From: an uncultured Aquimarina sp.
Lineage (GTDB): Bacteria; Bacteroidota; Bacteroidia; Flavobacteriales; Flavobacteriaceae
DNA length: 64,000 bases
Assembly: GCA_947489685.1 (NCBI GenBank)
Contig: CANLEM010000006.1
Location: forward strand, 1 to 64,000
Direction: 5' to 3'
The position numbers and the translations under genes were made by a program. The notes under the pieces were generated by a model. It worked only from the letters and a program-made list of their open reading frames with translations, had not been told where the DNA came from and ran no database searches. This document shows, piece after piece, positions 1-64,000 of the stretch. Each line of letters starts with the position of its first letter. Position 1 is the stretch's first letter.

Positions 1-1701
1 ACTGTTGAAGATACTAATGGTTGTGTTTCAACTTCTTCGGCAACATATACGATTACTGTAAATGCCTTACCAATTGCCGCACCAATTACTGGTCCAACCG
101 AAGTTTGTATAGGAAGTACGATAGATTTAACCGAGGGCACTACCGGTACTATCATTTGGAACTCATCGGATACCGGAGTAGCTACTATAGATGGTTCAGG
201 AGTTGTTACTCCTGTTACCGCTGGGACTACCGATATCACCTATACTGTTGAAGATACAAATGGTTGTGTTTCAACTTCTTCGGCAACATATACGATTACT
301 GTAAATGCCTTGCCAATTGCCGCACCAATTACCGGTCCAACCGAGGTATGTATAGGAAGTACTATAGATTTAACCGAAGGTACTACCGGTACTATCATTT
401 GGAGTTCATCGGATACCGGAGTAGCCACTATAGATGGTTCAGGAGTTGTTACTGGCGTAAGTGTAGGAACTACTGATATCACCTATACTGTTGAAGATGC
501 CAATGGATGTGTTTCAACTTCTTCGGCTACATATACGATTACTGCAAACGCCTTACCGATCGCCGCACCAATTACTGGTCCTACCGAAGTTTGTATAGGA
601 AGTACGATAGATTTAACCGAAGGTACTACCGGCACTATCGTTTGGAGTTCATCAGATACGGGAGTAGCTACTGTAGATGGTTCAGGAGTTATTACTGGCG
701 TAAGTGCAGGAACTACCGATATCACCTATACTGTTGAAGATACTAATGGTTGTGTTTCAACTTCTTCGGCAACATATACGATTACTGTAAACGCCTTGCC
801 AGTTGCTGCACCAATTACAGGTCCTACCGAAGTTTGTATAGGAAGTACGATAGATTTAACCGAAGGTACTACCGGTACTATCGTTTGGAGTTCATCGGAT
901 ACCGGAGTAGCCACTATAGATGGTTCAGGAGTTGTTACTCCTGTTACAGCAGGGACTACCGATATCACCTATACTGTTGAAGATACAAATGGTTGTGTTT
1001 CAACTTCTTCGGCGACATATACGATTACTGTAAACGCCTTACCAATTGCCGCACCAATTACCGGTCCTACCGAGGTTTGTATAGGAAGTACGATAGATTT
1101 AACCGAAGGTACTACCGGTACTATCGTTTGGAGTTCATCGGATACCGAAGTGGCTACTATAGATGGTTCAGGAGTTGTCACTCCAGTTACCGCGGGAACA
1201 ACTGATATCACCTATACTGTTGAAGATGCCAATGGATGTGTTTCAACTTCTTCGGCAGCATATACGATTACTGTAAATGCCTTACCAATTGCCGCACCAA
1301 TTACTGGTCCTACCGAAGTTTGTATAGGAAGTACGATAGATTTAACCGAAGGTACTACCGGTACTATCGTTTGGAGTTCATCGGATACTGGAGTGGCTAC
1401 TATAGATGGTTCAGGAGTTGTTACTCCAGTTACCGCGGGAACAACTGATATCACCTATACTGTTGAGGATACTAATGGATGTGTTTCAACTTCTTCGGCA
1501 GCATATACGATTACTGTAAATGCATTACCAATTGCCGCAGCAATTACTGGTCCTACCGAAGTTTGTATAGGAAGTACGATAGATTTAACCGAAGGTACTA
1601 CCGGTACTATCATTTGGAGTTCATCGGATACCGGAGTGGCTACTATAGCTGGTTCAGGAGTTGTTACTGGCGTAAGTGTAGGAACAACTGATATCACCTA
1701 T
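1..1701 (+). repeat. Seven tandem 243-bp coding repeats
   Basis: Unit boundaries marked by ACTGTTGAAGAT fall at 1, 244, 487, 730, 973, 1216 and 1459, with a diverging eighth start at 1702. The period is exactly 243 bp (81 codons) throughout, with no indels. Units differ by scattered, mostly synonymous substitutions and by a few residue swaps, for example GVSVGTT versus PVTAGTT. The array continues left of the window. Confidence 0.95.
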
Positions 1702-3978
1702 ACTGTTGAAGATGTTAATGGTTGTGTTTCTTTGCCTTCAGCAGGATATACAGTTACCATAAATCCTTTACCGCTTGTTATAAGTTTGCCTATTGATACG
1801 ATTTGTAGTGATATAGCATTAAATCATGATTTAACAACAGATATAGACTTAACAGGAGGTACTTTTAGTTGGTTAGCTCTGGATAATCCTAATGTAACAG
1901 GAGAAACTACGACAGCCTCTACAGCTACAAGTATTACTGATGTATTGATCAATACATCAGGATCGATACAAACAATTGTTTATACAATTACTCCTAGAAG
2001 TGTTGATGGCTGTGCTGGAAGCGATTATACATATACGGTTACCGTACTACCTAGAGCAGAATTGATAGTTTCAAAAACGGCTTTACCTTCTGCAGATGGA
2101 GCGTATGATACTTTGGGAGAAATAGTTAATTATGAGATTACCATTCAAAACCCAAATGAGGTAGATGTAAATAATATTATTATAACAGATAACAATGCTG
2201 ATTCAATTAGTGCAACAGATATTCCGGTATTAGCAGGAAATTCTTCTATAACAATAACAGCTACTCATAATATTACACAACAGGATTTAGATAATGGAAC
2301 TGTAACTAATCTATTAACAGCTGAAGGAACCGATCCTTGCGGAACTCCAGTTACCGATACATCAGATGATCCTAATACTGCAACTCCTAATGATCCAACT
2401 ATTTTAGTGTTGAATCAGATTTCGGAAATGAGCCTTATCAAATCTGCAGATGTTGCACCAGATGGTTTATGGGATGAGGTAGGCGAAGTAATTACATATA
2501 CCTTATTATTGACAAATACAGGAAATGTTACATTAACCAATGTCTCTATTTCTGATAATAACGCAAATGTTGGTAGCGTAAATCCTAATAATGTGGCAAT
2601 GATTTTACCGGGTGAAACAGTAACGATAACGGCTAGTCATACCATTACGCAATCAGATTTAAATACAGGTAGTGTGGCGAATACAGCTTCTGTAACTGCC
2701 GAGGACCCAAATGGACAGCCCGTTTCAGATTTATCTGATGATCCTAATAATCCAGAGGATATAGATACTAATGGAAATGGAAACCCAGATGACATAACAA
2801 TTACAAGTACCCCACAATTCGCGTCATTAGATATAATAAAAACTGTAGAAAATAGAACCTATACAGCTATTGGAGATGTTTTAGAATATACTTTTGAAAT
2901 AACAAACACTAGTAATGTTACCTTGTTTGATATTACTGTTGATGACCCGATGGTGGCTTTTGTGACCCCTAATTCGATAGCCTCACTTTCTCCCGGAGCT
3001 TCATTTACTGTAAATGCGAATTATACAATAGTTGCACAAGATCTTACTAATGAAATTGTAGTAAATACTGCAATAGCTAATGCATTTTTGCCAGATAGAT
3101 CAACCTCTATTTCAGAAGATTCTGATGATCCTAATGACCCTACAAATATCGATTTGGATGGTGATGGAGATTTTGATGATCCGACCATAAGCTTTTTGGA
3201 TACAGATGGCGATGGTATACCTAATATAGAGGACTTTGATGATGATAATGATGGGATTACTGATACAGAAGAACAGAACGGAGATCCTTTGTTAGACACA
3301 GATGGAGATGGTATTATTGATAGTTTGGATCTTGATGCCGATGGAGATGGTATCTATGATTATATAGAAGCAGGACATAATGGAGTTGATTCTGATGGCG
3401 ATGGAACCTTAGATGGTCCTTTTGGAGATGATGGAATCCCTAATGGTGTACAAGATAATCCAGACAGTGGCCAAGTAAATTATAAACCGCAAGATACGGA
3501 TGGGGATGGTGTTGATGATTTCCAGGATATAGATGATGATAATGATGGTCTTTTAACCGAGGACGAAAATCCAGATCCAAATGGAGATATGGTTCCCGAT
3601 GATGCATTTGATTCTGATGGAGATGGTATTCCAGATTATTTAGAACCTAACAATTTTGATCCTAATGCCGAAGATGATATCGAAGTGTTTAATGCGGTGA
3701 CTCCAAATGGAGATGGGGATCACGATGTGTTGACTATTGCTAATATCGAAAAATTCCCAGATAATGAGTTGAATATATTTAATAGGTGGGGAGTGTTGGT
3801 TTATGAAGCTCGAGGGTATGGGCAAAACGGTCAATATTTTAGAGGAGAGTCTAATGGTCGGGCTACTTTTAATAAAGAGAAGCAGTTACCCGTAGGTACT
3901 TACTTTTATATACTTACATATACAAAAAATAGCGGTGAGAACGTAAAGAGGTCAGGTTATATATACATCAATAGATAG
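1..3978 (+). CDS. Giant Ig-like repeat surface adhesin with T9SS type B sorting domain (5' partial)
   Basis: The frame is open from base 1 and ends at a TAG at 3976-3978, so the start lies upstream of the window; 1325 residues are visible. From the window start there are seven 81-residue Ig-like (BIG2/PKD-like) repeats, each with two cysteines (VCIG and NGCVS). A degenerate Ig-like unit follows at about 1702-2040. Three DUF11/DUF7507-like repeats come next at about 2050-3100, then an Asp-rich thrombospondin type 3-like calcium-binding stretch (DTDGDGIPN type) at about 3120-3650. A gliding-motility-associated C-terminal domain (TPNGDGDHD, then FNRWGVLVYE) ends the protein at about 3680-3975. 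That architecture fits a secreted, cell-surface SprB-like adhesin exported by T9SS. The PorP/SprF-like gene starts 55 bp downstream. The adhesin role is inferred; the export signal is strong. Confidence 0.88.
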   Translation, partial: TVEDTNGCVSTSSATYTITVNALPIAAPITGPTEVCIGSTIDLTEGTTGTIIWNSSDTGVATIDGSGVVTPVTAGTTDITYTVEDTNGCVSTSSATYTITVNALPIAAPITGPTEVCIGSTIDLTEGTTGTIIWSSSDTGVATIDGSGVVTGVSVGTTDITYTVEDANGCVSTSSATYTITANALPIAAPITGPTEVCIGSTIDLTEGTTGTIVWSSSDTGVATVDGSGVITGVSAGTTDITYTVEDTNGCVSTSSATYTITVNALPVAAPITGPTEVCIGSTIDLTEGTTGTIVWSSSDTGVATIDGSGVVTPVTAGTTDITYTVEDTNGCVSTSSATYTITVNALPIAAPITGPTEVCIGSTIDLTEGTTGTIVWSSSDTEVATIDGSGVVTPVTAGTTDITYTVEDANGCVSTSSAAYTITVNALPIAAPITGPTEVCIGSTIDLTEGTTGTIVWSSSDTGVATIDGSGVVTPVTAGTTDITYTVEDTNGCVSTSSAAYTITVNALPIAAAITGPTEVCIGSTIDLTEGTTGTIIWSSSDTGVATIAGSGVVTGVSVGTTDITYTVEDVNGCVSLPSAGYTVTINPLPLVISLPIDTICSDIALNHDLTTDIDLTGGTFSWLALDNPNVTGETTTASTATSITDVLINTSGSIQTIVYTITPRSVDGCAGSDYTYTVTVLPRAELIVSKTALPSADGAYDTLGEIVNYEITIQNPNEVDVNNIIITDNNADSISATDIPVLAGNSSITITATHNITQQDLDNGTVTNLLTAEGTDPCGTPVTDTSDDPNTATPNDPTILVLNQISEMSLIKSADVAPDGLWDEVGEVITYTLLLTNTGNVTLTNVSISDNNANVGSVNPNNVAMILPGETVTITASHTITQSDLNTGSVANTASVTAEDPNGQPVSDLSDDPNNPEDIDTNGNGNPDDITITSTPQFASLDIIKTVENRTYTAIGDVLEYTFEITNTSNVTLFDITVDDPMVAFVTPNSIASLSPGASFTVNANYTIVAQDLTNEIVVNTAIANAFLPDRSTSISEDSDDPNDPTNIDLDGDGDFDDPTISFLDTDGDGIPNIEDFDDDNDGITDTEEQNGDPLLDTDGDGIIDSLDLDADGDGIYDYIEAGHNGVDSDGDGTLDGPFGDDGIPNGVQDNPDSGQVNYKPQDTDGDGVDDFQDIDDDNDGLLTEDENPDPNGDMVPDDAFDSDGDGIPDYLEPNNFDPNAEDDIEVFNAVTPNGDGDHDVLTIANIEKFPDNELNIFNRWGVLVYEARGYGQNGQYFRGESNGRATFNKEKQLPVGTYFYILTYTKNSGENVKRSGYIYINR

Positions 3979-4033
3979 AAAATGAATTTTTAAGGACTTT
4001 TTTGTGAAGTTTTAAAGATATAAACCCAATGAA

Positions 4034-4984
4034 ATGAACAAAGCTTATTTAATAGCACTTATTTTATTTATTCTGACATTAACAAAGGTTGAAGCTCAAC
4101 AAGATGCGCAATACACCCAATACATGTATAATACAATTAGTGTTAATCCTGCTTATGCTGGTTCTAGAGAAGCAATAAGCATAACCGGTTTATATAGAAA
4201 TCAATGGGTAGGAATAGATGGAGCGCCAGTTACTCAAACTTTAAATGTACATTCCCCTATTGGTGAATCAAACAAAATAGGTCTTGGACTTTCTATTGTT
4301 AATGATAAAATTGGGCCAACACAAGAGACATACTTTGATATTGATTTCTCGTATACAATAAATACTTCAGCAACAGGAAAATTAGCCTTTGGTGTAAAGG
4401 CAGGAGGGCACCTATTGGATGTCAATTTTCAGGATTTAAATCAATATACAAATACCGATATTCTTTTAAATACCAATGTGGATAATAAATTCTCTCCTAA
4501 CGTTGGCGTAGGGATCTACTATCATACCGAGAAATTGTATTTAGGAGTATCCGCACCTAATCTTTTAGAAACACAACATTTTGACGAATCAGGAGGTGAT
4601 AACAGTAGTGCTTTATCTTTTTTGGCCGAAGAAAGAATTAATTTTTACTTAATCGGGGGTTATGTTTTTGACATTAATGAAAGTTTAAAACTCAAACCAG
4701 CAGTCCTGTTTAAAGGTGTTTCTGGAGCTCCGCTTCAGGCTGATATATCTGCAAATTTTTTATTTAAGGATAAGTTTACTTTGGGAGCTGCGTATCGATG
4801 GAGTGCCGCACTTAGTGTTCTTACCGGGTTTCAGGTTTCTGACGAAATAATGTTAGGGTTTGCATATGATTGGGAAACTACTGCATTAGGTAATACAGAG
4901 TTCAATGCTGGGTCTTTCGAATTTTTTCTGCGATACGAAATATTTAAGAAAACCGAACGAATTTTATACCCAAGGTTTTTCTAA
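4034..4984 (+). CDS. PorP/SprF family type IX secretion membrane protein
   Basis: This 316-residue protein has a signal peptide (MNKAYLIALILFILTLTKVEA) and then the family's characteristic opening with QYTQYMYNTISVNPAYAGSR. The rest alternates as expected for an outer-membrane beta barrel and ends with an aromatic residue. Members are known partners for export or surface attachment of T9SS cargo with type B C-terminal domains; in Flavobacterium johnsoniae sprF sits directly behind sprB. Here it lies directly behind a giant adhesin with that domain and 15 bp before an OmpA-family gene, so the three are probably one transcription unit. The specific pairing is inferred from position. Confidence 0.88.
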   Translation: MNKAYLIALILFILTLTKVEAQQDAQYTQYMYNTISVNPAYAGSREAISITGLYRNQWVGIDGAPVTQTLNVHSPIGESNKIGLGLSIVNDKIGPTQETYFDIDFSYTINTSATGKLAFGVKAGGHLLDVNFQDLNQYTNTDILLNTNVDNKFSPNVGVGIYYHTEKLYLGVSAPNLLETQHFDESGGDNSSALSFLAEERINFYLIGGYVFDINESLKLKPAVLFKGVSGAPLQADISANFLFKDKFTLGAAYRWSAALSVLTGFQVSDEIMLGFAYDWETTALGNTEFNAGSFEFFLRYEIFKKTERILYPRFF

Positions 4985-4999
4985 ACAAGATCAAAACTT

Positions 5000-6967
5000 A
5001 TGATAGGATATACTAAAATATTATTTTTCATTTTTTTACTACTAGGTTGTGCGGTTTTCTCGCAGAGTTCCTCGCTAAAAAAAGCAAATAAAGATTTTGA
5101 AAACTACGCCTATAAAGATGCAATAAAAAAGTATGAAGAAATAGTATCAAAAGGAGAAGCTACATTTGATATTTATCAAAAACTAGGTGATGCTTATTAT
5201 TATAATTCGGATCTAGAAAATGCTTCTAAATGGTATGAAAAAATGATTACCAAAAAAAGTCAATTACAAGAGGAGGGAAAGGATACTTTGGATATTAGTT
5301 TTGAACATTATTTTCGTGTGTTTCAATCATTAAAATACCTGAAACGTTATAATGAAGCAGATCAATTAATGGCAAAGGTAAAAGAACAATCATATGATGA
5401 TTCAAGACTAGTAAAGCTGATAGAAAACCCAGAGTATTTAAAAGATATCGCTGTTCAATCGGGGAGGTACGATATAGAAAATTTGTCAAAAAATTCGTTA
5501 TATACCGATTTTGCACCTTCGATATATCAAGATAAATTAGTGTTTTCCTCAGCGAGAGGTAAATCTAGATCTAATAAGAGCAATAATCAATGGACTAAAC
5601 AAGCGTATTTAAATTTATTTAGTTATTCATTAAAAGATACACTAGGTTTTTCTTTTCCTAAGGAGTTTTCAAAAAAATTAAGTTCTAGACTTCACGAGTC
5701 TACCAGTTCATTTAATACTGAAGGAACGGTCGTTTATTTTACTAGAAATAATATTACAAAGTCTAAACTGAAAAAAGATTCTCTTGGAGTAAGTAGATTG
5801 AGGATAATGCGAGCAAAATTAGATAACGAATCTCAATGGTCGCTTATAGAGGATCTTCCATTTAATAATGATAATTATTCGGTTGCACACCCCTCACTTA
5901 GTGCTGATGGTAAAAAATTATATTTTGTTTCTGATATGCCCGGTGGGTATGGTATGTCTGATCTGTACGAAGTAGATGTATTTGAAAGCGGAAGCTATGG
6001 AGAGCCCCGAAATCTAGGACCAAAAATTAATACAGAAGGAAGAGATACTTTTCCTTTTATTAGCGCAAATGGAGATTTGTATTTTGCTTCTGATGGACAT
6101 TTAGGGTTGGGAGGATTAGATATTTTTACCGTAGTTTCTGAGAATAATGATGTAAAAATTTATAATGTAGGAGAACCGGTAAATAGTTATGCAGATGATA
6201 TTACTTTTATTATAGATGATCAAAATCGTACCGGTTTTTTTGCTTCTAATCGTGTAGGAGGAAGAGGAGATGATGATATCTATAGTTTTATAGAAAATAT
6301 ACCATTAGTTACTAGTTGCGAAGGGATCATAAGCGGTAGGGTTGTAGATTTAGAGACCGGTAAAGAAATCATTGAAGCTTTGATTACAATTAGAGATGAG
6401 AATGACATTATTGTCTTTTCAGGTAAAACCGATGAAAAAGGAGAATTTGCAGATAGCTTTGATTGTGGTAATAAAGAATATAAGGTTATTATACAAAAAG
6501 ATAATTATGATCAAGTTATAGAGAATGTTTTTGTGAGTAGAGAAAAATCGACAATTTCTGGAGTTTTTAAACTTAAGAGTAATATTCCTGCAAAAGGTGT
6601 AGATCTGGCAAAAATATTAGATTTAAAACCAATATATTTTTCGTCAAATAAAGCTTTAATTCTTGGAAAAACTGCCGAAGAATTAGATAAGGTAGTATCT
6701 TTTATGAAAAAATACTCTTCGATACGAATTGAAATTGGGTCACATACGGATAGTAAAGGGAGTGATGCTTATAATATGAAACTATCAAAAAGAAGAGCGG
6801 TCTCGACAGCCAATTATATCATTAGTAAAGGTGTTGATCCTATACGCGTAAAAAGTAGAGGGTATGGTGAAACGTTATTAATCAATACATGTGGTAATGG
6901 TGTAAAATGTAGTAAAGAACAGCATGCTCAAAACAGAAGAAGCGAGTTTATCGTTACCGAAAATTAG
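5000..6967 (+). CDS. OmpA-family protein with TPR and PD40 repeats
   Basis: This 655-residue exported protein has, in order, a signal peptide (residues 1-21), TPR-like helices at about 25-130, PD40/WD40-like beta-propeller strands at about 295-430 (SADGKKLYFVSD, then SANGDLYFASD), a carboxypeptidase-regulatory-like beta-sandwich at about 438-525, and a C-terminal OmpA peptidoglycan-binding domain at about 543-650 (IEIGSHTDSKG, SKRRA). This is the layout of the PorE/SprE-neighbourhood OmpA proteins that couple T9SS to peptidoglycan. It follows the porP/sprF-like gene by 15 bp. A role anchoring the adhesin export complex is inferred from context. Confidence 0.87.
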   Translation: MIGYTKILFFIFLLLGCAVFSQSSSLKKANKDFENYAYKDAIKKYEEIVSKGEATFDIYQKLGDAYYYNSDLENASKWYEKMITKKSQLQEEGKDTLDISFEHYFRVFQSLKYLKRYNEADQLMAKVKEQSYDDSRLVKLIENPEYLKDIAVQSGRYDIENLSKNSLYTDFAPSIYQDKLVFSSARGKSRSNKSNNQWTKQAYLNLFSYSLKDTLGFSFPKEFSKKLSSRLHESTSSFNTEGTVVYFTRNNITKSKLKKDSLGVSRLRIMRAKLDNESQWSLIEDLPFNNDNYSVAHPSLSADGKKLYFVSDMPGGYGMSDLYEVDVFESGSYGEPRNLGPKINTEGRDTFPFISANGDLYFASDGHLGLGGLDIFTVVSENNDVKIYNVGEPVNSYADDITFIIDDQNRTGFFASNRVGGRGDDDIYSFIENIPLVTSCEGIISGRVVDLETGKEIIEALITIRDENDIIVFSGKTDEKGEFADSFDCGNKEYKVIIQKDNYDQVIENVFVSREKSTISGVFKLKSNIPAKGVDLAKILDLKPIYFSSNKALILGKTAEELDKVVSFMKKYSSIRIEIGSHTDSKGSDAYNMKLSKRRAVSTANYIISKGVDPIRVKSRGYGETLLINTCGNGVKCSKEQHAQNRRSEFIVTEN

Positions 6968-6998
6968 AAACCTCTGTAATCCTTATGAGATGTGCTTT

Positions 6999-7424
6999 TT
7001 AATTAGTTGTATCGCTAAGGTCAGAAAGTATAAGATGCGTAGTCGGTTCACCATAAATTATTAGTTTATCTATAAATTTTTGTAGATGAATTTGATCAAC
7101 TACGATTGCCTTAAGAAAAATATTGTAGTTACCTGTTACTCGATATAGTTCTTTAATCTCTACTAAGCTATTCCATTCTTTAGAAAACTGTTCTAGTTTA
7201 CCGCTATGTAATTTTAGCATGATAAAAACCTCTAATCCATACCCTAATTTGGCATGATCCAGAACTACTCCGTACTTTTTTATGATTTGTTCATCTTCCA
7301 TTTTTTTAATACGTTCTCGTACAGAAGAAGGCGATAACCCTATTGTATTACCTAATTGCACATAGCTCACTTTAGAATTTTGAGCAAGAGCATCAATTAT
7401 TTTTAAATCTAGCGAATCTACCAT
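6999..7424 (-). CDS. Lrp/AsnC family transcriptional regulator
   Basis: At 141 residues this is the usual size for a single-HTH Lrp/AsnC regulator. The N-terminal winged HTH is visible (MVDSLDLKIIDALAQNSKVS, then GLSPSSVRERIKKME), followed by the RAM ligand-binding domain with the VTGNYNIFLKAI strand. Such proteins sense amino acids or small metabolites as octamers. The gene is divergent from the TauE-family exporter, with about 105 bp between the chosen starts, so it may control that exporter as well as itself; this is inference. It converges on the OmpA-family gene with a 31-bp gap and no clear terminator. Confidence 0.92.
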   Translation of the reverse strand: MVDSLDLKIIDALAQNSKVSYVQLGNTIGLSPSSVRERIKKMEDEQIIKKYGVVLDHAKLGYGLEVFIMLKLHSGKLEQFSKEWNSLVEIKELYRVTGNYNIFLKAIVVDQIHLQKFIDKLIIYGEPTTHLILSDLSDTTN

Positions 7425-7529
7425 GTATATTTTGGTTTTATGTAAAAATAAGAATTTTTACTTGGTAAAAATATAAAAAAACGATGGATTCAACTTTTGG
7501 TTAAGATCGCCCAGAAGTACCTTTGCTGC

Positions 7530-8246
7530 ATGGATGTTTTTATAATTGTTTTGGTTTTGGGAGTTTTTATTGGGTTTTTTATTCAAACTATTCTTGGATT
7601 TGGAGGTTCATTGGTTGCATTGCCGATTTTGCTTTATACTATGTCCTTGTCCGAGGCAATAGCATATTTATCAATTTTTTATATGTTATCAAGTATTTAT
7701 TTAATGCAAAAAGAATGGCAACATATCGATAAGGCTTTGTTGAAAAAAATGACATTATCTTCATTAATCGGTGTTGCCATAGGGATTCTAATATTAAGTT
7801 TTGCAAAGCCTCTCGTATTAAAAAAAGCATTAGGCCTGTTTATTGTTTTGTATGTAGTTTATAAATTAAAATCCAACAAATCATTTGCACTTCATGGTAA
7901 TGTACAGTTTGTACTAGGGTTACTGGGAGGCTTTTTTTCGGGGCTATTTTCTACTGGAGGACCATTATATGTTGTAGTAGTAAATGCATCTACTCCTAAT
8001 GTACATACATTTAGGGCTACCATGTTTGGTATTTTGGCGTTGGTTACATTTGCTAGAATCCCTTTATTAGCTGTTGGAGGTATGCTTAGGAGTGAACAAT
8101 TTATGTATGCATTAATAGTACTTCCTTTTTTTATGATGTCTTTATTCCTGGGTAAATGGGCTTATAAGTTGATTAATAAAACTTTTTTGAGTAAAATGAT
8201 TATGCTTATTTTACTAATGTCTGGTATTGCTTTATTAGTAAAGTAA
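7530..8246 (+). CDS. TauE/SafE family membrane exporter
   Basis: I chose the ATG at 7530 (238 residues, beginning MDVFIIVLVLGVFIGFF) over a TTG at 7497, because the ATG puts the first membrane helix at the N terminus as usual in the family. The protein is almost entirely hydrophobic, with about seven or eight helices. It carries the family's two glycine-rich motifs, QTILGFGGSLVALP near residue 20 and GGFFSGLFSTGGPLYVV near 140. TauE/SafE members export sulfite, sulfoacetate or other small organic anions; the substrate here cannot be read. The divergent Lrp-type gene may regulate it. Confidence 0.85.
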   Translation: MDVFIIVLVLGVFIGFFIQTILGFGGSLVALPILLYTMSLSEAIAYLSIFYMLSSIYLMQKEWQHIDKALLKKMTLSSLIGVAIGILILSFAKPLVLKKALGLFIVLYVVYKLKSNKSFALHGNVQFVLGLLGGFFSGLFSTGGPLYVVVVNASTPNVHTFRATMFGILALVTFARIPLLAVGGMLRSEQFMYALIVLPFFMMSLFLGKWAYKLINKTFLSKMIMLILLMSGIALLVK

Positions 8247-8277
8247 AACAAGCCGCGCAATCTGATAGCCTAAGTGA

Positions 8278-9324
8278 CTAAGGGTTTTTGTTTTTAATTT
8301 CTCCACGTACCATTTTACCAGAATCCGTAAGTTCGTCTTCGGTCCAATTACCTAATCCACTGGCTCCGGGTTTAAGAGCTGCAGAAAGCTCTTGTTTGTC
8401 TGCAATAGACCAGTTGCACCAGGATATTTTGTTTTGATCCAGAAAATCCCACCAAATTTGAGCTTCGTTTGCATCAATAGATCCGTCTCCGGATGCTTCG
8501 GTAATACCGTATTCTGTAACAAAAATAGGAAGTCCCGCATCTAGTGCTTTTTGTGCTTTATCTCTTAAAAATTGTTTATGAGTCGCCGCATAATAATGCA
8601 AAGTGTATGCAACATTAACATCATTGATCTCATTTCCGATCACTTCATCTACATCCTGAGACCATGTTCTGGTACCGCAAATAATCAAGTTGTCTGTATC
8701 ATGCTGTCTAATCGCAGCAATTACTTGTTCATGATAAGGTTTTAGAACATCGTTCCATGATACATTAAGAGGTTCATTGTATATTTCGTATATAATATTG
8801 GGTTTATCACCATATTTTTGAGCAACCTCAGAAAAAAAGGATTTTGCCTCGTCTATGTGATCCTCGGCATGATGACTATGCCAATCGATAATAACATAAA
8901 TGCCTTCTGCAATAGCTGCATCAATAACCGTGAATATTTTTTGTTTTTCAACTTCTCTATTGCTAAGATATCCATCACTATCTTCAACGCCCATGGCAGC
9001 TCTGATAATATTACAATCCCAATCTTCTTTTAACCACTTTACAGTTTCGGGAGTATAATATTGCCCAATCCATTGACTCCAAAATAGAGACATACCTCTT
9101 AATTGAATACTGTTGTTGTTTTTATCAACAATTCTATTTCCTGAAACTTGTAATAGACCGTATGCGTCTACAATTGATGAGTTTGTATTGGGATTACCTG
9201 TAGGCTCTTCGCTACCATCGCCGCCATCTTGATCGGTTTCGGGTAAAGTATCCGAATCAGACTCACAAGCCGTAGTTAACCAAAAGGTAAAAAAGAATAC
9301 AATTAATGTAGTAAAAATCCTCAT
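8278..9324 (-). CDS. GH5-family glycoside hydrolase lipoprotein (endoglucanase-like)
   Basis: The 348-residue protein opens with a lipoprotein signal peptide ending in WLTTAC, then a flexible Asp/Glu/Gly/Ser/Thr-rich linker to about residue 50. The catalytic barrel follows, with GH5 landmarks: RGMSLFW, the acid/base in YEIYNEPL (Glu near 183), a histidine pair in TLHYYAATH, and the nucleophile in FVTEYGI (Glu near 271). It looks like the GH5 subfamily 2 endoglucanases, so beta-1,4-glucan or a related marine glycan is the likely substrate. No SusC/SusD pair or other CAZyme is adjacent, so it is not in an obvious polysaccharide-utilisation locus. It is probably anchored in the outer membrane. 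Confidence 0.88.
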   Translation of the reverse strand: MRIFTTLIVFFFTFWLTTACESDSDTLPETDQDGGDGSEEPTGNPNTNSSIVDAYGLLQVSGNRIVDKNNNSIQLRGMSLFWSQWIGQYYTPETVKWLKEDWDCNIIRAAMGVEDSDGYLSNREVEKQKIFTVIDAAIAEGIYVIIDWHSHHAEDHIDEAKSFFSEVAQKYGDKPNIIYEIYNEPLNVSWNDVLKPYHEQVIAAIRQHDTDNLIICGTRTWSQDVDEVIGNEINDVNVAYTLHYYAATHKQFLRDKAQKALDAGLPIFVTEYGITEASGDGSIDANEAQIWWDFLDQNKISWCNWSIADKQELSAALKPGASGLGNWTEDELTDSGKMVRGEIKNKNP

Positions 9325-9391
9325 GTCATAAAATATCTAAATGCTACGTTGATAACGAGAAGATATTTTGTTTAGTGTAAGAATTGTTATT

Positions 9392-10327
9392 TTATGAAAT
9401 GTTTTCTTTCTTTTTGAAAGACATGACGATAAAATAAATTCCAGCAAGTATAAATGGAATACTAAGCCATTGTCCGGTAGATATTGCATCCCCCAAGGCA
9501 TCTTCAAATCCACCTTGACTTTTCTTAACAAATTCAACAAGAAATCGCACTGTCCATAATAATATAAGAAAAGCTCCAAAAAGAAATCCAGGGTTATGTC
9601 TTTTGTCTGTTTTCCAATATACAAGCCATAAGATTAAAGCCACAAAAACATATCCGAATGCTTCATACAATTGTGCAGGGTGTCTGTAGGGTACAGCATC
9701 TAATAAATTAGAAAATTTAGGATTTTCAACAACTGCGGCATAGGCTTCGTTTACATTCTTTATTCCTGTTTCTTTTACAACTTCATATTTTTTTATACCA
9801 TCACGAACAAATTTTACTCCAAATGGAGAATCACCAGATTCTTTCCCGATAATTTCAGAATTAAAAAAATTACCTAAACGAACGAATATGGCTCCAAAAG
9901 CAACAGGGATAACGATCCTGTCCAAAATCCAGAGTATATTTTTTTTAATGACATTTTTAGAATAATAATACATGGCTATTATGATACCGATAGCAGCACC
10001 ATGACTCGCTAAACCTTGAAAACCTATAAACTCAAACTCTGGTTTAAACCTAAATGGTAATATAATTTCGAGTAAATTGTTTTTGTAGTACCCCCAATCG
10101 TAAAAGAATACATGTCCTAAACGAGCTCCAACAAGGGTTGCGATTACGGCATAAATAAAAATAGAATCTAATTTTTCGATAGAAATATTTTCACGTATGT
10201 ATATTTTTTTCATCAGAAACCAACCCAAAGAAAATGCAATTACAAACATTAAACTGTAAAAGCGAATTACAAAAAAACCAAGATCGATACCTTCAATAGG
10301 GTTCCATAAAATTTTTGATAATATCAT
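9392..10327 (-). CDS. lgt: Prolipoprotein diacylglyceryl transferase (canonical copy)
   Basis: This 311-residue inner-membrane enzyme transfers diacylglycerol from phosphatidylglycerol to the lipobox cysteine of prelipoproteins. Canonical Lgt features are present: GARLGHVFFY, the catalytic-histidine segment LASHGAAIG near residue 109, VRLGNFFNSEIIG near 149, RHPAQLYE near 215 and VRFLVEFVK near 262. There is an insertion of roughly 40 residues before RHPAQLYE, common in Bacteroidota. It starts 56 bp downstream of yidD on the same strand. A second, divergent Lgt-family gene lies at 48376-49107, and this one is clearly the housekeeping copy. Confidence 0.95.
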   Translation of the reverse strand: MILSKILWNPIEGIDLGFFVIRFYSLMFVIAFSLGWFLMKKIYIRENISIEKLDSIFIYAVIATLVGARLGHVFFYDWGYYKNNLLEIILPFRFKPEFEFIGFQGLASHGAAIGIIIAMYYYSKNVIKKNILWILDRIVIPVAFGAIFVRLGNFFNSEIIGKESGDSPFGVKFVRDGIKKYEVVKETGIKNVNEAYAAVVENPKFSNLLDAVPYRHPAQLYEAFGYVFVALILWLVYWKTDKRHNPGFLFGAFLILLWTVRFLVEFVKKSQGGFEDALGDAISTGQWLSIPFILAGIYFIVMSFKKKENIS

Positions 10328-10383
10328 GTGTGAGTTTTATTTTTCGAAAGTAAATATAGGTATTTATATATGAAACAAAATGA

Positions 10384-10650
10384 TCATTTTTTTATAGAAT
10401 CATTTTCAACTTCGGGCACTGGATCATAACCACTTCCTCCCCAGGGATGACAGCTAAAAATGCGTTTTATAGCTAATAATCCACCCTTGAGCAAACCATG
10501 TTTTTGCAATGCTTCTAAGGTATAATGCGAACAAGTGGGTTGATATCTACATGTAGCAGGAGTTAAGGGAGAAATCAAATTCTGATATAGCTTAACCAAT
10601 ACCACAAATGGAAATATCAAAACCTTTTTTATAGCTCGCTTAAAATCCAA
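10384..10650 (-). CDS. yidD: Membrane protein insertion efficiency factor YidD
   Basis: This small (88-residue) amphipathic protein has the defining YidD pattern: [20 protein letters not shown] near residues 22-41, then [16 protein letters not shown] and the C-terminal [12 protein letters not shown]. YidD helps the YidC insertase place proteins in the inner membrane. It lies between cysS (6-bp gap) and lgt (56-bp gap) on the same strand, so all three are probably co-transcribed. Length and motif match the family well. Confidence 0.95.
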
Positions 10651-10656
10651 AATAGA

Positions 10657-12153
10657 CTAGTTCAATAAAAAAGTAGTACCCTCTCGACTATCTTTGAGTT
10701 GGATGCCAATTTCTAATAATTCATCTCTTATTTTATCACCAGTGGCAAAATCTTTATTAGCTCTGGCTTCGGCTCGAAGTTTGATCAATAGTTCTACTGT
10801 GCCCGAAAGCTTATCGCTAACATCAGAAGATACTTCATTGCTATTTACTAAGCCTAGTACATCAAAAATAAATCCTTCCATAGTATCTTTAAGAAGTCCT
10901 AAGTCTTCTTTGGTAATCGAAGCTTTTTGTTCTTTAACAGAATTAATAAATTTTACAGCATCAAAGAGTTTTGCAATTAAAATTGGGCTGTTAAAATCAT
11001 CATTCATAGCTTGATAACACTCACTTTTCCATACAGAGACATCTAACCCCTCTGAGGTTGAACTTGTGTCAAGGGTCTCAAGGGTTTGTAGTGCATCCAT
11101 TAATCTATAAAATCCTTTTTCTGAAGCTTCTAGTGCGTCATTAGAAAAATCTAAAATACTACGGTAATGTGCTTGCATCATAAAAAAACGTACTATAGAC
11201 GGATCAAACGGTTTGTCAAGAACACTATTATGACCGGTAAATAATTCTGCAGGTGATATGGTATTACCTGTAGATTTAGACATTTTTTTACCATTAAGAG
11301 TTAGCATATTAGCATGCATCCAATAATTAACGGGTGTTTGTCCACATGCAGCTTCTCCTTGCGCAATCTCACACTCGTGATGCGGAAACTTTAGATCCAT
11401 ACCGCCGCCATGAATATCAAAGCGTTCTCCCAAATATTTGGTGCTCATAACGGTACATTCAAGATGCCATCCCGGGAAACCGTCACTCCAGGGTGAAGGC
11501 CAGCGCATAATATGCTGAGGTTCTGCTCTTTTCCAAAGCGCAAAATCTTGCGGATTTTTCTTGTCGGTTTGAGCAGATAACTCACGAGTATTAGCAATCA
11601 TATCATCTAGATTACGACCGCTCAATTTTCCGTAAGTATTAGTTTCATTAAATTTTTGAACATCAAAATATACAGACCCATTCGATACATATGCAAACCC
11701 ATTGTCAATAATAGTTTTGATAATTTCTATTTGCTCTACAATATGACCTGTGGCCGTAGGTTCGATACTCGGAGAAATTGTATTAAATTTTGACATTACA
11801 TGATGAAAATCTAAAGTATAGCGTTGCACAATCTCCATGGGCTCCAGTTGTTCTAACCGAGCTTTCTTTGCAACTTTATCTTCTCCTTCATCGGCATCAT
11901 TCTCCAGATGCCCTGCATCAGTAATATTTCTTACATAGCGCACTTTGTATCCTAAGTGCTTTAAATACCTATACACTAAGTCAAAAGAAATAAAAGTACG
12001 GCAATTTCCTAGGTGTACATTGCTATAAACAGTAGGTCCGCATACATACATGCCTATATTTCCTTCTGTTATAGAGGTAAAGACTTCTTTTTGTCCCGAA
12101 ATTGAATTGTAAATTTTTAGTTCTTGATTTTTGTACAAAGGAGTTGCCGCCAT
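10657..12153 (-). CDS. cysS: Cysteine--tRNA ligase
   Basis: The 498-residue class I synthetase charges tRNA-Cys. It has the CysRS HIGH-type signature [16 protein letters not shown] near residues 38-53, zinc-ligand region [10 protein letters not shown] and [11 protein letters not shown], and the KMSKS loop [11 protein letters not shown] near 288. An anticodon-binding domain with the [20 protein letters not shown] motif lies at the end. It is flanked by folE upstream (35-bp gap) and yidD downstream (6-bp gap), forming a housekeeping run. Confidence 0.97.
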
Positions 12154-12188
12154 AATTTAAATGAATACTACTATAGTTTATTGTAAAA

Positions 12189-12866
12189 TTAAAATGTTGT
12201 GTCTAATTTGATGTAATCCAAGAATTCTCTTCTCACAGATTCTTCTTTAAATTTACCTCCAAATTCACTAGTAACCGTGCTGCTTTCTATGTCACGAATC
12301 CCTCTAGAGTTTACGCAGAGGTGTTTAGCATCTATTACACAAGCAACATCTTTAGTGTTTAAGACGACTTGCAAATCCTGAACGATTTGCATAGTAAGAC
12401 GTTCTTGTACCTGAGGACGTTTTGCATAATAATCAACAATACGATTCATTTTGGATAAGCCTACCACGGTACCATTAGAAATATACGCTACATGGGCACG
12501 CCCTACAATAGGTAATAGATGGTGTTCGCAGGTAGAATACACGGTAATGTTTTTTTCAACCAACATTTCTCCATACTTATAATGATTTTTAAAAGTAGAA
12601 GCATCTGGTTTTCTTTGAGGATGTAATCCCGAAAAAATTTCATTTACAAACATTTTTGCAACACGTTGCGGGGTACCTTTAAGACTGTCATCAGTAAGAT
12701 CTAGTCCCAAGGTTTCCATAATGTGTTTTACATCTTCTTTAATCAGAGCAATTTTTTCTTTGTCACTAAGTTTAAAGGCATCTTCTCTTACAGGAGTAGT
12801 TGCGCTAGTAGCTACATGATTATCACCTAGCGCTTCAATAGCTTCAAGGGCCTTGTCAATTTTCAC
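12189..12866 (-). CDS. folE: GTP cyclohydrolase I
   Basis: FolE (225 residues) converts GTP to dihydroneopterin triphosphate, the first step of folate and pterin synthesis. The zinc and active-site residues are visible in TVYSTCEHHLLPIVGRAHV and HLCVNSRGI, and the signature SKMNRIVDYYAKRPQVQERL lies between them. The first 30 or so residues are a variable N-terminal extension. It is the first gene of the folE-cysS-yidD-lgt run, and a candidate promoter -7 element lies about 150 bp upstream. Confidence 0.96.
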   Translation of the reverse strand: MKIDKALEAIEALGDNHVATSATTPVREDAFKLSDKEKIALIKEDVKHIMETLGLDLTDDSLKGTPQRVAKMFVNEIFSGLHPQRKPDASTFKNHYKYGEMLVEKNITVYSTCEHHLLPIVGRAHVAYISNGTVVGLSKMNRIVDYYAKRPQVQERLTMQIVQDLQVVLNTKDVACVIDAKHLCVNSRGIRDIESSTVTSEFGGKFKEESVRREFLDYIKLDTTF

Positions 12867-13016
12867 ACTTCAAAATTTTAATATTTAATAAAATCCCAAT
12901 AAGAGTAATATGTTAGGATAAATAGCAACAAAATAATGTACTTATACTATCCCAATTTATTTTTCTTTTGGACATATAAACAGATATATGCAATAATATC
13001 GGTTTAATATAGTTTG

Positions 13017-13024
13017 CAAAGATA
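13017..13024 (-). promoter_or_regulatory. Candidate -7 element upstream of folE
   Basis: On the minus strand the sequence reads TATCTTTG, a full match to the Bacteroidota TAnnTTTG element. No TTG sits at the preferred 17-23 nt spacing, so this is only a partial promoter match. It would give a leader of about 140 nt. The 293-bp space between folE and the next gene holds nothing else recognisable. Confidence 0.4.
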
Positions 13025-13159
13025 CGATTTTGTTGTTTTAGTTAGTAAAAGCAATGTTAAACAATTAGTGATACTGGTTTTCTTCAATAAGTTCAGTATA
13101 TTTAAATCCCAAATTTAACCTCAATACAAGAAAATTGTAGTTTTTAACGTTATATAGAA

Positions 13160-14659
13160 ATGGCAAAAAGAATACCTCAAATTTCGTTATTTTTAATTTT
13201 TGTTTGCATGAGCAGCTTTTCTGCATTTGCTCAGTTAGACTTTGATGTGGCTTGTAGAACTGCTCAGCCATTTTGCTCTGATGCGGCGCAAGAATTAACC
13301 TTTCCTAATATTACTGGTGAAGATATAAGTTTTCAGGGTTTAGGTTGTTTGGATAGTACTCGTAACTCCTCATGGTATTTTCTTAGAATTGATGAAGCTG
13401 GTGAGCTTATATTTGATATCCAACAGTGGGTAGATGGTAATAATAACAGTAATTTAGATAGGGGAGAGCGGCAATTGGATGTGGATTTTATTGCTTGGGG
13501 ACCATTTAATACTTCGTTTATTAATTGTGAAGATGACTTGGCAACCGGGTGTGATACCGCTGGAGATGATACGCCACGTCCTGCCGAATGTGTGAATAAT
13601 GTAGATGATCCGGATTTTTATACGACTGGGCCATTAGGTTTGGATAACACCAATATTGTAGATTGTAGTTTTGCTAGAAATCCTGATGAGGGTATTTTTA
13701 TAGAGACTTTTACGATTCCGAATGCTCAATCTGGCGAGTATTATTTTATTTTGATTACTAATTTCTCAGATGAGGCTGGAGTTATCCAATTACAACAAAC
13801 AAATCTAGATGAAGATAATGCAGGTACTACCGATTGTACTATTCTAGAACCTGGAGTAGGACCGGATATTGCTACCTGTGGTGAATTTCCCGTAACTATC
13901 GAAGGTCGTTTTCCTGGAGCCGTTTCATATCAGTGGGAAAGAGCAGATTTGGGGTCAACAAACTTTACACCAATTGGAGGTATAACAATTACTCCTGTAT
14001 TGGATGTTACCACCCCAGGAGTATATCAATTAATTGGATATTCTGATGCAGCCGGAACGGTAGAAGTTGGCAGAGATGATTTATCGGTAGTTGACGTATC
14101 TGTAATAGAAATTACGGTGAGTGAAAATATAGCCGAAGAATCTTTTGCGGGAAGCTATACAATTACTGCAGAAATAACTACAACTCCTATAGATATTCAG
14201 GCTTTGGGCTTTACAGATTTTGAGTATCGCTTAGATAGAGATATTGGTAATGGTTTTCTAGAATATAGAGAGTATCAATCTTCTCCAGTGTTTTCAAATG
14301 TACCTCCCGGAGATTATCGTATAGCGGCAAGATATGCCAATTGTCCTGTTAGTGAAAGAGAGTCAGAAATTTTTATGATTTTGGGATATCCTAAGTATTT
14401 TACACCTAATGGAGATGGTTTTCATGATACCTGGGGTATTATAAATATTGAAAATCAACCAGGAGCATTAATTTATATTTTTGATCGATATGGTAAATTG
14501 CTAAAACAGCTTAGACCAGGGGGTGCTGGTTGGGATGGTACTTATAATGGAAGAAACATGCCGTCTTCGGATTATTGGTTTAGAGTAGAGTTTAATGAAC
14601 CTAGAGATCCTAATATGAGAAGAAGAGTTGTGGCAGGAAGTTTTTCTTTAATTCGATAA
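13160..14659 (+). CDS. Secreted protein with T9SS type B C-terminal sorting domain
   Basis: This 499-residue protein has a signal peptide (MAKRIPQISLFLIFVCMSSF, cleaved near AFAQ) and a Cys-rich N-terminal region typical of large Bacteroidota surface proteins (CRTAQPFCSDAAQELTFPNI). A beta-sandwich middle contains YQWERAD and TPGVYQLIGYSD. The C-terminal CHU_C/gliding-motility type domain begins at KYFTPNGDGFHDTWGI and continues with IYIFDRYGKLLKQL and WDGTYNGRNMPSSDYWF. The last domain predicts export by T9SS and surface attachment. Unlike the adhesin at the window start it has no repeats and no adjacent porP/sprF gene. Function beyond the cell surface is unknown. Confidence 0.88.
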   Translation: MAKRIPQISLFLIFVCMSSFSAFAQLDFDVACRTAQPFCSDAAQELTFPNITGEDISFQGLGCLDSTRNSSWYFLRIDEAGELIFDIQQWVDGNNNSNLDRGERQLDVDFIAWGPFNTSFINCEDDLATGCDTAGDDTPRPAECVNNVDDPDFYTTGPLGLDNTNIVDCSFARNPDEGIFIETFTIPNAQSGEYYFILITNFSDEAGVIQLQQTNLDEDNAGTTDCTILEPGVGPDIATCGEFPVTIEGRFPGAVSYQWERADLGSTNFTPIGGITITPVLDVTTPGVYQLIGYSDAAGTVEVGRDDLSVVDVSVIEITVSENIAEESFAGSYTITAEITTTPIDIQALGFTDFEYRLDRDIGNGFLEYREYQSSPVFSNVPPGDYRIAARYANCPVSERESEIFMILGYPKYFTPNGDGFHDTWGIINIENQPGALIYIFDRYGKLLKQLRPGGAGWDGTYNGRNMPSSDYWFRVEFNEPRDPNMRRRVVAGSFSLIR

Positions 14660-14682
14660 AGTATTATACATAACATAAAAAA

Positions 14683-14716
14683 AAGAGCTTCTTTATTAGA
14701 AGCTCTTTTTTTTATG
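14683..14716. terminator. Bidirectional Rho-independent terminator
   Basis: A perfect 10-bp stem (AAGAGCTTCT at 14683-14692, AGAAGCTCTT at 14698-14707) with a 5-nt loop has an A-run on the left and a T-run on the right. It sits between two converging genes and can serve both. Confidence 0.92.
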
Positions 14717-14733
14717 TTATGATGAGTCATGAA

Positions 14734-16248
14734 TTAAAAGTTCATTCCGAGTGTAAAAGTATAACTGTCCCTGTAGGTGTCAACTACAGCGAAATTTGTG
14801 AAACTGGAATTGGGAAAAAATTGCTCTTCTCTTTGTTGCTCTTTGTAATCATAGGCAAAATCAAATTTGAACTGCCCAAAATTATACCCTAAACCAACTG
14901 AAAACCCACTTTTATCACCTAGTATTAAATCATTTTTATAAGGGCTTTCTTCATAACTATACCCTCCTCTAAAACTCCAATTTCCATTTCTCCATTCAGA
15001 ACCAATTCGTATTGTAGAAGCGCCCTGTAATAAATTATCAATGTCACCATTCAAGTTAGAAAAATTGACCCCTTCATCAGAACTTACGTTAATTGAGCCA
15101 TAATCTCTGTATGAGTAATCTAAACTAATAAGCCCTTCCTGGCCAAATAAAATGGCTGCACTACCGGTATACCTTGCAGGAGTACGCAACTTATATTCTG
15201 GAAAAATATTAACCACGTTAGGATCCACAATGGCTCTTCCATCGGTGTCACTAAAAGTTTCGAGTCGCTGAACGGTTTCTTCTTCTATGTAGTACCATGT
15301 TGGAGACTCGTAGGAAGCTCCTAGACGCAATATTTCTGAAACCTTAGCAATTCCCCCTACCTGGACAGAAAAACCAGCACCAGTAGTAGACAATCTATTG
15401 GTAAATAATACTTCATTTACATTACTACCTGTGTTATTATTTCCTTCAAAAAAATCAGTAATTCTATCATAGTTTATGAAATGAGAATTAAGATTAAACC
15501 CTAGATAAAAGTCTTGATTCATTTGGGCACCTACATTGAATGTAAACTTTCCATTTAATCCTGTACTTTCATAAATGTATTCCTGATCAAAAACACCAGG
15601 AGCGATGTTTGAAGAATATATGGTATTATCCGGATCATTTGGATCATCGGCTTCAATAACAAAAGCCTCATGTCCTAAAAACGCCTGTTGTGTACCAACA
15701 CCCTGAGTTTCTCCAAGGAAACTATATAGATCATCAACAGATTCTCCTGTTCTACGAGTTATTAAATCTAAAGGAACGTCTTGAGCTTCCGAGAGGAAAA
15801 AACTATCTATAGAATTAGTACTTCTTCCAAAGGCGATTAATTGATCAGCATTATCTGCTGTTTGTTCGTATGTTAAACCTAACGAAATACGATTAATTCC
15901 TGCAGAATTCGGATCGTAATTATCGTAAATAAATACGGTTCCTATTTGATTAAAATTAACATTTGTAGAATTTTCGGATGCAAATCCATTAAAATAATTA
16001 GCTTCATTGGTAATTCTTGAAGAGGAAAGTGTCATTGATCCATACGAATTTAAGAAAACCGCCGATCCTGCGGGATTAATTTGTATAGAAGAAATATCTC
16101 CTCCCAAAGCTCCAAAAGCCCCACTCATACCTCTATAACGTGCTGTTCCTAAGATATTTTGTTGAGAATATCGAAGAGCATCTGTAACATCTTGAGCGTT
16201 CAGAAAAGACATAGAAAGTACACCTATGAATAAAAATAGTTTTTTCAT
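14734..16248 (-). CDS. OMPP1/FadL family outer membrane transport protein
   Basis: The 504-residue protein has a signal peptide ending in FLNAQ and then the family hallmark near residues 25-70: ALRYSQQNILGTARYRGMSG, followed by ALGGDISSIQINPAGSA. The rest is beta-strand rich with amphipathic pairs and ends in phenylalanine, as outer-membrane barrels do. FadL/TodX relatives carry long-chain fatty acids or other hydrophobic compounds across the outer membrane; the ligand here is unknown. It follows the Gly/Arg/Ser-rich lipoprotein gene by 106 bp on the same strand, so they may be expressed together. Confidence 0.85.
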   Translation of the reverse strand: MKKLFLFIGVLSMSFLNAQDVTDALRYSQQNILGTARYRGMSGAFGALGGDISSIQINPAGSAVFLNSYGSMTLSSSRITNEANYFNGFASENSTNVNFNQIGTVFIYDNYDPNSAGINRISLGLTYEQTADNADQLIAFGRSTNSIDSFFLSEAQDVPLDLITRRTGESVDDLYSFLGETQGVGTQQAFLGHEAFVIEADDPNDPDNTIYSSNIAPGVFDQEYIYESTGLNGKFTFNVGAQMNQDFYLGFNLNSHFINYDRITDFFEGNNNTGSNVNEVLFTNRLSTTGAGFSVQVGGIAKVSEILRLGASYESPTWYYIEEETVQRLETFSDTDGRAIVDPNVVNIFPEYKLRTPARYTGSAAILFGQEGLISLDYSYRDYGSINVSSDEGVNFSNLNGDIDNLLQGASTIRIGSEWRNGNWSFRGGYSYEESPYKNDLILGDKSGFSVGLGYNFGQFKFDFAYDYKEQQREEQFFPNSSFTNFAVVDTYRDSYTFTLGMNF

Positions 16249-16354
16249 TTACGTATAATTTTTTGAATTATAGGATGTCAAAAAATGAGAATTGACATAC
16301 AAGAGAACTACTGTATAGTCCTTGAGTTTTGTTTAAAACCAAAGGACCTAGCTA

Positions 16355-17446
16355 TTATCCTCTTCCTCTACTTCTGCTCCCGCCTCTGCTCCCGCTGCTT
16401 CTTGAAGAAGATCTACTTCCTCCAGAACGAGAATAACCACTACTCCTTGAAGAACTTCCTCTAGAGTATCCAGAACTTCTGCTTCTAGAAGAGCTAGAAG
16501 GGGTGTATGATCTGCTTCTGCTAGAAGAAGAACTACTTCGTGCTCTTGTGCCTGGGCCAGAATATCTAGAGTTACCTCTATTTACAGAAGATCTTGATCT
16601 TGATCCGTAAGCGTTAGATCCATTTGAATAACTAGAGCTTCTTGACCTGCTAGCATCTGCAGATACTCGTCTTCTATTGGTGTAGCCTTGTCTGCTTCTG
16701 CTATAATTTCCATTACGCGATCTTGTAGAATATCTAGCGTTGGAATTTCTATATCGACTTCTTGAAGCATATGCGTATCCATTTCGACCACCGCGATTAT
16801 ATGCATAGAATCTATTGCCTCTATAATAAGGGTGTCCGTAAAATCCACCGTAACCTCTGAAACCTCCATAATATCCAGCATAAAAGGGAGGGCAATAAAA
16901 GCCTCCGTAACCGAATCCAAATCCACCAAAACCGAAGCCTCCAAAACCGAAGCCTCCAAATCCAAATCCAAAATTAAATGGGTCGTAGAAACCACCATAG
17001 CCAAATGGTCCATAAAAACCACCATATCCAAAGCCAGGTCCCCAAAATGGGCGATTCCAACCAGTATTAATTATATTAATGCTTACTTCGTCATAATCAC
17101 TACCCCATGATGGTTGTCCAACTTCATAGTTTAATGCAGTTGCCGTAGTATCTGCAGAATTATATCCCTCACTAGAATAAGAATCTATATCTGTAAAAAT
17201 CACATCATCTTGGATAGCATTGTCAATCTGTGATGATTTTTCAGAAAAATAACTAGAATAATAATTCGATTTTTCTGGTGCTCTATTTGGAGGGGTTTCA
17301 ATATTTCTTTGGCTTCTTGCTTCTCCGTATATACCATCATTATATGGTACATATTCGTATGATCCACAAGACGTCAACATAAATACGCTAGCCAATAGTA
17401 AAACTCCAATGGCTCCATTTCTATGAAAATAATTTTTAGATCGCAT
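16355..17446 (-). CDS. Gly/Tyr/Phe- and Arg/Ser-rich lipoprotein, function unknown
   Basis: I do not recognise a function. The 363-residue product has a lipoprotein signal peptide ending in FMLTSC. The N-terminal third is ordinary, with a short WGSDYDEVSINI segment. The middle (about 130-215) is a Gly/Phe/Tyr-rich repeat of GFGGFG and YGG units, and the last 130 residues are almost wholly Arg, Ser, Gly and Tyr (RSRSSS units), giving a strongly positive tail. It is likely an outer-membrane lipoprotein with disordered or sticky regions. It precedes the OMPP1 gene and is divergent from proS. A long open frame inside it on the same strand is a low-complexity shadow. Confidence 0.8.
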   Translation of the reverse strand: MRSKNYFHRNGAIGVLLLASVFMLTSCGSYEYVPYNDGIYGEARSQRNIETPPNRAPEKSNYYSSYFSEKSSQIDNAIQDDVIFTDIDSYSSEGYNSADTTATALNYEVGQPSWGSDYDEVSINIINTGWNRPFWGPGFGYGGFYGPFGYGGFYDPFNFGFGFGGFGFGGFGFGGFGFGYGGFYCPPFYAGYYGGFRGYGGFYGHPYYRGNRFYAYNRGGRNGYAYASRSRYRNSNARYSTRSRNGNYSRSRQGYTNRRRVSADASRSRSSSYSNGSNAYGSRSRSSVNRGNSRYSGPGTRARSSSSSSRSRSYTPSSSSRSRSSGYSRGSSSRSSGYSRSGGSRSSSRSSGSRGGSRSRGRG

Positions 17447-17460
17447 ATCTTCTTATTTTA

Positions 17461-17491
17461 TTGTTGAACATTACAAATTTAGTTAGTTTTG
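17461..17491 (+). promoter_or_regulatory. Candidate proS promoter
   Basis: TTG at 17461-17463 or 17464-17466 is followed, after 17-20 nt, by TAGTTTTG at 17484-17491. This matches the Bacteroidota sigma-A pattern TTG-N(17-23)-TAnnTTTG and lies about 55 nt before the proS start. Confidence 0.6.
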
Positions 17492-17545
17492 CGCTAATTA
17501 AATTATATTTAACAGAGTCACAATATTTGTGCCAAATAGCAGTTT

Positions 17546-19024
17546 ATGAGCAAGAATTTAACAAAGCGCAGTGAAGATTATTCAAAATGGTATAATGAAT
17601 TGGTTGTTAAGGCAGACTTAGCGGAGAATTCGGCAGTAAGAGGGTGTATGGTAATTAAGCCATATGGATATGCTATTTGGGAGAAAATGCAAGCAGAATT
17701 AGATAAAAAATTTAAAGAAACTGGTCATCAAAATGCATATTTTCCATTATTTGTGCCTAAAAGTCTTTTTGAAGCCGAAGAAAAAAATGCAGAAGGGTTT
17801 GCAAAAGAATGTGCGGTTGTAACGCATTACAGATTAAAAACAGATCCTGATGATACGTCTAAATTAATTGTTGATCCTAATGCAAAATTAGAAGAAGAAC
17901 TTATTGTGCGTCCTACTTCTGAAGCAATTATTTGGAATACATATAAAGGATGGATTCAATCTTATCGTGATTTACCAATTTTGGTAAATCAATGGGCTAA
18001 TGTTGTACGATGGGAGATGAGAACACGTCTTTTTCTTCGTACTGCAGAGTTTTTATGGCAAGAAGGGCATACAGCACATGAGACTAGAGGAGAAGCTATT
18101 GCTGAAACTGAACAAATGAATAACGTGTACGCAGATTTTGTTGAAAATTTTATGGCAATTCCAGTTATAAAAGGTCGAAAAACGGAAAGTGAACGTTTTG
18201 CAGGAGCCGAAGATACGTATTGTATAGAGGCGCTTATGCAGGATGGTAAGGCATTACAGGCAGGAACTTCACATTTTTTAGGGCAAAATTTTGCAAAAGC
18301 ATTTGATGTGAAGTTTACTTCAAAAGAAGGAAAACAAGATTATGTGTGGGCTACATCTTGGGGTGTATCTACTAGATTGATGGGAGCTTTGATCATGACG
18401 CATAGTGATGATAATGGATTGGTTTTGCCGCCAAATTTAGCGCCTATACAAGTAGTTATTGTGCCAATTTATAAAGGAGAAGAACAACTAGCAAAGATTT
18501 CTGAGGTTGCTAATGAGTTAGTGAATGATTTAAGATCAAAAGGGATCTCTGTAAAATTTGATAATCGCGACACACATAGGCCAGGAGCTAAATTTGCTCA
18601 ATACGAATTGCAAGGGGTTCCTTTGCGAATTGCTATTGGTCCTAAAGATCTTGAAAAAGGTACGGTTGAGTTGGCGCGTAGAGATACGTTAAGCAAGCAA
18701 TTTGTGGCAAAGGATGAGGTGGTTGTTACGATAGAGTCATTGTTGAAACAAATCCAAGAAGATTTGCATCAAAAAGCAACTCAGTATAGAGATAGTCATA
18801 TTACAGAGGTAGATACTTTTGATGAGTTTAAAAAGGTATTAGAGGATAAAGGTGGGTTTATTTCTGCACATTGGGATGGAACAGAAGAAACAGAACAGAA
18901 AATAAAAGAACTAACCAAAGCAACTATTCGATGTATTCCTTTTGATGCTAAGCAAGAAAATGGAAAGTGTGTTTACACCGGAGAACCTTCTAAAATAAGG
19001 GTGTTATTTGCTAAGGCATATTAA
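17546..19024 (+). CDS. proS: Proline--tRNA ligase
   Basis: At 492 residues this is the short, archaeal/eukaryotic-type ProRS without the inserted editing domain. Class II motifs are visible: motif 2 around [20 protein letters not shown] (about 152-171) with the TAHET loop, and motif 3 around [20 protein letters not shown]. The C-terminal anticodon-binding domain begins near [16 protein letters not shown]. The protein ends in KAY, with the terminal tyrosine typical of this type. The tRNA-Glu pair and rpsT follow on the same strand but have their own promoter. Confidence 0.97.
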
Positions 19025-19049
19025 GTTTTAGAAAAAAATAAAATAACAC

Positions 19050-19079
19050 TTGCGCCATTAAAAAATAGTTGTATTTTTG
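19050..19079 (+). promoter_or_regulatory. Strong promoter for tRNA-Glu/rpsT
   Basis: TTG at 19050-19052, a 19-nt spacer and TATTTTTG at 19072-19079 match the Bacteroidota vegetative consensus exactly. The first tRNA begins 26 nt further on. This is one of the two best promoter matches in the window. Confidence 0.82.
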
Positions 19080-19104
19080 CATCCGCAATTAGGCAAACAA
19101 CTAT

Positions 19105-19176
19105 GGCCCGTTCGTCTATCGGCTAGGACGCCAGGTTTTCATCCTGGTAAGAGGGGTTCGATTCCCCTACGGGCTA
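19105..19176 (+). tRNA. tRNA-Glu (TTC)
   Basis: The 72-nt gene folds as a standard cloverleaf. The acceptor stem pairs GGCCCGT with ACGGGCT (one G-U pair), the anticodon arm is CCAGG-TTTTCAT-CCTGG with anticodon TTC, and the T arm is GGGG-TTCGATT-CCCC. CCA is not encoded. It is identical to the copy 140 bp downstream. Confidence 0.97.
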
Positions 19177-19244
19177 CGAATTATAAAATAAATTGCAGAT
19201 TTGGAGTGAAAGCTATAAATTTGCAATCCTTGAAAAGGGAAAAT

Positions 19245-19316
19245 GGCCCGTTCGTCTATCGGCTAGGACGCCAGGTTTTCATCCTGGTAAGAGGGGTTCG
19301 ATTCCCCTACGGGCTA
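19245..19316 (+). tRNA. tRNA-Glu (TTC), second identical copy
   Basis: This copy has the same 72 bases as the gene at 19105-19176, separated from it by 68 bp of unrelated AT-rich spacer. No new promoter is visible in the spacer, so both tRNAs and rpsT are likely processed from one transcript. Confidence 0.97.
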
Positions 19317-19351
19317 CAAATTTTAGTAGTAAGAAATTTAATAGAAGAGAG

Positions 19352-19600
19352 ATGGCAAATCATAAATCTGCATTAAAAAGAATTAGAAGTAACGAGACAA
19401 GACGTCTTAGAAACAGATACCAGCACAAAACAACACGTAATGCTATCAAGAAATTACGTGAAGCTGATAAGAAAGAAGCAGAGACTTTGTTTCCTACTGT
19501 TGTTTCTATGCTTGATAAATTAGCTAAGAATAATGTTATTCATAAGAATAAAGCGGCTAATTTAAAATCTCAGTTAGCAAAACACGTTGCTGCACTATAA
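19352..19600 (+). CDS. rpsT: 30S ribosomal protein S20
   Basis: The start is the ATG at 19352 ([20 protein letters not shown]), preceded by AGAAGAGAG. The 82-residue product is Lys/Arg/Ala-rich and fits S20 in length and composition, with the conserved N-terminal [11 protein letters not shown]20 binds 16S rRNA early in 30S assembly. An in-frame extension back through the second tRNA is possible on paper but not real. The gene lies 35 bp after the second tRNA-Glu and is followed by a terminator. Confidence 0.96.
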
Positions 19601-19627
19601 GTAAGTAGTAAACGTTTTACGATATTA

Positions 19628-19662
19628 AAAAGGCTTTTCCATGATATGGAAGAGCTTTTTTT
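19628..19662 (+). terminator. rpsT terminator
   Basis: A hairpin of AAAAGGCTTTTCCAT and ATGGAAGAGCTTTTTT type arms with a very short loop is followed by a T-run. It starts about 28 nt past the rpsT stop and closes the tRNA-rpsT transcript. Confidence 0.85.
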
Positions 19663-19776
19663 GTTTTCTAAATTTAACTATGATCTATACCTAGGGCGAT
19701 GTGGTTAATACAATATATGCCCGATTGTCAAGAATAAAATAGGTATTTATATGTTTCTTGAGGTATTAGTGATGGA

Positions 19777-21015
19777 TTATGCCTTGTTTTTTTCTTCTAT
19801 CCATCGAGCCATAAATTCTGTGCTTCTTAGCGTGTGGTAATGAAGCATGCTGCCTATAAAATTATCAGAACGATGCTGTTGTAGGTTATTTTGAAGCTGG
19901 ATTATTCTATCCATAGTAGATGCGGCAAATGTATTTTTTTGAAATCTAGTATTGATAATTTCAATTCCATTTTGCTGTGATTGTAGCCACAAATTTTTAT
20001 TTTGATATAGTGTAACGGCTGATTTTGCAAATCTTAAAGGATCATCGGTTATAAAACCATTCCAATCGGATTCCTCTGCAAGCATTCCTTCTGCTCCAAT
20101 AGTGGTAGTAATGCTAGGGGTTCCACAATACATAGCTTCTGCAAGTTTGCCCTTAATGCCCGCACCAAAACGTAATGGGGCAAGGCAAACTCTTCCTTTC
20201 TGGATTACCTCTATAGCATTTTTAGCTCTTCCTGCGATAATAAAACCTTCTTTTGGATTGTGTAGTTGTGTTACTTTTGGTGAAGGGTAGGCACCATAAA
20301 TTTGCAATGTAGCTTTCGGAAGTTCTTTTCTAATTAATGGCCAAATTGTCTCTTTTAGATACACAACACTATTCCAATTAGGCTCATGAAGAAAATTTCC
20401 TATCGTAACAAAATCACTCCTTTCTTCGTAAACAGGCCAATGTTTTGTCGTCTCAATAGTGATTGGGGGTAATAAAAAAGGTATATAGTGTAAAAATTGA
20501 TCTTTGATATTGAAAGTTTCTTTAAGTATACTCATTTCAAAATCAGAAATGATTAGCGAGATATCGCATCGGTATATACTTGCGATTTCTCGTTTGGTAA
20601 TATCATTTTGTACCAGATGTTGTGTTGTGAATGGTATATTTTTCTTGAAGCATTCTTGTCTGGTCTTTCTGAGACAATGCAGATCTTCTGTGTTTAGTAT
20701 TCTAAGAGCATTTGGGCACTCTTTGGTAACTCTCCAACCAAATTGTTCTTCGATCATAAATCTATCAAAGATTACAATGTCTGGGTTTAATTTATTTACA
20801 AATGCATCAAAATTTGAGTTGTTGATCTCAATAGAAACCGATGAAACACCCAGCTTTGCAAAATCGACCATGTGCTCACTCTTTTTGGCAGCGCAAGCAA
20901 AAGTAATTTTCCATTCTTTTGATAAGAAAAGTTTAATGAGCTGAAGCATTCTGCTTCCGGCAGCAGTAGAGCTAGGTTCTGGCCATACAGAACCAATGAT
21001 GAGAATAGTATTCAT
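19777..21015 (-). CDS. Glycosyltransferase, GT4-like
   Basis: I start at the ATG at 21015 (412 residues, MNTILIIGSVWPEPSSTAAG) because the longer TTG form begins inside the neighbouring terminator. The N-terminal Rossmann half carries the donor-type glycine loop PSSTAAGSRM. The C-terminal half has the GT-B pattern KGRVCLAPLRFGAGIKGKLAEAMYCGTPSITT near residues 275-310, with the conserved Glu region of retaining GT4 enzymes. It probably transfers a sugar in glycan or capsule synthesis, but it stands alone and the acceptor is unknown. It converges on rpsT. Confidence 0.85.
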   Translation of the reverse strand: MNTILIIGSVWPEPSSTAAGSRMLQLIKLFLSKEWKITFACAAKKSEHMVDFAKLGVSSVSIEINNSNFDAFVNKLNPDIVIFDRFMIEEQFGWRVTKECPNALRILNTEDLHCLRKTRQECFKKNIPFTTQHLVQNDITKREIASIYRCDISLIISDFEMSILKETFNIKDQFLHYIPFLLPPITIETTKHWPVYEERSDFVTIGNFLHEPNWNSVVYLKETIWPLIRKELPKATLQIYGAYPSPKVTQLHNPKEGFIIAGRAKNAIEVIQKGRVCLAPLRFGAGIKGKLAEAMYCGTPSITTTIGAEGMLAEESDWNGFITDDPLRFAKSAVTLYQNKNLWLQSQQNGIEIINTRFQKNTFAASTMDRIIQLQNNLQQHRSDNFIGSMLHYHTLRSTEFMARWIEEKNKA

Positions 21016-21037
21016 TTTGTATAGGTGCCAAATAATC

Positions 21038-21063
21038 AAAAAAAAACCTCAGTAAAACTGAGG
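21038..21063 (-). terminator. Terminator of the Nif3/coiled-coil gene pair
   Basis: A 7-bp stem (CCTCAGT at 21047-21053, ACTGAGG at 21057-21063) with an AAA loop is followed on the minus strand by a run of nine T. It lies between the coiled-coil gene and the glycosyltransferase start. Confidence 0.85.
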
Positions 21064-21099
21064 CTTATATGTTATTTTCGAATTTCTCTTTTAAAATTC

Positions 21100-21876
21100 T
21101 TATAATTTTGAAAAAAGAGTATCCATTTTTTCTTTTTCTTCTCTTGCTAACTCCTGATCTACAAGAATTCGACCACTATGCTCATCAGTAATAATTTTTT
21201 TACGAGAAGCAATTTCCATTTGGACTTGTGGAGGGATCGTAAAAAAGGAACCTCCAGATGCTCCACGCTCGATAGGAACAACCGCTAAACCGTTTTTTAC
21301 GTTGTTTCTAATTCTTTTATAAGCATTTATAAGGCGATCTTCGATATCCTTTTGATAATCTTCGGATTTAGCTATTAGAGCTTGTTCTTCTTTTTCAGTC
21401 TCTGCTAAAATTGCATCAAGCTCCCCTTTTTTATGTCCGAGGTGCTCATTACGCTCTGCTAATTTATCTTTAGTCTGGCCTATAATCTCGTTTTTCTGGG
21501 TAATTTGTGCTTTATGCTCTTTAATATGCTTCTCGGCTAATTGAATTTCTAACTCTTGAAACTCAATCTCTTTGCTTAGAGAGTTATATTCTCGATTGTT
21601 ACGAACATTTTTTTGCTGTTCTCCGTATTTCTTGATTAGGGCTTTAGCTTCTTCGATTAAGTTTTTCTTAGCCTTAATGCTGTCGTCTATAGATTCAAGA
21701 TCGTTATTTAGCTTATCTAATCTTTTGTTTAATCCGGCTACTTCATCTTCGAGATCTTCAACTTCTAAAGGGAGTTCTCCGCGTACGTTTCTGATCTCAT
21801 CAACTCTAGAGTCAATTAATTGCAAGTCGTATAACGCTCTTAATTTTTGCTCAACAGTAACTTCTTTCTTTGCCAT
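21100..21876 (-). CDS. Coiled-coil protein of the C4 zinc-ribbon (CdsZ-like) family, without cysteines
   Basis: The 258-residue protein is a long charged coiled coil (about 40-180, starting LEDEVAGLNKRLDKLNNDLE) followed by the family's C-terminal module with ERGASGGSFFTIPPQ (about 203-217) and HSGRILVDQEL (about 233-243). Relatives usually carry two CxxC pairs there to bind zinc. This protein has no cysteine at all. The IPPQ and GRIL core is kept, so the fold probably persists without metal. It starts 3 bp after the Nif3-like gene, a pairing seen widely. The family is poorly understood, and I assign no biochemical role. Confidence 0.85.
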   Translation of the reverse strand: MAKKEVTVEQKLRALYDLQLIDSRVDEIRNVRGELPLEVEDLEDEVAGLNKRLDKLNNDLESIDDSIKAKKNLIEEAKALIKKYGEQQKNVRNNREYNSLSKEIEFQELEIQLAEKHIKEHKAQITQKNEIIGQTKDKLAERNEHLGHKKGELDAILAETEKEEQALIAKSEDYQKDIEDRLINAYKRIRNNVKNGLAVVPIERGASGGSFFTIPPQVQMEIASRKKIITDEHSGRILVDQELAREEKEKMDTLFSKL

Positions 21877-21879
21877 ATT

Positions 21880-22974
21880 TTAAAGGTATTGAATAGGATT
21901 GGTGTTTTTATCCGATAAAATGATTGCAAAATTACTGATTTTTTTTCTAAGATAACCAACAATTAGGTTTTTTGTGTACTGTTCGCTCTCATAATGGCCG
22001 ATATCTGCAAGAATTATGTCTTTTTCGGCCTCATAAAATTGATGATATTTTAGATCAGAAGTAATAAAGACATCTGCTCCGGCTCGTTTGGCATTTTTTA
22101 TTGCAAAACTTCCGCTACCTCCCAAAACGGCTACTTTTTTAATTGGTTTCCCTAATAGTTGAGAGTGTTTTACGCATCCCGTTTTAAAAACTTGTTTTAT
22201 GTGTTTTAGAAAATTAACTTCTTCCATTGGTTCAACTAATTCTCCAATCATACCCATTCCGATATGTTGGTTCTCATTTTCTAAAGAAATAATCTCATAG
22301 GCGACCTCTTCATAAGAATGATGCTCAAAAAGCGCTTTTATGATTTTACTTTCTAGATGTTTCGGATACGTAACCTGAATTTGGGTTTCATTTTCATGAT
22401 GTGTTATTCCGATTTCTCCCAAAGTAGGATTTGCTTTTTCTGAGGCGCAAAAAGTACCTATTCCTTCTGATGAAAAACTACAGTTCGAATAATTTCCGAT
22501 GGTACCAGCTCCGGCTTCAAAAAGTTTAGTTTTTAAAAACTCTGCTTCTTTGGTAGGGGCAAAAGTGATTAATTTTTTAATGTTTCCACTTTGTGGGATT
22601 AATATCTTACGATTTATAAGTTCTAATTGTTCGCACATCATATCATTTACACCTTGTAATGCATTATCTAGTGCTGTATGGATTGCATAAATAGCAATAT
22701 CATGTTTTATAGCTTTCATAACGACACGTTCGACATAGTTGCTGCCATTAAATTTTTTTATACCCTTAAAGACTATGGGATGAAAGCTTACAATCAGATT
22801 ACAATTGTTCTCGATTGCTTCATCTACTATAATTTCTAAAGTGTCTAAGGTTACCAAAACCCCCGTTATTGTTGTGTTAGGATTTCCTACTAATAGGCCA
22901 ACGTTATCAAAATCTTCGGCATAAGCTAGTGGAGCCAAATCGTCTAGGTGTTGTATAACCTCTTTAATGAGCAT
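21880..22974 (-). CDS. Nif3-like dinuclear metal centre protein
   Basis: The ATG at 22974 (364 residues, MLIKEVIQHLDDLAPLAYAE) matches the usual start; an upstream start would run into the lpxK control region. Nif3/YbgI features are clear: DNVGLLVG, SFHPIVFKGIKKF with the metal-binding His, YAIHTALDNALQGVND and the C-terminal DIGHYESEQYTKNL. A PII-like domain is inserted in the middle, as in the longer Bacteroidota and Firmicutes forms. Members form hexameric toroids with a two-metal site and are often annotated as GTP cyclohydrolase type 2 homologues, but the true role is unclear. It is divergent from lpxK. Confidence 0.93.
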   Translation of the reverse strand: MLIKEVIQHLDDLAPLAYAEDFDNVGLLVGNPNTTITGVLVTLDTLEIIVDEAIENNCNLIVSFHPIVFKGIKKFNGSNYVERVVMKAIKHDIAIYAIHTALDNALQGVNDMMCEQLELINRKILIPQSGNIKKLITFAPTKEAEFLKTKLFEAGAGTIGNYSNCSFSSEGIGTFCASEKANPTLGEIGITHHENETQIQVTYPKHLESKIIKALFEHHSYEEVAYEIISLENENQHIGMGMIGELVEPMEEVNFLKHIKQVFKTGCVKHSQLLGKPIKKVAVLGGSGSFAIKNAKRAGADVFITSDLKYHQFYEAEKDIILADIGHYESEQYTKNLIVGYLRKKISNFAIILSDKNTNPIQYL

Positions 22975-23054
22975 AATGATGTGTTTTCTATTAAAAAATG
23001 AATGTAAAAAAACTTTTGTCAATAATCAAAGTTTCGTTTTATACTTTTGTAAGC

Positions 23055-24071
23055 ATGAATATATTTCGAAAGATATTATTGCCCTTTGTACCTATATATT
23101 ACTTAGTGACCTGGTTAAGAAATAAGATGTATGATTTAGGAATTAAAAAATCTAAGAGTTATGATTTTTCTGTAATTGCAGTAGGAAATTTAAGTGTTGG
23201 AGGAACAGGTAAATCTCCAATGGTAGAATATCTAATTCGTTTATGCAAGGATAAAATTGAGTTGGCAACATTAAGTAGAGGGTATAAAAGAGAGACCAAA
23301 GGGTTTCAATTGGTGAATTCTCACTCTACAGTTAGTGATGTAGGGGATGAGCCTCTTCAATTTAAAACTAAATTTACGGATGTTACTGTTGCCGTTGATG
23401 CAGATCGACGTAATGGGATTAGTAAATTGAGATCACATTTGCCGCGTCCCGAGTTGATTATATTAGACGATGCATATCAGCATCGTAAAGTAAAAGCAGG
23501 ATTTTATATTTTGCTTACGGCATATTATGATCTGTATTGTAATGATATAGTTTTGCCAACAGGAAATCTTAGAGAGCCAAGAAAAGGATCAAATCGTGCA
23601 GATATAATTGTTGTAACCAAATGCCCCGAGGATATATCCAAAGAAGAAAGAACAATAATTACCAAACAGCTTAATCTACTGCCTCATCAGTCTTTGTTTT
23701 TTGCTTCAATTGAGTATAGAAAAGAAGTCACCGGACGGATAGGTGCTAAAACAATAGATCAGTTTATAGGTAAATCAGTTACCTTGGTAACGGGTATTGC
23801 AAATCCACAACCATTAGTGGATTATTATAATTCTTTGGGGCTGAATTTTGATCATATTAGCTTTCCTGATCATCATAATTTTTCTGTCGAAGAATTAGAA
23901 GAATTAAAAAAGAAAGAACATATAATAACTACAGAAAAGGATTATATGAGGTTGCTTTCTCATTTCTCTGAAGATGCTTCGTTATGGTACCAACCTATTG
24001 TGATGAATTTTATCACTGCAGGAGATTCTTTCGATAATCAAATATTTGATTACATAAAAAATGAGGCGTAA
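23055..24071 (+). CDS. lpxK: Tetraacyldisaccharide 4'-kinase
   Basis: I start at the ATG at 23055 (338 residues, MNIFRKILLPFVPIYYLVTW), which gives the usual N-terminal membrane anchor. LpxK phosphorylates the 4' position of the lipid A disaccharide at the inner membrane. The P-loop GNLSVGGTGKSPMVEYL lies near residues 43-59. It is followed by TLSRGYKRETKGF, DVGDEPLQF, and LDDAYQHRKV, all family landmarks. The stop codon lies inside the terminator hairpin. Confidence 0.96.
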   Translation: MNIFRKILLPFVPIYYLVTWLRNKMYDLGIKKSKSYDFSVIAVGNLSVGGTGKSPMVEYLIRLCKDKIELATLSRGYKRETKGFQLVNSHSTVSDVGDEPLQFKTKFTDVTVAVDADRRNGISKLRSHLPRPELIILDDAYQHRKVKAGFYILLTAYYDLYCNDIVLPTGNLREPRKGSNRADIIVVTKCPEDISKEERTIITKQLNLLPHQSLFFASIEYRKEVTGRIGAKTIDQFIGKSVTLVTGIANPQPLVDYYNSLGLNFDHISFPDHHNFSVEELEELKKKEHIITTEKDYMRLLSHFSEDASLWYQPIVMNFITAGDSFDNQIFDYIKNEA

Positions 24072-24089
24072 AAACACCTCATTTTTTTA
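24057..24089 (+). terminator. lpxK terminator overlapping the stop codon
   Basis: Arms AAAATGAGG and CCTCATTTT enclose a loop of about ten bases that contains the lpxK stop codon (24069-24071); a T-run follows. The AT-rich flanks may allow it to work in both directions, though the next gene's 3' end is about 80 bp away. Confidence 0.82.
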
Positions 24090-24171
24090 TATTATGGCTA
24101 ATTCAAATAGGCTTAAATAAATAAGCTTGATTAGTTAATTATCAATAGTTGTGCCAACCTTAAGTATTATA

Positions 24172-26394
24172 TTAAGTTGTGGTTTCCTTTTTGACTAATG
24201 CTTTGTGTAATTTAGTAAAAAACTCTTCGGTTTTATACGGTTTAGGGATAATATCATTAAATCCATTATCGTAAAACTCATCTAAATTATCGTCTAGGGT
24301 AACAGCTGTAAGCGCAATTACAGGTATTTCGGTATTAAATTCTCTAATTTGTTTTGTAGCCTCAATACCACTAATGCCAGGCATGTGAATATCCATAAGA
24401 ATAAGATCATATGTGTTTTCTTGTACTTTATGTACAGCTATATCACCATTATCTGCAACATCGCATATGATCTTGCTCTTCTCTAATATTTTTCTGGTGA
24501 TTAATTGATTGATCTTATTATCTTCAACAATTAAGATATGTTTATCGACTAATATATTATAATCTATTTTTTTAGCCTCCTCGGCATAATCAGCGGTTTT
24601 ATCTTCAAAAATTTCAAACTTTAGATCAAATAAAAATTTAGAACCTTTACCTAATTCGCTTTCTAGTCTAATTTCACTATCCATTAGGGATAGTAGATTT
24701 TTTACAATTGATAAACCTAAGCCAGTACCACCAAATTTTCTATTTATTTGTACAGACCCCTGGGTAAAGTTTTCGAAAATACTTTGTTGTTTCTTTTCCG
24801 AAATTCCAACTCCATTATCCTCAATCTGGAAATTAAGAAATACCTTATTGTCAATTTGATTGATCAATTTAACTTTTATAGAAATATCTCCATTTTGCGT
24901 AAACTTTATAGAGTTTCCTATAAGATTAATTAATACCTGGGATACTTTTAAGGGGTCTCCTTTTAATTTTGTGGGTATTGCATCATCAAATTTGTAATGA
25001 AGTTTGTTGTTGCGATCTTTTGCAGATTTACCTAAAGCGATTAATACGTCATTAATTCTTTTCTTCAGATTAAATGAAGTGTTTTCAAGTTCTACTTTAT
25101 TGGCTTCAAGTTTATTGAGATCTAAAATGTTATTTATTAGAGATAATAGATATTCTCCAGAAAATTTAAGAGAATTTAGATGCTCTTTTTGGTTAGGGGT
25201 CGGACTTTCTTCTAGTAAAAGATGAGTTAATCCAGTAACGGCGTACAAAGGGGTTCTTAGCTCGTGCGTAATAGTAGATAAGAATTGTACTTTTGCTTCA
25301 CTGGCCCTTTCGGCATTTTCTTTGGCAAGAATCAGTTCTGTATTTTTATTTTGAAGTAATTCGTTTGCTCGCGCTCTAAGGTTGTTATTCTTGTATAAAG
25401 AAAGGGTTAGTAAAGAAAGTATTGTTATTAGAGCAATACTTAATATAGTAGTAAGGCGACCAAGTTTTAAAGATTTTTGTTGCTGGATATTTTCTTCCGT
25501 TAGTTCTTCTATCAATACATTATTTTCACTTAGATTTAATTTTGCACCAGCCTCTTGCGCAATAATTTCTTTGTTAGTGTTAAATAATGAATCCTTAATT
25601 TTTTGATGAATTTTCAGGTACCTTAAGGAGGTAGGGAAATCCTCTTTGATTTCATGTATTTTACTATAAAGTTTATAGCATTCTGATTGGATCTCGGTAT
25701 AATGCTTTTCTTTTCCGATTTGCAATGCTAATTCATTTGTAAGTAAAGCTTCATCTGGTTTTCCGACTTCTAACTGTGCTCTTGCTTTACCAGTATATAA
25801 TTTAGCTTTAAAATAGTGCATCTTATACGACTCAATGGTTGGGAGTCCGCTATTAAAATGTTTTATGGCAGTTTCAGGATTTCCTAAGGATAACTCCAAA
25901 ACTCCTATATTAACATTTATAGGCCCAGCAAAAGGTTTGAGGTCATTTTTTTTGGTAAACTCCAAAGCAGATAATAAAACTTCTCGAGCGGTGTCATATT
26001 TTTTTAGTCTTGTAGCAATAGAGCCATAAGTCATAAATGAATGAGCTAGCATTGTCTCATCATTTTTTTCTTTATGAATATGAATAGCGTCCAAAATTTC
26101 TTCTTCAGCTTTTTTTAGATCACCTAACTCTCGATAAAGCTTGGCAAGAACCATATTCGTTCTAGCAATATGAGTACGGTTTTGATTTTGAAGAGCTATT
26201 TCTTTGGCTTTGACAATATTAGCAAGTGCATGCTCTAGCCTTGTTTGGTTTATTGCTGTAGAAGCTCTGAGTAAATAAATTTCAATAGAATCCCTTTCCT
26301 GTTGTTTTACGGCATTTTCATTCGTTTGAGATGAAGCATAAAAACAACAAGTAAGTAAAATTTTTAGTATAAAATATCTGATTTGGGTTGGCAT
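24172..26394 (-). CDS. TPR hybrid histidine kinase/response regulator
   Basis: The ATG at 26394 has a good ribosome binding site (AGAGGAAAA) just before it, so I prefer it to an upstream TTG; this gives 740 residues. Order: signal peptide, periplasmic TPR-like helices (about 40-290), one membrane segment (about 312-335), HisKA with the H-box STITHELRTPLYAV (His near 376), HATPase_c with FQIEDNGVGISEK and GGTGLGLSIVKNLL, and a C-terminal receiver (HILIVEDNKINQL, phospho-Asp in LMDIHMPG near 665). No output domain follows, so phosphate must go to a separate protein. It is 30 bp downstream of gap on the same strand. The signal sensed is unknown. Confidence 0.92.
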   Translation of the reverse strand: MPTQIRYFILKILLTCCFYASSQTNENAVKQQERDSIEIYLLRASTAINQTRLEHALANIVKAKEIALQNQNRTHIARTNMVLAKLYRELGDLKKAEEEILDAIHIHKEKNDETMLAHSFMTYGSIATRLKKYDTAREVLLSALEFTKKNDLKPFAGPINVNIGVLELSLGNPETAIKHFNSGLPTIESYKMHYFKAKLYTGKARAQLEVGKPDEALLTNELALQIGKEKHYTEIQSECYKLYSKIHEIKEDFPTSLRYLKIHQKIKDSLFNTNKEIIAQEAGAKLNLSENNVLIEELTEENIQQQKSLKLGRLTTILSIALITILSLLTLSLYKNNNLRARANELLQNKNTELILAKENAERASEAKVQFLSTITHELRTPLYAVTGLTHLLLEESPTPNQKEHLNSLKFSGEYLLSLINNILDLNKLEANKVELENTSFNLKKRINDVLIALGKSAKDRNNKLHYKFDDAIPTKLKGDPLKVSQVLINLIGNSIKFTQNGDISIKVKLINQIDNKVFLNFQIEDNGVGISEKKQQSIFENFTQGSVQINRKFGGTGLGLSIVKNLLSLMDSEIRLESELGKGSKFLFDLKFEIFEDKTADYAEEAKKIDYNILVDKHILIVEDNKINQLITRKILEKSKIICDVADNGDIAVHKVQENTYDLILMDIHMPGISGIEATKQIREFNTEIPVIALTAVTLDDNLDEFYDNGFNDIIPKPYKTEEFFTKLHKALVKKETTT

Positions 26395-26424
26395 TTTTCC
26401 TCTGAAATATCTCAACTAATATAG

Positions 26425-27429
26425 TTATTTCTTACAAATGTTAATAATTAAATCAATTATTCTGTTACTATATCCTATTTCATTGTCGTACCATCCGATG
26501 ATTTTGACCATTTTTCCGATGACCGATGTCATTAGAGAATCGAACACACAAGAGTACGGATTGCCTAGTATATCCACAGATACAATAGGATCTTGGGTAT
26601 ATGCCAAAATTCCTTTTAAATGAGTGTTAGAGGCATTTTTAAAGGCAAGGTTAATTTCTTTTATTGTAGTTGGATTTTTAACATTAAACGTAATATCTGT
26701 TAAAGAACCATCAGGTACCGGAACTCTGATACCACACCCTCCAATTACATCGCTTAGTTCTGGAAAAATTTTGGTTAATGCTTTTGCAGCTCCGGTCGTA
26801 GTAGGTACTATAGATTGGCTTGCTGCTCTTGCTCTTCTTAAATCCCTATGTGGTTGGTCGTGTAAACTTTGATCGGTAGTGTAGCTATGGATAGTAGTAA
26901 TATAAGCTTGTTCTATACCACAAAGATCATTTACTACTTTGATCATAGGAGCCGCATTGTTTGTGGTACATGATGCATTGGACAGTATAGTTTCAGAGCC
27001 ATCTAATATATCTTCATTTACTCCTAGTACGACTGTTTTAATATCATCTTCTTCAGGTGGTACAGACAAAATTACCCTTTTTGCACCAGCTTTTATGTGT
27101 TTTTCCAAAAGAGACCTTGACTTAAAACGTCCTGTTGCCTCTACAACAATGTCCACATCATACTCCTTCCAATTCCAATCCTCTGGATTTACGTTATTGG
27201 TTAATGGAATGGTATTTCCGTTAACGAGTATTGCATTTTTGGTATGACCTACATCAAGAGGTAATACACCATGTATGCTATCGTATTTTAAAAGATGGCT
27301 TAATGTCCTGGAATCGGCAAGATCATTTATGGCTACTACTTGTATGATTTGATGATCAATAAGTAACCTAAAAAGATTGCGTCCTATTCTTCCAAATCCA
27401 TTAATGGCAATTCTTATCGGTGTATTCAT
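26425..27429 (-). CDS. gap: Glyceraldehyde-3-phosphate dehydrogenase, type I
   Basis: GAPDH (334 residues) oxidises glyceraldehyde 3-phosphate to 1,3-bisphosphoglycerate with NAD in glycolysis. The NAD fold opens with INGFGRIGRNLFR, and the catalytic cysteine lies in SNASCTTNNAAP, followed by TTIHSYTTDQ and the DLRRARAAS anion-binding loop. The C terminus has WYDNEIGYSNR. It sits between lipA (27-bp gap) and the hybrid kinase. Whether it is the only GAPDH in the genome cannot be told from here. Confidence 0.96.
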   Translation of the reverse strand: MNTPIRIAINGFGRIGRNLFRLLIDHQIIQVVAINDLADSRTLSHLLKYDSIHGVLPLDVGHTKNAILVNGNTIPLTNNVNPEDWNWKEYDVDIVVEATGRFKSRSLLEKHIKAGAKRVILSVPPEEDDIKTVVLGVNEDILDGSETILSNASCTTNNAAPMIKVVNDLCGIEQAYITTIHSYTTDQSLHDQPHRDLRRARAASQSIVPTTTGAAKALTKIFPELSDVIGGCGIRVPVPDGSLTDITFNVKNPTTIKEINLAFKNASNTHLKGILAYTQDPIVSVDILGNPYSCVFDSLMTSVIGKMVKIIGWYDNEIGYSNRIIDLIINICKK

Positions 27430-27456
27430 TATATGTTTTGCTCCAATATTTGTAGA

Positions 27457-28329
27457 TTATGTTAAATGCTTTTGTGCTTTGTAGGATGACCTTACCAAAG
27501 CTCCACTTTCTACATGTCTGAATCCCATTTCTAAGCCAATTTCTTCATATTTCTTAAATTGATCCGGAGTAATAAATTCTTTTACAGGAAGATGTTTTTT
27601 ACTAGGTTGAAGATACTGGCCGATAGTAACAATATCTAGATTAACTTCTCTTAGATCTTTTAAAGTTTGGATCACTTCTTCTTCTTTTTCTCCCAAGCCT
27701 AACATAATTCCACTTTTGGTACGAGTAATTCCACTTTCTTTTAGATACTTAAGGACCTGAAGGCTTTGTTCGTATTTTGCTTGAATACGTACTTCTCTGG
27801 TCAATCGTTTTACGGTTTCCATATTATGAGAAACAACCTCAGGTTTAACCGCTATAATTCGATCAATATTCTTGGTTTTTCCTTGAAAATCCGGAATTAG
27901 AGTTTCTAAAGTAGTTTCGGGATTCATTCTACGAATGGCCTGAATAGTTTCTGCCCAGATAATCGAACCTCCATCTGCAAGGTCATCTCTATCCACAGAG
28001 GTAACCACAGCATGTTTGATATTCATTATTTTAATAGAACGCGCCACTTTTTCTGGTTCTTCCCAGTCCACAGTTTCTGGTCTTCCGGTTTTTACTCCGC
28101 AAAAACCGCATGAACGTGTACAGATATTACCTAAAATCATAAAGGTGGCTGTACCCTCACTCCAACATTCTCCCATATTAGGGCAACTACCAGAGGTGCA
28201 GATCGTATGCAAATTATACTTATCCACTAACCCCCTAAGTTCTGTATATTTTTTACCTGTTGGAAGTTTAACACGTAGCCATTTTGGTTTTCCCTTTGGT
28301 GGTGCTACGGTATTGACATCATTATTCAT
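27457..28329 (-). CDS. lipA: Lipoyl synthase
   Basis: This 290-residue radical SAM enzyme inserts two sulfurs into octanoyl groups on lipoyl domains. The auxiliary cluster motif TSGSCPNMGECWSEGTATF and the radical SAM motif CTRSCGFCGV are both present, together with TSVDRDDLADGG and the C-terminal SYKAQ arginine-serine region (ESGALVRSSYKAQ). Length is normal for the family. It is the first gene of the lipA-gap-kinase run. Confidence 0.97.
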   Translation of the reverse strand: MNNDVNTVAPPKGKPKWLRVKLPTGKKYTELRGLVDKYNLHTICTSGSCPNMGECWSEGTATFMILGNICTRSCGFCGVKTGRPETVDWEEPEKVARSIKIMNIKHAVVTSVDRDDLADGGSIIWAETIQAIRRMNPETTLETLIPDFQGKTKNIDRIIAVKPEVVSHNMETVKRLTREVRIQAKYEQSLQVLKYLKESGITRTKSGIMLGLGEKEEEVIQTLKDLREVNLDIVTIGQYLQPSKKHLPVKEFITPDQFKKYEEIGLEMGFRHVESGALVRSSYKAQKHLT

Positions 28330-28609
28330 ACAAGCAATATTTTTAGCAAAAATACAAAGAAAGGTTTGATTACAATCTAGTTAATTTAAAAGTTGTGATA
28401 TAAATAAGGATTTATGAAAACCATTCTTGTTTAACCCTCTCAGAAATAGGCATTCATCCCTTTTTAAATTAGTTGATTTCCTTTTTGAATTCAGTTTTTT
28501 GCTCCATAAATATTGATATTCAGGTAATTACATTTGAAAACCTGAAATTTTGGGGAGGTGTTTTCTGAAAAACCTTAATAGAGTAGGATAACTTTTAAAA
28601 CTAGTAATT

Positions 28610-29266
28610 ATGAAAAAAGTATCATTAATTATGATTCTTACATTACTCTTTGCATTTGGAGCATGTGAGAAAGAAACTGTTTATCAAGAACAAACTAATG
28701 CAATTGATCAAATTGATCAAGAAAAAGACATCGATGAAACTGTTGATGCTAAATGGGGTGGACAATACTGTATTTATTTTATCGAATACGGAAGGTGGCA
28801 ACTTACCTCTTCGGGTTTGAGATGTAATGATAATTTATCTGGAATTTGCAGTATTAAGAAATTTTGTATCCCTAAATTAATTATTGACCCATGTTGGTTG
28901 GTCCCTTGTTGGATTGATATTTTTGATCCATGGATTATTTATGAAAAATTTGACCCTAGAGACTTTGGATCATTTAGAGAAAAACTAGAATTGGATATCG
29001 ATCCAAGAATCACTTCGGTTCCTTTTGCTTTAAACGAACAAGTAATGGGCCTTCAGTTTTATGAAAAGAATGAATTAATGTCTATAGAAGATAGAGATTC
29101 TGGGGTGTTTTATCTAGAACAGGATTTGGTGTTGGATAGAGAAACAAGCAAAAATCTTGGATTGCAAGGAAATGTAGTAAATGCAGGAAAGTATCCTATT
29201 TTAATTAATCAGGAAAATGAAACATTTAATGTAATCCTTTCTGTAGAGAAAGGTTTTGAAAGATAA
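28610..29266 (+). CDS. Cys-rich lipoprotein of unknown function
   Basis: I do not recognise this 218-residue protein. It has a lipoprotein signal peptide ending in LLFAFGAC (Cys 19), then an acidic linker. A compact Trp- and Cys-rich segment (residues 49-110) has six cysteines, at 54, 72, 80, 86, 95 and 100, enough for three disulfides, and the last part (about 115-215) is Cys-free. It stands alone between the lipA region and a tiny unknown gene and is closed by its own terminator. The 280 bp upstream hold no other recognisable feature. Confidence 0.75.
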   Translation: MKKVSLIMILTLLFAFGACEKETVYQEQTNAIDQIDQEKDIDETVDAKWGGQYCIYFIEYGRWQLTSSGLRCNDNLSGICSIKKFCIPKLIIDPCWLVPCWIDIFDPWIIYEKFDPRDFGSFREKLELDIDPRITSVPFALNEQVMGLQFYEKNELMSIEDRDSGVFYLEQDLVLDRETSKNLGLQGNVVNAGKYPILINQENETFNVILSVEKGFER

Positions 29267-29299
29267 TTAACAATTAGTCAAACAATATCTTAGTATAGT

Positions 29300-29336
29300 A
29301 AAGATTGGTGTTTATATATAAATGCCAATCTTTTTT
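29300..29336 (+). terminator. Terminator after the Cys-rich lipoprotein gene
   Basis: AAAGATTGG at 29300-29308 pairs with CCAATCTTT at 29325-29333, around an AT-rich loop that can itself pair, and a T-run follows. It separates the lipoprotein gene from the small gene downstream. Confidence 0.85.
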
Positions 29337-29430
29337 GTTTAAAAAAACCTTAACAACAGGTTAAAATTAAGTTAATATAAAATTTTTTTTCAATTTGAAA
29401 GTTATCTCTCTTACAAAAGGGAAAAAAGTC

Positions 29431-29661
29431 ATGCAGGAGGAATTGGTAAGTCCTAAAAAAAAACTCAACAATAGGAAGCGTGTAGAAAAGTGGTTGATTA
29501 ACAATCACAGATATATTAATATTACCGCAATAGAAAAGGAAATAGCTGCACCAAAAGGGTTGGTTCAAAAATTTGTTAAGTACGATAAAAAAATCAACGA
29601 TAAATGGATTGAACCTCTATTTGGCGTGATTAAACGATTTACTTCTTTTAATTTAAGATAA
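29431..29661 (+). CDS. Small basic protein, possible HTH DNA-binding
   Basis: The ATG at 29431 follows an AAAGGGA ribosome binding site, so I prefer it to a TTG at 29395; this gives 76 residues. The product is basic (many Lys/Arg). Its layout, a helix with INITAIEKEIAAPKGLVQKF and then KINDKWIEPLFGVIKRF, resembles small helix-turn-helix proteins common near Bacteroidota accessory genes; this is a weak, remembered likeness. No partner gene is adjacent, and it converges on the ECF sigma gene. Function unknown. Confidence 0.6.
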   Translation: MQEELVSPKKKLNNRKRVEKWLINNHRYINITAIEKEIAAPKGLVQKFVKYDKKINDKWIEPLFGVIKRFTSFNLR

Positions 29662-29685
29662 TTCTAGGTCTTTAGATTAGGAAAA

Positions 29686-30258
29686 CTAGGTGTTTGGATT
29701 ATTGATAATCTCAGACAATAGCTTTTTGGCACGTAATAATTTTACCTTAACATTATTTATTGGCTCGTTAAGGTGTTCTGCAATTTCTTTATAACTCAAC
29801 TCTTGAAAATATCGTAAATTAATTACTTGCTGATAATGCGGTTTTAATTGTTTGATGTATAATAAAAGCTGCGCCAGATTTTGTTCGGTAATTAATTTAT
29901 CTTCTGGGGTAGGGTTGTCATCAATAATTTTATATACAGCATCATCAACTTGAGTAGTTGTTTTGGATTGTATAGAAGCATTTCTTTTTCGTAAAAGATC
30001 GATGTGGATATTTTTCGAGATTTGAATTAGCCAAGTCTTAAAATTATAATCTTCATTAAAGGTATTAATCTTGTCAAATGCTCTAGAAAAACTTTGAATG
30101 GTAATATCTTCAGCTTCGTATTCGTTTTCGGTTCTCTTTAACTGAAAATTATAAACATCATTCCAAAAAGTATCCAAAAGATAATTAAAAGAAGCTTGTT
30201 TTCCTTCTTTGGCATTACTGATATGATCTTCTAATGAAATAGGATGTTCTTTTTTCAA
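29686..30258 (-). CDS. ECF-type RNA polymerase sigma factor
   Basis: At 190 residues this has the two-domain ECF layout. Region 2 runs to about residue 90 (YEAEDITIQSFSRAFDKINT, then FKTWLIQISKNIHIDLLRKR). Region 4 is near the end (YQQVINLRYFQELSYKEIAE, then NNVKVKLLRAKKLL). It follows a 68-residue Cys-containing membrane protein gene by 32 bp. No anti-sigma gene is next to it, so its control is not visible from this locus. Confidence 0.93.
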   Translation of the reverse strand: MKKEHPISLEDHISNAKEGKQASFNYLLDTFWNDVYNFQLKRTENEYEAEDITIQSFSRAFDKINTFNEDYNFKTWLIQISKNIHIDLLRKRNASIQSKTTTQVDDAVYKIIDDNPTPEDKLITEQNLAQLLLYIKQLKPHYQQVINLRYFQELSYKEIAEHLNEPINNVKVKLLRAKKLLSEIINNPNT

Positions 30259-30290
30259 CGACTTATTTTTGAATAGGATAGTTGAGGTAA

Positions 30291-30497
30291 TTACTTAGAA
30301 TGTTCATTCTCATTGCACCCCGAATATTGATCTGGTGTTTTACCACAAAGAGAACATGATTCTCCTTCTTTATTCAGAAAAGGACTTTGGCTTGCGCATG
30401 TACCAGCAAACTTACCATCTTTTTTGGCCCATAGTTTAATGGCGATTCCTGCAAATGCTATTAGTAAAAGCCCAACCGTAAGTAATAAAAGTTTCAT
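30291..30497 (-). CDS. Small membrane-anchored protein with CxxC motif
   Basis: The 68-residue protein has a single N-terminal membrane helix (LLLLTVGLLLIAFAGIAIKL) and a soluble tail with CAS, CSLCGKTPDQYSGC and a His/Asn-rich end. The CSLC pair could bind metal or take part in thiol chemistry. Similar short proteins occur across Bacteroidota without known function, as I recall. It is just upstream of the ECF sigma gene and probably co-transcribed with it; whether it acts as a redox- or metal-responsive partner is speculation. Confidence 0.78.
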   Translation of the reverse strand: MKLLLLTVGLLLIAFAGIAIKLWAKKDGKFAGTCASQSPFLNKEGESCSLCGKTPDQYSGCNENEHSK

Positions 30498-30528
30498 AAT
30501 TAAATAATATTGTAACTAAAATAGGGTG

Positions 30529-30536
30529 CAAAGATA
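30529..30536 (-). promoter_or_regulatory. Candidate -7 element for the small CxxC protein/sigma operon
   Basis: On the minus strand this reads TATCTTTG, matching TAnnTTTG, about 31 nt before the small gene's start. No good TTG lies at the expected upstream distance. Confidence 0.42.
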
Positions 30537-30642
30537 CAAAGAATGTCTGTCTATGACGAAGTTAAACATAAATTAAGTCCAGAATAATACTCAAAATATG
30601 AATAATTAAGATGGTGTTTTCTTAAATTGTGGCAATTGTTTT

Positions 30643-31656
30643 CTAGATAATATTTACTTCGGTTTCGAGTTTTATATTAAATTTCGTTTCAATTTTTTCT
30701 TGAATCCTTTTTGCCAAGTTTAATAACTCAATACCCGAGGCGTTATCATAATTAACCAATACCAAAGCTTGTTTTTCGTGAACACCAGCATCTCCCCATC
30801 TTTTTCCTTTAAACCCACATTGTTCTATTAGCCAACCAGCCGGTACTTTGATGTTATTTTTGTCTATAACATATGATGGGATAAGAGGGTATGAATTTTG
30901 GAGTTGAGTAAAGTGAGTCGTAGATATAACGGGATTTTTAAAGAAGCTGCCACTATTTCCAATTTCTGATGGATCCGGAAGTTTACTCTTTCTTATTTGG
31001 ATAACAACCTCCGAAACATCTCTGATTGTGGGATGAGTTATTTTACGCTCGGAGAGCGCATTCTCAATAGCGCCATAACTAGTATTAAGGCTATGATTTT
31101 TCTTTTTTAACCTAAATGTAACTTTAGAAATTATATACTTCCCTTTAGCCTCATTTTTGAAAATAGAATTGCGATATCCAAATTTACAATCCTCATTAGA
31201 GAATAAACATTTTTTAGCCGTGCTTATCTCGTATGCTTCGCAGCTTATCAACGTATCTTTAAGTTCGACACCATAAGCACCTATGTTCTGGATAGGAGCA
31301 CTCCCTACATAACCTGGGATTAATGACAAATTTTCTAAGCCTCCGTAATTATTATCAATGCAATACTGAACAAAATCATGCCAATTTTCACCACCATTTG
31401 CCGAGACTAAAACGGTGTCTTCAGATTCTTCTATAACAGTGATACCTTTTATTTGTAGATGCAAAACCAGTGTGTTAAGATCTTTGGTGAGCAACATATT
31501 ACTCCCGCCACTTAATACAAACAACTCTTTTTCAGTATTTTTAGAAATAACATCTATTAACTCAGATTCGGAGGTAATTTCAATAAACTCTGAGGCAGTA
31601 GCATTGATGCCAAATGTATTATACTTTTTTAAGGATTTATTTTGCTCAATTTTCAT
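30643..31656 (-). CDS. murB: UDP-N-acetylenolpyruvoylglucosamine reductase
   Basis: MurB (337 residues) reduces UDP-GlcNAc-enolpyruvate to UDP-MurNAc in peptidoglycan synthesis, using FAD and NADPH. FAD-binding segments FVLSGGSNMLL and LSLIPGYVGSAPIQNIGAYG are present, as are FGYRNSIFK, GNSGSFFKNP with the catalytic Ser, and PAGWLIEQCGFKGKRWGDAG. The length and final domain fit the type I (E. coli-like) form. Its start overlaps the aminotransferase stop by 4 bp, so the two are translationally coupled. Confidence 0.96.
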   Translation of the reverse strand: MKIEQNKSLKKYNTFGINATASEFIEITSESELIDVISKNTEKELFVLSGGSNMLLTKDLNTLVLHLQIKGITVIEESEDTVLVSANGGENWHDFVQYCIDNNYGGLENLSLIPGYVGSAPIQNIGAYGVELKDTLISCEAYEISTAKKCLFSNEDCKFGYRNSIFKNEAKGKYIISKVTFRLKKKNHSLNTSYGAIENALSERKITHPTIRDVSEVVIQIRKSKLPDPSEIGNSGSFFKNPVISTTHFTQLQNSYPLIPSYVIDKNNIKVPAGWLIEQCGFKGKRWGDAGVHEKQALVLVNYDNASGIELLNLAKRIQEKIETKFNIKLETEVNII

Positions 31657-32843
31657 TGATTATATTTTTCTAATGCAAGTTTTAATATTTCTATTGCTTT
31701 TTTTAGATCTCTTCTGTTTAATACGTAAGCGATTCTTACTTGATTTTTCCCTTCATTAGGACTAGAGTAAAAACCAGAAGCAGGAGCTACCATAACAGTT
31801 TGTTTGTCCAAATCGAACTTATCTAAAAGCCATTCTGCAAAATGATCTGCATCTTCAACGGGTAATTCTGCAATACAATAAAAGGCTCCTTTGGGCATAG
31901 CTACTTTTACTCCTGGGATTTCACGAAGCCCCGAAACTAAAGTATCTCTTCGAGATTTATATTTTGCTACAGTATCTTTATAATATGACTCTGGCGCTTC
32001 TAATGCCGCTTCACTCGCAATTTGTGCAAAAGTGGGAGGGCTTAATCTTGCCTGTGCAAATTTCATAGCGGTATCCATAACACTTTTATTCTTGCTTACC
32101 ATGCATCCAATTCGTGCGCCACACATGCTGTATCGTTTTGATACCGAATCGACTACAATTGCATGATCATCCAAGTCTTTTTCTTGAAGTATAGAATAAT
32201 GCTCTTTATTATCATATACAAATTCTCTATATACTTCATCCGAAATTAGAAACAAATCATACTTGATGGCTAATTTAGCCAATTGTTTTATTTCTTGTTT
32301 GCTATAAAGATATCCAGTTGGGTTTCCTGGATTACAAATTAAAATAGCTTTGGTTTTATCGGTAATGAGTTTTTCAAACTCCTCGATAGCAGGTAAAGCA
32401 AAACCATTTTCAAGTGTCGAAATCACCGGTACTACTTTTACCGTTGATTGTGTCGAAAAACTATAATAGTTAGCATAGAACGGTTCAGGGACTATAATTT
32501 CATCACCTGGGTCTGTAATGCTACCCATGGTAAAGATCAACGCTTCACTACCACCTGTTGTAATTAATATGTCATCAGAGCAAATGGTAATATCATGTTT
32601 TGCATAATAACCAGCTAGCTTTTTTCTAAAGCTTTCAAAACCAGCAGAGTGACTATAGGCTAACACATCCAGGGAGTGGTTTTTTACCGCTTCCATGGCC
32701 TCGATAGGTGTTTTGATATCTGGTTGACCTATATTAAGATGATATATGTGTTTGCCTGCTTTTGCTGCTTTTTCAGCAAAAGGGACCAATTTTCGAATTG
32801 GAGACTCTGGCATTGCCTTACCTTTACGGGATACTATGGGCAT
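31653..32843 (-). CDS. Pyridoxal phosphate-dependent aminotransferase
   Basis: A 396-residue class I/II fold-type I aminotransferase. Visible landmarks are LNIGQPDIKTP, TTGGSEALIFTMG, the NPGNPTGYLYS motif, ISDEVYREFVYD and the PLP-lysine segment VDSVSKRYSMCGARIGCM. The closest relatives from memory are aspartate- or methionine-type aminotransferases of the AspC/YbdL group. The exact substrate is not determined. It overlaps murB by 4 bp and is divergent from the PDZ protease gene. Confidence 0.9.
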   Translation of the reverse strand: MPIVSRKGKAMPESPIRKLVPFAEKAAKAGKHIYHLNIGQPDIKTPIEAMEAVKNHSLDVLAYSHSAGFESFRKKLAGYYAKHDITICSDDILITTGGSEALIFTMGSITDPGDEIIVPEPFYANYYSFSTQSTVKVVPVISTLENGFALPAIEEFEKLITDKTKAILICNPGNPTGYLYSKQEIKQLAKLAIKYDLFLISDEVYREFVYDNKEHYSILQEKDLDDHAIVVDSVSKRYSMCGARIGCMVSKNKSVMDTAMKFAQARLSPPTFAQIASEAALEAPESYYKDTVAKYKSRRDTLVSGLREIPGVKVAMPKGAFYCIAELPVEDADHFAEWLLDKFDLDKQTVMVAPASGFYSSPNEGKNQVRIAYVLNRRDLKKAIEILKLALEKYNQ

Positions 32844-32947
32844 TTGATTTGTTTTAAGAAATAAAATAGCGGTAAATTTCTTAAATTATTTAAGAATTAG
32901 GTAGATATTGGGAACTATTTTTCAACTATTTTTTTATATTTAGGGGA

Positions 32948-34297
32948 ATGAAGATTTTACTATTGAATTTTTGCCATTTTCTTAAAAGTAAGGTTTTACT
33001 ACTCCTTCTATTTGGAGGTTATACCTTTTTTGGGCAAGGAAACTTCAATTTACCTGCCGGAACTGCAAGCGATAAGATCAGATTTGAGTTATCAAATAAT
33101 TTAATTATTATACCTGTTTTTGTTAATGGGGTAGAACTTTCTTTTATTTTAGATACCGGTGTAGGTTCTACCATTATCTTTAGTGTAGATAACAAAAACT
33201 CTTTGGAGCTTAAGAATGCATCAAAAATTTATTTAAGAGGTTTGGGAGATGATGAACCCGTAGAAGCGATAAAATCTCTTAAAAATGAAGTAAAAATTGG
33301 TGAAGCTGCAAGTGTTGATCATACTATTTACTTGGTATTGGATGAGTCGATAAATTTTTCTCCACGAATGGGTTTTCCGGTTCATGGAATTATTGGTTAT
33401 GACTTTTTTAAAGATTTTATATTGGATATTAATTATACTAAAAAAGTCATTAAAATAAACAAACCAAATTCTTATACCTATCGAAAATGTAAGAAATGCT
33501 ATCAAACCACCTTAGATTTTAGGGATAAAAACAAAAGACCGTTTTTGTCTGCAAAATATAAATCCGAAAAAGGACTGGTAGATATTAATTTACTTTTAGA
33601 TTCGGGGTCAGGGTCCTCTTTATGGTTGTTCGAAAATGAAAAAAAAGGAATTAAGGTATCGGATAATTCGTTTAGAGATTTTTTAGGAAAAGGATTTAAT
33701 GGTGATATATACGGCGAAAGAACAAAAATAAAAGAATTACATATTGGGGATTTTATGCTTAAAGATGTTACTACATCTTTTCCGGATTCGATATATATTA
33801 AAGGTATTTCGGTAAATGATCGACATGGATCTCTTGGAGGTGGTGTTTTAAGAAGATTTAATATCATTATGGACTACCCTAATAAGAAAATATCATTTAA
33901 GAAAAATAGTTTTTTCGAAAAACCCTTTTATTATAATATGAGCGGTCTAACTATTCAGCATGCGGGTTTCATGTTCTCTAAGGACTATAATGAAAAAGAT
34001 CGGTTTTATATTGGGTTAAATGAGATCGTAAATAAAAAAACAGTTCAATTTACCAATGATTTTATATTACAACCCAAGTATGAAATTTCGGATGTTAGGC
34101 CTGATTCTCCTGCCGATAAAGTTGGTCTAAAAGCAGGAGATGTTATTCTTGAAATTAATGGCAGAAGGGCACATACGTATAAATTGTCTACTCTTAATGA
34201 TTTATTTTATTTCGAAGAAGGGAAGAAGATAAGGCTAAAAATACAACGATTAGGAGTCGATATGCGATTCGAATTTTATCTTAAAAAAGTAATTTAA
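32948..34297 (+). CDS. Retropepsin-like aspartyl protease with C-terminal PDZ domain
   Basis: A 449-residue exported protein with a signal peptide near residues 12-30 (LLLLLFGGYTFFGQ). It has two aspartyl-protease-like halves, each with a catalytic motif: DTG at 69-71 (FILDTGVGST) and DSG at 218-220 (LLLDSGSGSS). A PDZ domain near residues 375-440 carries SPADKVGLKAGDVILEINGR. Proteins of this layout occur in many Bacteroidota and are presumed periplasmic or surface proteases; no substrate is known. It is divergent from the aminotransferase and ends at a strong terminator. Confidence 0.85.
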   Translation: MKILLLNFCHFLKSKVLLLLLFGGYTFFGQGNFNLPAGTASDKIRFELSNNLIIIPVFVNGVELSFILDTGVGSTIIFSVDNKNSLELKNASKIYLRGLGDDEPVEAIKSLKNEVKIGEAASVDHTIYLVLDESINFSPRMGFPVHGIIGYDFFKDFILDINYTKKVIKINKPNSYTYRKCKKCYQTTLDFRDKNKRPFLSAKYKSEKGLVDINLLLDSGSGSSLWLFENEKKGIKVSDNSFRDFLGKGFNGDIYGERTKIKELHIGDFMLKDVTTSFPDSIYIKGISVNDRHGSLGGGVLRRFNIIMDYPNKKISFKKNSFFEKPFYYNMSGLTIQHAGFMFSKDYNEKDRFYIGLNEIVNKKTVQFTNDFILQPKYEISDVRPDSPADKVGLKAGDVILEINGRRAHTYKLSTLNDLFYFEEGKKIRLKIQRLGVDMRFEFYLKKVI

Positions 34298-34307
34298 TCA
34301 AATAAAA

Positions 34308-34336
34308 AAAAGGGTAGTTATTAAACTACCCTTTTT
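34308..34336. terminator. Bidirectional terminator
   Basis: A perfect 12-bp stem (AAAAGGGTAGTT at 34308-34319, AACTACCCTTTT at 34324-34335) with a 4-nt loop sits between two converging genes, with A and T runs on either side. Confidence 0.93.
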
Positions 34337-34357
34337 TCTGTAAACATATGATAATGT

Positions 34358-34762
34358 TTAATCATTTTTTTCTAAAACACTTTTGTCCAATACAGTTCCT
34401 TTAATTTTTATCGCTTTCGTAGATTCTTCTGCATTAGAATAAACGGTAATTGTCTTTCTTATAGGTCCAACTCTCTTGGTGTCATACTTTACTTCAATAA
34501 TACCACTTTCTCCCGGCGCAACTGGTGCTTCAGGTTTTTTTGGGATCGTACAACCGCAGCTAGAGTAAACTCTAGAAATAATCAAAGGCGCATCTCCAGT
34601 ATTCGTGAATTCAAATTGGCGAACACCATCACTGCCTTTGGCTATCTCGCCATAATCAACAACTTCAGTTTTAAATTTTATTTGTGCTTTACCAGTGGTA
34701 TCCTGAGCATTGATGCTCATACTAATAACGCCAATAAATAAAATCATCATTACTTTTTTCAT
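34358..34762 (-). CDS. DUF1573 periplasmic protein
   Basis: A 134-residue protein with a signal peptide ending in SINAQ. The rest is a single Ig-like (ASH/MSP-like) beta-sandwich with the DUF1573 hallmarks: YGEIAKGSDGVRQFEFTNTG, VYSSCGCTIP with its two cysteines, PVAPGESGIIEVKYDT and the final KIKGTVL strand. The family is widespread in Bacteroidota and its function is unclear. It stands alone, converging on the PDZ protease and divergent from valS. Confidence 0.92.
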   Translation of the reverse strand: MKKVMMILFIGVISMSINAQDTTGKAQIKFKTEVVDYGEIAKGSDGVRQFEFTNTGDAPLIISRVYSSCGCTIPKKPEAPVAPGESGIIEVKYDTKRVGPIRKTITVYSNAEESTKAIKIKGTVLDKSVLEKND

Positions 34763-34850
34763 AATGTAGGTTTTTGTTATGTGTAAAAGTAGTTACTTTT
34801 TATCCAACTTCAAAATTGCAAAAGACTTTCAAGTTGTCGTATATAATAAT

Positions 34851-34858
34851 TACTTTTG
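34851..34858 (+). promoter_or_regulatory. Candidate valS promoter -7 element
   Basis: TACTTTTG matches TAnnTTTG 31 nt before the valS start. The nearest TTG upstream (34834-34836) is only 14 nt away, shorter than preferred, so the -33 match is weak. Confidence 0.45.
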
Positions 34859-34888
34859 CACTTCTAAATCCAAAAATCGGACCAAAGT

Positions 34889-37522
34889 ATGGCATTAGCT
34901 GCAAAATACGATGCAAAATCAGTAGAAGAAAAATGGTATAACTACTGGATGAAGAATAATTATTTTCATTCTGAAGTAGATGAACGAGAAGCGTATACAA
35001 TTGTGATTCCGCCACCAAATGTAACAGGTGTTTTGCATATGGGGCATATGCTTAATAATACGATACAAGATGTTCTTATTCGTAGAGCTCGTCTTAAGGG
35101 GTATAATGCGTGCTGGGTGCCGGGAACAGATCATGCTTCGATTGCAACCGAGGCAAAAGTTGTCGCTAAATTAAAAGAAGAAGGCATTGATAAAAATGAC
35201 TTAACAAGAGAAGAATTTTTGAAACATGCATGGGAGTGGACTCATAAACATGGGGGTATTATACTAGAGCAACTTAAAAAATTAGGAGCATCATGTGATT
35301 GGGAGCGTACTGCCTTTACTATGGATGACAATTTGTCGGCTTCTGTGATTAAAGTTTTTGTGGATTTACATAAAAAAGGCTTGATTTATCGAGGGTATCG
35401 TATGGTAAATTGGGATCCTCAAGCAAAAACTACCCTTTCTGATGAAGAAGTGATTTATGAAGAAAAACAGGGTAATTTATACTATTTAAAGTATAAAATT
35501 GAAGGAAGTGATGATACATTAACTATTGCGACTACACGTCCCGAAACTATTATGGGGGATACCGCTATATGTATAAACCCAAATGATGAACGGTTTACTC
35601 ACCTTAAAGGTAAGAAAGCAATCGTACCTATAGCTAATAGAGTTATTCCTATTATCGAAGATGAATATGTAGATGTAGAGTTTGGTACTGGATGTCTTAA
35701 GGTAACACCTGCCCATGATCCTAATGATAAAGTTTTAGGAGATGCGCATAAACTTGAAGTTATAGATATCTTTAACGACGATGCTTCTTTAAATTCTTTT
35801 GGATTGCATTACGAAGGTAAAGATCGTTTTGTGGTTCGTAAAGAGATTGTAAAAGAATTAGAATCTATAGGTTCCTTAGAAAAAATAGAAACCCATCTTA
35901 ATAAAGTAGGAACTAGTGAGCGTACAAAGGCTGTAATCGAACCAAAATTAAGTGACCAGTGGTTCTTAAAAATGGAAGATTTGGTCAAACCGGCACTAGA
36001 TGCTGTGATCAATAAAGATGTTAACCTGGTTCCTGAAAAATTTATTAATACCTATCGCCACTGGATGGAAAATGTGAGAGATTGGAATATCTCGCGTCAA
36101 TTATGGTGGGGGCATCAGATTCCTGCTTATTTTTATGGCAAAGGTAAAGAAGATTTTGTAGTAGCCGAAAGCAGAGCAGAAGCACTGGTATTGGCCAAAG
36201 AAAAGACTGGTAATAGAGCTTTAAATGATGCTGATCTTACTCAAGATCCAGATGCTCTGGATACCTGGTTTTCTTCGTGGTTATGGCCAATGAGCGTGTT
36301 TAACGGTATCTTGGAGCCAGATAATGAAGAAATAAACTATTACTATCCAACCAATGATTTGGTTACTGCGCCCGAAATCTTGTTTTTCTGGGTGGCTCGT
36401 ATGATTATTGCTGGATATGAGTATAAGAAGGAAAAACCTTTTACAAATGTTTATCTAACGGGTATTGTTAGAGATAAACAACGTCGTAAAATGTCTAAAT
36501 CGTTAGGTAATTCTCCGGATCCACTTAATCTAATAGATCACTACGGCGCCGATGGTATAAGGGTGGGGATGCTCTTGAGTTCTCCTGCAGGAAACGATTT
36601 GATGTTTGATGAAGATTTGTGTAAACAAGGGAGTGCCTTTGTAAATAAAATCTTTAATGCTTCAAGACTTATTTTGGGTTGGGAAGTTGATGAAAATATA
36701 GATCAGCCGGAATCTTCTGCGATTGCTATACAATGGTATAAATCTAAGTTTCAACAAGCGCTAGTGGATTTGGAAGATAATTATACTAAATACCGTATTA
36801 GCGATGCTTTAATGACGACCTACAAGTTAATTTGGGATGATTTCTGTAGTTGGCTTTTAGAAATGATCAAACCTTCTTATGGTAACCCGATAGATGCGAA
36901 AACGTTTCGGGAAGTGATTGTTATTTTAGAAGATAATTTAAAGATTTTACACCCGTTTGTACCGTTTATATCCGAAGAAATTTGGCAACAGATAAAAGAA
37001 CGAACTTCAGAAGAAGCTTTAATTATATCTGCTTGGCCAAAAGCAGAAGCCATCAATCAAGATTTAATTAAAGATTTTGAGGTAGCGGCCGAGGTAGTTT
37101 CTGGGATTAGAACTATTCGAAAAGAAAAGAATATTTCGTTTAAAGAAACTATTGAATTATCGATCATCAATAATGAAAAATCTGCAAGTAGTTTTGATAC
37201 TGTAATTTCTAAGTTAGGTAATATTACGACTTTAGATTATGTAGCAGAAAAAGTTGATGGAGCACTTTCTTTTAGAGTAAAATCTAATGAGTACTTTATT
37301 CCTATATCTGGAGCGATTAATGTAGAGGATGAGATCAAAAAGCTTACGGAAGAGTTATCCTATACCGAAGGTTTTTTGAAATCGGTACAAAAGAAATTAC
37401 AAAATGAACGTTTTGTAAATAATGCCCCTGAACAAGTGATTGCAAATGAGAGAAAGAAAGAAGCTGATGCCGAAGCGAAAATAATAACGCTTAAATCGAG
37501 TCTTGAGAGTTTACGTAATTAA
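34889..37522 (+). CDS. valS: Valine--tRNA ligase
   Basis: A class I synthetase of 877 residues, within the normal range for ValRS. The HIGH-type motif is in [11 protein letters not shown] near residue 46, and the KMSKS loop is in [14 protein letters not shown] near 533. The editing (CP1) domain has [14 protein letters not shown]-terminal coiled coil ([18 protein letters not shown], then [15 protein letters not shown]) that contacts the tRNA is present in full. It is monocistronic, ending at its own terminator. Confidence 0.97.
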
Positions 37523-37544
37523 ATTAGGAGAAAATTAATAAATT

Positions 37545-37576
37545 AAAAAGCCTTGACATAAAATCAGGGCTTTTTT
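37545..37576. terminator. Terminator between valS and the acyl-CoA-binding gene
   Basis: AAAGCCTTGA and TCAGGGCTTT pair over ten positions (one G-U) around a loop of about seven bases, with an A-run before and a T-run after. The genes converge here, so it can serve both. Confidence 0.85.
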
Positions 37577-37842
37577 TAATCCGTTATATATTTATTAACC
37601 AAATCAATATATTTTAATTTTGCCTCTTGTTGTGAAAGATCTTTTACCTGAAAAAGTGCATTTAACTTAAAAGCATTTCTAAGCTCACTATCTCCGGATG
37701 GAGTATAAAACCCATCAGTATGTGTAGCTTGTTTGTAGTATGCATAAAAGTGAAGCATAACGTCTGGGGGAAACTGTATTTTTGTATCACAGGCCCGCTG
37801 GTACGCTCTGTCAAAAGCAATATTTAATTCTTCTTCGGTCAT
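37576..37842 (-). CDS. Acyl-CoA-binding protein
   Basis: At 88 residues this matches the ACBP fold of four short helices. The family's ligand segment is recognisable as MLHFYAYYKQATHTDG near residues 29-44, though without the usual KWDAW motif of eukaryotic members. It carries long-chain acyl-CoA esters between enzymes. It is the last gene of an operon with psd, cdsA and the LUD gene (2-bp gap from psd), which ties it to phospholipid synthesis. Confidence 0.85.
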   Translation of the reverse strand: MTEEELNIAFDRAYQRACDTKIQFPPDVMLHFYAYYKQATHTDGFYTPSGDSELRNAFKLNALFQVKDLSQQEAKLKYIDLVNKYITD

Positions 37843-37844
37843 GA

Positions 37845-38492
37845 CTAAAGATTGGCAATAACACTTTCACCACCTTTAACTTTTTGATTTAAATCTACAT
37901 TAACTTTAGTGCCTAGAGGTAAATATACATCTACTCTAGAGCCAAATTTTATAAATCCACTATCAGATCCTTGGGTTACTTTTTCACCCTCTACAGCATA
38001 GTTTACAATTCTCTTTGCTAATGCACCGGCAATTTGTCGATATAAAACTTCAATAAGATTGTTTTTTACAACTACCGTAGTTCGTTCATTTTCTTCTGAA
38101 GCCTTAGGATGCCAGGCAACAAGATATTTCCCGGGGTGATATTTACTAAAAACAACTTCGCCATTAATAGGATGTCTGGTGACATGAACATTGATAGGTG
38201 ACATAAATATAGATACCTGTAGTCTTTTATCATTAAAATGTTCTTTTTCAAAAACTTCTTCAATAACCACCACTTTACCGTCTACAGGAGCAACAACAGT
38301 ATTATCGCTTACTTCGGTTTTTCTTTTAGGATTCCTGAAAAACTGTAATATCAAAATAAGGAAAACTAATGTAGTAATAAATACTTCGAATTGCCATTCG
38401 TTATTTTGTATGGCTACGTACGATGCTACATTAATACCTAAAAATAATACTAATGTTACTGATATGATCTTATATCCTTCTTTATGAAACAT
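37845..38492 (-). CDS. psd: Phosphatidylserine decarboxylase family protein
   Basis: A 215-residue short-form enzyme with two N-terminal membrane helices. It makes phosphatidylethanolamine from phosphatidylserine using a self-generated pyruvoyl group. The self-cleavage site is the Gly-Ser in KFGSRVDVYLP near residue 184. Other landmarks are APVDGKVV, SIFMSPINVHVTRHPINGEV and SEENERT. It overlaps cdsA by 11 bp and precedes the acyl-CoA-binding gene by 2 bp, forming a tight phospholipid operon. Confidence 0.94.
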   Translation of the reverse strand: MFHKEGYKIISVTLVLFLGINVASYVAIQNNEWQFEVFITTLVFLILILQFFRNPKRKTEVSDNTVVAPVDGKVVVIEEVFEKEHFNDKRLQVSIFMSPINVHVTRHPINGEVVFSKYHPGKYLVAWHPKASEENERTTVVVKNNLIEVLYRQIAGALAKRIVNYAVEGEKVTQGSDSGFIKFGSRVDVYLPLGTKVNVDLNQKVKGGESVIANL

Positions 38493-39285
38493 ATTTCAAA
38501 ATTTGTAAAAATGCATATAAAAATGGGCTTGCAAATATAACGCTATCTAATCGGTCATATATACCCCCGTGTCCTGGCATTATTGTGCCACTGTCTTTAA
38601 CACCGGCTTGTCTTTTGAACTTTGATTGTATTAAATCGCCTAGTGTACCAAAAATACTCATTATTATACTTATAATCAACCAAATTGTTAATGATAAGGT
38701 GTTTGATAAAGTTGCAATCAAGAATCCGGTGAGAAGAGAAAAAACAAAACCACCTATAAAACCTTCGATAGTTTTTTTTGGAGATATTCGTTCTAGTAAC
38801 TTATGTTTACCAAAGTTTTTTCCTACGAGATATGCAAAAGTATCATTCGCCCATGTGATTATAAAAGCTCCTGCAATAATTAAAGGTTCATACGCACCAG
38901 AATACATCGGAGCTAGTGTTAAGAAAGTAATCGACGTGATCAGATAAAAAATACTTGTCCCATATTTTCGTTTTTCGAACATCGGAATAATGCGAATAGT
39001 AACTAAGTCTTTTATCAGAAATAATTCGGTAATTAGGGTGAGTACAAGAACAGGAATCGTTAAATACAATTGATCTTGAAAGACGTTTAATAAAATGAAA
39101 ATAAATATAAATATTAAGTAAAGTCTTTTGTTTTTAAGATTGATTAATTTTTGAAATTCATAAATAGAAATCATTCCAAAAAGGAAAAATATTCCGATAA
39201 ATGAATACTTAGAAACAAATATTGATACTAGTAATATTGAAACGTATAAAAACCCCGATAAAGACCTTGTGAGCAGTTCTTTCAT
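38482..39285 (-). CDS. cdsA: Phosphatidate cytidylyltransferase
   Basis: A 267-residue integral membrane enzyme with about seven helices that makes CDP-diacylglycerol from phosphatidate and CTP. The C-terminal signature is present as SKFKRQAGVKDSGTIMPGHG followed by GIYDRLDS. AWANDTFAYLVGKNFGKH (written here as seen: TWANDTFAYLVGKNFGKH) and SPKKTIEGF precede it. It overlaps psd by 11 bp and follows the LUD gene by 1 bp, so all are translated together. Confidence 0.96.
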   Translation of the reverse strand: MKELLTRSLSGFLYVSILLVSIFVSKYSFIGIFFLFGMISIYEFQKLINLKNKRLYLIFIFIFILLNVFQDQLYLTIPVLVLTLITELFLIKDLVTIRIIPMFEKRKYGTSIFYLITSITFLTLAPMYSGAYEPLIIAGAFIITWANDTFAYLVGKNFGKHKLLERISPKKTIEGFIGGFVFSLLTGFLIATLSNTLSLTIWLIISIIMSIFGTLGDLIQSKFKRQAGVKDSGTIMPGHGGIYDRLDSVIFASPFLYAFLQILKYVS

Positions 39286-39286
39286 A

Positions 39287-39898
39287 TTATAAATCTTCCA
39301 GCAGCAGCAAATATAGATTTTTTGAACTACTTCCGTAGCTTAAGAAATCCTTTTCTTTTTGCGGCTCGAAATCTTTGATGGTTGTAATATTAGAAGGGAT
39401 AGTGTTTTTGTTTTTTTCCTTTATTCCTTTTAAACCTTCGCCAATACTTTTAACTAATTGACTTGTAGCTGCTAAAATCACGAAGTTATCGGGTAACTCG
39501 GTTAGTTTTTTTTCTCTAAGTTGATTTGAAGAGACTAAAATAGATCCACTATCGGCTATTAAATATTCACAAGTAGCAAAAAAGAAAGAAGCAGTTGGGT
39601 TTTTTACATATTGCAGATTAAAGTCAGAGAACTTATGCTCTAGACCAATATCAAAGCAACATACCTGTTTTTCGTACCAATCATTTTCCAATAGGATTTT
39701 GTCAAAAGAATCTAAAACTTCATCATCGTTATCGCAATACAGAAACTTACCACCGTTTCTTTTGAAATTCATCATAAAGCTTTCATCAATCGGGAGATCG
39801 ATTTCTGGCATGTATTTACTGCGATCTTCAATGTGACGCTCCTTACTCTTTTGGTCTGATTTAGATTTTGAGAAAAATAATCTTCTAAATAGACTCAT
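39287..39898 (-). CDS. LUD domain protein (LutC-like)
   Basis: The 203-residue protein fits the lactate-utilisation LUD domain group, recognised by the strand pattern ATCEYLIADSGSILVSS and the LPDNFVILAATSQLV segment. The N terminus (MSLFRRLFFSKSKSDQKSK) is basic and likely disordered. Relatives sit in lactate oxidation complexes, but here lutA/lutB are absent and the gene leads the cdsA-psd operon, a location I recall as common in Flavobacteriaceae. Its role is unknown. Confidence 0.85.
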   Translation of the reverse strand: MSLFRRLFFSKSKSDQKSKERHIEDRSKYMPEIDLPIDESFMMNFKRNGGKFLYCDNDDEVLDSFDKILLENDWYEKQVCCFDIGLEHKFSDFNLQYVKNPTASFFFATCEYLIADSGSILVSSNQLREKKLTELPDNFVILAATSQLVKSIGEGLKGIKEKNKNTIPSNITTIKDFEPQKEKDFLSYGSSSKNLYLLLLEDL

Positions 39899-39950
39899 TT
39901 TTTATGTTACGATTGGGGAATTACAATTTTACACTATCTTCAAAGATAAA

Positions 39951-39989
39951 AAAAATCTTAACCTAATATTCTGTCAGGTTAAGATTTTT
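39951..39989 (-). terminator. Terminator after ftsH
   Basis: A perfect 14-bp stem (AAAAATCTTAACCT at 39951-39964, AGGTTAAGATTTTT at 39976-39989) with an 11-nt loop lies just past the ftsH stop on the minus strand. It separates rsfS-ftsH from the LUD-cdsA-psd operon. Confidence 0.92.
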
Positions 39990-40014
39990 CAATTTACAAG
40001 TAAAAATATATGAC

Positions 40015-41967
40015 TTAAGAAGGTTCAACTATGATTTCCTCTTCTTTTTTTCCGAAAGGTCTTTCGCCAAATATTTTTTCTAAATTATCTTTAAAGATCA
40101 CTTCTTTTTCTAGTAATACTTCTGCAAGTTCTGTAAGCTTATCCTTATTTTTCTCTAATAAATCAATGGCTCTTTGATACTGTGTCTCTATAATATTAGA
40201 GATTTCTTTATCAATTAACTCGCTAGTTTGTTCACTATATGGTTTAGCAAAATTATATTCACTTTGCCCAGATGAATCATAATACGTTAAATTACCTACT
40301 TTATCATTAAGACCATATATAGTCACCATAGCTCTTGCTTGTTTAGTAACTTTTTCAAGATCACTAAGTGCCCCGGTAGAAATTTCATCAAATATTACCT
40401 TTTCTGCAGCACGTCCTCCTAGAGCGGCACACATCTCATCCAACATTTGATTTGGTCTAACAATTAAACGCTCTTCAGGAAGATACCATGCAGCTCCCAA
40501 GGATTGTCCTCTTGGTACAATAGTAACTTTAACCAAAGGTGCAGCATGCTCCAGCATCCAGCTTACGGTTGCATGACCGGCTTCATGAAAAGCAATAGCA
40601 CGTTTTTCTGCAGGAGTGATAATTTTATTTTTCTTTTCGAGTCCTCCGACAATTCTGTCTACTGCATCTAGAAAGTCTTGTTTGCCTACAGCTTTATTAC
40701 CTTTTCTAGCGGCAATCAAAGCGGCTTCGTTACATACATTTGCAATATCAGCACCAGAGAACCCTGGAGTTTGTTTGGCTAAGAAGTCGGTATCTAATTC
40801 GCTTTCAATTTTTTTAAGAGGTCTTAAATGAACTTCAAAAATCTCTTTACGCTCTCTTACATCTGGTAGGTCTACATAAATTTGACGATCAAATCGACCA
40901 GCACGCATTAATGCTTTGTCTAATACATCAGCTCTATTTGTTGCAGCAATAACAATAACGTTGGTATTGGTTCCAAAACCATCCATTTCTGTTAAAAGCT
41001 GATTTAGCGTGTTTTCTCTTTCATCATTAGAACCAGAAAAATTGCTTTTTCCACGAGCTCTACCAATAGCATCAATTTCATCAATAAAAATGATGGCAGG
41101 AGATTTTTCTTTAGCCTGCTTAAATAAGTCTCTAACTCTAGAGGCTCCTACACCAACAAACATCTCTACAAAATCTGACCCCGATAAAGAAAAGAAAGGT
41201 ACTTTAGCTTCACCAGCAACCGCTTTTGCTAATAATGTTTTACCTGTACCCGGAGGTCCAACCAATAATGCCCCTTTTGGGATTTTTCCTCCAAGAGAAG
41301 TATATTTTTCTGGATTTTTAAGAAAGTCCACAATCTCCTGTATTTCTTCCTTAGCACCTTCAAGACCGGCTACATTTTCAAAAGATACTTTTACTTCAGT
41401 ATTTTGATCAAAGAGCTTAGCTTTTGATTTACCAATATTAAAAATCTGACCACCAGCACCACCTCCGGCACCACCGCTCATTCTTCTCATAATAAATATC
41501 CATACTCCGATAATAAGAGCAAAAGGTAATAAGGTAATGAAGATCTCACTCCATACATTACTTTCTGTATCATAAATTACTTGAGTACCAACTCCATTAT
41601 CTTTTTTTACAGAAGCAATCTTATTTTCGAAATTTTGTAAATCTCCAAATTCAAATTGATAATCCGGATCACTTGGGCTAGAAGGTAAGATAGACTTACT
41701 CTTGTTGGATGTATGTTTGTCTAGTGATCGTGCTTCGGGAGTAAGAAAAACTTTTGCCTTACGCCTATTGATAATTACAACTTTTTCAACTTCTCCGTTA
41801 CTTAAAAAATCCTGAAATTCTGATGGAGATGTAGTAGGAGCAGATCCTATTCCACTTCCTCCCATGAAATTAAGTACTAAAAAACCAATAATTATAATTG
41901 CATAAATCCAATATGCACTGAATTTTGGTTTTTTATTAGGTTCTATTTTTTTATTTTCTTTAGCCAT
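40015..41967 (-). CDS. ftsH: ATP-dependent zinc metalloprotease FtsH
   Basis: A 650-residue membrane AAA protease that degrades membrane and regulatory proteins. Two N-terminal helices flank a periplasmic domain (about 28-150). The AAA module has Walker A in [18 protein letters not shown] (about 235-252), Walker B in [12 protein letters not shown] and the SRH in [19 protein letters not shown]. The zinc motif HEAGH lies in [15 protein letters not shown] near residue 463. It lies 13 bp after rsfS, a common Bacteroidota pair, and ends at a strong terminator. Confidence 0.97.
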
Positions 41968-41980
41968 TTACGGTTTTCTT

Positions 41981-42352
41981 TTAGTAATTTGTTTCGATAA
42001 CTGTAGTTTTTGCATCTCCCCACAGTCCTTCTATGTCGTAGAATTCTCTTATGTGTTTCTGAAAAACATGAACTACAACATTTACATAATCAATTAGTAC
42101 CCATTCTGCATTTTCGCTTCCTTCAACATGCCAAGGTTTGTCTTTAAGTTCTTTGCTTACGGTTTTTTGAATAGAATTGACAATTGCATTTACCTGAGTA
42201 TTAGAAGTTCCGTTGCAGATTACAAAGTAGTTACAAACTGTATTTTCGATATCTCTAAGATCTAAAATATTAATGTCATTACCTTTTACTTCTTCAATAC
42301 CTTTTAATATTTGAGTAATTAATTGATCGTTACCGATTTCTTTTTTAGTCAT
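41981..42352 (-). CDS. rsfS: Ribosome silencing factor
   Basis: RsfS (123 residues) binds L14 and blocks subunit joining when nutrients are short. The family landmarks are KGNDINILDLRDI, YFVICNGTSNTQVNAIV, PWHVEGSENAEWVLIDYV and VVHVFQKHIREFYDIEGLW. Length is typical. It is divergent from birA with an 89-bp gap and sits just upstream of ftsH. Confidence 0.96.
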   Translation of the reverse strand: MTKKEIGNDQLITQILKGIEEVKGNDINILDLRDIENTVCNYFVICNGTSNTQVNAIVNSIQKTVSKELKDKPWHVEGSENAEWVLIDYVNVVVHVFQKHIREFYDIEGLWGDAKTTVIETNY

Positions 42353-42441
42353 GCATTTTTTTAATTTGTGTAAAGTTATTACTTTTTATTATTTAAATAT
42401 CCGTATTAGTCGGACATTTATGAAACTTTTACACCTTTTGT

Positions 42442-43173
42442 ATGCATATAATCAAAGTTGATGCCATTGACTCAACAAATACCTTCTTAAGAGACTTACG
42501 TCGCGAAAAAAAAATAGATAGCCCTGTGTGTGTTAGAGCTTTTGAACAACGGGCAGGAAAAGGACAGATGGGGACCGTTTGGCAAAGCAATCCAGGAGAA
42601 AACCTTACCTGTAGTGTGTTTATGCCCGTTGAAGGGATATCGATAACAGATCAGTTTTTTATTTCTATTGTTACCTCTTTGGCTGTTTGTGATGCTTTAA
42701 GTGATTTGATGATCACAAGATTATCTATAAAATGGCCTAACGACATTCTGTCAGATAGGTTTAAGGTATGTGGTATTTTGATAGAAAACATTGTTAAAAA
42801 TGGCAGATTAGAAGGAGCGATTATCGGAATCGGTTTAAATGTTAATCAATTAAAATTTAATCAGCTACCTCAAGCAGGGTCACTCAAACAACTTCTGGGT
42901 AAAAACTTGAATATTGATGAGGTTTTAAGCGGGTTGTTAAATAAATTAGAGACACGATTTTCTCAACTTAAAAACACATATTTTGAAAACTTAAAAGAGC
43001 AGTATGAAACGATGCTGTTTAGAAAAAATAAACCCTCTACATTTAATGATGTAAAGGGAAATTCGTTTGTAGGAATCATTCAATCAATTACCAATGAAGG
43101 TAAACTTCAGGTTTTATTAGAAGATGATGTGGTTTCTAACTTTGATTTGAAGGAAATTAAACTATTATATTGA
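42442..43173 (+). CDS. birA: Biotin--[acetyl-CoA-carboxylase] ligase
   Basis: A 243-residue group I biotin protein ligase without the N-terminal DNA-binding domain, so it attaches biotin but does not act as a repressor. The biotin/AMP-binding segments are visible as DSTNTFLRDL, GKGQMGTVWQSNPGENLTCS, KWPNDIL and GILIENIVKNGRLEGAIIGI. The stop abuts the stop of the converging SRPBCC gene with no space and no hairpin between them. Confidence 0.95.
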   Translation: MHIIKVDAIDSTNTFLRDLRREKKIDSPVCVRAFEQRAGKGQMGTVWQSNPGENLTCSVFMPVEGISITDQFFISIVTSLAVCDALSDLMITRLSIKWPNDILSDRFKVCGILIENIVKNGRLEGAIIGIGLNVNQLKFNQLPQAGSLKQLLGKNLNIDEVLSGLLNKLETRFSQLKNTYFENLKEQYETMLFRKNKPSTFNDVKGNSFVGIIQSITNEGKLQVLLEDDVVSNFDLKEIKLLY

Positions 43174-43566
43174 TTATAGCTTACCTATATTTTCGCTAAG
43201 AGTATTGATGAAGTTCTGAATAGGGTTTTTAATCATCATAGCCATCATGGCATTAAACTCTCCATTAAAAGTAAGTTTAGTAGTGCTTTTTCCATCTTCA
43301 GAATCAACAATATCTGCTGTCAATGTAAAAGGAAGTTTGTCGCTTGCCGCACCCAAAACAACTTGACTAGAAGGAGTGTTTTCTTTTTGATCCAATACTA
43401 ATTCTGGCATCCCTTTTAATTGAAAAAGAAATCTTGAATCCGAGATTTTCTCAAATTTTTGTTTACTTTCCGGCATAAGTTGTTCAAAATTTTCAACTTT
43501 TGTCAAAAATTCAAATACTTCTTCTGCTGATTTATTTACAATAACAGTAGGGCTTTCTAAATTCAT
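43174..43566 (-). CDS. SRPBCC-fold protein downstream of pyrE
   Basis: A 130-residue START/SRPBCC-like protein: the pattern NKSAEEVFEFLTKVENFEQL at the N terminus and the long final helix (NPIQNFINTLSENIGKL) are typical. It binds an unknown hydrophobic ligand, if any. It follows pyrE by 15 bp on the same strand, a pairing I recall in other Flavobacteriaceae, and converges on birA. Confidence 0.85.
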   Translation of the reverse strand: MNLESPTVIVNKSAEEVFEFLTKVENFEQLMPESKQKFEKISDSRFLFQLKGMPELVLDQKENTPSSQVVLGAASDKLPFTLTADIVDSEDGKSTTKLTFNGEFNAMMAMMIKNPIQNFINTLSENIGKL

Positions 43567-43581
43567 AATATTATTTAATCG

Positions 43582-44223
43582 TTAAATATTCCACTCAGAT
43601 GGATTGGTTCTCCAACTTTGCAGTGTTTGTAATTGTTGTTGAGTAATGTAATCTGTATCCAGAGCCTGCTCCAAGAGATTTTCATAATTACTTAGCGTAT
43701 GCAAAGATAATGCCGCATCCTCAAAATTTTGTGATGCTACATCAAACCCATAATTAAAAATAGCAACCATTCCCATAACTTCTGCATTCACCTCGTGCAA
43801 TGCCTTTACAGCGTTTAGACTACTTTTTCCTGTGCTAATTAAATCTTCAACTACCATTACCTTTTTTCCTTCAGGAACGATACCTTCGATTTGATTCTTT
43901 CTTCCATGTTTTTTGGCTTCGGGTCTTACATAAATAAAAGGAAGATCTAATTCTTCTGCTACTAGCATTCCTATTCCAATAGCACCCGTCGCCACACCTG
44001 CAATAACATCAGGTTTACCGTATTTATCTTCGATAAATCTGGCAAGATGTTCTTTTAGGTATTTTCGTATTTCGGGATAAGAAAGTGTGATACGGTTATC
44101 ACAGTATATCGGAGATTTCCATCCTGATGCCCAAGTAAAAGGTTCTTGTGGTTGTAATTTAATTGCATTAATTTGCAACAATAACTCAGCAGTTTTTTTT
44201 GCTGTATTTTTATCAAAAATCAT
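43582..44223 (-). CDS. pyrE: Orotate phosphoribosyltransferase
   Basis: PyrE (213 residues) joins orotate to PRPP to make OMP in pyrimidine synthesis. The PRPP motif is VMVVEDLISTGKSSLNAV near residues 121-138. Other landmarks are FTWASGWKSPIYCDNR, GVATGAIGIGMLVAEEL and YVRPEAKKHGRKNQIEG. The ATG lies only 8 bp from the start of the divergent NUDIX gene, so each promoter must overlap the other's coding region or transcripts are nearly leaderless. Confidence 0.96.
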   Translation of the reverse strand: MIFDKNTAKKTAELLLQINAIKLQPQEPFTWASGWKSPIYCDNRITLSYPEIRKYLKEHLARFIEDKYGKPDVIAGVATGAIGIGMLVAEELDLPFIYVRPEAKKHGRKNQIEGIVPEGKKVMVVEDLISTGKSSLNAVKALHEVNAEVMGMVAIFNYGFDVASQNFEDAALSLHTLSNYENLLEQALDTDYITQQQLQTLQSWRTNPSEWNI

Positions 44224-44231
44224 AGTTGCAA

Positions 44232-44840
44232 ATGTATAAAGTTTTTGTGAATAATACGCCTATTATTCTATCTACAAAAAAGTCTATAGATGGGTATAAA
44301 ACATTACCGATCAAAAAGGTTGAATTCCCGACAGTTATTAGAGATATTTTAGATAAAGAAACTACTGGTGAAGAAGCAAAATATCATTTTTATCATAAAA
44401 ATGAGGATAAGCTTATGGAGCATTTGTATTCCAAATTGCCTGTTGTCATAGCGGGTGGGGGTAAGGCATACAATGCCCAAGATCAAATTCTTTTTATTTA
44501 TCGCAATGGGAAATGGGATTTGCCAAAAGGGAAAATAGAAAAAAATGAACATATAGAAACTGCTGCGATTAGAGAGGTAGAAGAAGAAACCGGGGTTACC
44601 GGTCTTGAAATTACTAAGTTTTTATATAAAACTTATCATGTATTTAAGAGAAATGGAGAGTTTCGGCTTAAGGTAACCTATTGGTTCGAAATGAAAACTG
44701 AATACGAAGGTGATCTAATACCTCAAAAAGAAGAAGGAATAACCAAAGTGAAATGGAAAAATAAAAAAAAGGCAAAGAAAGCTTTAACCAATTCCTATGC
44801 AAATATTAAAAAGTTGTTTTCGCATGATTATTTATCTTAA
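44232..44840 (+). CDS. NUDIX hydrolase with N-terminal extension
   Basis: I start at the ATG at 44232 (202 residues, MYKVFVNNTPIILSTKKS) instead of a TTG six bases earlier. The Nudix box is complete: GKIEKNEHIETAAIREVEEE followed by TG, at about residues 97-118. About 75 residues come first, with no recognised domain. The substrate, a nucleoside diphosphate derivative of some kind, is unknown. The tail is basic (KWKNKKKAKKALTNS). It is divergent from pyrE with an 8-bp gap, and its end overlaps the converging M14 gene by 9 bp. Confidence 0.88.
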   Translation: MYKVFVNNTPIILSTKKSIDGYKTLPIKKVEFPTVIRDILDKETTGEEAKYHFYHKNEDKLMEHLYSKLPVVIAGGGKAYNAQDQILFIYRNGKWDLPKGKIEKNEHIETAAIREVEEETGVTGLEITKFLYKTYHVFKRNGEFRLKVTYWFEMKTEYEGDLIPQKEEGITKVKWKNKKKAKKALTNSYANIKKLFSHDYLS

Positions 44841-46577
44841 AACCCGATAAACTGGATAGCGCATATGCACTTTTTCATAATGATTAGATTGTTTATGTAA
44901 CCAATCTAATTGCGCAAACCAATTATTGGCAAAGATTGTGTCTTTTTTCTTTTCTTCAAATTGACTTCTTAATTTTTCATTTTTGCTTAATAACTCAACC
45001 GCTTTATCTTCCCATACATATGGAGAAAACCCTTCTTTTTGTTGTAAAATAGAGTCGAAAAAATTCCAATTAAAGAATGAATCCGGTGCTTCAGGCTCCA
45101 AGGTTTCTATAATGTATCTAAAGCCTTTTTGGTTTGTATTGATAATAATATCTCCTTTTTTGAAAGAGATATTATCATTACTTTTCTTTATAGATGTATT
45201 GTAATGTAAATAATGACCTTCGTAAGGCGTAGGCCGACTTTTATAATCATCAATATGATAGACCTCTACAGCAATAGTCGAATCCTTTTTTAAATCATGA
45301 AATTCTATTTGATTTAATTTCAATAACTCTATTACGTTCCACCATCCTTGCGGAAGGATATAGGCTTTGGGGATAGCAATATCAGTAGTCGAAGTAAAAT
45401 AATTTTGATACTTAATTTCTCTGGAGTATGGTCTATCTTGATCGTATTTTAATCGTTTTGCTCCGGTAATTTTACTGTCTATAAATGCACCTTCATATCC
45501 TTTAAAACTAAAAGTAGTAACCTGTGAGGTATCTACTTTCCAATTTGCAGAGTATGTTTCTTGTTTTGGAGTCTCCAAAAAAGCTTTCTTGCGGAGTGTT
45601 TTGATTTTCTGACCGTCTTTTTCGGTAATTTCAACCATAGATTTCATCAATTCATATGTTCCTTCGACTCTTTTTTTATATGGTTTTAGCATATGTGTTT
45701 CGACCATCAAACCCAGAGTGTTCCATAAGGTGGTGTATCCTGTAGAATATCTTGGAGAATCCATAAATTGAGTCCACCCCTTATCCGGAGTAGTGCCCCA
45801 AACATTAACATATGGGGTAATGTCCCAATTTTTTGAAGTAAGCGAAGCTTCTAACTTAGGATGCATTTCTGTATTTAAATAATTACCTAATTCGCCTCCT
45901 AATTTATTATGCTGGGTAAAAAGATGAGTCAAAGTGTATTGATAATCCGCACCGTTACTTACATGATTGTCTATAAAAACATCGGGTTGTACGAGATGAA
46001 AGATTTTGGCAAATGCTTTTGCATTTTTAGTGTCATTTTTTATAAAATCTCGGTTGAGATCATAATTTCGGGCATTACCTCTAAAACCATATTCTTTTGG
46101 TCCATTTTGATTTGTTCTCGTTCCCGAATTTCGATGTAATGCTCCACCGATATTATATATAGGGATAGTGACCAAAACCGTATTTTTAGGAGCGTCAATT
46201 TTTCCTTGGGCAATATCTCTTAATAACATCATCGTTGCATCAATGCCATCACTTTCACCTGGGTGAATACCATTATTAATCAATATAACTTGTTTGTTGA
46301 TGCGGATTTTTTCGAAATCGAATTCTGAATCTGGATTTAGAGTTACCAGATGTAATGGATATCCACTGTCGGTCATTCCTATCTCTTGCATATTAATTTC
46401 GGGATATGCATAGGCCAGATTTTGATAATAATCAATTACTTGATGATAGGTAGCGGTTTCGGTTCCATTACTTTTTTCGAAAGTAGTTGCGAAATCTTGA
46501 TTTTGAGTATCTTTTTTTTGTGAAGTATTACAAGAAATAACAATAAGAAAACTAAAGAAAAAAGAAATTCTAAGCAT
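44832..46577 (-). CDS. M14-family zinc carboxypeptidase-like lipoprotein
   Basis: A 581-residue protein with a lipoprotein signal (FFFSFLIVISC). The catalytic M14 domain starts near residue 50. The zinc ligands are in NNGIHPGESDGID near 105 (HxxE) and in DVFIDNHVSNGADYQY (His near 205). A C-terminal beta-rich half (about 340-560) follows. M14 enzymes remove C-terminal residues or act on cell-wall peptides; which applies here is unknown. It overlaps the NUDIX gene tail to tail and is divergent from SulP. Confidence 0.88.
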   Translation of the reverse strand: MLRISFFFSFLIVISCNTSQKKDTQNQDFATTFEKSNGTETATYHQVIDYYQNLAYAYPEINMQEIGMTDSGYPLHLVTLNPDSEFDFEKIRINKQVILINNGIHPGESDGIDATMMLLRDIAQGKIDAPKNTVLVTIPIYNIGGALHRNSGTRTNQNGPKEYGFRGNARNYDLNRDFIKNDTKNAKAFAKIFHLVQPDVFIDNHVSNGADYQYTLTHLFTQHNKLGGELGNYLNTEMHPKLEASLTSKNWDITPYVNVWGTTPDKGWTQFMDSPRYSTGYTTLWNTLGLMVETHMLKPYKKRVEGTYELMKSMVEITEKDGQKIKTLRKKAFLETPKQETYSANWKVDTSQVTTFSFKGYEGAFIDSKITGAKRLKYDQDRPYSREIKYQNYFTSTTDIAIPKAYILPQGWWNVIELLKLNQIEFHDLKKDSTIAVEVYHIDDYKSRPTPYEGHYLHYNTSIKKSNDNISFKKGDIIINTNQKGFRYIIETLEPEAPDSFFNWNFFDSILQQKEGFSPYVWEDKAVELLSKNEKLRSQFEEKKKDTIFANNWFAQLDWLHKQSNHYEKVHMRYPVYRVLR

Positions 46578-46684
46578 AATTTTTGGATATGATGAATGAG
46601 AACCAAATATACTAAGTTTCCTAAATTAAAAATCTTCTATAACGTTTTAGTCGGACAGATACTACAGATAGCTTTTAATTTTAC

Positions 46685-46714
46685 TTGTTGTACTACAAAA
46701 TAAACGTATTTTTG
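46685..46714 (+). promoter_or_regulatory. Strong promoter of the SulP/lgt-like/radical SAM run
   Basis: TTG at 46685-46687, a 19-nt spacer and TATTTTTG at 46707-46714 match the Bacteroidota vegetative consensus in full. It lies 20 nt before the SulP start, giving a leader of about 12-15 nt. No comparable promoter is visible before the downstream genes. Confidence 0.8.
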
Positions 46715-46734
46715 CACCCTCAAATACCATAACT

Positions 46735-48333
46735 ATGACTGAGTTTGTAAGAAAAAGAGTAGCGAATGCCAAAAATGATATTTTATCTGGCTTAACCGTT
46801 GCATTGGCTTTGGTGCCAGAAGCAGTTGCTTTTGCATTTGTAGCAGGTGTTGATCCATTGGTTGGATTATACGCGGCTTTTATGATTGGATTAATCACTG
46901 CTGTTTTTGGTGGTCGACCAGGAATGATTTCGGGAGCTACAGGAGCATTGGCCGTAGTAATGGTGAGTCTTGTGGCCGAAGGAAATGCTATGGGAGCACC
47001 AGGAGAAGAACTAGGGTTGTATTACCTGTTTGCTACGGTAATTCTAATGGGGATTATTCAAATGCTTGCAGGAGTGTTCAAATTAGGGAAATTTGTACGT
47101 TTGATTCCGCATCCCGTAATGATGGGATTTGTAAATGGTTTGGCCATAGTAATTTTCCTTTCTCAATTAGGGATGTTTAAGGAATTTGTAGATGGAGATA
47201 AAGTATGGATGAAAGGTGAAGATCTATTCTTGATGGTTGGTTTGGTATTGTTAACCATGGCTATAATGTGGGGGTTACCTAAACTTAAAGCTACAGCAAA
47301 ACTTCCCGAAGCATTAATAGGGATCGTGGTTGTTTCCGCAATTGTAATCCTAGGAAAATTAGATGTGGCTACTGTTGGTAGTTTTATTAAAGATGGTGGT
47401 GGAGAAGGTTTAAAAGGTGGATTGCCTCAGTTTCAGTTTGATATTTTTAATAAAGTCCCTATGACTTTTGAGACTTTTAAATTTATTGGTCCGTATACTT
47501 TAATATTAGCTGCTATTGGGCTGATAGAATCTTTAATGACACTTAATCTTATTGATGAACTAACCGAAACAAGAGGAAATTCGAATAGAGAGTGTTTGGC
47601 ACAAGGTGGTGCAAATATTGTTACAGGATTATTTGGTGGTATGGGTGGTTGTGCAATGATCGGGCAATCAATTATCAATATCAAAGGAGGGGGACGTACG
47701 AGGCTTTCGGGTATTGTGGCTGCCGTAACTTTATTATTATTCATATTATTTGCATCTGGTTTAATAGAGCAAGTGCCCATCGCGGCTTTGGTTGGGGTAA
47801 TGTTTATGGTAGTGATAGGTACTTTTGCATGGTCTAGTTTTAGAATACTAAATAAAATTCCGCTTACCGATGCGATTGTTTTAATAGCAGTATCGTTGTT
47901 AACCGTATTTTTTGATTTGGCCGTAGCTGTAATCGCTGGTGTAATAATGTCGGCATTAGCATTTGCATGGGAAAATGCCAAAAAAATTAGAGCAAGAAAA
48001 CATATTAAAGAAGATGGGACCAAAGTATATGAGATTTGGGGTCCTCTTTTCTTTGGAAGTATACAAGCATTTAATAATAAGTTTGATGTGGCAAATGATC
48101 CCGAAAATGTAGAAATCGATTTTATAGAGTCTCGAGTAAGCGATCATTCTGCCCTGGAAGCGATATTTAATCTTGTTGGCAAGTATGAGGAAGCGGGAAA
48201 AAAAGTAAGGGTGAAGCATTTAAGTGAAGAATGCCAGGCCTTAATGATCAAAGCTTCGCCTAGATTGGCTAGTGTAATAGAACATGATGTAGATGATCCA
48301 AGATATCATGTGATGGCTAAAGCTATGAAATAA
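46735..48333 (+). CDS. SulP family anion transporter
   Basis: A 532-residue inner-membrane transporter with about 12-14 helices and a C-terminal cytoplasmic STAS domain (about 435-530). The SulP opening is clear: NDILSGLTVALALVPEAVAF near residues 15-34, then PGMISGATGALAVVMVSL. Relatives carry sulfate, bicarbonate or other anions; the substrate is not determined. It has its own strong promoter and is 42 bp upstream of the lgt-like gene on the same strand. Confidence 0.94.
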   Translation: MTEFVRKRVANAKNDILSGLTVALALVPEAVAFAFVAGVDPLVGLYAAFMIGLITAVFGGRPGMISGATGALAVVMVSLVAEGNAMGAPGEELGLYYLFATVILMGIIQMLAGVFKLGKFVRLIPHPVMMGFVNGLAIVIFLSQLGMFKEFVDGDKVWMKGEDLFLMVGLVLLTMAIMWGLPKLKATAKLPEALIGIVVVSAIVILGKLDVATVGSFIKDGGGEGLKGGLPQFQFDIFNKVPMTFETFKFIGPYTLILAAIGLIESLMTLNLIDELTETRGNSNRECLAQGGANIVTGLFGGMGGCAMIGQSIINIKGGGRTRLSGIVAAVTLLLFILFASGLIEQVPIAALVGVMFMVVIGTFAWSSFRILNKIPLTDAIVLIAVSLLTVFFDLAVAVIAGVIMSALAFAWENAKKIRARKHIKEDGTKVYEIWGPLFFGSIQAFNNKFDVANDPENVEIDFIESRVSDHSALEAIFNLVGKYEEAGKKVRVKHLSEECQALMIKASPRLASVIEHDVDDPRYHVMAKAMK

Positions 48334-48375
48334 AAAAAATGTATATTTCGATAGTAAATCGAATTAGTTTATAAA

Positions 48376-49107
48376 ATGGATATTCCTTTTGAACCTATTG
48401 TTTTTGGTGTTAAAGTGAATATCCATTTAATTTTAGAGTATGCTGCATTTTTTATTGGGTTTAGGTATTATGTCTACCTAAAAAAGCGCAGTAATGACCT
48501 AATATCTTCAAACAATAGATTATCTATTATTATAGGTGCCGTTTTTGGTGCTTTTTTGGGTTCTCGAATTATAGGTTTTTTAGAAAATCCAGTTTTGTCT
48601 TCTGGACCAGAGTACCTGTTATTGGTGCTAAGTGCCAAAACTATTATGGGAGGCCTTTTTGGGGGGCTTTTAGGAGTAGAATTCGCAAAGAGAATTATCG
48701 GAGAAAAACAATCTTCGGGTGATTTATTTACGTTCCCTATTATATTGGGTATCCTTATTGGTAGAATAGGTTGTTTTTTTGCAGGGATCAACGAGTTTAC
48801 CTATGGAAAAGCAACTTCTTCAATTCTAGGAATGGATTTGGGAGATGGTGTAGCAAGGCACCCTATTGCATTATATGAGGTGATTTTTCTGTTCATTTTA
48901 TGGATTGTTTTAAGTAGGTTTCAAAATCAGATTAAACGAGAAAATGGGCTGTTGTTTAAATATTTTATGATCGCTTATTTCTTGTTTCGATTTTGTATAG
49001 AGTTTTTGAAACCCAATACATTTTTAATTTTAGGATTAAGTAGTATTCAGTATTTATGTATCTTATGCATGATTTATTATAGGAGAACTATTCGAAAACT
49101 TTTTTAA
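48376..49107 (+). CDS. Divergent Lgt-family membrane protein (paralogue)
   Basis: A 243-residue, roughly seven-helix membrane protein of the Lgt family. The frame is recognisable: GSRIIGFLENP, KTIMGGLFGG (88-97), GRIGCFFAG (129-137), RHPIALYE (161-168) and RFCIEFLKPN (205-214). Compared with the canonical copy at 9392-10327, the catalytic-histidine segment SHGA is now IMGG, and GNFFNSE is now GCFFAGI. It is also about 70 residues shorter. The Arg in GRIG and the later Arg are kept. A changed donor or acceptor is likely. Its stop shares a base with the start of the radical SAM gene (TAATG), so the two are coupled. Confidence 0.85.
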   Translation: MDIPFEPIVFGVKVNIHLILEYAAFFIGFRYYVYLKKRSNDLISSNNRLSIIIGAVFGAFLGSRIIGFLENPVLSSGPEYLLLVLSAKTIMGGLFGGLLGVEFAKRIIGEKQSSGDLFTFPIILGILIGRIGCFFAGINEFTYGKATSSILGMDLGDGVARHPIALYEVIFLFILWIVLSRFQNQIKRENGLLFKYFMIAYFLFRFCIEFLKPNTFLILGLSSIQYLCILCMIYYRRTIRKLF

Positions 49108-50501
49108 TGCCTACTAGAAAATATACTTATTACGATTATACATTGAGCTTATGTCCTACATGTCTTAAAAGAATTGATGCCAAAATTGTTTTTGAAGAAG
49201 GTAGGGTTTTTATGCTTAAACGTTGTCCAGAACATGGCCGATCAAAAGTATTGATTGCTGATGATATCGAATATTATAAAAATATAAGAAACTATAATAA
49301 AGCTTCAGAATTTCCATATAAATTTAATACAACCACGGATTATGGTTGCCCTTATGATTGTGGATTGTGTCCTGATCATGAACAACATTCGTGTTTAACC
49401 ATTATCGAAGTAACTGATCGTTGCAATCTTACATGTCCTACTTGTTATGCCTCTTCATCTCCTAATTATGGGAGACATCGATCTCTGGAAGAAATAAAAA
49501 AGATGTTGGATACCATAGTTGAGAATGAAAAAGAGCCAGATGTGGTTCAAATTAGTGGAGGGGAACCTACAGTGCATCCTCAGTTTTTTGAGATTTTGGA
49601 TTATGCAAAACAATTACCTATTCGTCATTTGATGTTAAATACTAATGGGATTCGTATTGCCAAGGATCAAAAATTTACAGAACAATTGGCTAGTTATATG
49701 CCGGATTTTGAGGTGTATTTGCAATTTGACTCGTTACAAGCCGAGGTATTAGAAAAATTAAGAGGTGAAGATCTTACTGCCGTACGAAAACAAGCTATTG
49801 CACATCTTAATGCTGTAAATCTATCCACGACATTGGTAGTAACATTAGAAAAAGGGCTGAATGATGATCAAATAGGAGATATTATTTCTTTTGCAACAAA
49901 ACAAAAATGTGTTAGAGGAGTCACTTTTCAGCCTACTCAGATCGCTGGTCGGTTAGAGAATTTTGACACGCAAACTGATAGGATAACGCTAACCGAAGTT
50001 AGGAGAAAAATATTGGAACAGTTTCCTGTTTTCGAAGAAGATGATCTTATTCCTGTACCATGTAATCCAGATGCATTGGTAATGGGATATGCCTTAAAGA
50101 ATGAAGAAGGCATTTTACCTCTTACTAGGTATATTAATCCTGCAGATTTATTGGATAATGGTAAAAATACTATTGTTTATGAGCAGGATGAGGAGTTACA
50201 TGGTAAAGTTCTTGAATTATTTAGTACAGGTAATTCTGTCGAAACTGCTTCAGAAAATCTAAAATCCATTATGTGCTGCCTTCCCGAAATCGATGCGCCG
50301 GATTTGGGATATGATAATTTATTCAGAATTATTATTATGCAATTTATAGATGCATATAATTTTGATGTAAGAGCTATTAAAAAGTCTTGCGTTCATATTG
50401 TAAATAAGGATTATAAAATTATTCCTTTTGAAACTATGAACTTGTTTTATAGAGATGATAAGCAAGCTTATTTAGAACAACTAAGAAAAGAAACGATATG
50501 A
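49107..50501 (+). CDS. Radical SAM enzyme, MJ0619/tetraether-synthase-like
   Basis: A 464-residue radical SAM enzyme. The SAM cluster motif is CNLTCPTC (C106, C110, C113). Before it, the N-terminal zone has CPTC (16-19), CPEHG (40-44) and CPYDCGLCPDH (81-91, plus C96), enough for a rubredoxin-like site and an extra iron-sulfur cluster. The Gly-rich strand is ISGGEPTVHPQFFEI. More cysteines follow in VPCNPDA, IMCCLPEID and KKSCVHI. This layout resembles the MJ0619 group that includes archaeal tetraether lipid synthase; the likeness is from memory. It overlaps the lgt-like gene by 1 bp and the next gene by 4 bp. Substrate unknown, lipid suspected from the partners. Confidence 0.82.
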   Translation: MPTRKYTYYDYTLSLCPTCLKRIDAKIVFEEGRVFMLKRCPEHGRSKVLIADDIEYYKNIRNYNKASEFPYKFNTTTDYGCPYDCGLCPDHEQHSCLTIIEVTDRCNLTCPTCYASSSPNYGRHRSLEEIKKMLDTIVENEKEPDVVQISGGEPTVHPQFFEILDYAKQLPIRHLMLNTNGIRIAKDQKFTEQLASYMPDFEVYLQFDSLQAEVLEKLRGEDLTAVRKQAIAHLNAVNLSTTLVVTLEKGLNDDQIGDIISFATKQKCVRGVTFQPTQIAGRLENFDTQTDRITLTEVRRKILEQFPVFEEDDLIPVPCNPDALVMGYALKNEEGILPLTRYINPADLLDNGKNTIVYEQDEELHGKVLELFSTGNSVETASENLKSIMCCLPEIDAPDLGYDNLFRIIIMQFIDAYNFDVRAIKKSCVHIVNKDYKIIPFETMNLFYRDDKQAYLEQLRKETI

Positions 50502-50716
50502 TACTAAATTCAATCGCATTAGAACCTGGAAATCTTGATGGAATTATTTATCTAATTCTTTTAATCCTATTAGGTCCGCCCATATTTCTTGCTATTATAG
50601 GACTTATTCTTTTTAAGACAAAAAGCCGTAAAGCCGGGAAGGTGTTCTTTATCCTGGCAGGAATTTATTTAGTAGTAGGATTAGGAATTTGCGGAGCATT
50701 AATGGCTGGGTTCTAA
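50498..50716 (+). CDS. Small two-helix membrane protein coupled to the radical SAM gene
   Basis: A 72-residue protein with two predicted membrane helices (IIYLILLILLGPPIFLAIIG, then VFFILAGIYLVVGLGICGAL) joined by a short basic loop (FKTKSRKAGK). It overlaps the radical SAM gene by 4 bp (ATGA), so it belongs to the same transcript and is translated with it. No known family comes to mind. It may hold the enzyme at the membrane or assist its substrate; this is inference. Its end overlaps the converging methyltransferase gene by 4 bp. Confidence 0.75.
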   Translation: MILNSIALEPGNLDGIIYLILLILLGPPIFLAIIGLILFKTKSRKAGKVFFILAGIYLVVGLGICGALMAGF

Positions 50717-51534
50717 ATTCTTTCTAAAAGAAATAAAGATTCGTTTAGAATTTCTGATTTATTAGATATGTTCTGATCGGGAGCATACTTTTTACAAAGC
50801 TCAAACTCATCGGTATATTCTTTTAATGAGTACCCGTTTATATTTAAAAAATAGTCATGCGGGATGGTTTGATGCGAAAAAGAATCATTGGTATCATTAT
50901 TACTATCAAAATAATTTAATAAACGACTGTAAACTTCTGTTTTTTCTACCTCGGGTAAATATGTGACACACCCCACGATATCTCCCGGCTTTTGTAATTT
51001 CTTAAAAACTTCAAATAATTTATCAGTTGTTTCGCGATTTAAAAAGAAGAAAACGCCTTCAATTATTATAAATGTAGGTTCTTTTTTAATGAGTGGGGTA
51101 AGGGATGTTAACATTTCATCCGTTGTCTTGTGATTAAAATCTATTGACGCATACTGTATATCTCTAGACGGTAACTTTCTTTCTTTTACCCAAGCATCAA
51201 CTTTTTCTTTTTTGTAATCGACGATATCTTTTTTGTCAATCTCGATCGTAGCTATTGTGTTGTTTAAAGAGAATTGATACATACTAAAACCAGATCCAAA
51301 ATTTACTAAGGAACCTGTATTCTTGTCTTTAAAAAAGGATTTTAGAGATTCGTAAAAAAAGCGATTTCTTAAACTATGTAATGCAGCTTCATGTTTAGAA
51401 ACTCTATTTAAGATGTCGGGTATTAAGGCATCTGTTGCTGGATTGTTCCATAGCCGAGCATAAATATCCTTGCTGATATCTTCGTGATACGATCGGTATG
51501 TTGATACAACAAAAGCGGTTTCGTGAACTTGCAT
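50713..51534 (-). CDS. Leucine carboxyl methyltransferase (LCM)-family class I methyltransferase
   Basis: A 273-residue SAM-dependent methyltransferase. The SAM-binding loop is VNFGSGFSMYQF near residues 78-89, and the acidic strand with IATIEIDKKDIVDYKK follows. A second LCM landmark is FIIIEGVFFFLNRETT. Members methylate carboxyl groups of small molecules or proteins; the substrate is unknown. It faces the lgt-like/radical SAM run tail to tail with a 4-bp overlap, so it is a separate unit. A functional link is possible but unsupported. Confidence 0.85.
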   Translation of the reverse strand: MQVHETAFVVSTYRSYHEDISKDIYARLWNNPATDALIPDILNRVSKHEAALHSLRNRFFYESLKSFFKDKNTGSLVNFGSGFSMYQFSLNNTIATIEIDKKDIVDYKKEKVDAWVKERKLPSRDIQYASIDFNHKTTDEMLTSLTPLIKKEPTFIIIEGVFFFLNRETTDKLFEVFKKLQKPGDIVGCVTYLPEVEKTEVYSRLLNYFDSNNDTNDSFSHQTIPHDYFLNINGYSLKEYTDEFELCKKYAPDQNISNKSEILNESLFLLERI

Positions 51535-51654
51535 AAACAGTAAGGCTATATTTAACTTCTTAAAGATGACTTACAAGATACATATAGCTTTTGTTTTGGT
51601 CAAGAAAACATTTAAATCACTTTAGGCAACTGGTTTTTGTTAATTATAGAGCAT

Positions 51655-51684
51655 AAAAAAACTGCTCCTTGAAAAAGGAGCAGT
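51655..51684 (-). terminator. Terminator after the small repeat protein gene
   Basis: A perfect 10-bp stem (ACTGCTCCTT at 51661-51670, AAGGAGCAGT at 51675-51684) with a 4-nt loop is followed on the minus strand by a T-run, about 30 nt past the stop of the small secreted protein gene. Confidence 0.92.
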
Positions 51685-51713
51685 TACTATATTTTTTTGA
51701 ATGTGTTTTTTTC

Positions 51714-52052
51714 TTAGGGTAATAAAGCAACTACCGCAGTATTTTCTTTATTAGTCTTAACTTCAGTTGTTGTGTTATCAGCCAATCTAGTCATTTTTCT
51801 TGTTTCAGTTTTGAAACCATTCTTTTCTAATAACAAGTTATAGAATTCTGATTTGCTATTTGTTGAAACTTCTTTTCTATAGTTTTTTATTTTAATATCA
51901 AAATTATTCTTTTCTACAAGAGCTTGAAAAAAGTTAGCTTTTGAAGCTTCTATATTAATAGAACTTGTTTCAGTCTCTTTACTAGCAGTTTCTTGTGCGC
52001 TAATGTTTGAGAAAGTAAATAAAACGATTAAAGTAAAAAATATAGTTTTCAT
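51714..52052 (-). CDS. Small secreted protein with an internal duplication
   Basis: A 112-residue protein with a signal peptide ending in NISAQ. It contains two related blocks of about 27 residues: SKANFFQALVEKNNFD followed by IKIKNYRKEVS, and SKSEFYNLLLEKNGFK followed by TETRKMTRLAD. The remainder is Thr/Glu/Lys-rich. I recognise no family. It has its own terminator and a 5' region with a palindrome (see 52179-52193). Probably periplasmic or surface exposed. Confidence 0.75.
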   Translation of the reverse strand: MKTIFFTLIVLFTFSNISAQETASKETETSSINIEASKANFFQALVEKNNFDIKIKNYRKEVSTNSKSEFYNLLLEKNGFKTETRKMTRLADNTTTEVKTNKENTAVVALLP

Positions 52053-52391
52053 AGTTTGGGGCTTTATGAAGTTTGTAACTTATTCTGTTTCAAAGGTAAT
52101 ACGAAAAAAGCCTGACAAAAAATGTTTTTAAAACTTTTAGATAAAGAGGTTTTTTATCTCGACGAAATACACAAATTTTACGGTTTAACCGTATTTTTTG
52201 AAAGGTAATTTTTTCATAAAATGTATGGTTTTGTGAATTTTAATACGGTTAATGTTGGCTTTTGAGGCTCTAAACTGCCTGTTATTTAAAGAAATAAAGG
52301 ATTTACTTTAAATACTTTGTAATTATAATTGTGGGGCGTAGTTTACAAATAACTTGTTAAAAAGGTGATATCAGAAAAGTATATATAATAT
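52053..52391. other. Long intergenic region with palindromes
   Basis: This is the widest gene-free stretch in the window: 374 bp to the next stop, counting the terminator at its right end. It holds the promoter side of the small repeat protein gene and the palindrome with related half-sites listed separately. It is very AT-rich. I see no tRNA, conserved riboswitch or credible ORF. Confidence 0.6.
52179..52193. promoter_or_regulatory. Perfect palindrome, candidate operator
   Basis: TACGGTTTAACCGTA has two 7-bp arms (TACGGTT, AACCGTA) around a central T. A related half-site, TACGGTT, recurs at 52244-52250 and a weaker one (TATGGTT) at 52224-52230. It lies about 130 bp upstream of the small secreted protein gene start, which is divergent to no other gene. 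A regulator site is plausible but not tied to any regulator. Confidence 0.4.
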
Positions 52392-52420
52392 AAAGAGGAG
52401 TATAACAAACACTCCTCTTT
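52392..52420 (-). terminator. Terminator after the GyrI-like gene
   Basis: AAAGAGGAGT (52392-52401) pairs with ACTCCTCTTT (52411-52420) around a 9-nt loop, just past the GyrI-like gene stop on the minus strand. The T-run on that strand is weak, broken by other bases. Confidence 0.75.
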
Positions 52421-52426
52421 TATATA

Positions 52427-52885
52427 TTATGCAACACCTACAAAAATATCCACTTCTGCATTTGTTGGATCCATAGCCCTTTGGTCATAGACTTCAAAAT
52501 CTGTTGTGTATGTTCTATTTATGTTGCTTTTCCAGATTTTTGCCCATGCCTCTGGGATTGCTGTTTTGGTTACATCTCCTTTGGCAGTAAATTTTAAATA
52601 GTTACCATTTTTGATAGTTGTCCCTACCATTCCTTCTGGAATGACATTCAGGTCACTTACTTTACAACCAACGATAGCATTATAATAACCAGAAGCTCCA
52701 TTCTCATAATCGGTATAAATCCCAAAGAGAGTATCTTCTAATCGGTTTGGGATTTTGTGTATTACTCCTTGCGTCATAAAAGCTTCCCAAAGCCTTTGGA
52801 TATCAAGAGTTATGTGTTGATCTTCATTTCTGGTACGAACAGAAAGGCCAATAACATGAAAGGAATTGAATTTTTTAGTTGTCAT
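52427..52885 (-). CDS. GyrI-like small-molecule-binding domain protein
   Basis: The ATG at 52885 (152 residues, MTTKKFNSFHVIGLSVRTRN) is preferred to a TTG 27 bases upstream. The whole protein is one effector-binding (GyrI/AraC-E-type) domain, with FHVIGLSVRT, FGIYTDYENGASGYYNAIVG and DFEVYDQRAMDPTNAEVDIF as markers. There is no attached DNA-binding domain. Stand-alone members bind or sequester drugs or signals, but the ligand here is unknown. A candidate -7 element (TATTTTTG on the minus strand, 52915-52922) lies about 30 nt upstream. Confidence 0.85.
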   Translation of the reverse strand: MTTKKFNSFHVIGLSVRTRNEDQHITLDIQRLWEAFMTQGVIHKIPNRLEDTLFGIYTDYENGASGYYNAIVGCKVSDLNVIPEGMVGTTIKNGNYLKFTAKGDVTKTAIPEAWAKIWKSNINRTYTTDFEVYDQRAMDPTNAEVDIFVGVA

Positions 52886-52985
52886 ATTTTTTGTTTTTAA
52901 GATGAATATCAAAACAAAAATAGAAGGGAGTTATGACAAAGGTATGTCAACAAGGGTTTTGCAAAAATCATTTTTTAATGTTACA

Positions 52986-54179
52986 TCAAACAAACTGCAA
53001 TCTTTTAAAATCTTTATTCAAAATCGAGTGGTCATCTACATCTAACCAATTATTTAAAATAGTAGCATAAATACTTCTAAAGTCTACCGTATATTTAATA
53101 TCCCCATTATTGTCTAAATCATTTAAGTTAGGGAGTTCGTTGTATACGCCAGCTTTTTTTAAAGAACCTCCAATAGCTATTACATTGTTTGCAGCGCCAT
53201 GATCAGTTCCTCTACTTCCATTTTGTTTAACCCGGCGGCCAAATTCAGAAAAAGTAAGAATAAGAGTGTCTTTAAATCGATCATTTTTTTTAAGATCCTT
53301 TACCAATGCTCCAACTCCTTCGGCATAAACCTGTAATAAACGATCTTGACTGTTTAATTGATTTACATGGCTATCAAAACCGCCAAGAGAGCTATAAAAC
53401 ACCCTTGTTTTTAAGCCCGAGATAATAAAATCGGCAATTGTTTTAAGGCTTTTGGCAAAATGATTCTGCGGATATTCTGTTTTGGTCTGGTATATTTTTG
53501 AGGTTTCATGAATATAAGAAGCCGACGAGTAGGTTTCTAACATTGTTTTGTATAAATATCCTTGGTTGTCTTCGCCCAACATCTCTTTTTGAGCATTGGC
53601 AACAATAGTGTTAAAAAAGGGTTCTCGAGTGGTACGATACAGTTGATTAGGGTCAGAAACTGCAATACCATTCATGTGATTTCCTTTCAAGGCTAGGGAG
53701 AGAGAATTGTCTACTTCTATAGCTTGGTACGGATGCTGGCAATTGGCGTCCAGATATCGGCCTACCCAACCTGTTGATAGATACTGATTTGTATCGCTAG
53801 CCGTTTGCCAGATATCCGTACTTCTAAAATGAGATCTGTTAGGGTTTGGGTATCCAACGTTGTTAATGATGGATACTTCACCAAGATCATATAGGTCTTT
53901 AATAGCTTTTAGATGATTATTAAAAGCTAAATCATTAGTTATTTTTAATGTTTGATTTACTTTTTTGGCTATTAGGGGTCTTGCACTATGATAAATATCG
54001 TTACTAATAGGAATAATAGTATTTAAACCATCGTTTCCTCCTGATAGTTGAATAATAATTACATTTTTATATCCAGATAACTGATCAGGTGATAGCAACT
54101 CCATACCCTTTAAAAAAGAAGGGATTAATGCCATACCTGAGGCAAAAACGGATTGTTTTAAAAAATCTCTTCGTTCCAT
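52986..54179 (-). CDS. DUF1501 secreted protein
   Basis: A 397-residue protein of the DUF1501 (sulfatase-like fold) family. The N terminus MERRDFLKQSVFASGMALIP is a twin-arginine (TAT) signal. Family segments are IIQLSGGNDGLNTIIPISND, NRSHFRSTDIWQTA, VFYSSLGGFDSHVNQ and FSEFGRRVKQNGSRGTDHGA. Function is not known. It follows its usual partner, a DUF1800 gene, by 13 bp on the same strand. Confidence 0.93.
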   Translation of the reverse strand: MERRDFLKQSVFASGMALIPSFLKGMELLSPDQLSGYKNVIIIQLSGGNDGLNTIIPISNDIYHSARPLIAKKVNQTLKITNDLAFNNHLKAIKDLYDLGEVSIINNVGYPNPNRSHFRSTDIWQTASDTNQYLSTGWVGRYLDANCQHPYQAIEVDNSLSLALKGNHMNGIAVSDPNQLYRTTREPFFNTIVANAQKEMLGEDNQGYLYKTMLETYSSASYIHETSKIYQTKTEYPQNHFAKSLKTIADFIISGLKTRVFYSSLGGFDSHVNQLNSQDRLLQVYAEGVGALVKDLKKNDRFKDTLILTFSEFGRRVKQNGSRGTDHGAANNVIAIGGSLKKAGVYNELPNLNDLDNNGDIKYTVDFRSIYATILNNWLDVDDHSILNKDFKRLQFV

Positions 54180-54192
54180 ACTTTTATTGGTT

Positions 54193-55593
54193 TTAGCAAA
54201 GTTGATATTCGGGTAAACTCATTAATTCGATAATAAAACTATTTGTATCATTTTCATCAAGGCTAGATATAATGTGTTTTGCGGCTTCAGAAATTTCTGG
54301 TTGTAGTATAAAGCTAATTATTTCGTTTTTGGTTTTTGGTTCAAAATTAGATAGGAAAGAGTTCCACTGGGGTTTTGCTTTTATTTTTTTTTGAAGTCTG
54401 GATTTTATTTTTTTATAAGCTTCTTCTCTCATTGTCATTATACTTTCTGGTATATTTTCTTTGTCATGCCACTCAATAACTCCGTTGTTTAAGATCAAAG
54501 AGGCCAGTTTTAATCTTAACATTAAGGTTGAATTATCAATCCATGATTTTCCTCCTGGCCAACCTGCTACGTTTGGAGGGAAGAATAACATTTGATTTAA
54601 TTTCTTCTGAAGGTGTATAAGTACTTTGGTGTTCTGATATTGCACTTTAAATGGTTTGCTAAGACCTACCAGCAATTCGATCGGGGATTTGATTTTAACA
54701 CCTATGTTTTCATTATCATAAAACCAATCACTAGCAAATATGACTCTAAACAATGTTTCGAGGTTATAATTGGCATTGTAAAAAACTTGAGTAAGATATT
54801 CTATGTGATTTTGATTCAGGGTATCATTTACAAAATATGTGTATAGCTTTTGTACAATGTATCTTGCAGTTTGTTTTTCTTTTAAAAGTATGTTGATAAC
54901 ATCGTCTCCGGTAAAATTTCCTGTTTTACTTAAGATCGTTTTGGCGCCAGAATCATGATGTTGCTGCCTGAAAATAAATGCCCCTTTGTAATTAAAATTC
55001 CATCCGGTAAATGCTCTTGCCGCTTCTTTGATATCGGTTTCAGTATATCCGTTGTCTCTACCCAGCGTAAACAACTCCATCACTTCTCGTGCAAAATTTT
55101 CATTGGGATGATCTTTTCTGTTTTGACGATTGTTCAAAAAAAGAAGCATAGCAGGGGATTTGGATACCTCCATCAGCATATCTCCAAAATTTCCTAAAGC
55201 ATATTTACGAATTATATTGTTGAGGTGCAGGCAAGCTCTGGGGGTTCTGAGTCGTACCGAAAAATGATCATGAAAAAATAAGGTAATCTTTTCACGAAGT
55301 ATCTGATTGGTTTCGATTAATTGCCGAAACCAAAGCGCATTGAGCTCAGACATTTTTTGATTCCGAAGTTGTCTTAATTGCTTTCGTTCTTCACGAGATA
55401 CATCTTTTTGTTTCTTTTGCAGTGTTCCAAAATCCATAGACAAAGGGGTACTCTGTTCGCTCGCCAGGAACAAATTATCTACAATCTGTTTTTTATTAAG
55501 ATGTCGAATAGTTTTTAATTCGCCAGAAGAAATCCCAAAACCTGCCCGCCAGTATAGGTGTTGTATTTGTTTGTCTGATAATGGAGCACTCAT
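54193..55593 (-). CDS. DUF1800 protein
   Basis: I use the ATG at 55593 (466 residues, MSAPLSDKQIQHLYWRAGFG); a GTG two codons earlier is an alternative. Family marks are HLYWRAGFG, FFHDHFSVRL, NENFAREVMELFTLG and the GWNFNYKGAF segment, with NVAGWPGGKSW near residue 370. It lacks an obvious signal peptide, unlike the TAT-exported partner. The pair is widespread and its role is unknown. No regulator or transporter lies beside it. Confidence 0.93.
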   Translation of the reverse strand: MSAPLSDKQIQHLYWRAGFGISSGELKTIRHLNKKQIVDNLFLASEQSTPLSMDFGTLQKKQKDVSREERKQLRQLRNQKMSELNALWFRQLIETNQILREKITLFFHDHFSVRLRTPRACLHLNNIIRKYALGNFGDMLMEVSKSPAMLLFLNNRQNRKDHPNENFAREVMELFTLGRDNGYTETDIKEAARAFTGWNFNYKGAFIFRQQHHDSGAKTILSKTGNFTGDDVINILLKEKQTARYIVQKLYTYFVNDTLNQNHIEYLTQVFYNANYNLETLFRVIFASDWFYDNENIGVKIKSPIELLVGLSKPFKVQYQNTKVLIHLQKKLNQMLFFPPNVAGWPGGKSWIDNSTLMLRLKLASLILNNGVIEWHDKENIPESIMTMREEAYKKIKSRLQKKIKAKPQWNSFLSNFEPKTKNEIISFILQPEISEAAKHIISSLDENDTNSFIIELMSLPEYQLC

Positions 55594-55656
55594 AGTCACA
55601 GTGTTTGTTATTAAGACTGTGATTATAGTAAAAGGTTTAATTAAAAAGGAGTGCTG

Positions 55657-55983
55657 TTATTTTTTTGCTCGTACTGCAGCTTCATAAGATTTTAAAGTCC
55701 ATTCTTTTAATTTGTCTTTGTTTTTAAGTATGTCTGTAGGAACTTCCCAGTAAGGCATGCCTTTCTTTTTCTTTTCAGAATAAAAAGGTTTCATTCCACG
55801 GTCTTCGTATTCTTTTTCATTGAATTCATCAACTTTTAATCTCAATACATCGCTACCAATTTTACCAAACATTAATCCTTTATAAAATAACCCTATACCA
55901 CCAAACATTCTCTTTATTTCGACTTCGCCAAATTCGGATAATTGATCTATTACATGATTTAAGTATTCTTCGCTTACTGCCAT
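55657..55983 (-). CDS. TfoX/Sxy N-terminal domain protein
   Basis: A 108-residue protein consisting of the TfoX N-terminal domain: VEIKRMFGGIGLFYKGLMFG near residues 19-38, then LRLKVDEFN and MPYWEVPTDIL. The competence-linked C-terminal half is absent, as in most short Bacteroidota members. Function is unknown. It lies 48 bp downstream of the VOC gene on the same strand. Confidence 0.9.
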   Translation of the reverse strand: MAVSEEYLNHVIDQLSEFGEVEIKRMFGGIGLFYKGLMFGKIGSDVLRLKVDEFNEKEYEDRGMKPFYSEKKKKGMPYWEVPTDILKNKDKLKEWTLKSYEAAVRAKK

Positions 55984-56031
55984 GATATCATTTTTTTAAG
56001 TCCGTAAATACCCCATTACAAAGACAAAATA

Positions 56032-56424
56032 TTATTTTTTTTGTTCAATTAAATCCCATTTATTGCCGTATAGGTCTTCAAAAACTGCTACTGTTCCATA
56101 AATTTCTTCGCGTGGTTCTTCAGAAAAAACAACGTCTCTAGACTTCATTTGGGTATAATCTCTCCAAAAATCGTCGGTATATAAAAAAAGAAAAACGCGA
56201 CCTCCGGTTTGATTTCCAATAGCCTTTTCTTGTTTTGGACTAGCGGCCTTGGCTAAAAGAATATGAGTTTCGTTATTTTTTGATGGAGAAATGATAACCC
56301 AACGCTTTTGGTCATCTAGTTGGGTGTCTTCAATAAGATCAAAATTTAATATAGAAACATAAAATCGAATAGCTTCGTCGTAATCTTTGACGACCAGAGT
56401 AAAGGCTCCTATTTTACGTTGCAT
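56032..56424 (-). CDS. VOC (glyoxalase/bleomycin resistance) family protein
   Basis: A 130-residue single VOC module with the usual start KIGAFTLVVKDYDEAIRFYV and the final strand VFEDLYGNKWDLIEQ. Metal-ligand residues (a Glu near the end) are present, but the reaction cannot be told from sequence. It is 6 bp downstream of coaD on the same strand and probably rides on its transcript. Confidence 0.88.
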   Translation of the reverse strand: MQRKIGAFTLVVKDYDEAIRFYVSILNFDLIEDTQLDDQKRWVIISPSKNNETHILLAKAASPKQEKAIGNQTGGRVFLFLYTDDFWRDYTQMKSRDVVFSEEPREEIYGTVAVFEDLYGNKWDLIEQKK

Positions 56425-56430
56425 AAATTG

Positions 56431-56886
56431 TTATTTCACTTTAACAGTATCTGGTACCAACCCCGTAACATCACCTCCATTACGAATCACATCTCTTACA
56501 ATTGATGAAGAAATATAACTTTTTCCTGAAGAAGTTAATAAGAATACTGTTTCAATATCAGACATTTTTCTATTGGTGTGCGCAATAGCCTTTTCAAACT
56601 CAAAATCCCCAGGGTTACGCAACCCCCGTAGGATAAATTGAGCATCTTGTTTTTTGCAAAAATCAACAGTCAGGCCTTTGTAAGTCATTACTTTGATTTT
56701 GGGTTCGTTTTTGAAAGAGTCTTCAATGAACTTCTTACGCTCTTCTAAAGAAAACATATATTTCTTATCTGCATTAACTCCTATGGCTAGTATAACTTCA
56801 TCAAAGAGTGTTAATCCTCTTTCGATGATATCATAATGTCCTAAAGTTATGGGGTCAAATGATCCTGGAAAAACAGCTCTTCTCAT
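56431..56886 (-). CDS. coaD: Pantetheine-phosphate adenylyltransferase
   Basis: CoaD (151 residues) adenylylates 4'-phosphopantetheine in coenzyme A synthesis. The HxGH-type motif is in FPGSFDPITLGHYDIIERGL near residues 6-25 (variant TLGH). Later landmarks are FILRGLRNPGDFEFEKAIAH and SSGKSYISSSIVRDVIRNGG. It lies 48 bp after ddl on the same strand. Confidence 0.97.
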   Translation of the reverse strand: MRRAVFPGSFDPITLGHYDIIERGLTLFDEVILAIGVNADKKYMFSLEERKKFIEDSFKNEPKIKVMTYKGLTVDFCKKQDAQFILRGLRNPGDFEFEKAIAHTNRKMSDIETVFLLTSSGKSYISSSIVRDVIRNGGDVTGLVPDTVKVK

Positions 56887-56934
56887 GAGTACTTTTTAGG
56901 TTGATGTTCTTACAAATATAATTGAAATTACGAA

Positions 56935-57915
56935 TTACCTTACCGCCAGGGCTTCTTGAATAGTGTTGGTTAGTAATTCTTTTATACTAATACCAGCTGC
57001 TAATGCCTGTTGTGGTAAAATACTAGCTTCGCTAAACCCTGGATTTGTATTCATTTCTATAAAATGTGGTTCACCGTTATGAAATATATATTCACTACGA
57101 GAAAAACCTTTCATTTTTAATATCTGATATACCCGTAATGCTAAGTCATTAACTTTTTTGGTGTCTGCGTCTGATAATCTTGCCGGAGTGATTTCTTGTG
57201 ACTTACCTAAGTATTTAGCTTCATAATCAAAGAAATCATTTTCTGATACAATTTCTGTTATGGGTAGTACTTTGTCTTCACCTTTGTAGGTGATTACACC
57301 AACAGATACTTCTGTTCCGCTAAGAAAAGATTCGATAATAATTTCATTATCTTCTTTATATGCAATATCTATGGCCGGTACAAGCTCTACTTCAGTATGT
57401 ACTTTAGAAACACCATAGCTACTTCCTGCTTTATTTGCTTTTACGAAACAAGGTAAACCAACAGTGTTCAAAATAGCTTTGGTATCGATTTTGTCCCCTT
57501 TGTTAAGGAAATAATTTGTAGCTGTAGGGATCCCATAAGGTCGAAGCGCACTAATACAATCTCGTTTATTAAATGTAAGCGCAGCTTGATAAAAGTCACA
57601 AGCAGTTTGAGGAATACCAATTAATTTAAAATATGCTTGAAGTAATCCATCCTCACCAGGAGTACCATGTACAATATTAAAAGCAACATCAAATTCGATT
57701 TTTTCAGAATCTAATGTTAACGAGAAATCATTTTTATCAATACCGTGCTTTTTATCATTTTCATCCAGATAATACCATGAATCGGAAGCAATATATATTC
57801 GGAAAGGATTATAAAGGTTTCTGTCCAAGTGCTTATATACCATATTTCCGCTTTGAACCGAGATTTCAAACTCACTGGAATATCCCCCCATTAATACGGC
57901 AATGTTTTTCTTCAT
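56935..57915 (-). CDS. ddl: D-alanine--D-alanine ligase
   Basis: Ddl (326 residues) makes the D-Ala-D-Ala dipeptide for peptidoglycan. It has VLMGGYSSEFEISVQSG at the N terminus, the HGTPGEDGLLQAYF loop, LPCFVKANKAGSSYGVSKV in the ATP-grasp centre and FIEMNTNPGFSEASILPQQA near the C terminus. It is divergent from the PASTA gene (84-bp gap), a cell-wall-themed arrangement. A -7-like TATTTTTG (minus, 57935-57942) lies about 20 nt upstream. Confidence 0.97.
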   Translation of the reverse strand: MKKNIAVLMGGYSSEFEISVQSGNMVYKHLDRNLYNPFRIYIASDSWYYLDENDKKHGIDKNDFSLTLDSEKIEFDVAFNIVHGTPGEDGLLQAYFKLIGIPQTACDFYQAALTFNKRDCISALRPYGIPTATNYFLNKGDKIDTKAILNTVGLPCFVKANKAGSSYGVSKVHTEVELVPAIDIAYKEDNEIIIESFLSGTEVSVGVITYKGEDKVLPITEIVSENDFFDYEAKYLGKSQEITPARLSDADTKKVNDLALRVYQILKMKGFSRSEYIFHNGEPHFIEMNTNPGFSEASILPQQALAAGISIKELLTNTIQEALAVR

Positions 57916-57999
57916 TGAAAATGACTTTTAAAAACAAAAATATCATTTATCTTATAAGAAAAGCTTAAAACTTTCCGTTTTTATATATTTGTCGAAATT

Positions 58000-58593
58000 A
58001 TGAACGTATTTATGAATTTTTTCAGGGACCTTTTTAAGTTTGTTTGGAGCAAAATATTTCTGATCCAAGTGGTAATAGCTGTTGCCATGATTGCTATCCT
58101 ATCATATGTAGCTTTACAATGGTTAGAAAGTACTACTAATCACCATCAACGTATTGTAGTGCCTAGTTTAAGCAAAAAAACTTTGGATGAAGTAGAAAAA
58201 ACTCTGAAAGAGAAAGATTTAAGATATGAGGTTCAGGATTCTGCTAATTTTAATCCAGATTATCCAAGATACTCCGTTATTGAGCAAAACCCAAAGGCAG
58301 GGAGCGAAGTAAAAGAGAACCGTAAAGTATATGTAACGCTTAATCCTTCTGGATATCGCAAAATAGAAGTGCCTAATGTTGTACTACAAACAAAAAGACA
58401 AGCAGAACCAAAATTAATTGCCCTTGGTTTTAAAATAGGTACTGTTTCTTATGTGCCCAATATGTCGGATCAGGTTCTCGAACTTAGACATAAAGGAAAT
58501 AAAATAACCCCAGGTACTATGCTTATGAAGACTTCTGTTATAGATTTGGTTGTAGGAGACGGAGGAGGAGTTAAGCTAAACTTATCCAATTAA
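58000..58593 (+). CDS. Membrane-anchored PASTA domain protein
   Basis: A 197-residue protein with one N-terminal membrane helix (about 18-38) and two PASTA domains (about 50-117 and 120-190), shown by VPSLSKKTLDEVEKTLKEK, VIEQNPKAGSEVKENRKVYV and then VPNVVLQTKRQAEPKLIALG. PASTA domains usually bind peptidoglycan or beta-lactams and sit on kinases or penicillin-binding proteins; here they stand alone. Divergent from ddl and 11 bp upstream of the pseudouridine synthase, in a synteny I recall as common in Bacteroidota. Confidence 0.9.
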   Translation: MNVFMNFFRDLFKFVWSKIFLIQVVIAVAMIAILSYVALQWLESTTNHHQRIVVPSLSKKTLDEVEKTLKEKDLRYEVQDSANFNPDYPRYSVIEQNPKAGSEVKENRKVYVTLNPSGYRKIEVPNVVLQTKRQAEPKLIALGFKIGTVSYVPNMSDQVLELRHKGNKITPGTMLMKTSVIDLVVGDGGGVKLNLSN

Positions 58594-58604
58594 TAATTCA
58601 TATT

Positions 58605-59654
58605 TTGGAAGAAAACATCAATACAGGAGAATTTGATACAAATGAAGATGAACTGTATGAACATCATCGTTTTGTTGCCGGATCTGGTCAGGTTCCGCTA
58701 CGGGTGGATAAATTCTTGATGAATTTTGTAGAGAACGCAACTCGGAATAAGATACAACAAGCTGCCAAAGCAGGAAGTGTATTTGTAAATGATGTAGCCG
58801 TAAAATCTAATCATAAAGTAAAACCTAACGATGTAGTACGCGTACTATTTGCACATCCACCTTATGAAAATCTTCTGACCCCAGAAAATATTCCTTTGGA
58901 TATCGTTTTTGAAGATGATGCATTACTAGTTGTTAATAAACCTGCAGGAATGGTAGTTCATCCTGGTCATGGCAATTATTCAGGAACCTTAATTAACGCA
59001 TTAATTTATCATTTTGATAACCTGCCAAATAATAGTAGTAATCGCCCAGGATTAGTACATCGAATAGATAAAGATACAAGCGGATTATTGGTAATAGCAA
59101 AAACTGAGGATGCAATGACCCACTTGGCAAAACAATTTTTTGACAAAACAAGTGAACGAGAATATGTGGCTATTGTTTGGGGTAATATGAAAGAAGATGA
59201 AGGTACAATAGAAGGAAATATTGGTCGCCATCCTAAAAATAGATTACAGAATACCGTTTTTGAAGACGAAGAAGCAGAGAAAGGTAAACATGCAGTTACT
59301 CATTATAAAGTCCTAGAACGTTTGGGATATGTAACATTGGTCTCTTGTAGATTAGAAACCGGAAGAACACACCAGATTCGAGTGCATATGAAGCATATTG
59401 GTCATACATTATTTAATGATGAGCGGTATGGTGGAGAAAAAATACTTAAAGGAACCACTTTTACAAAATACAAACAATTTGTAGAGAATTGTTTTAAAAT
59501 ATTACCTCGACAGGCATTACATGCTAGAACTTTAGGTTTTATACATCCGGTATCTGGTAAAAAAATGCATTTTGAGACCAATGTTGCGGATGATATGCTG
59601 CAATGTGTAGAGAGATGGAGAAATTATGCAAAGAACCAATTGTTTAATGAATAA
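58605..59654 (+). CDS. rluD: RluD-like 23S rRNA pseudouridine synthase
   Basis: The best start is a TTG at 58605 (349 residues, beginning MEENINTGEFDTNEDELYEH), because no ATG precedes the S4-like domain. An N-terminal S4 RNA-binding domain (VPLRVDKFLMNFVENATRNK, about 36-95) is followed by the catalytic RluA-type domain with the aspartate in PGLVHRIDKDTSGLLVIAKT (about 147-166) and LETGRTHQIRVHMKHIGH. It modifies uridines of 23S rRNA; the exact positions are not read here. It follows the PASTA gene by 11 bp. Confidence 0.94.
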   Translation: MEENINTGEFDTNEDELYEHHRFVAGSGQVPLRVDKFLMNFVENATRNKIQQAAKAGSVFVNDVAVKSNHKVKPNDVVRVLFAHPPYENLLTPENIPLDIVFEDDALLVVNKPAGMVVHPGHGNYSGTLINALIYHFDNLPNNSSNRPGLVHRIDKDTSGLLVIAKTEDAMTHLAKQFFDKTSEREYVAIVWGNMKEDEGTIEGNIGRHPKNRLQNTVFEDEEAEKGKHAVTHYKVLERLGYVTLVSCRLETGRTHQIRVHMKHIGHTLFNDERYGGEKILKGTTFTKYKQFVENCFKILPRQALHARTLGFIHPVSGKKMHFETNVADDMLQCVERWRNYAKNQLFNE

Positions 59655-59776
59655 CCATTTGTTTGATAGGGTTTTACCTTTTTTGAGTATTAAATAAAGG
59701 TTATCAAAAACTTTATTTGAAAATAAATAGCGATTCTTACCGAAATAATATTACCTTCGCACTTTAATATTTTATA

Positions 59777-59968
59777 ATGAATAAAGGAACAGTAAAATTT
59801 TTCAATGATTCCAAAGGATTTGGATTCATTACAGAAGAAGGATCAAACAAAGATCACTTTGTACACATCTCTGGTTTAATCGACGAAGTTCGTGAAGGAG
59901 ATGAAGTTGAGTTTGACCTAAAAGAAGGTAAAAAAGGATTAAACGCAGTAAATGTTAAAGTGATTTAA
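59777..59968 (+). CDS. Cold shock protein, CspA family
   Basis: A 63-residue single-domain CSP with RNP1 KGFGFIT (about 13-19) and RNP2 HFVHIS (about 27-32). It binds single-stranded nucleic acid, typically as an RNA chaperone. A TACCTTCG element (one mismatch to TAnnTTTG) at 59752-59759 lies 18 nt upstream, and a terminator follows the gene. It is a stand-alone transcript. Confidence 0.97.
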   Translation: MNKGTVKFFNDSKGFGFITEEGSNKDHFVHISGLIDEVREGDEVEFDLKEGKKGLNAVNVKVI

Positions 59969-59996
59969 TATATACGAATTAATTTTTTTAAAGTAC

Positions 59997-60025
59997 AAGC
60001 CTGTCATTTATGACGGGCTTTTTTC
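59997..60025 (+). terminator. csp terminator
   Basis: AAGCCTGTCAT (59997-60007) pairs with ATGACGGGCTT (60010-60020), with one G-U pair, followed by a T-run. The loop is very short. Confidence 0.85.
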
Positions 60026-60138
60026 ATTTCTTATTTTAAATGGGTATCAATATTTTAAATGTTTCTATAGAAAAAAATACTTATTTAGGTATTGTGTAAT
60101 TAGATTCGGTTGTATTTTAAAGCTATCAAAATTATACT

Positions 60139-60534
60139 ATGGATGTAACTCGAACAGGAATTATTTTTTACGTTCAAAAATATAGAGAATGTTTAGCTTT
60201 TTATATCAATGTCTTGGAGTTAGATGTGCTATTTAAAAATAATACATTAACATGTTTTGATCTTTTTGGGACGTATTTAATGATCGAAAGAGAAGATAGG
60301 CCTATGTATCTAAGCAATGAAAGAAAGATGCACAGGCAAAATTTTAGCTGCATACGAATTAATGTGACAAACGTAAGACAGTTTGTAAATCGTCTTACGA
60401 CCAAAAACGTTAATGTAGATTATCAAGAGCATGATTGGGGAATAGTTGCTAAATTTTTCGACCCTGAAGGAAATCTTTTGGCCTTTAAGGATGAAAAAAC
60501 TTTTGCTAAACAAATAAATGATTACGATGTTTGA
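60139..60534 (+). CDS. VOC family protein
   Basis: A 131-residue VOC module: TGIIFYVQKYRECLAFYINV at the N terminus and FFDPEGNLLAFKDE near the end fit the family. It is not closely similar to the VOC protein at 56032-56424. The reaction is unknown. It stands alone between csp and yaaA. Confidence 0.85.
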   Translation: MDVTRTGIIFYVQKYRECLAFYINVLELDVLFKNNTLTCFDLFGTYLMIEREDRPMYLSNERKMHRQNFSCIRINVTNVRQFVNRLTTKNVNVDYQEHDWGIVAKFFDPEGNLLAFKDEKTFAKQINDYDV

Positions 60535-60666
60535 ATATGCAAAAAAAATCAGGATTTAGTATCATTGGGGCTAGTTTAAATTTTTGGGTAGTTACATAAT
60601 AATTTTTATATATACCTAAATAGATAAGAAATACGCTTCTAGATTTTAAATGTCAATCCACTATTG

Positions 60667-60674
60667 TATTTTTG
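60667..60674 (+). promoter_or_regulatory. Candidate yaaA promoter -7 element
   Basis: TATTTTTG, an exact TAnnTTTG match, lies 23 nt before the yaaA start. No TTG lies at the preferred distance upstream. Confidence 0.45.
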
Positions 60675-60696
60675 GGTATCGTAAAAAAATAGTTAG

Positions 60697-61458
60697 ATGA
60701 AAATTGTAGTATCTCCAGCAAAATCTCTAGATTTTGAGACCTCTATACCAACAAACCAATATACTGTACCTGCTTTTTTAACTGAAGCGGAAAAATTAAA
60801 CGCAACTCTCAAGAAGAAATCACCCAAAAAGCTTTCTGATTTAATGAGCATTAGTGATAAGTTGGCTCAATTAAATTGGCAACGAAATCAGGATTTTCAA
60901 CTTCCCTTTACGGTAGAAAATGCTAGGCAAGCGGTATATGCCTTTAATGGGGATGTCTATAACGGATTAGATGCATACACTATTCCAGAAGAAAAACTAG
61001 AAAAACTGCAAGATCAATTACGAATATTATCTGGTCTATATGGAGTACTTAAACCTTTGGATCTAATGCAACCTTATCGACTAGAGATGGGTACAAAACT
61101 TAAGGTGGGTAGAAAAAATAACCTTTACGAATATTGGAAAAAAACTGTTACTCAAAAACTTAATGAAGAGTTAGAGGATAATGAACTGTTTGTAAACCTT
61201 GCAAGTAATGAATATTTCAGTGCTGTGGATGTTAAAGCCTTGAAAGTGCCTGTAATTACTCCGCAGTTTAAAGATTGGAAAGGAGATAAGCTTAAAATGA
61301 TCAGTTTCTTTGCAAAAAAGGCAAGAGGAATGATGGTGCGCTATATCATAGATACTGGAGCCGAGACTATTGATGATCTTAAGGGGTTTAATTATGAAGG
61401 ATATGGTTTTAGCGAAGAATACACGACTAAACCGGGAGAGCTTGTTTTTGTGCGATAA
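60697..61458 (+). CDS. yaaA: Peroxide stress protein YaaA
   Basis: A 253-residue DUF328/UPF0246 protein. The family opening [15 protein letters not shown] and later [35 protein letters not shown] and [12 protein letters not shown] are all present. In E. coli the protein protects against peroxide by limiting free iron. It stands alone. Length is typical. Confidence 0.95.
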
Positions 61459-61630
61459 CTAAATATTTGCTAGAACTACATCTAAAACCAAAAAAACGTA
61501 ATTTTTATATTATTTTTTTAACATCAAACAATCGAATATTTTATATTCGATATGGATAGTGTTTTCTGCTATGTAATGTATCTAATTTTAGTACCTTCAA
61601 CCCGATATTTTACAACGTACAGATCATTAA

Positions 61631-62134
61631 ATGCAAAAAATAATTAACTTCTTAGATAGAACAGGCGAAAAAATAGGAGCACTGGTAAGTTGGGTAGCCG
61701 CACTATTAGCAGTTGTCATTGGATTAGATGTGGTTATTCGTTATGTTTTTAAATTTACCTATGTATGGATGATAGAGATAGAAATCTATCTATTCGGGAT
61801 CATGTTTTTGCTTGCTTCGGGATATACATTTAAATACGAAAAACATGTTAGGGTAGATGTGTTTTATGCTAAACTTTCTAAAAAAGGAAAAGCCTGGGTA
61901 GATCTTCTGGGCGGGGTTCTTTTGTTGATTCCTTGGTGCTATGTAGTCATCGTATCTTCTTGGTATTATGGGTTGTCTTCATTTATGATAGGAGAGAGTT
62001 CTCCACAGCCAGGAGGGTTGCCGGGATTGTATGTTCTCAAGTTTTGTATAACACTTGGATTCGTATTTCTGTTGTTACAAGGTGTCTCACAAATGTTAAA
62101 ATCTATTCAAGTCATTTTTAATAAGGGTAATTAA
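61631..62134 (+). CDS. TRAP transporter small permease (DctQ-like)
   Basis: A 167-residue protein with four membrane helices, as expected for DctQ: WVAALLAVVIGLDVVIRYVF, then FGIMFLLASGYTFKYEKHVR and VDVFYAKLSKKGKAWVDLLG. The family HVRVD pattern between helices 2 and 3 is clear. It pairs with the large permease, sharing one base at the junction (TAATG, 62134). TRAP systems bring in organic acids or related solutes using an ion gradient. Confidence 0.93.
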   Translation: MQKIINFLDRTGEKIGALVSWVAALLAVVIGLDVVIRYVFKFTYVWMIEIEIYLFGIMFLLASGYTFKYEKHVRVDVFYAKLSKKGKAWVDLLGGVLLLIPWCYVVIVSSWYYGLSSFMIGESSPQPGGLPGLYVLKFCITLGFVFLLLQGVSQMLKSIQVIFNKGN

Positions 62135-63480
62135 TGGAATATTTAGCAATAGTACTTTTTGTAATTATCTTTATTTTAATCCTTAGAGGATATCCGGTAG
62201 CATTTACCTTAGGTGGTATTTCTGTAGCATTTGCTTTTGGAGTATCTATTTTTGCTCCTGATGTTTTTCAGATGTCAACATTTTATTTACTCCCATCTCG
62301 GATCATGGGTGTGGTAAATAATTATGTGCTCATGGCGGTTCCTTTATTTATTTTTATGGGGATCATGCTTGAGAAATCAGGACTAGCGCAAAGCTTGTTA
62401 GAAACTATGGCAATGATGTTTGGGCGTATACGCGGTGGATTAGCAATTTCTGTGGTTATTGTGGGAGCATTGCTGGCAGCGTCAACAGGTATAGTTGGAG
62501 CTACGGTGGTAACGATGGGATTAATTAGTTTGCCAACAATGCTAAAACGAGGGTATAAGACAGAATTAGCAACTGGTGTTATTGCTTCGTCGGGTACATT
62601 GGGACAAATTATTCCACCTTCAATAGTTTTGGTATTATTGGCAGATACTATTAATAGTTCCTCTCGGGGATCAGCTTCTGTAGATGTTGGTGCTTTATTC
62701 TCAGCAGCTTTATTGCCAGGGCTTATTTTGGTCGGATTGTATATCGCATATATACTTATTAAAGCAATGATCCATAAAGAAGATGCACCTAGTATTCCTG
62801 CCGAAGAAATAAAAGAATTTAGAGGTTCTAATTTTGGATCAAAGATTATAAAAGTACTACTACTACCCGTTTTATTAATAATGTTGGTTTTAGGATCTAT
62901 ATTTACGGGTATTGCTTCTCCTACAGAGGCTTCGGCTATTGGAGCCATTGGTGCAACTTTGTTAACTGTCATTCAAAAGAAATTTTCAGTTAAGATTTTA
63001 AAAGAAGTAACAAGAGAGACCACCAAATTAACCACTATGGTCTTTTTTATACTTTTAGGAGCTACTACATTTACCTTGGTATTTAGAGCCTTAGGAGGTG
63101 ACTCGTACTTGCAAGAATTAATTATGTCTTCTAATTTAACACCGTTGATGTTTTTATTGTTGGTGATGTTAGTAGTTTTTATAGCAGGATTTTTTATTGA
63201 CTTTATCGAGATTGTATTTATTATTGTTCCTGTGGTTACGCCTGTGTTTAATGCTTTTGATATGAATATGCTTTGGGTAGGTGTTTTGATTGCTCTTAAT
63301 TTGCAAACTTCCTTTTTGACTCCTCCTTTTGGATTTGCATTGTTTTATTTAAAAGGAGTAGCTCCTGATTCGGTTAAGACTAGTCAGATTTATAAAGGAA
63401 TAGTACCTTTTATTATTATTCAATTATTAATAGTCGGTTTGGTGATGTTCTTTCCAGAAATCATTTTTATTCAGAAATAA
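62134..63480 (+). CDS. TRAP transporter large permease (DctM-like)
   Basis: A 448-residue membrane protein with about 12 helices. DctM features include VPLFIFMGIMLEKSGLAQSL, ALLAASTGIVGATVVTMGLI, SSGTLGQIIPPSIVLVLLAD and the later SIFTGIASPTEASAIGAIGA. It is the ion-coupled channel of the system. Translation is coupled to the small permease, and the solute-binding gene follows 29 bp later. No substrate can be named. Confidence 0.96.
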   Translation: MEYLAIVLFVIIFILILRGYPVAFTLGGISVAFAFGVSIFAPDVFQMSTFYLLPSRIMGVVNNYVLMAVPLFIFMGIMLEKSGLAQSLLETMAMMFGRIRGGLAISVVIVGALLAASTGIVGATVVTMGLISLPTMLKRGYKTELATGVIASSGTLGQIIPPSIVLVLLADTINSSSRGSASVDVGALFSAALLPGLILVGLYIAYILIKAMIHKEDAPSIPAEEIKEFRGSNFGSKIIKVLLLPVLLIMLVLGSIFTGIASPTEASAIGAIGATLLTVIQKKFSVKILKEVTRETTKLTTMVFFILLGATTFTLVFRALGGDSYLQELIMSSNLTPLMFLLLVMLVVFIAGFFIDFIEIVFIIVPVVTPVFNAFDMNMLWVGVLIALNLQTSFLTPPFGFALFYLKGVAPDSVKTSQIYKGIVPFIIIQLLIVGLVMFFPEIIFIQK

Positions 63481-63509
63481 GTATTTAAAAGATTACAAAA
63501 ATAATTAAG

Positions 63510-64000
63510 ATGAATTTTTACGATCACTACAAAATAAAAAATTACCATTTTGTCAAATTTTTAATTGTAATGGTTATCAGCTTGCTGTTTTCTTCTTGTT
63601 TAGGAGAACCTCCGGCGAGTATGAAAACCAATACATATGATGTAACGAAGCCAGACAAAGTTTTTCATTGGAAAATGACTACCACATGGCCACCAAATTT
63701 CCCAGTGGTAGGAGAAGTTGCAGAGAAATATTCAGAATGGGTTGAAGAGTTATCTAATGGTCAAATCAAGATAAAGGTGTATGGAGGAGGAGAGTTAGTC
63801 CCTCCTTTAGAGGCTTTTGATGCAGTATCCCAGGGTACTATAGAAATGGGTTGCGGAGCAGCGTATTATTGGGCAGGAAAAACTCCTGCAGCGCAGTTTT
63901 TTGCAGCCGTCCCTTTCGGAATGAATAGTCAGCAAATTACCTCTTGGTTAGAAACAGGAGGAGGATATGAATTATGGAAAAAAACGTATGCTAAGTTTAA
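63510..64000 (+). CDS. TRAP transporter solute-binding lipoprotein (DctP-like, 3' partial)
   Basis: The frame opens at the ATG at 63510 and runs off the window, giving 163 residues. The N terminus (MNFYDHYKIKNYHFVKFLIV) leads into a signal ending in LLFSSC, a lipobox, so the subunit is probably a lipoprotein. The mature start KVFHWKMTTTWPPNFP and later EWVEELSNGQIKIKVYGGGE, EMGCGAAYYWAGKTP and FFAAVPFGM fit DctP-family solute-binding proteins. The gene order is small permease, large permease, binding protein. The substrate is unknown. Confidence 0.92.
   Translation, partial: MNFYDHYKIKNYHFVKFLIVMVISLLFSSCLGEPPASMKTNTYDVTKPDKVFHWKMTTTWPPNFPVVGEVAEKYSEWVEELSNGQIKIKVYGGGELVPPLEAFDAVSQGTIEMGCGAAYYWAGKTPAAQFFAAVPFGMNSQQITSWLETGGGYELWKKTYAKF

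Follow-up and report, generated by a model that had tools for sequence, protein, structure and literature searches.

A conserved three-gene module of an Lgt-like protein, a Tes-like radical SAM enzyme and a small membrane protein with an invariant cysteine

The window, i.e., the whole stretch of 64,000 nucleotides analyzed here, comes from an uncultured Aquimarina sp. (contig CANLEM010000006.1) and carries three overlapping genes on its + strand. The first (48376..49107) codes for a membrane protein of 243 residues belonging to the LGT superfamily, the second (49107..50501) for a Tes-like multi-cluster radical SAM enzyme of 464 residues, and the third (50498..50716) for a small membrane protein that is the probable substrate. 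The first two genes overlap by 1 bp (TAATG) and the last two by 4 bp (ATGA). The ORF calls confirmed the positions, strand and overlaps given in a preliminary description of this DNA, as well as its account of the third product as a two-helix protein of 72 residues. Neither the SulP gene upstream nor the methyltransferase gene downstream was retained as part of the module, as other neighbors occupy the same places in relatives (by eye). A few flanking genes do recur among close relatives (by eye), for example one upstream of the module at loci L034, L037, and L039 and, on the downstream side, a GTPase-like gene at L035, L036, and L038. Besides the module genes themselves, inspection by eye of the neighbor lists of relatives, in which neighbors are unannotated, revealed no constant neighbor.

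Among the best 80 named Bacteroidota loci, out of at least 569 relatives, the Lgt-like gene was found at 78, the other 2 loci being cut off, and a BLASTP homologue of the small protein at all 80. In 198 sampled genomes each enzyme occurred in 18 and both together in 17, with about 1.6 expected if they were independent, at thresholds (E of 1e-50 for the radical SAM enzyme and 1e-15 for the Lgt-like protein) chosen after the lists were seen; in another three genomes, with E about 1e-11, the match was taken for an ordinary Lgt because H103 and N146 are present. The Lgt-like gene without a radical SAM partner was found in one of the sampled genomes, G017. A check for the Lgt-like gene in 30 of 34 genomes (all but G222, G312, G316, and G343) found it in 28, the two without it being G066 and G302. 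The enzyme pair is also present in three Actinomycetota records; 6 of 10 plasmid records were examined. Distances for one enzyme correlate with those for the other (r 0.90, 30 pairs, 0/5000 permutations). Given the conservation at 78 and 80 of the 80 loci and the 17 shared genomes out of 18, the association of the three genes is beyond chance, and the co-conservation anticipated in the preliminary description is borne out. It is barely credible that the genes are neighbors kept by shared ancestry with no joint function. Such co-inheritance would fit the predominance of Flavobacteriia among the named loci and the recurrence of a few flanking genes noted above, but other flanks differ while the module persists, gene order within the module varies, the genes co-occur unlinked in G034 and G272, and the pair recurs in Actinomycetota.

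The Lgt-like protein is a member of the LGT superfamily, as had been proposed (Pfam LGT, 81 bits for a cut-off of 24.9), and its structural model (pLDDT 82) has E. coli Lgt (5azb, E 2e-6) as its sole PDB match at E<=0.001. It scores under all three matched Lgt equivalog cut-offs (TIGR00544, 46.7 versus 118.9 bits; NF000778, 43.5 versus 334; NF009611, 16 versus 636), and it is not the main Lgt of the cell, as the genome contains two higher-scoring LGT genes. We compared 33 Lgt-like rows with 7 comparison Lgt rows at the residues that matter in the E. coli enzyme. The equivalents of R143 and R239 are kept in all 33, as R130 (which opens 48763..48774) and R205 (48988..49002, shared with E209); at the latter, the place of E243, all rows have E or D. 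In contrast to these kept residues, Y26, H103, and N146 are all changed. H17 (48424..48426) stands at the place of Y26 and is His in 29/33 rows, with Tyr or Phe in 7/7 comparison rows; M91 (48646..48648) stands at the place of H103, which is His in none of the 33 rows and in 6/7 comparison rows; and C133 (closing 48763..48774) replaces N146 in 33/33 rows, a Cys also found in one comparison row, L165. The stretch before the HGG place is also shorter than in Lgt. Each of Y26, H103, and N146 is required in E. coli Lgt, although H103 is described as not absolutely conserved and some distant Lgt proteins as having C at N146 (PMC13251419). With these three residues changed, the Lgt-like protein may transfer nothing.

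Analyses of the radical SAM enzyme revealed Radical_SAM and Zn_ribbon_HMPTM domains and, in the same Pfam search, no peptide-recognition domain. Its closest solved relative is the M. jannaschii GDGT-MAS/Tes (7tol, E 2e-71), which is also the top PDB match of an AF2 model that is weak (pLDDT 65, pTM 0.66) and was used for fold kinship only. The enzyme shares with Tes its fold, its domain order and three motifs. The rubredoxin-type metal site C16, C19, C40, H43 (49152..49235), whose cysteines are found in 37/37 aligned rows and whose His in 36/37, matches in the alignment the published Tes pattern C9X2C12X20C33X2H36 (PMC9433317). The N-terminal [4Fe-4S] motif C81, C85, C88 with H91 or H94 (49347..49388) is invariant in a 12-row alignment; in the 37-row alignment the C81 column differs in L049, L137, L139, L195, L138, and L200, and the actinobacterial partner proteins lack the N-terminal cluster cysteines. 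The radical SAM CxxxCxxC motif (C106, C110, C113; 49422..49445) is present in 37/37 rows. Of the two residues described as fully conserved in 1000 archaeal Tes homologues, Met439 and Tyr459 (PMC9433317), the first is retained both in the window protein, as M411, and in its closer relatives, and the second is replaced by I431; Tyr459 is not essential in Tes according to the same source. At the Tes 442 column the window protein has Glu in place of Cys, and its C319 has no counterpart in Tes.

The best NCBIfam match of the enzyme, over nearly its full length, is TrsS, a (seleno)protein (NF045646), at 337.4 bits for a cut-off of 490, and the Tes model (NF045702) gave 296.8 bits for a cut-off of 450. 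In a single 37-row LG+G4 tree, in which outgroups are few and one branch is very long, Tes, L050, L200, and two methyltransferase-linked genes split from 32 Lgt-associated proteins (UFBoot 95). The relatives linked to methyltransferase genes in M. vanbaalenii and Halorarius also score below the TrsS cut-off, and no Lgt gene is shown within 6 kb of them. A literature search for TrsS yielded a table row only. With both cut-offs failed and a position apart from Tes in the tree, we rejected the notion that the enzyme is simply Tes or TrsS. It also differs from Tes in its company, its partners being an Lgt-like protein and a small Cys protein, neither of which was found at the Tes-type Bacteroidota genes of G066 and G302. 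The likeness to an MJ0619 group including Tes, suggested in the preliminary description, thus stands as kinship to Tes, MJ0619 being Tes itself (PMC9433317); the enzyme was placed in no family with an established role outside lipids, but the family that it matches best is TrsS, whose function is unknown, and in the tree it is set apart from Tes.

As the substrates of Tes are free lipids, and Tes made in E. coli had phospholipids bound to it (PMC9433317), the product could be a modified free membrane lipid, with the Lgt-like protein binding or trimming a phospholipid, the radical SAM enzyme joining or altering its acyl chains, and the small protein serving as a scaffold with a structural Cys. 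The retention of the lipid-binding arginines together with the loss of H103, proposed to contact the acceptor (PMC4728403), would fit. A scaffold, however, leaves unexplained why small proteins that have otherwise diverged share a nearly invariant Cys and why most second small copies, described below, retain it, and we regard this possibility as rather unlikely.

The small protein has two hydrophobic helices. It matched no Pfam or NCBIfam family over cut-off, the search giving one sub-threshold BphX match. It is not a chance ORF, since a homologue is present at 80/80 loci and the protein has one match only in its own genome (E<=0.1). C65 (50690..50692), predicted to lie where helix 2 ends on the periplasmic side, is invariant in 80/80 aligned rows and the sole Cys in 68 of them. 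Gly precedes it at -2 in 79/80 rows and Ile (55 rows) or Val (14 rows) at -1, so that the motif reads L-G-I-C. The mean charge of the small proteins is -1.6 at the N-terminus, +4.4 in the loop, and 0.0 in the tail, and the loop exceeds both ends in 80/80, a pattern that predicts a cytoplasmic loop and C65 at the outer face. The canonical lipobox is [LVI][ASTVI][GAS]C with an N-terminal signal; C65 lies instead near the C-terminus. The order of a positive segment, a hydrophobic helix, and an invariant Cys at the predicted outer face nevertheless resembles that of a lipoprotein, and on this topology C65 has the geometry of an Lgt acceptor.

Of 29 further Lgt-linked loci, 28 (26 detected by script and 2 by eye) have a small membrane protein with a C-terminal Cys; under the same Cys rule, 14/60 control ORFs with two or more helices qualified. 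A second, intervening small ORF is present at 17 of the 80 loci and keeps the Cys in 15, those of L066 and L088 being without it. We found no small protein in G034, and in Nonomuraea the Cys-bearing ORF is not tiny, having 368 residues and a proline-rich N-terminus. The invariant cysteine of the small protein and the presence of like small proteins at further Lgt-linked loci are new; C65, which the preliminary description does not mention, is in our view the key part of the module.

Small, variable, and often duplicated proteins with a constant Cys resemble peptide precursors. The radical SAM enzyme might then modify the small hydrophobic protein as in RiPP pathways, with the Lgt-like protein lipidating or chaperoning it afterwards. 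Next after Tes and MoaA, the fold matches of the AF2 model include the peptide maturases SkfB and SuiB, and a hybrid of lipoprotein and peptide pathways has been described for another enzyme family (PMC12636315). We consider this unlikely, as Tes is by far the best match in fold and sequence, no peptide-recognition domain was detected with Pfam, the charge rule, if valid, puts the Cys and the enzyme on opposite sides of the membrane, and no constant neighbor accompanies the module in the unannotated neighbor lists inspected by eye. Less probable still is a redox or metal function, in which C133 of the Lgt-like protein and C65 would be linked as a disulfide or serve as metal ligands, with the radical SAM enzyme maturing a cofactor. 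Neither cysteine varies among the rows compared, both are expected near the outer face, and the variant at L162 includes a DUF4395 protein with several cysteines; yet such a function gives no reason for the retention of both lipid-binding arginines of Lgt in 33/33 rows.

The three-gene set probably makes a lipid modification not yet described; the lipid or lipoprotein modification at the membrane suggested at the outset stays at the level of inference. Our preferred reading, held tentatively and at a little under an even chance, is that the Lgt-like enzyme lipidates the cysteine of the small protein, with modification of lipid chains as the task of the radical SAM enzyme. From the conservation of the module, its residue patterns and the charge pattern of the small proteins, we infer the following chemistry. 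The Lgt-like enzyme would take a diacylglyceryl-type group from a phospholipid and attach it to C65, which appears to be placed like the cysteine of a lipoprotein signal, where a helix preceded by a Lys/Arg-rich cytoplasmic loop reaches the outer face. Cleavage by signal peptidase II would not be expected because of the bulky residue before C65, usually Ile or Val, and the few residues after it, and the product would keep both helices and carry a lipid close to its C-terminus. The radical SAM enzyme, on the cytoplasmic side, would abstract a hydrogen from an unreactive chain carbon by Tes-like chemistry, its target being a chain of the C65-linked or a neighboring lipid, to be joined to another carbon or a sulfur.

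Lipidation of C65 together with chain modification is favored by the co-conservation at the 80 loci and in 17 of 18 genomes, also where gene order has changed or the genes are separated, by the invariance of C65, the charge pattern and the excess of C-terminal-Cys proteins over controls, by the second ORFs that mostly keep the Cys, by the correlated enzyme distances, and by the retention of the arginines and the Tes metal motifs. Against it stand the changes at H103, Y26, and N146, a Cys motif that is not a canonical lipobox, the higher score of TrsS over Tes, the replacement of Tyr459 by Ile and of the C-terminal Tes Cys by Glu, the actinobacterial partners without N-terminal cluster cysteines, and the exceptions in G017, L066, L088, G034, and Nonomuraea. 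A more specific version appears rather unlikely. It would represent a novel type of protein lipidation in Bacteroidota and Actinomycetota, with a dedicated Lgt-fold enzyme attaching a lipid to small membrane proteins at their C-terminal cysteine and a Tes-like enzyme then welding the chains together or to neighboring lipids, giving a ring-shaped or membrane-spanning anchor.

Some components of the module have counterparts in the literature. MSMEG_5408, the second Lgt homologue of M. smegmatis, has the same two changes, Y26H and N146C, and the paper section on it mentions no radical SAM partner; one Lgt homologue with Y26H and N146C is recorded as a presumed weak Lgt (PMC13251419). A search for a link between Lgt and radical SAM enzymes yielded only the passing mention, in PMC12010503, of adjacent radical SAM and lgt-type genes spanning about 3.5 kb in Pseudarthrobacter single-cell genomes and absent together from one of four; the mention gives neither a function nor a small protein, and the likeness to our module is by description only, but the joint absence would favor our preferred reading should the genes belong to this family. 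The relevant passages of PMC8939145, PMC7641849, and PMC3877243 name Lgt and radical SAM proteins unlinked. The DAG-RiPPs, also found in Bacteroidota, likewise route a ribosomal peptide through lipoprotein lipidation but, as described in PMC12636315, with ordinary N-terminal signal peptides and MNIO enzymes and with no radical SAM enzyme, dedicated Lgt-like protein, or C-terminal Cys.

The module points to a lipid modification absent from the literature searched and represents a testable partner for Lgt homologues with Y26H and N146C. A role in making the membrane-spanning lipids of bacteria has been proposed for bacterial Tes homologues (PMC8941075, PMC11868695). If the branch described here works instead in a protein-cysteine module, Tes homologues alone would be no evidence for membrane-spanning lipids, which would matter for geochemical source assignments.

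The Lgt-like gene (48376-49107), the radical SAM gene (49107-50501) and the small protein gene (50498-50716) are + strand open reading frames joined by TAATG and ATGA overlaps, respectively, in agreement with the coordinates and overlaps of the preliminary description. Its family assignments of the two enzymes were upheld: the first protein passed the Pfam LGT model (81 versus 24.9 bits), and the second has a Zn_ribbon_HMPTM domain in addition to its Radical SAM domain. Searches of Pfam and NCBIfam placed the small protein above threshold in no family. The genome is Aquimarina-like, as the closest named relatives of its radical SAM gene among the best 80 loci retrieved are Aquimarina genes, at no more than 92%. 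An LCM-family methyltransferase gene on the − strand (50713-51534), TIGR00027-like but below that cut-off, converges on the small protein gene, their ends overlapping by 4 bp. Two adjacent − strand genes at 52986-55599 presumably resemble the DUF1501/DUF1800 pair, judging from their motifs.

Co-conservation of the two enzymes, which the preliminary description had proposed as a check, was found in two surveys. Scanning genome contigs with a radical SAM protein alignment of 12 rows revealed at least 569 stretches encoding a relative. The best 80 loci, mainly from Flavobacteriia and also from Saprospiraceae, Cyclobacteriaceae, Fulvivirga and others, were kept, and partner genes were sought by BLASTP with the window proteins. 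Among these best 80, all have a small protein homologue and 78 an Lgt-like gene on the same strand; in the other two loci, merely 0 and 72 bases lie upstream of the radical SAM gene. For 66 of the 78, the end of the Lgt-like gene and the radical SAM gene are at most 100 bp apart. Flanking genes, compared by eye, vary among most relatives, with a few recurring in close ones. In 198 sampled Bacteroidota genomes, the radical SAM gene (E ≤ 1e-50) and the Lgt-like gene (E ≤ 1e-15) each occur in 18, and both in 17. One genome (G066) has the radical SAM gene alone, scoring above the Tes cut-off (493.8 versus 450), and another (G017) has the Lgt-like gene alone; both genes are present and unlinked in G034 and G272. 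The solitary gene of G017 (locus L160, 6653-7498, − strand) is in a genome with no radical SAM match, and no small Cys protein was seen near it. Distances between Lgt-like proteins and between radical SAM proteins are correlated, with r = 0.90 for 30 pairs and r = 0.85 for the 23 core pairs among themselves, values reached in 0 of 5000 permutations each; shared species history contributes to this correlation.

Sequence, fold and metal motifs all point to kinship of the radical SAM protein with Tes. Its C16-x2-C19-x20-C40-x2-H43 motif matches the Tes rubredoxin motif, as described in PMC9433317, and C81, C85, C88 and C106, C110, C113 correspond to the other two Tes motifs. In contrast, Tyr459 of Tes is I431 in the window protein, which also lacks the Tes cysteine at the E442 column and has C319, absent from Tes. 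Simple identity with Tes was rejected on the basis of its score (297 bits against a cut-off of 450), these residue differences and a separate branch; the TrsS score is likewise below its cut-off (337 versus 490). In a tree of 37 rows, computed under one model with few outgroups and one very long branch, 32 Lgt-associated sequences split from Tes, the Tes-type Bacteroidota genes L050 and L200 and two methyltransferase-linked genes (UFBoot 95). The likeness to Tes noted earlier stands as kinship, but not as membership. Bacterial Tes homologues have been reported, and have been proposed to make branched GDGTs (PMC8941075 and PMC11868695).

Some of these residues vary among relatives. The N-terminal cluster cysteines are missing in the Lgt-linked L049, L137, L139 and L195 and, at aligned columns, partly missing in L138 and missing in L200; M411 is replaced in L047, L048, L196, L049 and actinobacterial sequences.

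The AF2 model of the Lgt-like protein (pLDDT 82, pTM 0.80) matched E. coli Lgt as its sole PDB hit at E ≤ 0.001. We compared 33 Lgt-like rows with seven comparison Lgt sequences. R143 (R130 in the window protein), R239 (R205) and P163 and E168 are kept in all 33 rows, as is E or D at the E243 place (E209), with H162 and Y167 in 32 and R161 in 29. H103 is absent from all 33, the N146 place is invariably Cys (C133), and the Y26 place is His (H17) in 29. According to PMC13251419, E. coli Lgt requires Y26, H103, R143, N146, G154 and R239, whereas H103 is not absolutely conserved in other Lgt and N146 is C in some distant ones; R143 and R239 line the lipid pocket (PMC4728403). This pattern of residues suggests a retained donor site and an altered acceptor site, with His at the Y26 place replacing H103. 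Support for the 33 rows as a clade is low (62), and the other Lgt of G017 (L165), with Cys at the N146 place, falls next to them. A second LGT gene in the window (9425-10288, − strand; Pfam LGT, 188.8 bits) has H103 and N146, and contig 2 carries a third, so that two ordinary-looking Lgt genes exist in the genome besides the Lgt-like one.

Alignment of the small protein with 79 homologues (80 rows; L128, unplaced by the coordinate step, was left out) revealed C65 in every row. It is the sole Cys in 68 rows, is followed by four to eight residues in 78, and is flanked by Gly at −2 (79 rows) and +1 (73 rows); Tyr57 is found in 77. The inter-helix loop (mean charge +4.4) is more positive than the N-terminus (−1.6) and the tail (0.0) in all 80 rows which, by the positive-inside rule for membrane protein topology, would place C65 at the end of helix 2 that faces the periplasm. 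In lipoproteins, the acceptor Cys of Lgt stands at the end of the signal helix, a site that the predicted position of C65 matches.

Outside this set we took 33 further loci, some of them closely related to the window; the Lgt-like gene is linked in 29. A script located, next to the pair, a small membrane protein whose Cys is C-terminal in 26 of these 29; its match at L049 was false and it missed L139, suitable proteins being seen by eye at both, which gives 28 of 29. In L199 the contig ends directly after the radical SAM gene. Where no Lgt-like gene is linked (four loci), such a protein is present at L197, and the script found none at L042 or at the Tes-type L050 and L200; a looser search gave one upstream 60-residue Cys-bearing ORF at L200. 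Several of the small proteins, those of L040, L041, L043, L045 and L046, are not matched by BLASTP with the window protein and have little in common except a helix and a near-end Cys; G/S-x-C is present in 24 of 26 such diverged proteins (exceptions, L045 and L201a). As a control, 60 other mechanically called ORFs of 45-200 residues with at least two helices were taken from the flanking regions in the window and at the 80 loci. Of these, 14 conformed to the Cys rule used above, 8 of them with G/S-x-C; under a stricter rule the count was 10 of 40, and 6 of 22 once relatives were removed, one of them (L061) beside the module. An L061 protein (8285-8612, downstream of the module; 108 residues, multi-helix) ends in IGLGVCASFV, like a longer small-protein relative. 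An extra small ORF separates the radical SAM gene from the aligned copy in 17 of the 80 loci, with Cys in 15; those of L066 and L088 have none. At L066 it was the second copy that was aligned; the first, which is the best BLASTP match, is Cys-less. Tandem copies also occur at L041, L044, L195, L198, L201, L206 and L137.

Ten plasmid records carry a radical SAM relative, of which we examined six. Apart from Persicobacter, a Bacteroidota plasmid with the pair, the records that have an Lgt-like gene near the radical SAM gene are those of Mycobacterium avium, M. branderi and Nonomuraea. In the archaeon Halorarius and in Mycolicibacterium vanbaalenii it adjoins methyltransferase genes, not an Lgt-like gene. 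The 11.9-Mb Nonomuraea record, labelled a plasmid, is probably a chromosome, and its Cys-bearing ORF is not tiny (368 residues, proline-rich N-terminus). The pair can therefore be plasmid-borne, being on large plasmids in M. avium (L137), M. branderi (L195) and Persicobacter (L135). Loci L047/L162 and L048/L163 have the order radical SAM, ICMT/PEMT-family methyltransferase (by Pfam matches), DUF4395-type protein (by Pfam in L162, by eye in L163), Lgt-like and small Cys protein, an order that L196 resembles by eye. The extra proteins may add a methyl step.

Searches of the open-licence PMC literature found no paper describing the pair as a system, and one passing mention of what may be such a pair: PMC12010503 notes adjacent radical SAM and lgt-type genes in Pseudarthrobacter single-cell genomes, jointly absent from one of four. 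As far as these searches go, the three-part module is undescribed; its parts come from known superfamilies, of which they are diverged members. Because a near-constant Cys recurs in variable, often duplicated small proteins encoded next to a Tes-like enzyme and a protein of the LGT fold, we tentatively favor, over the less likely modification of a free lipid, modification of a peptide and, least likely of these, redox or metal role, a mechanism in which the Lgt-like enzyme would act on the Cys of the small membrane protein as its acceptor, and the radical SAM enzyme would act on lipid chains.
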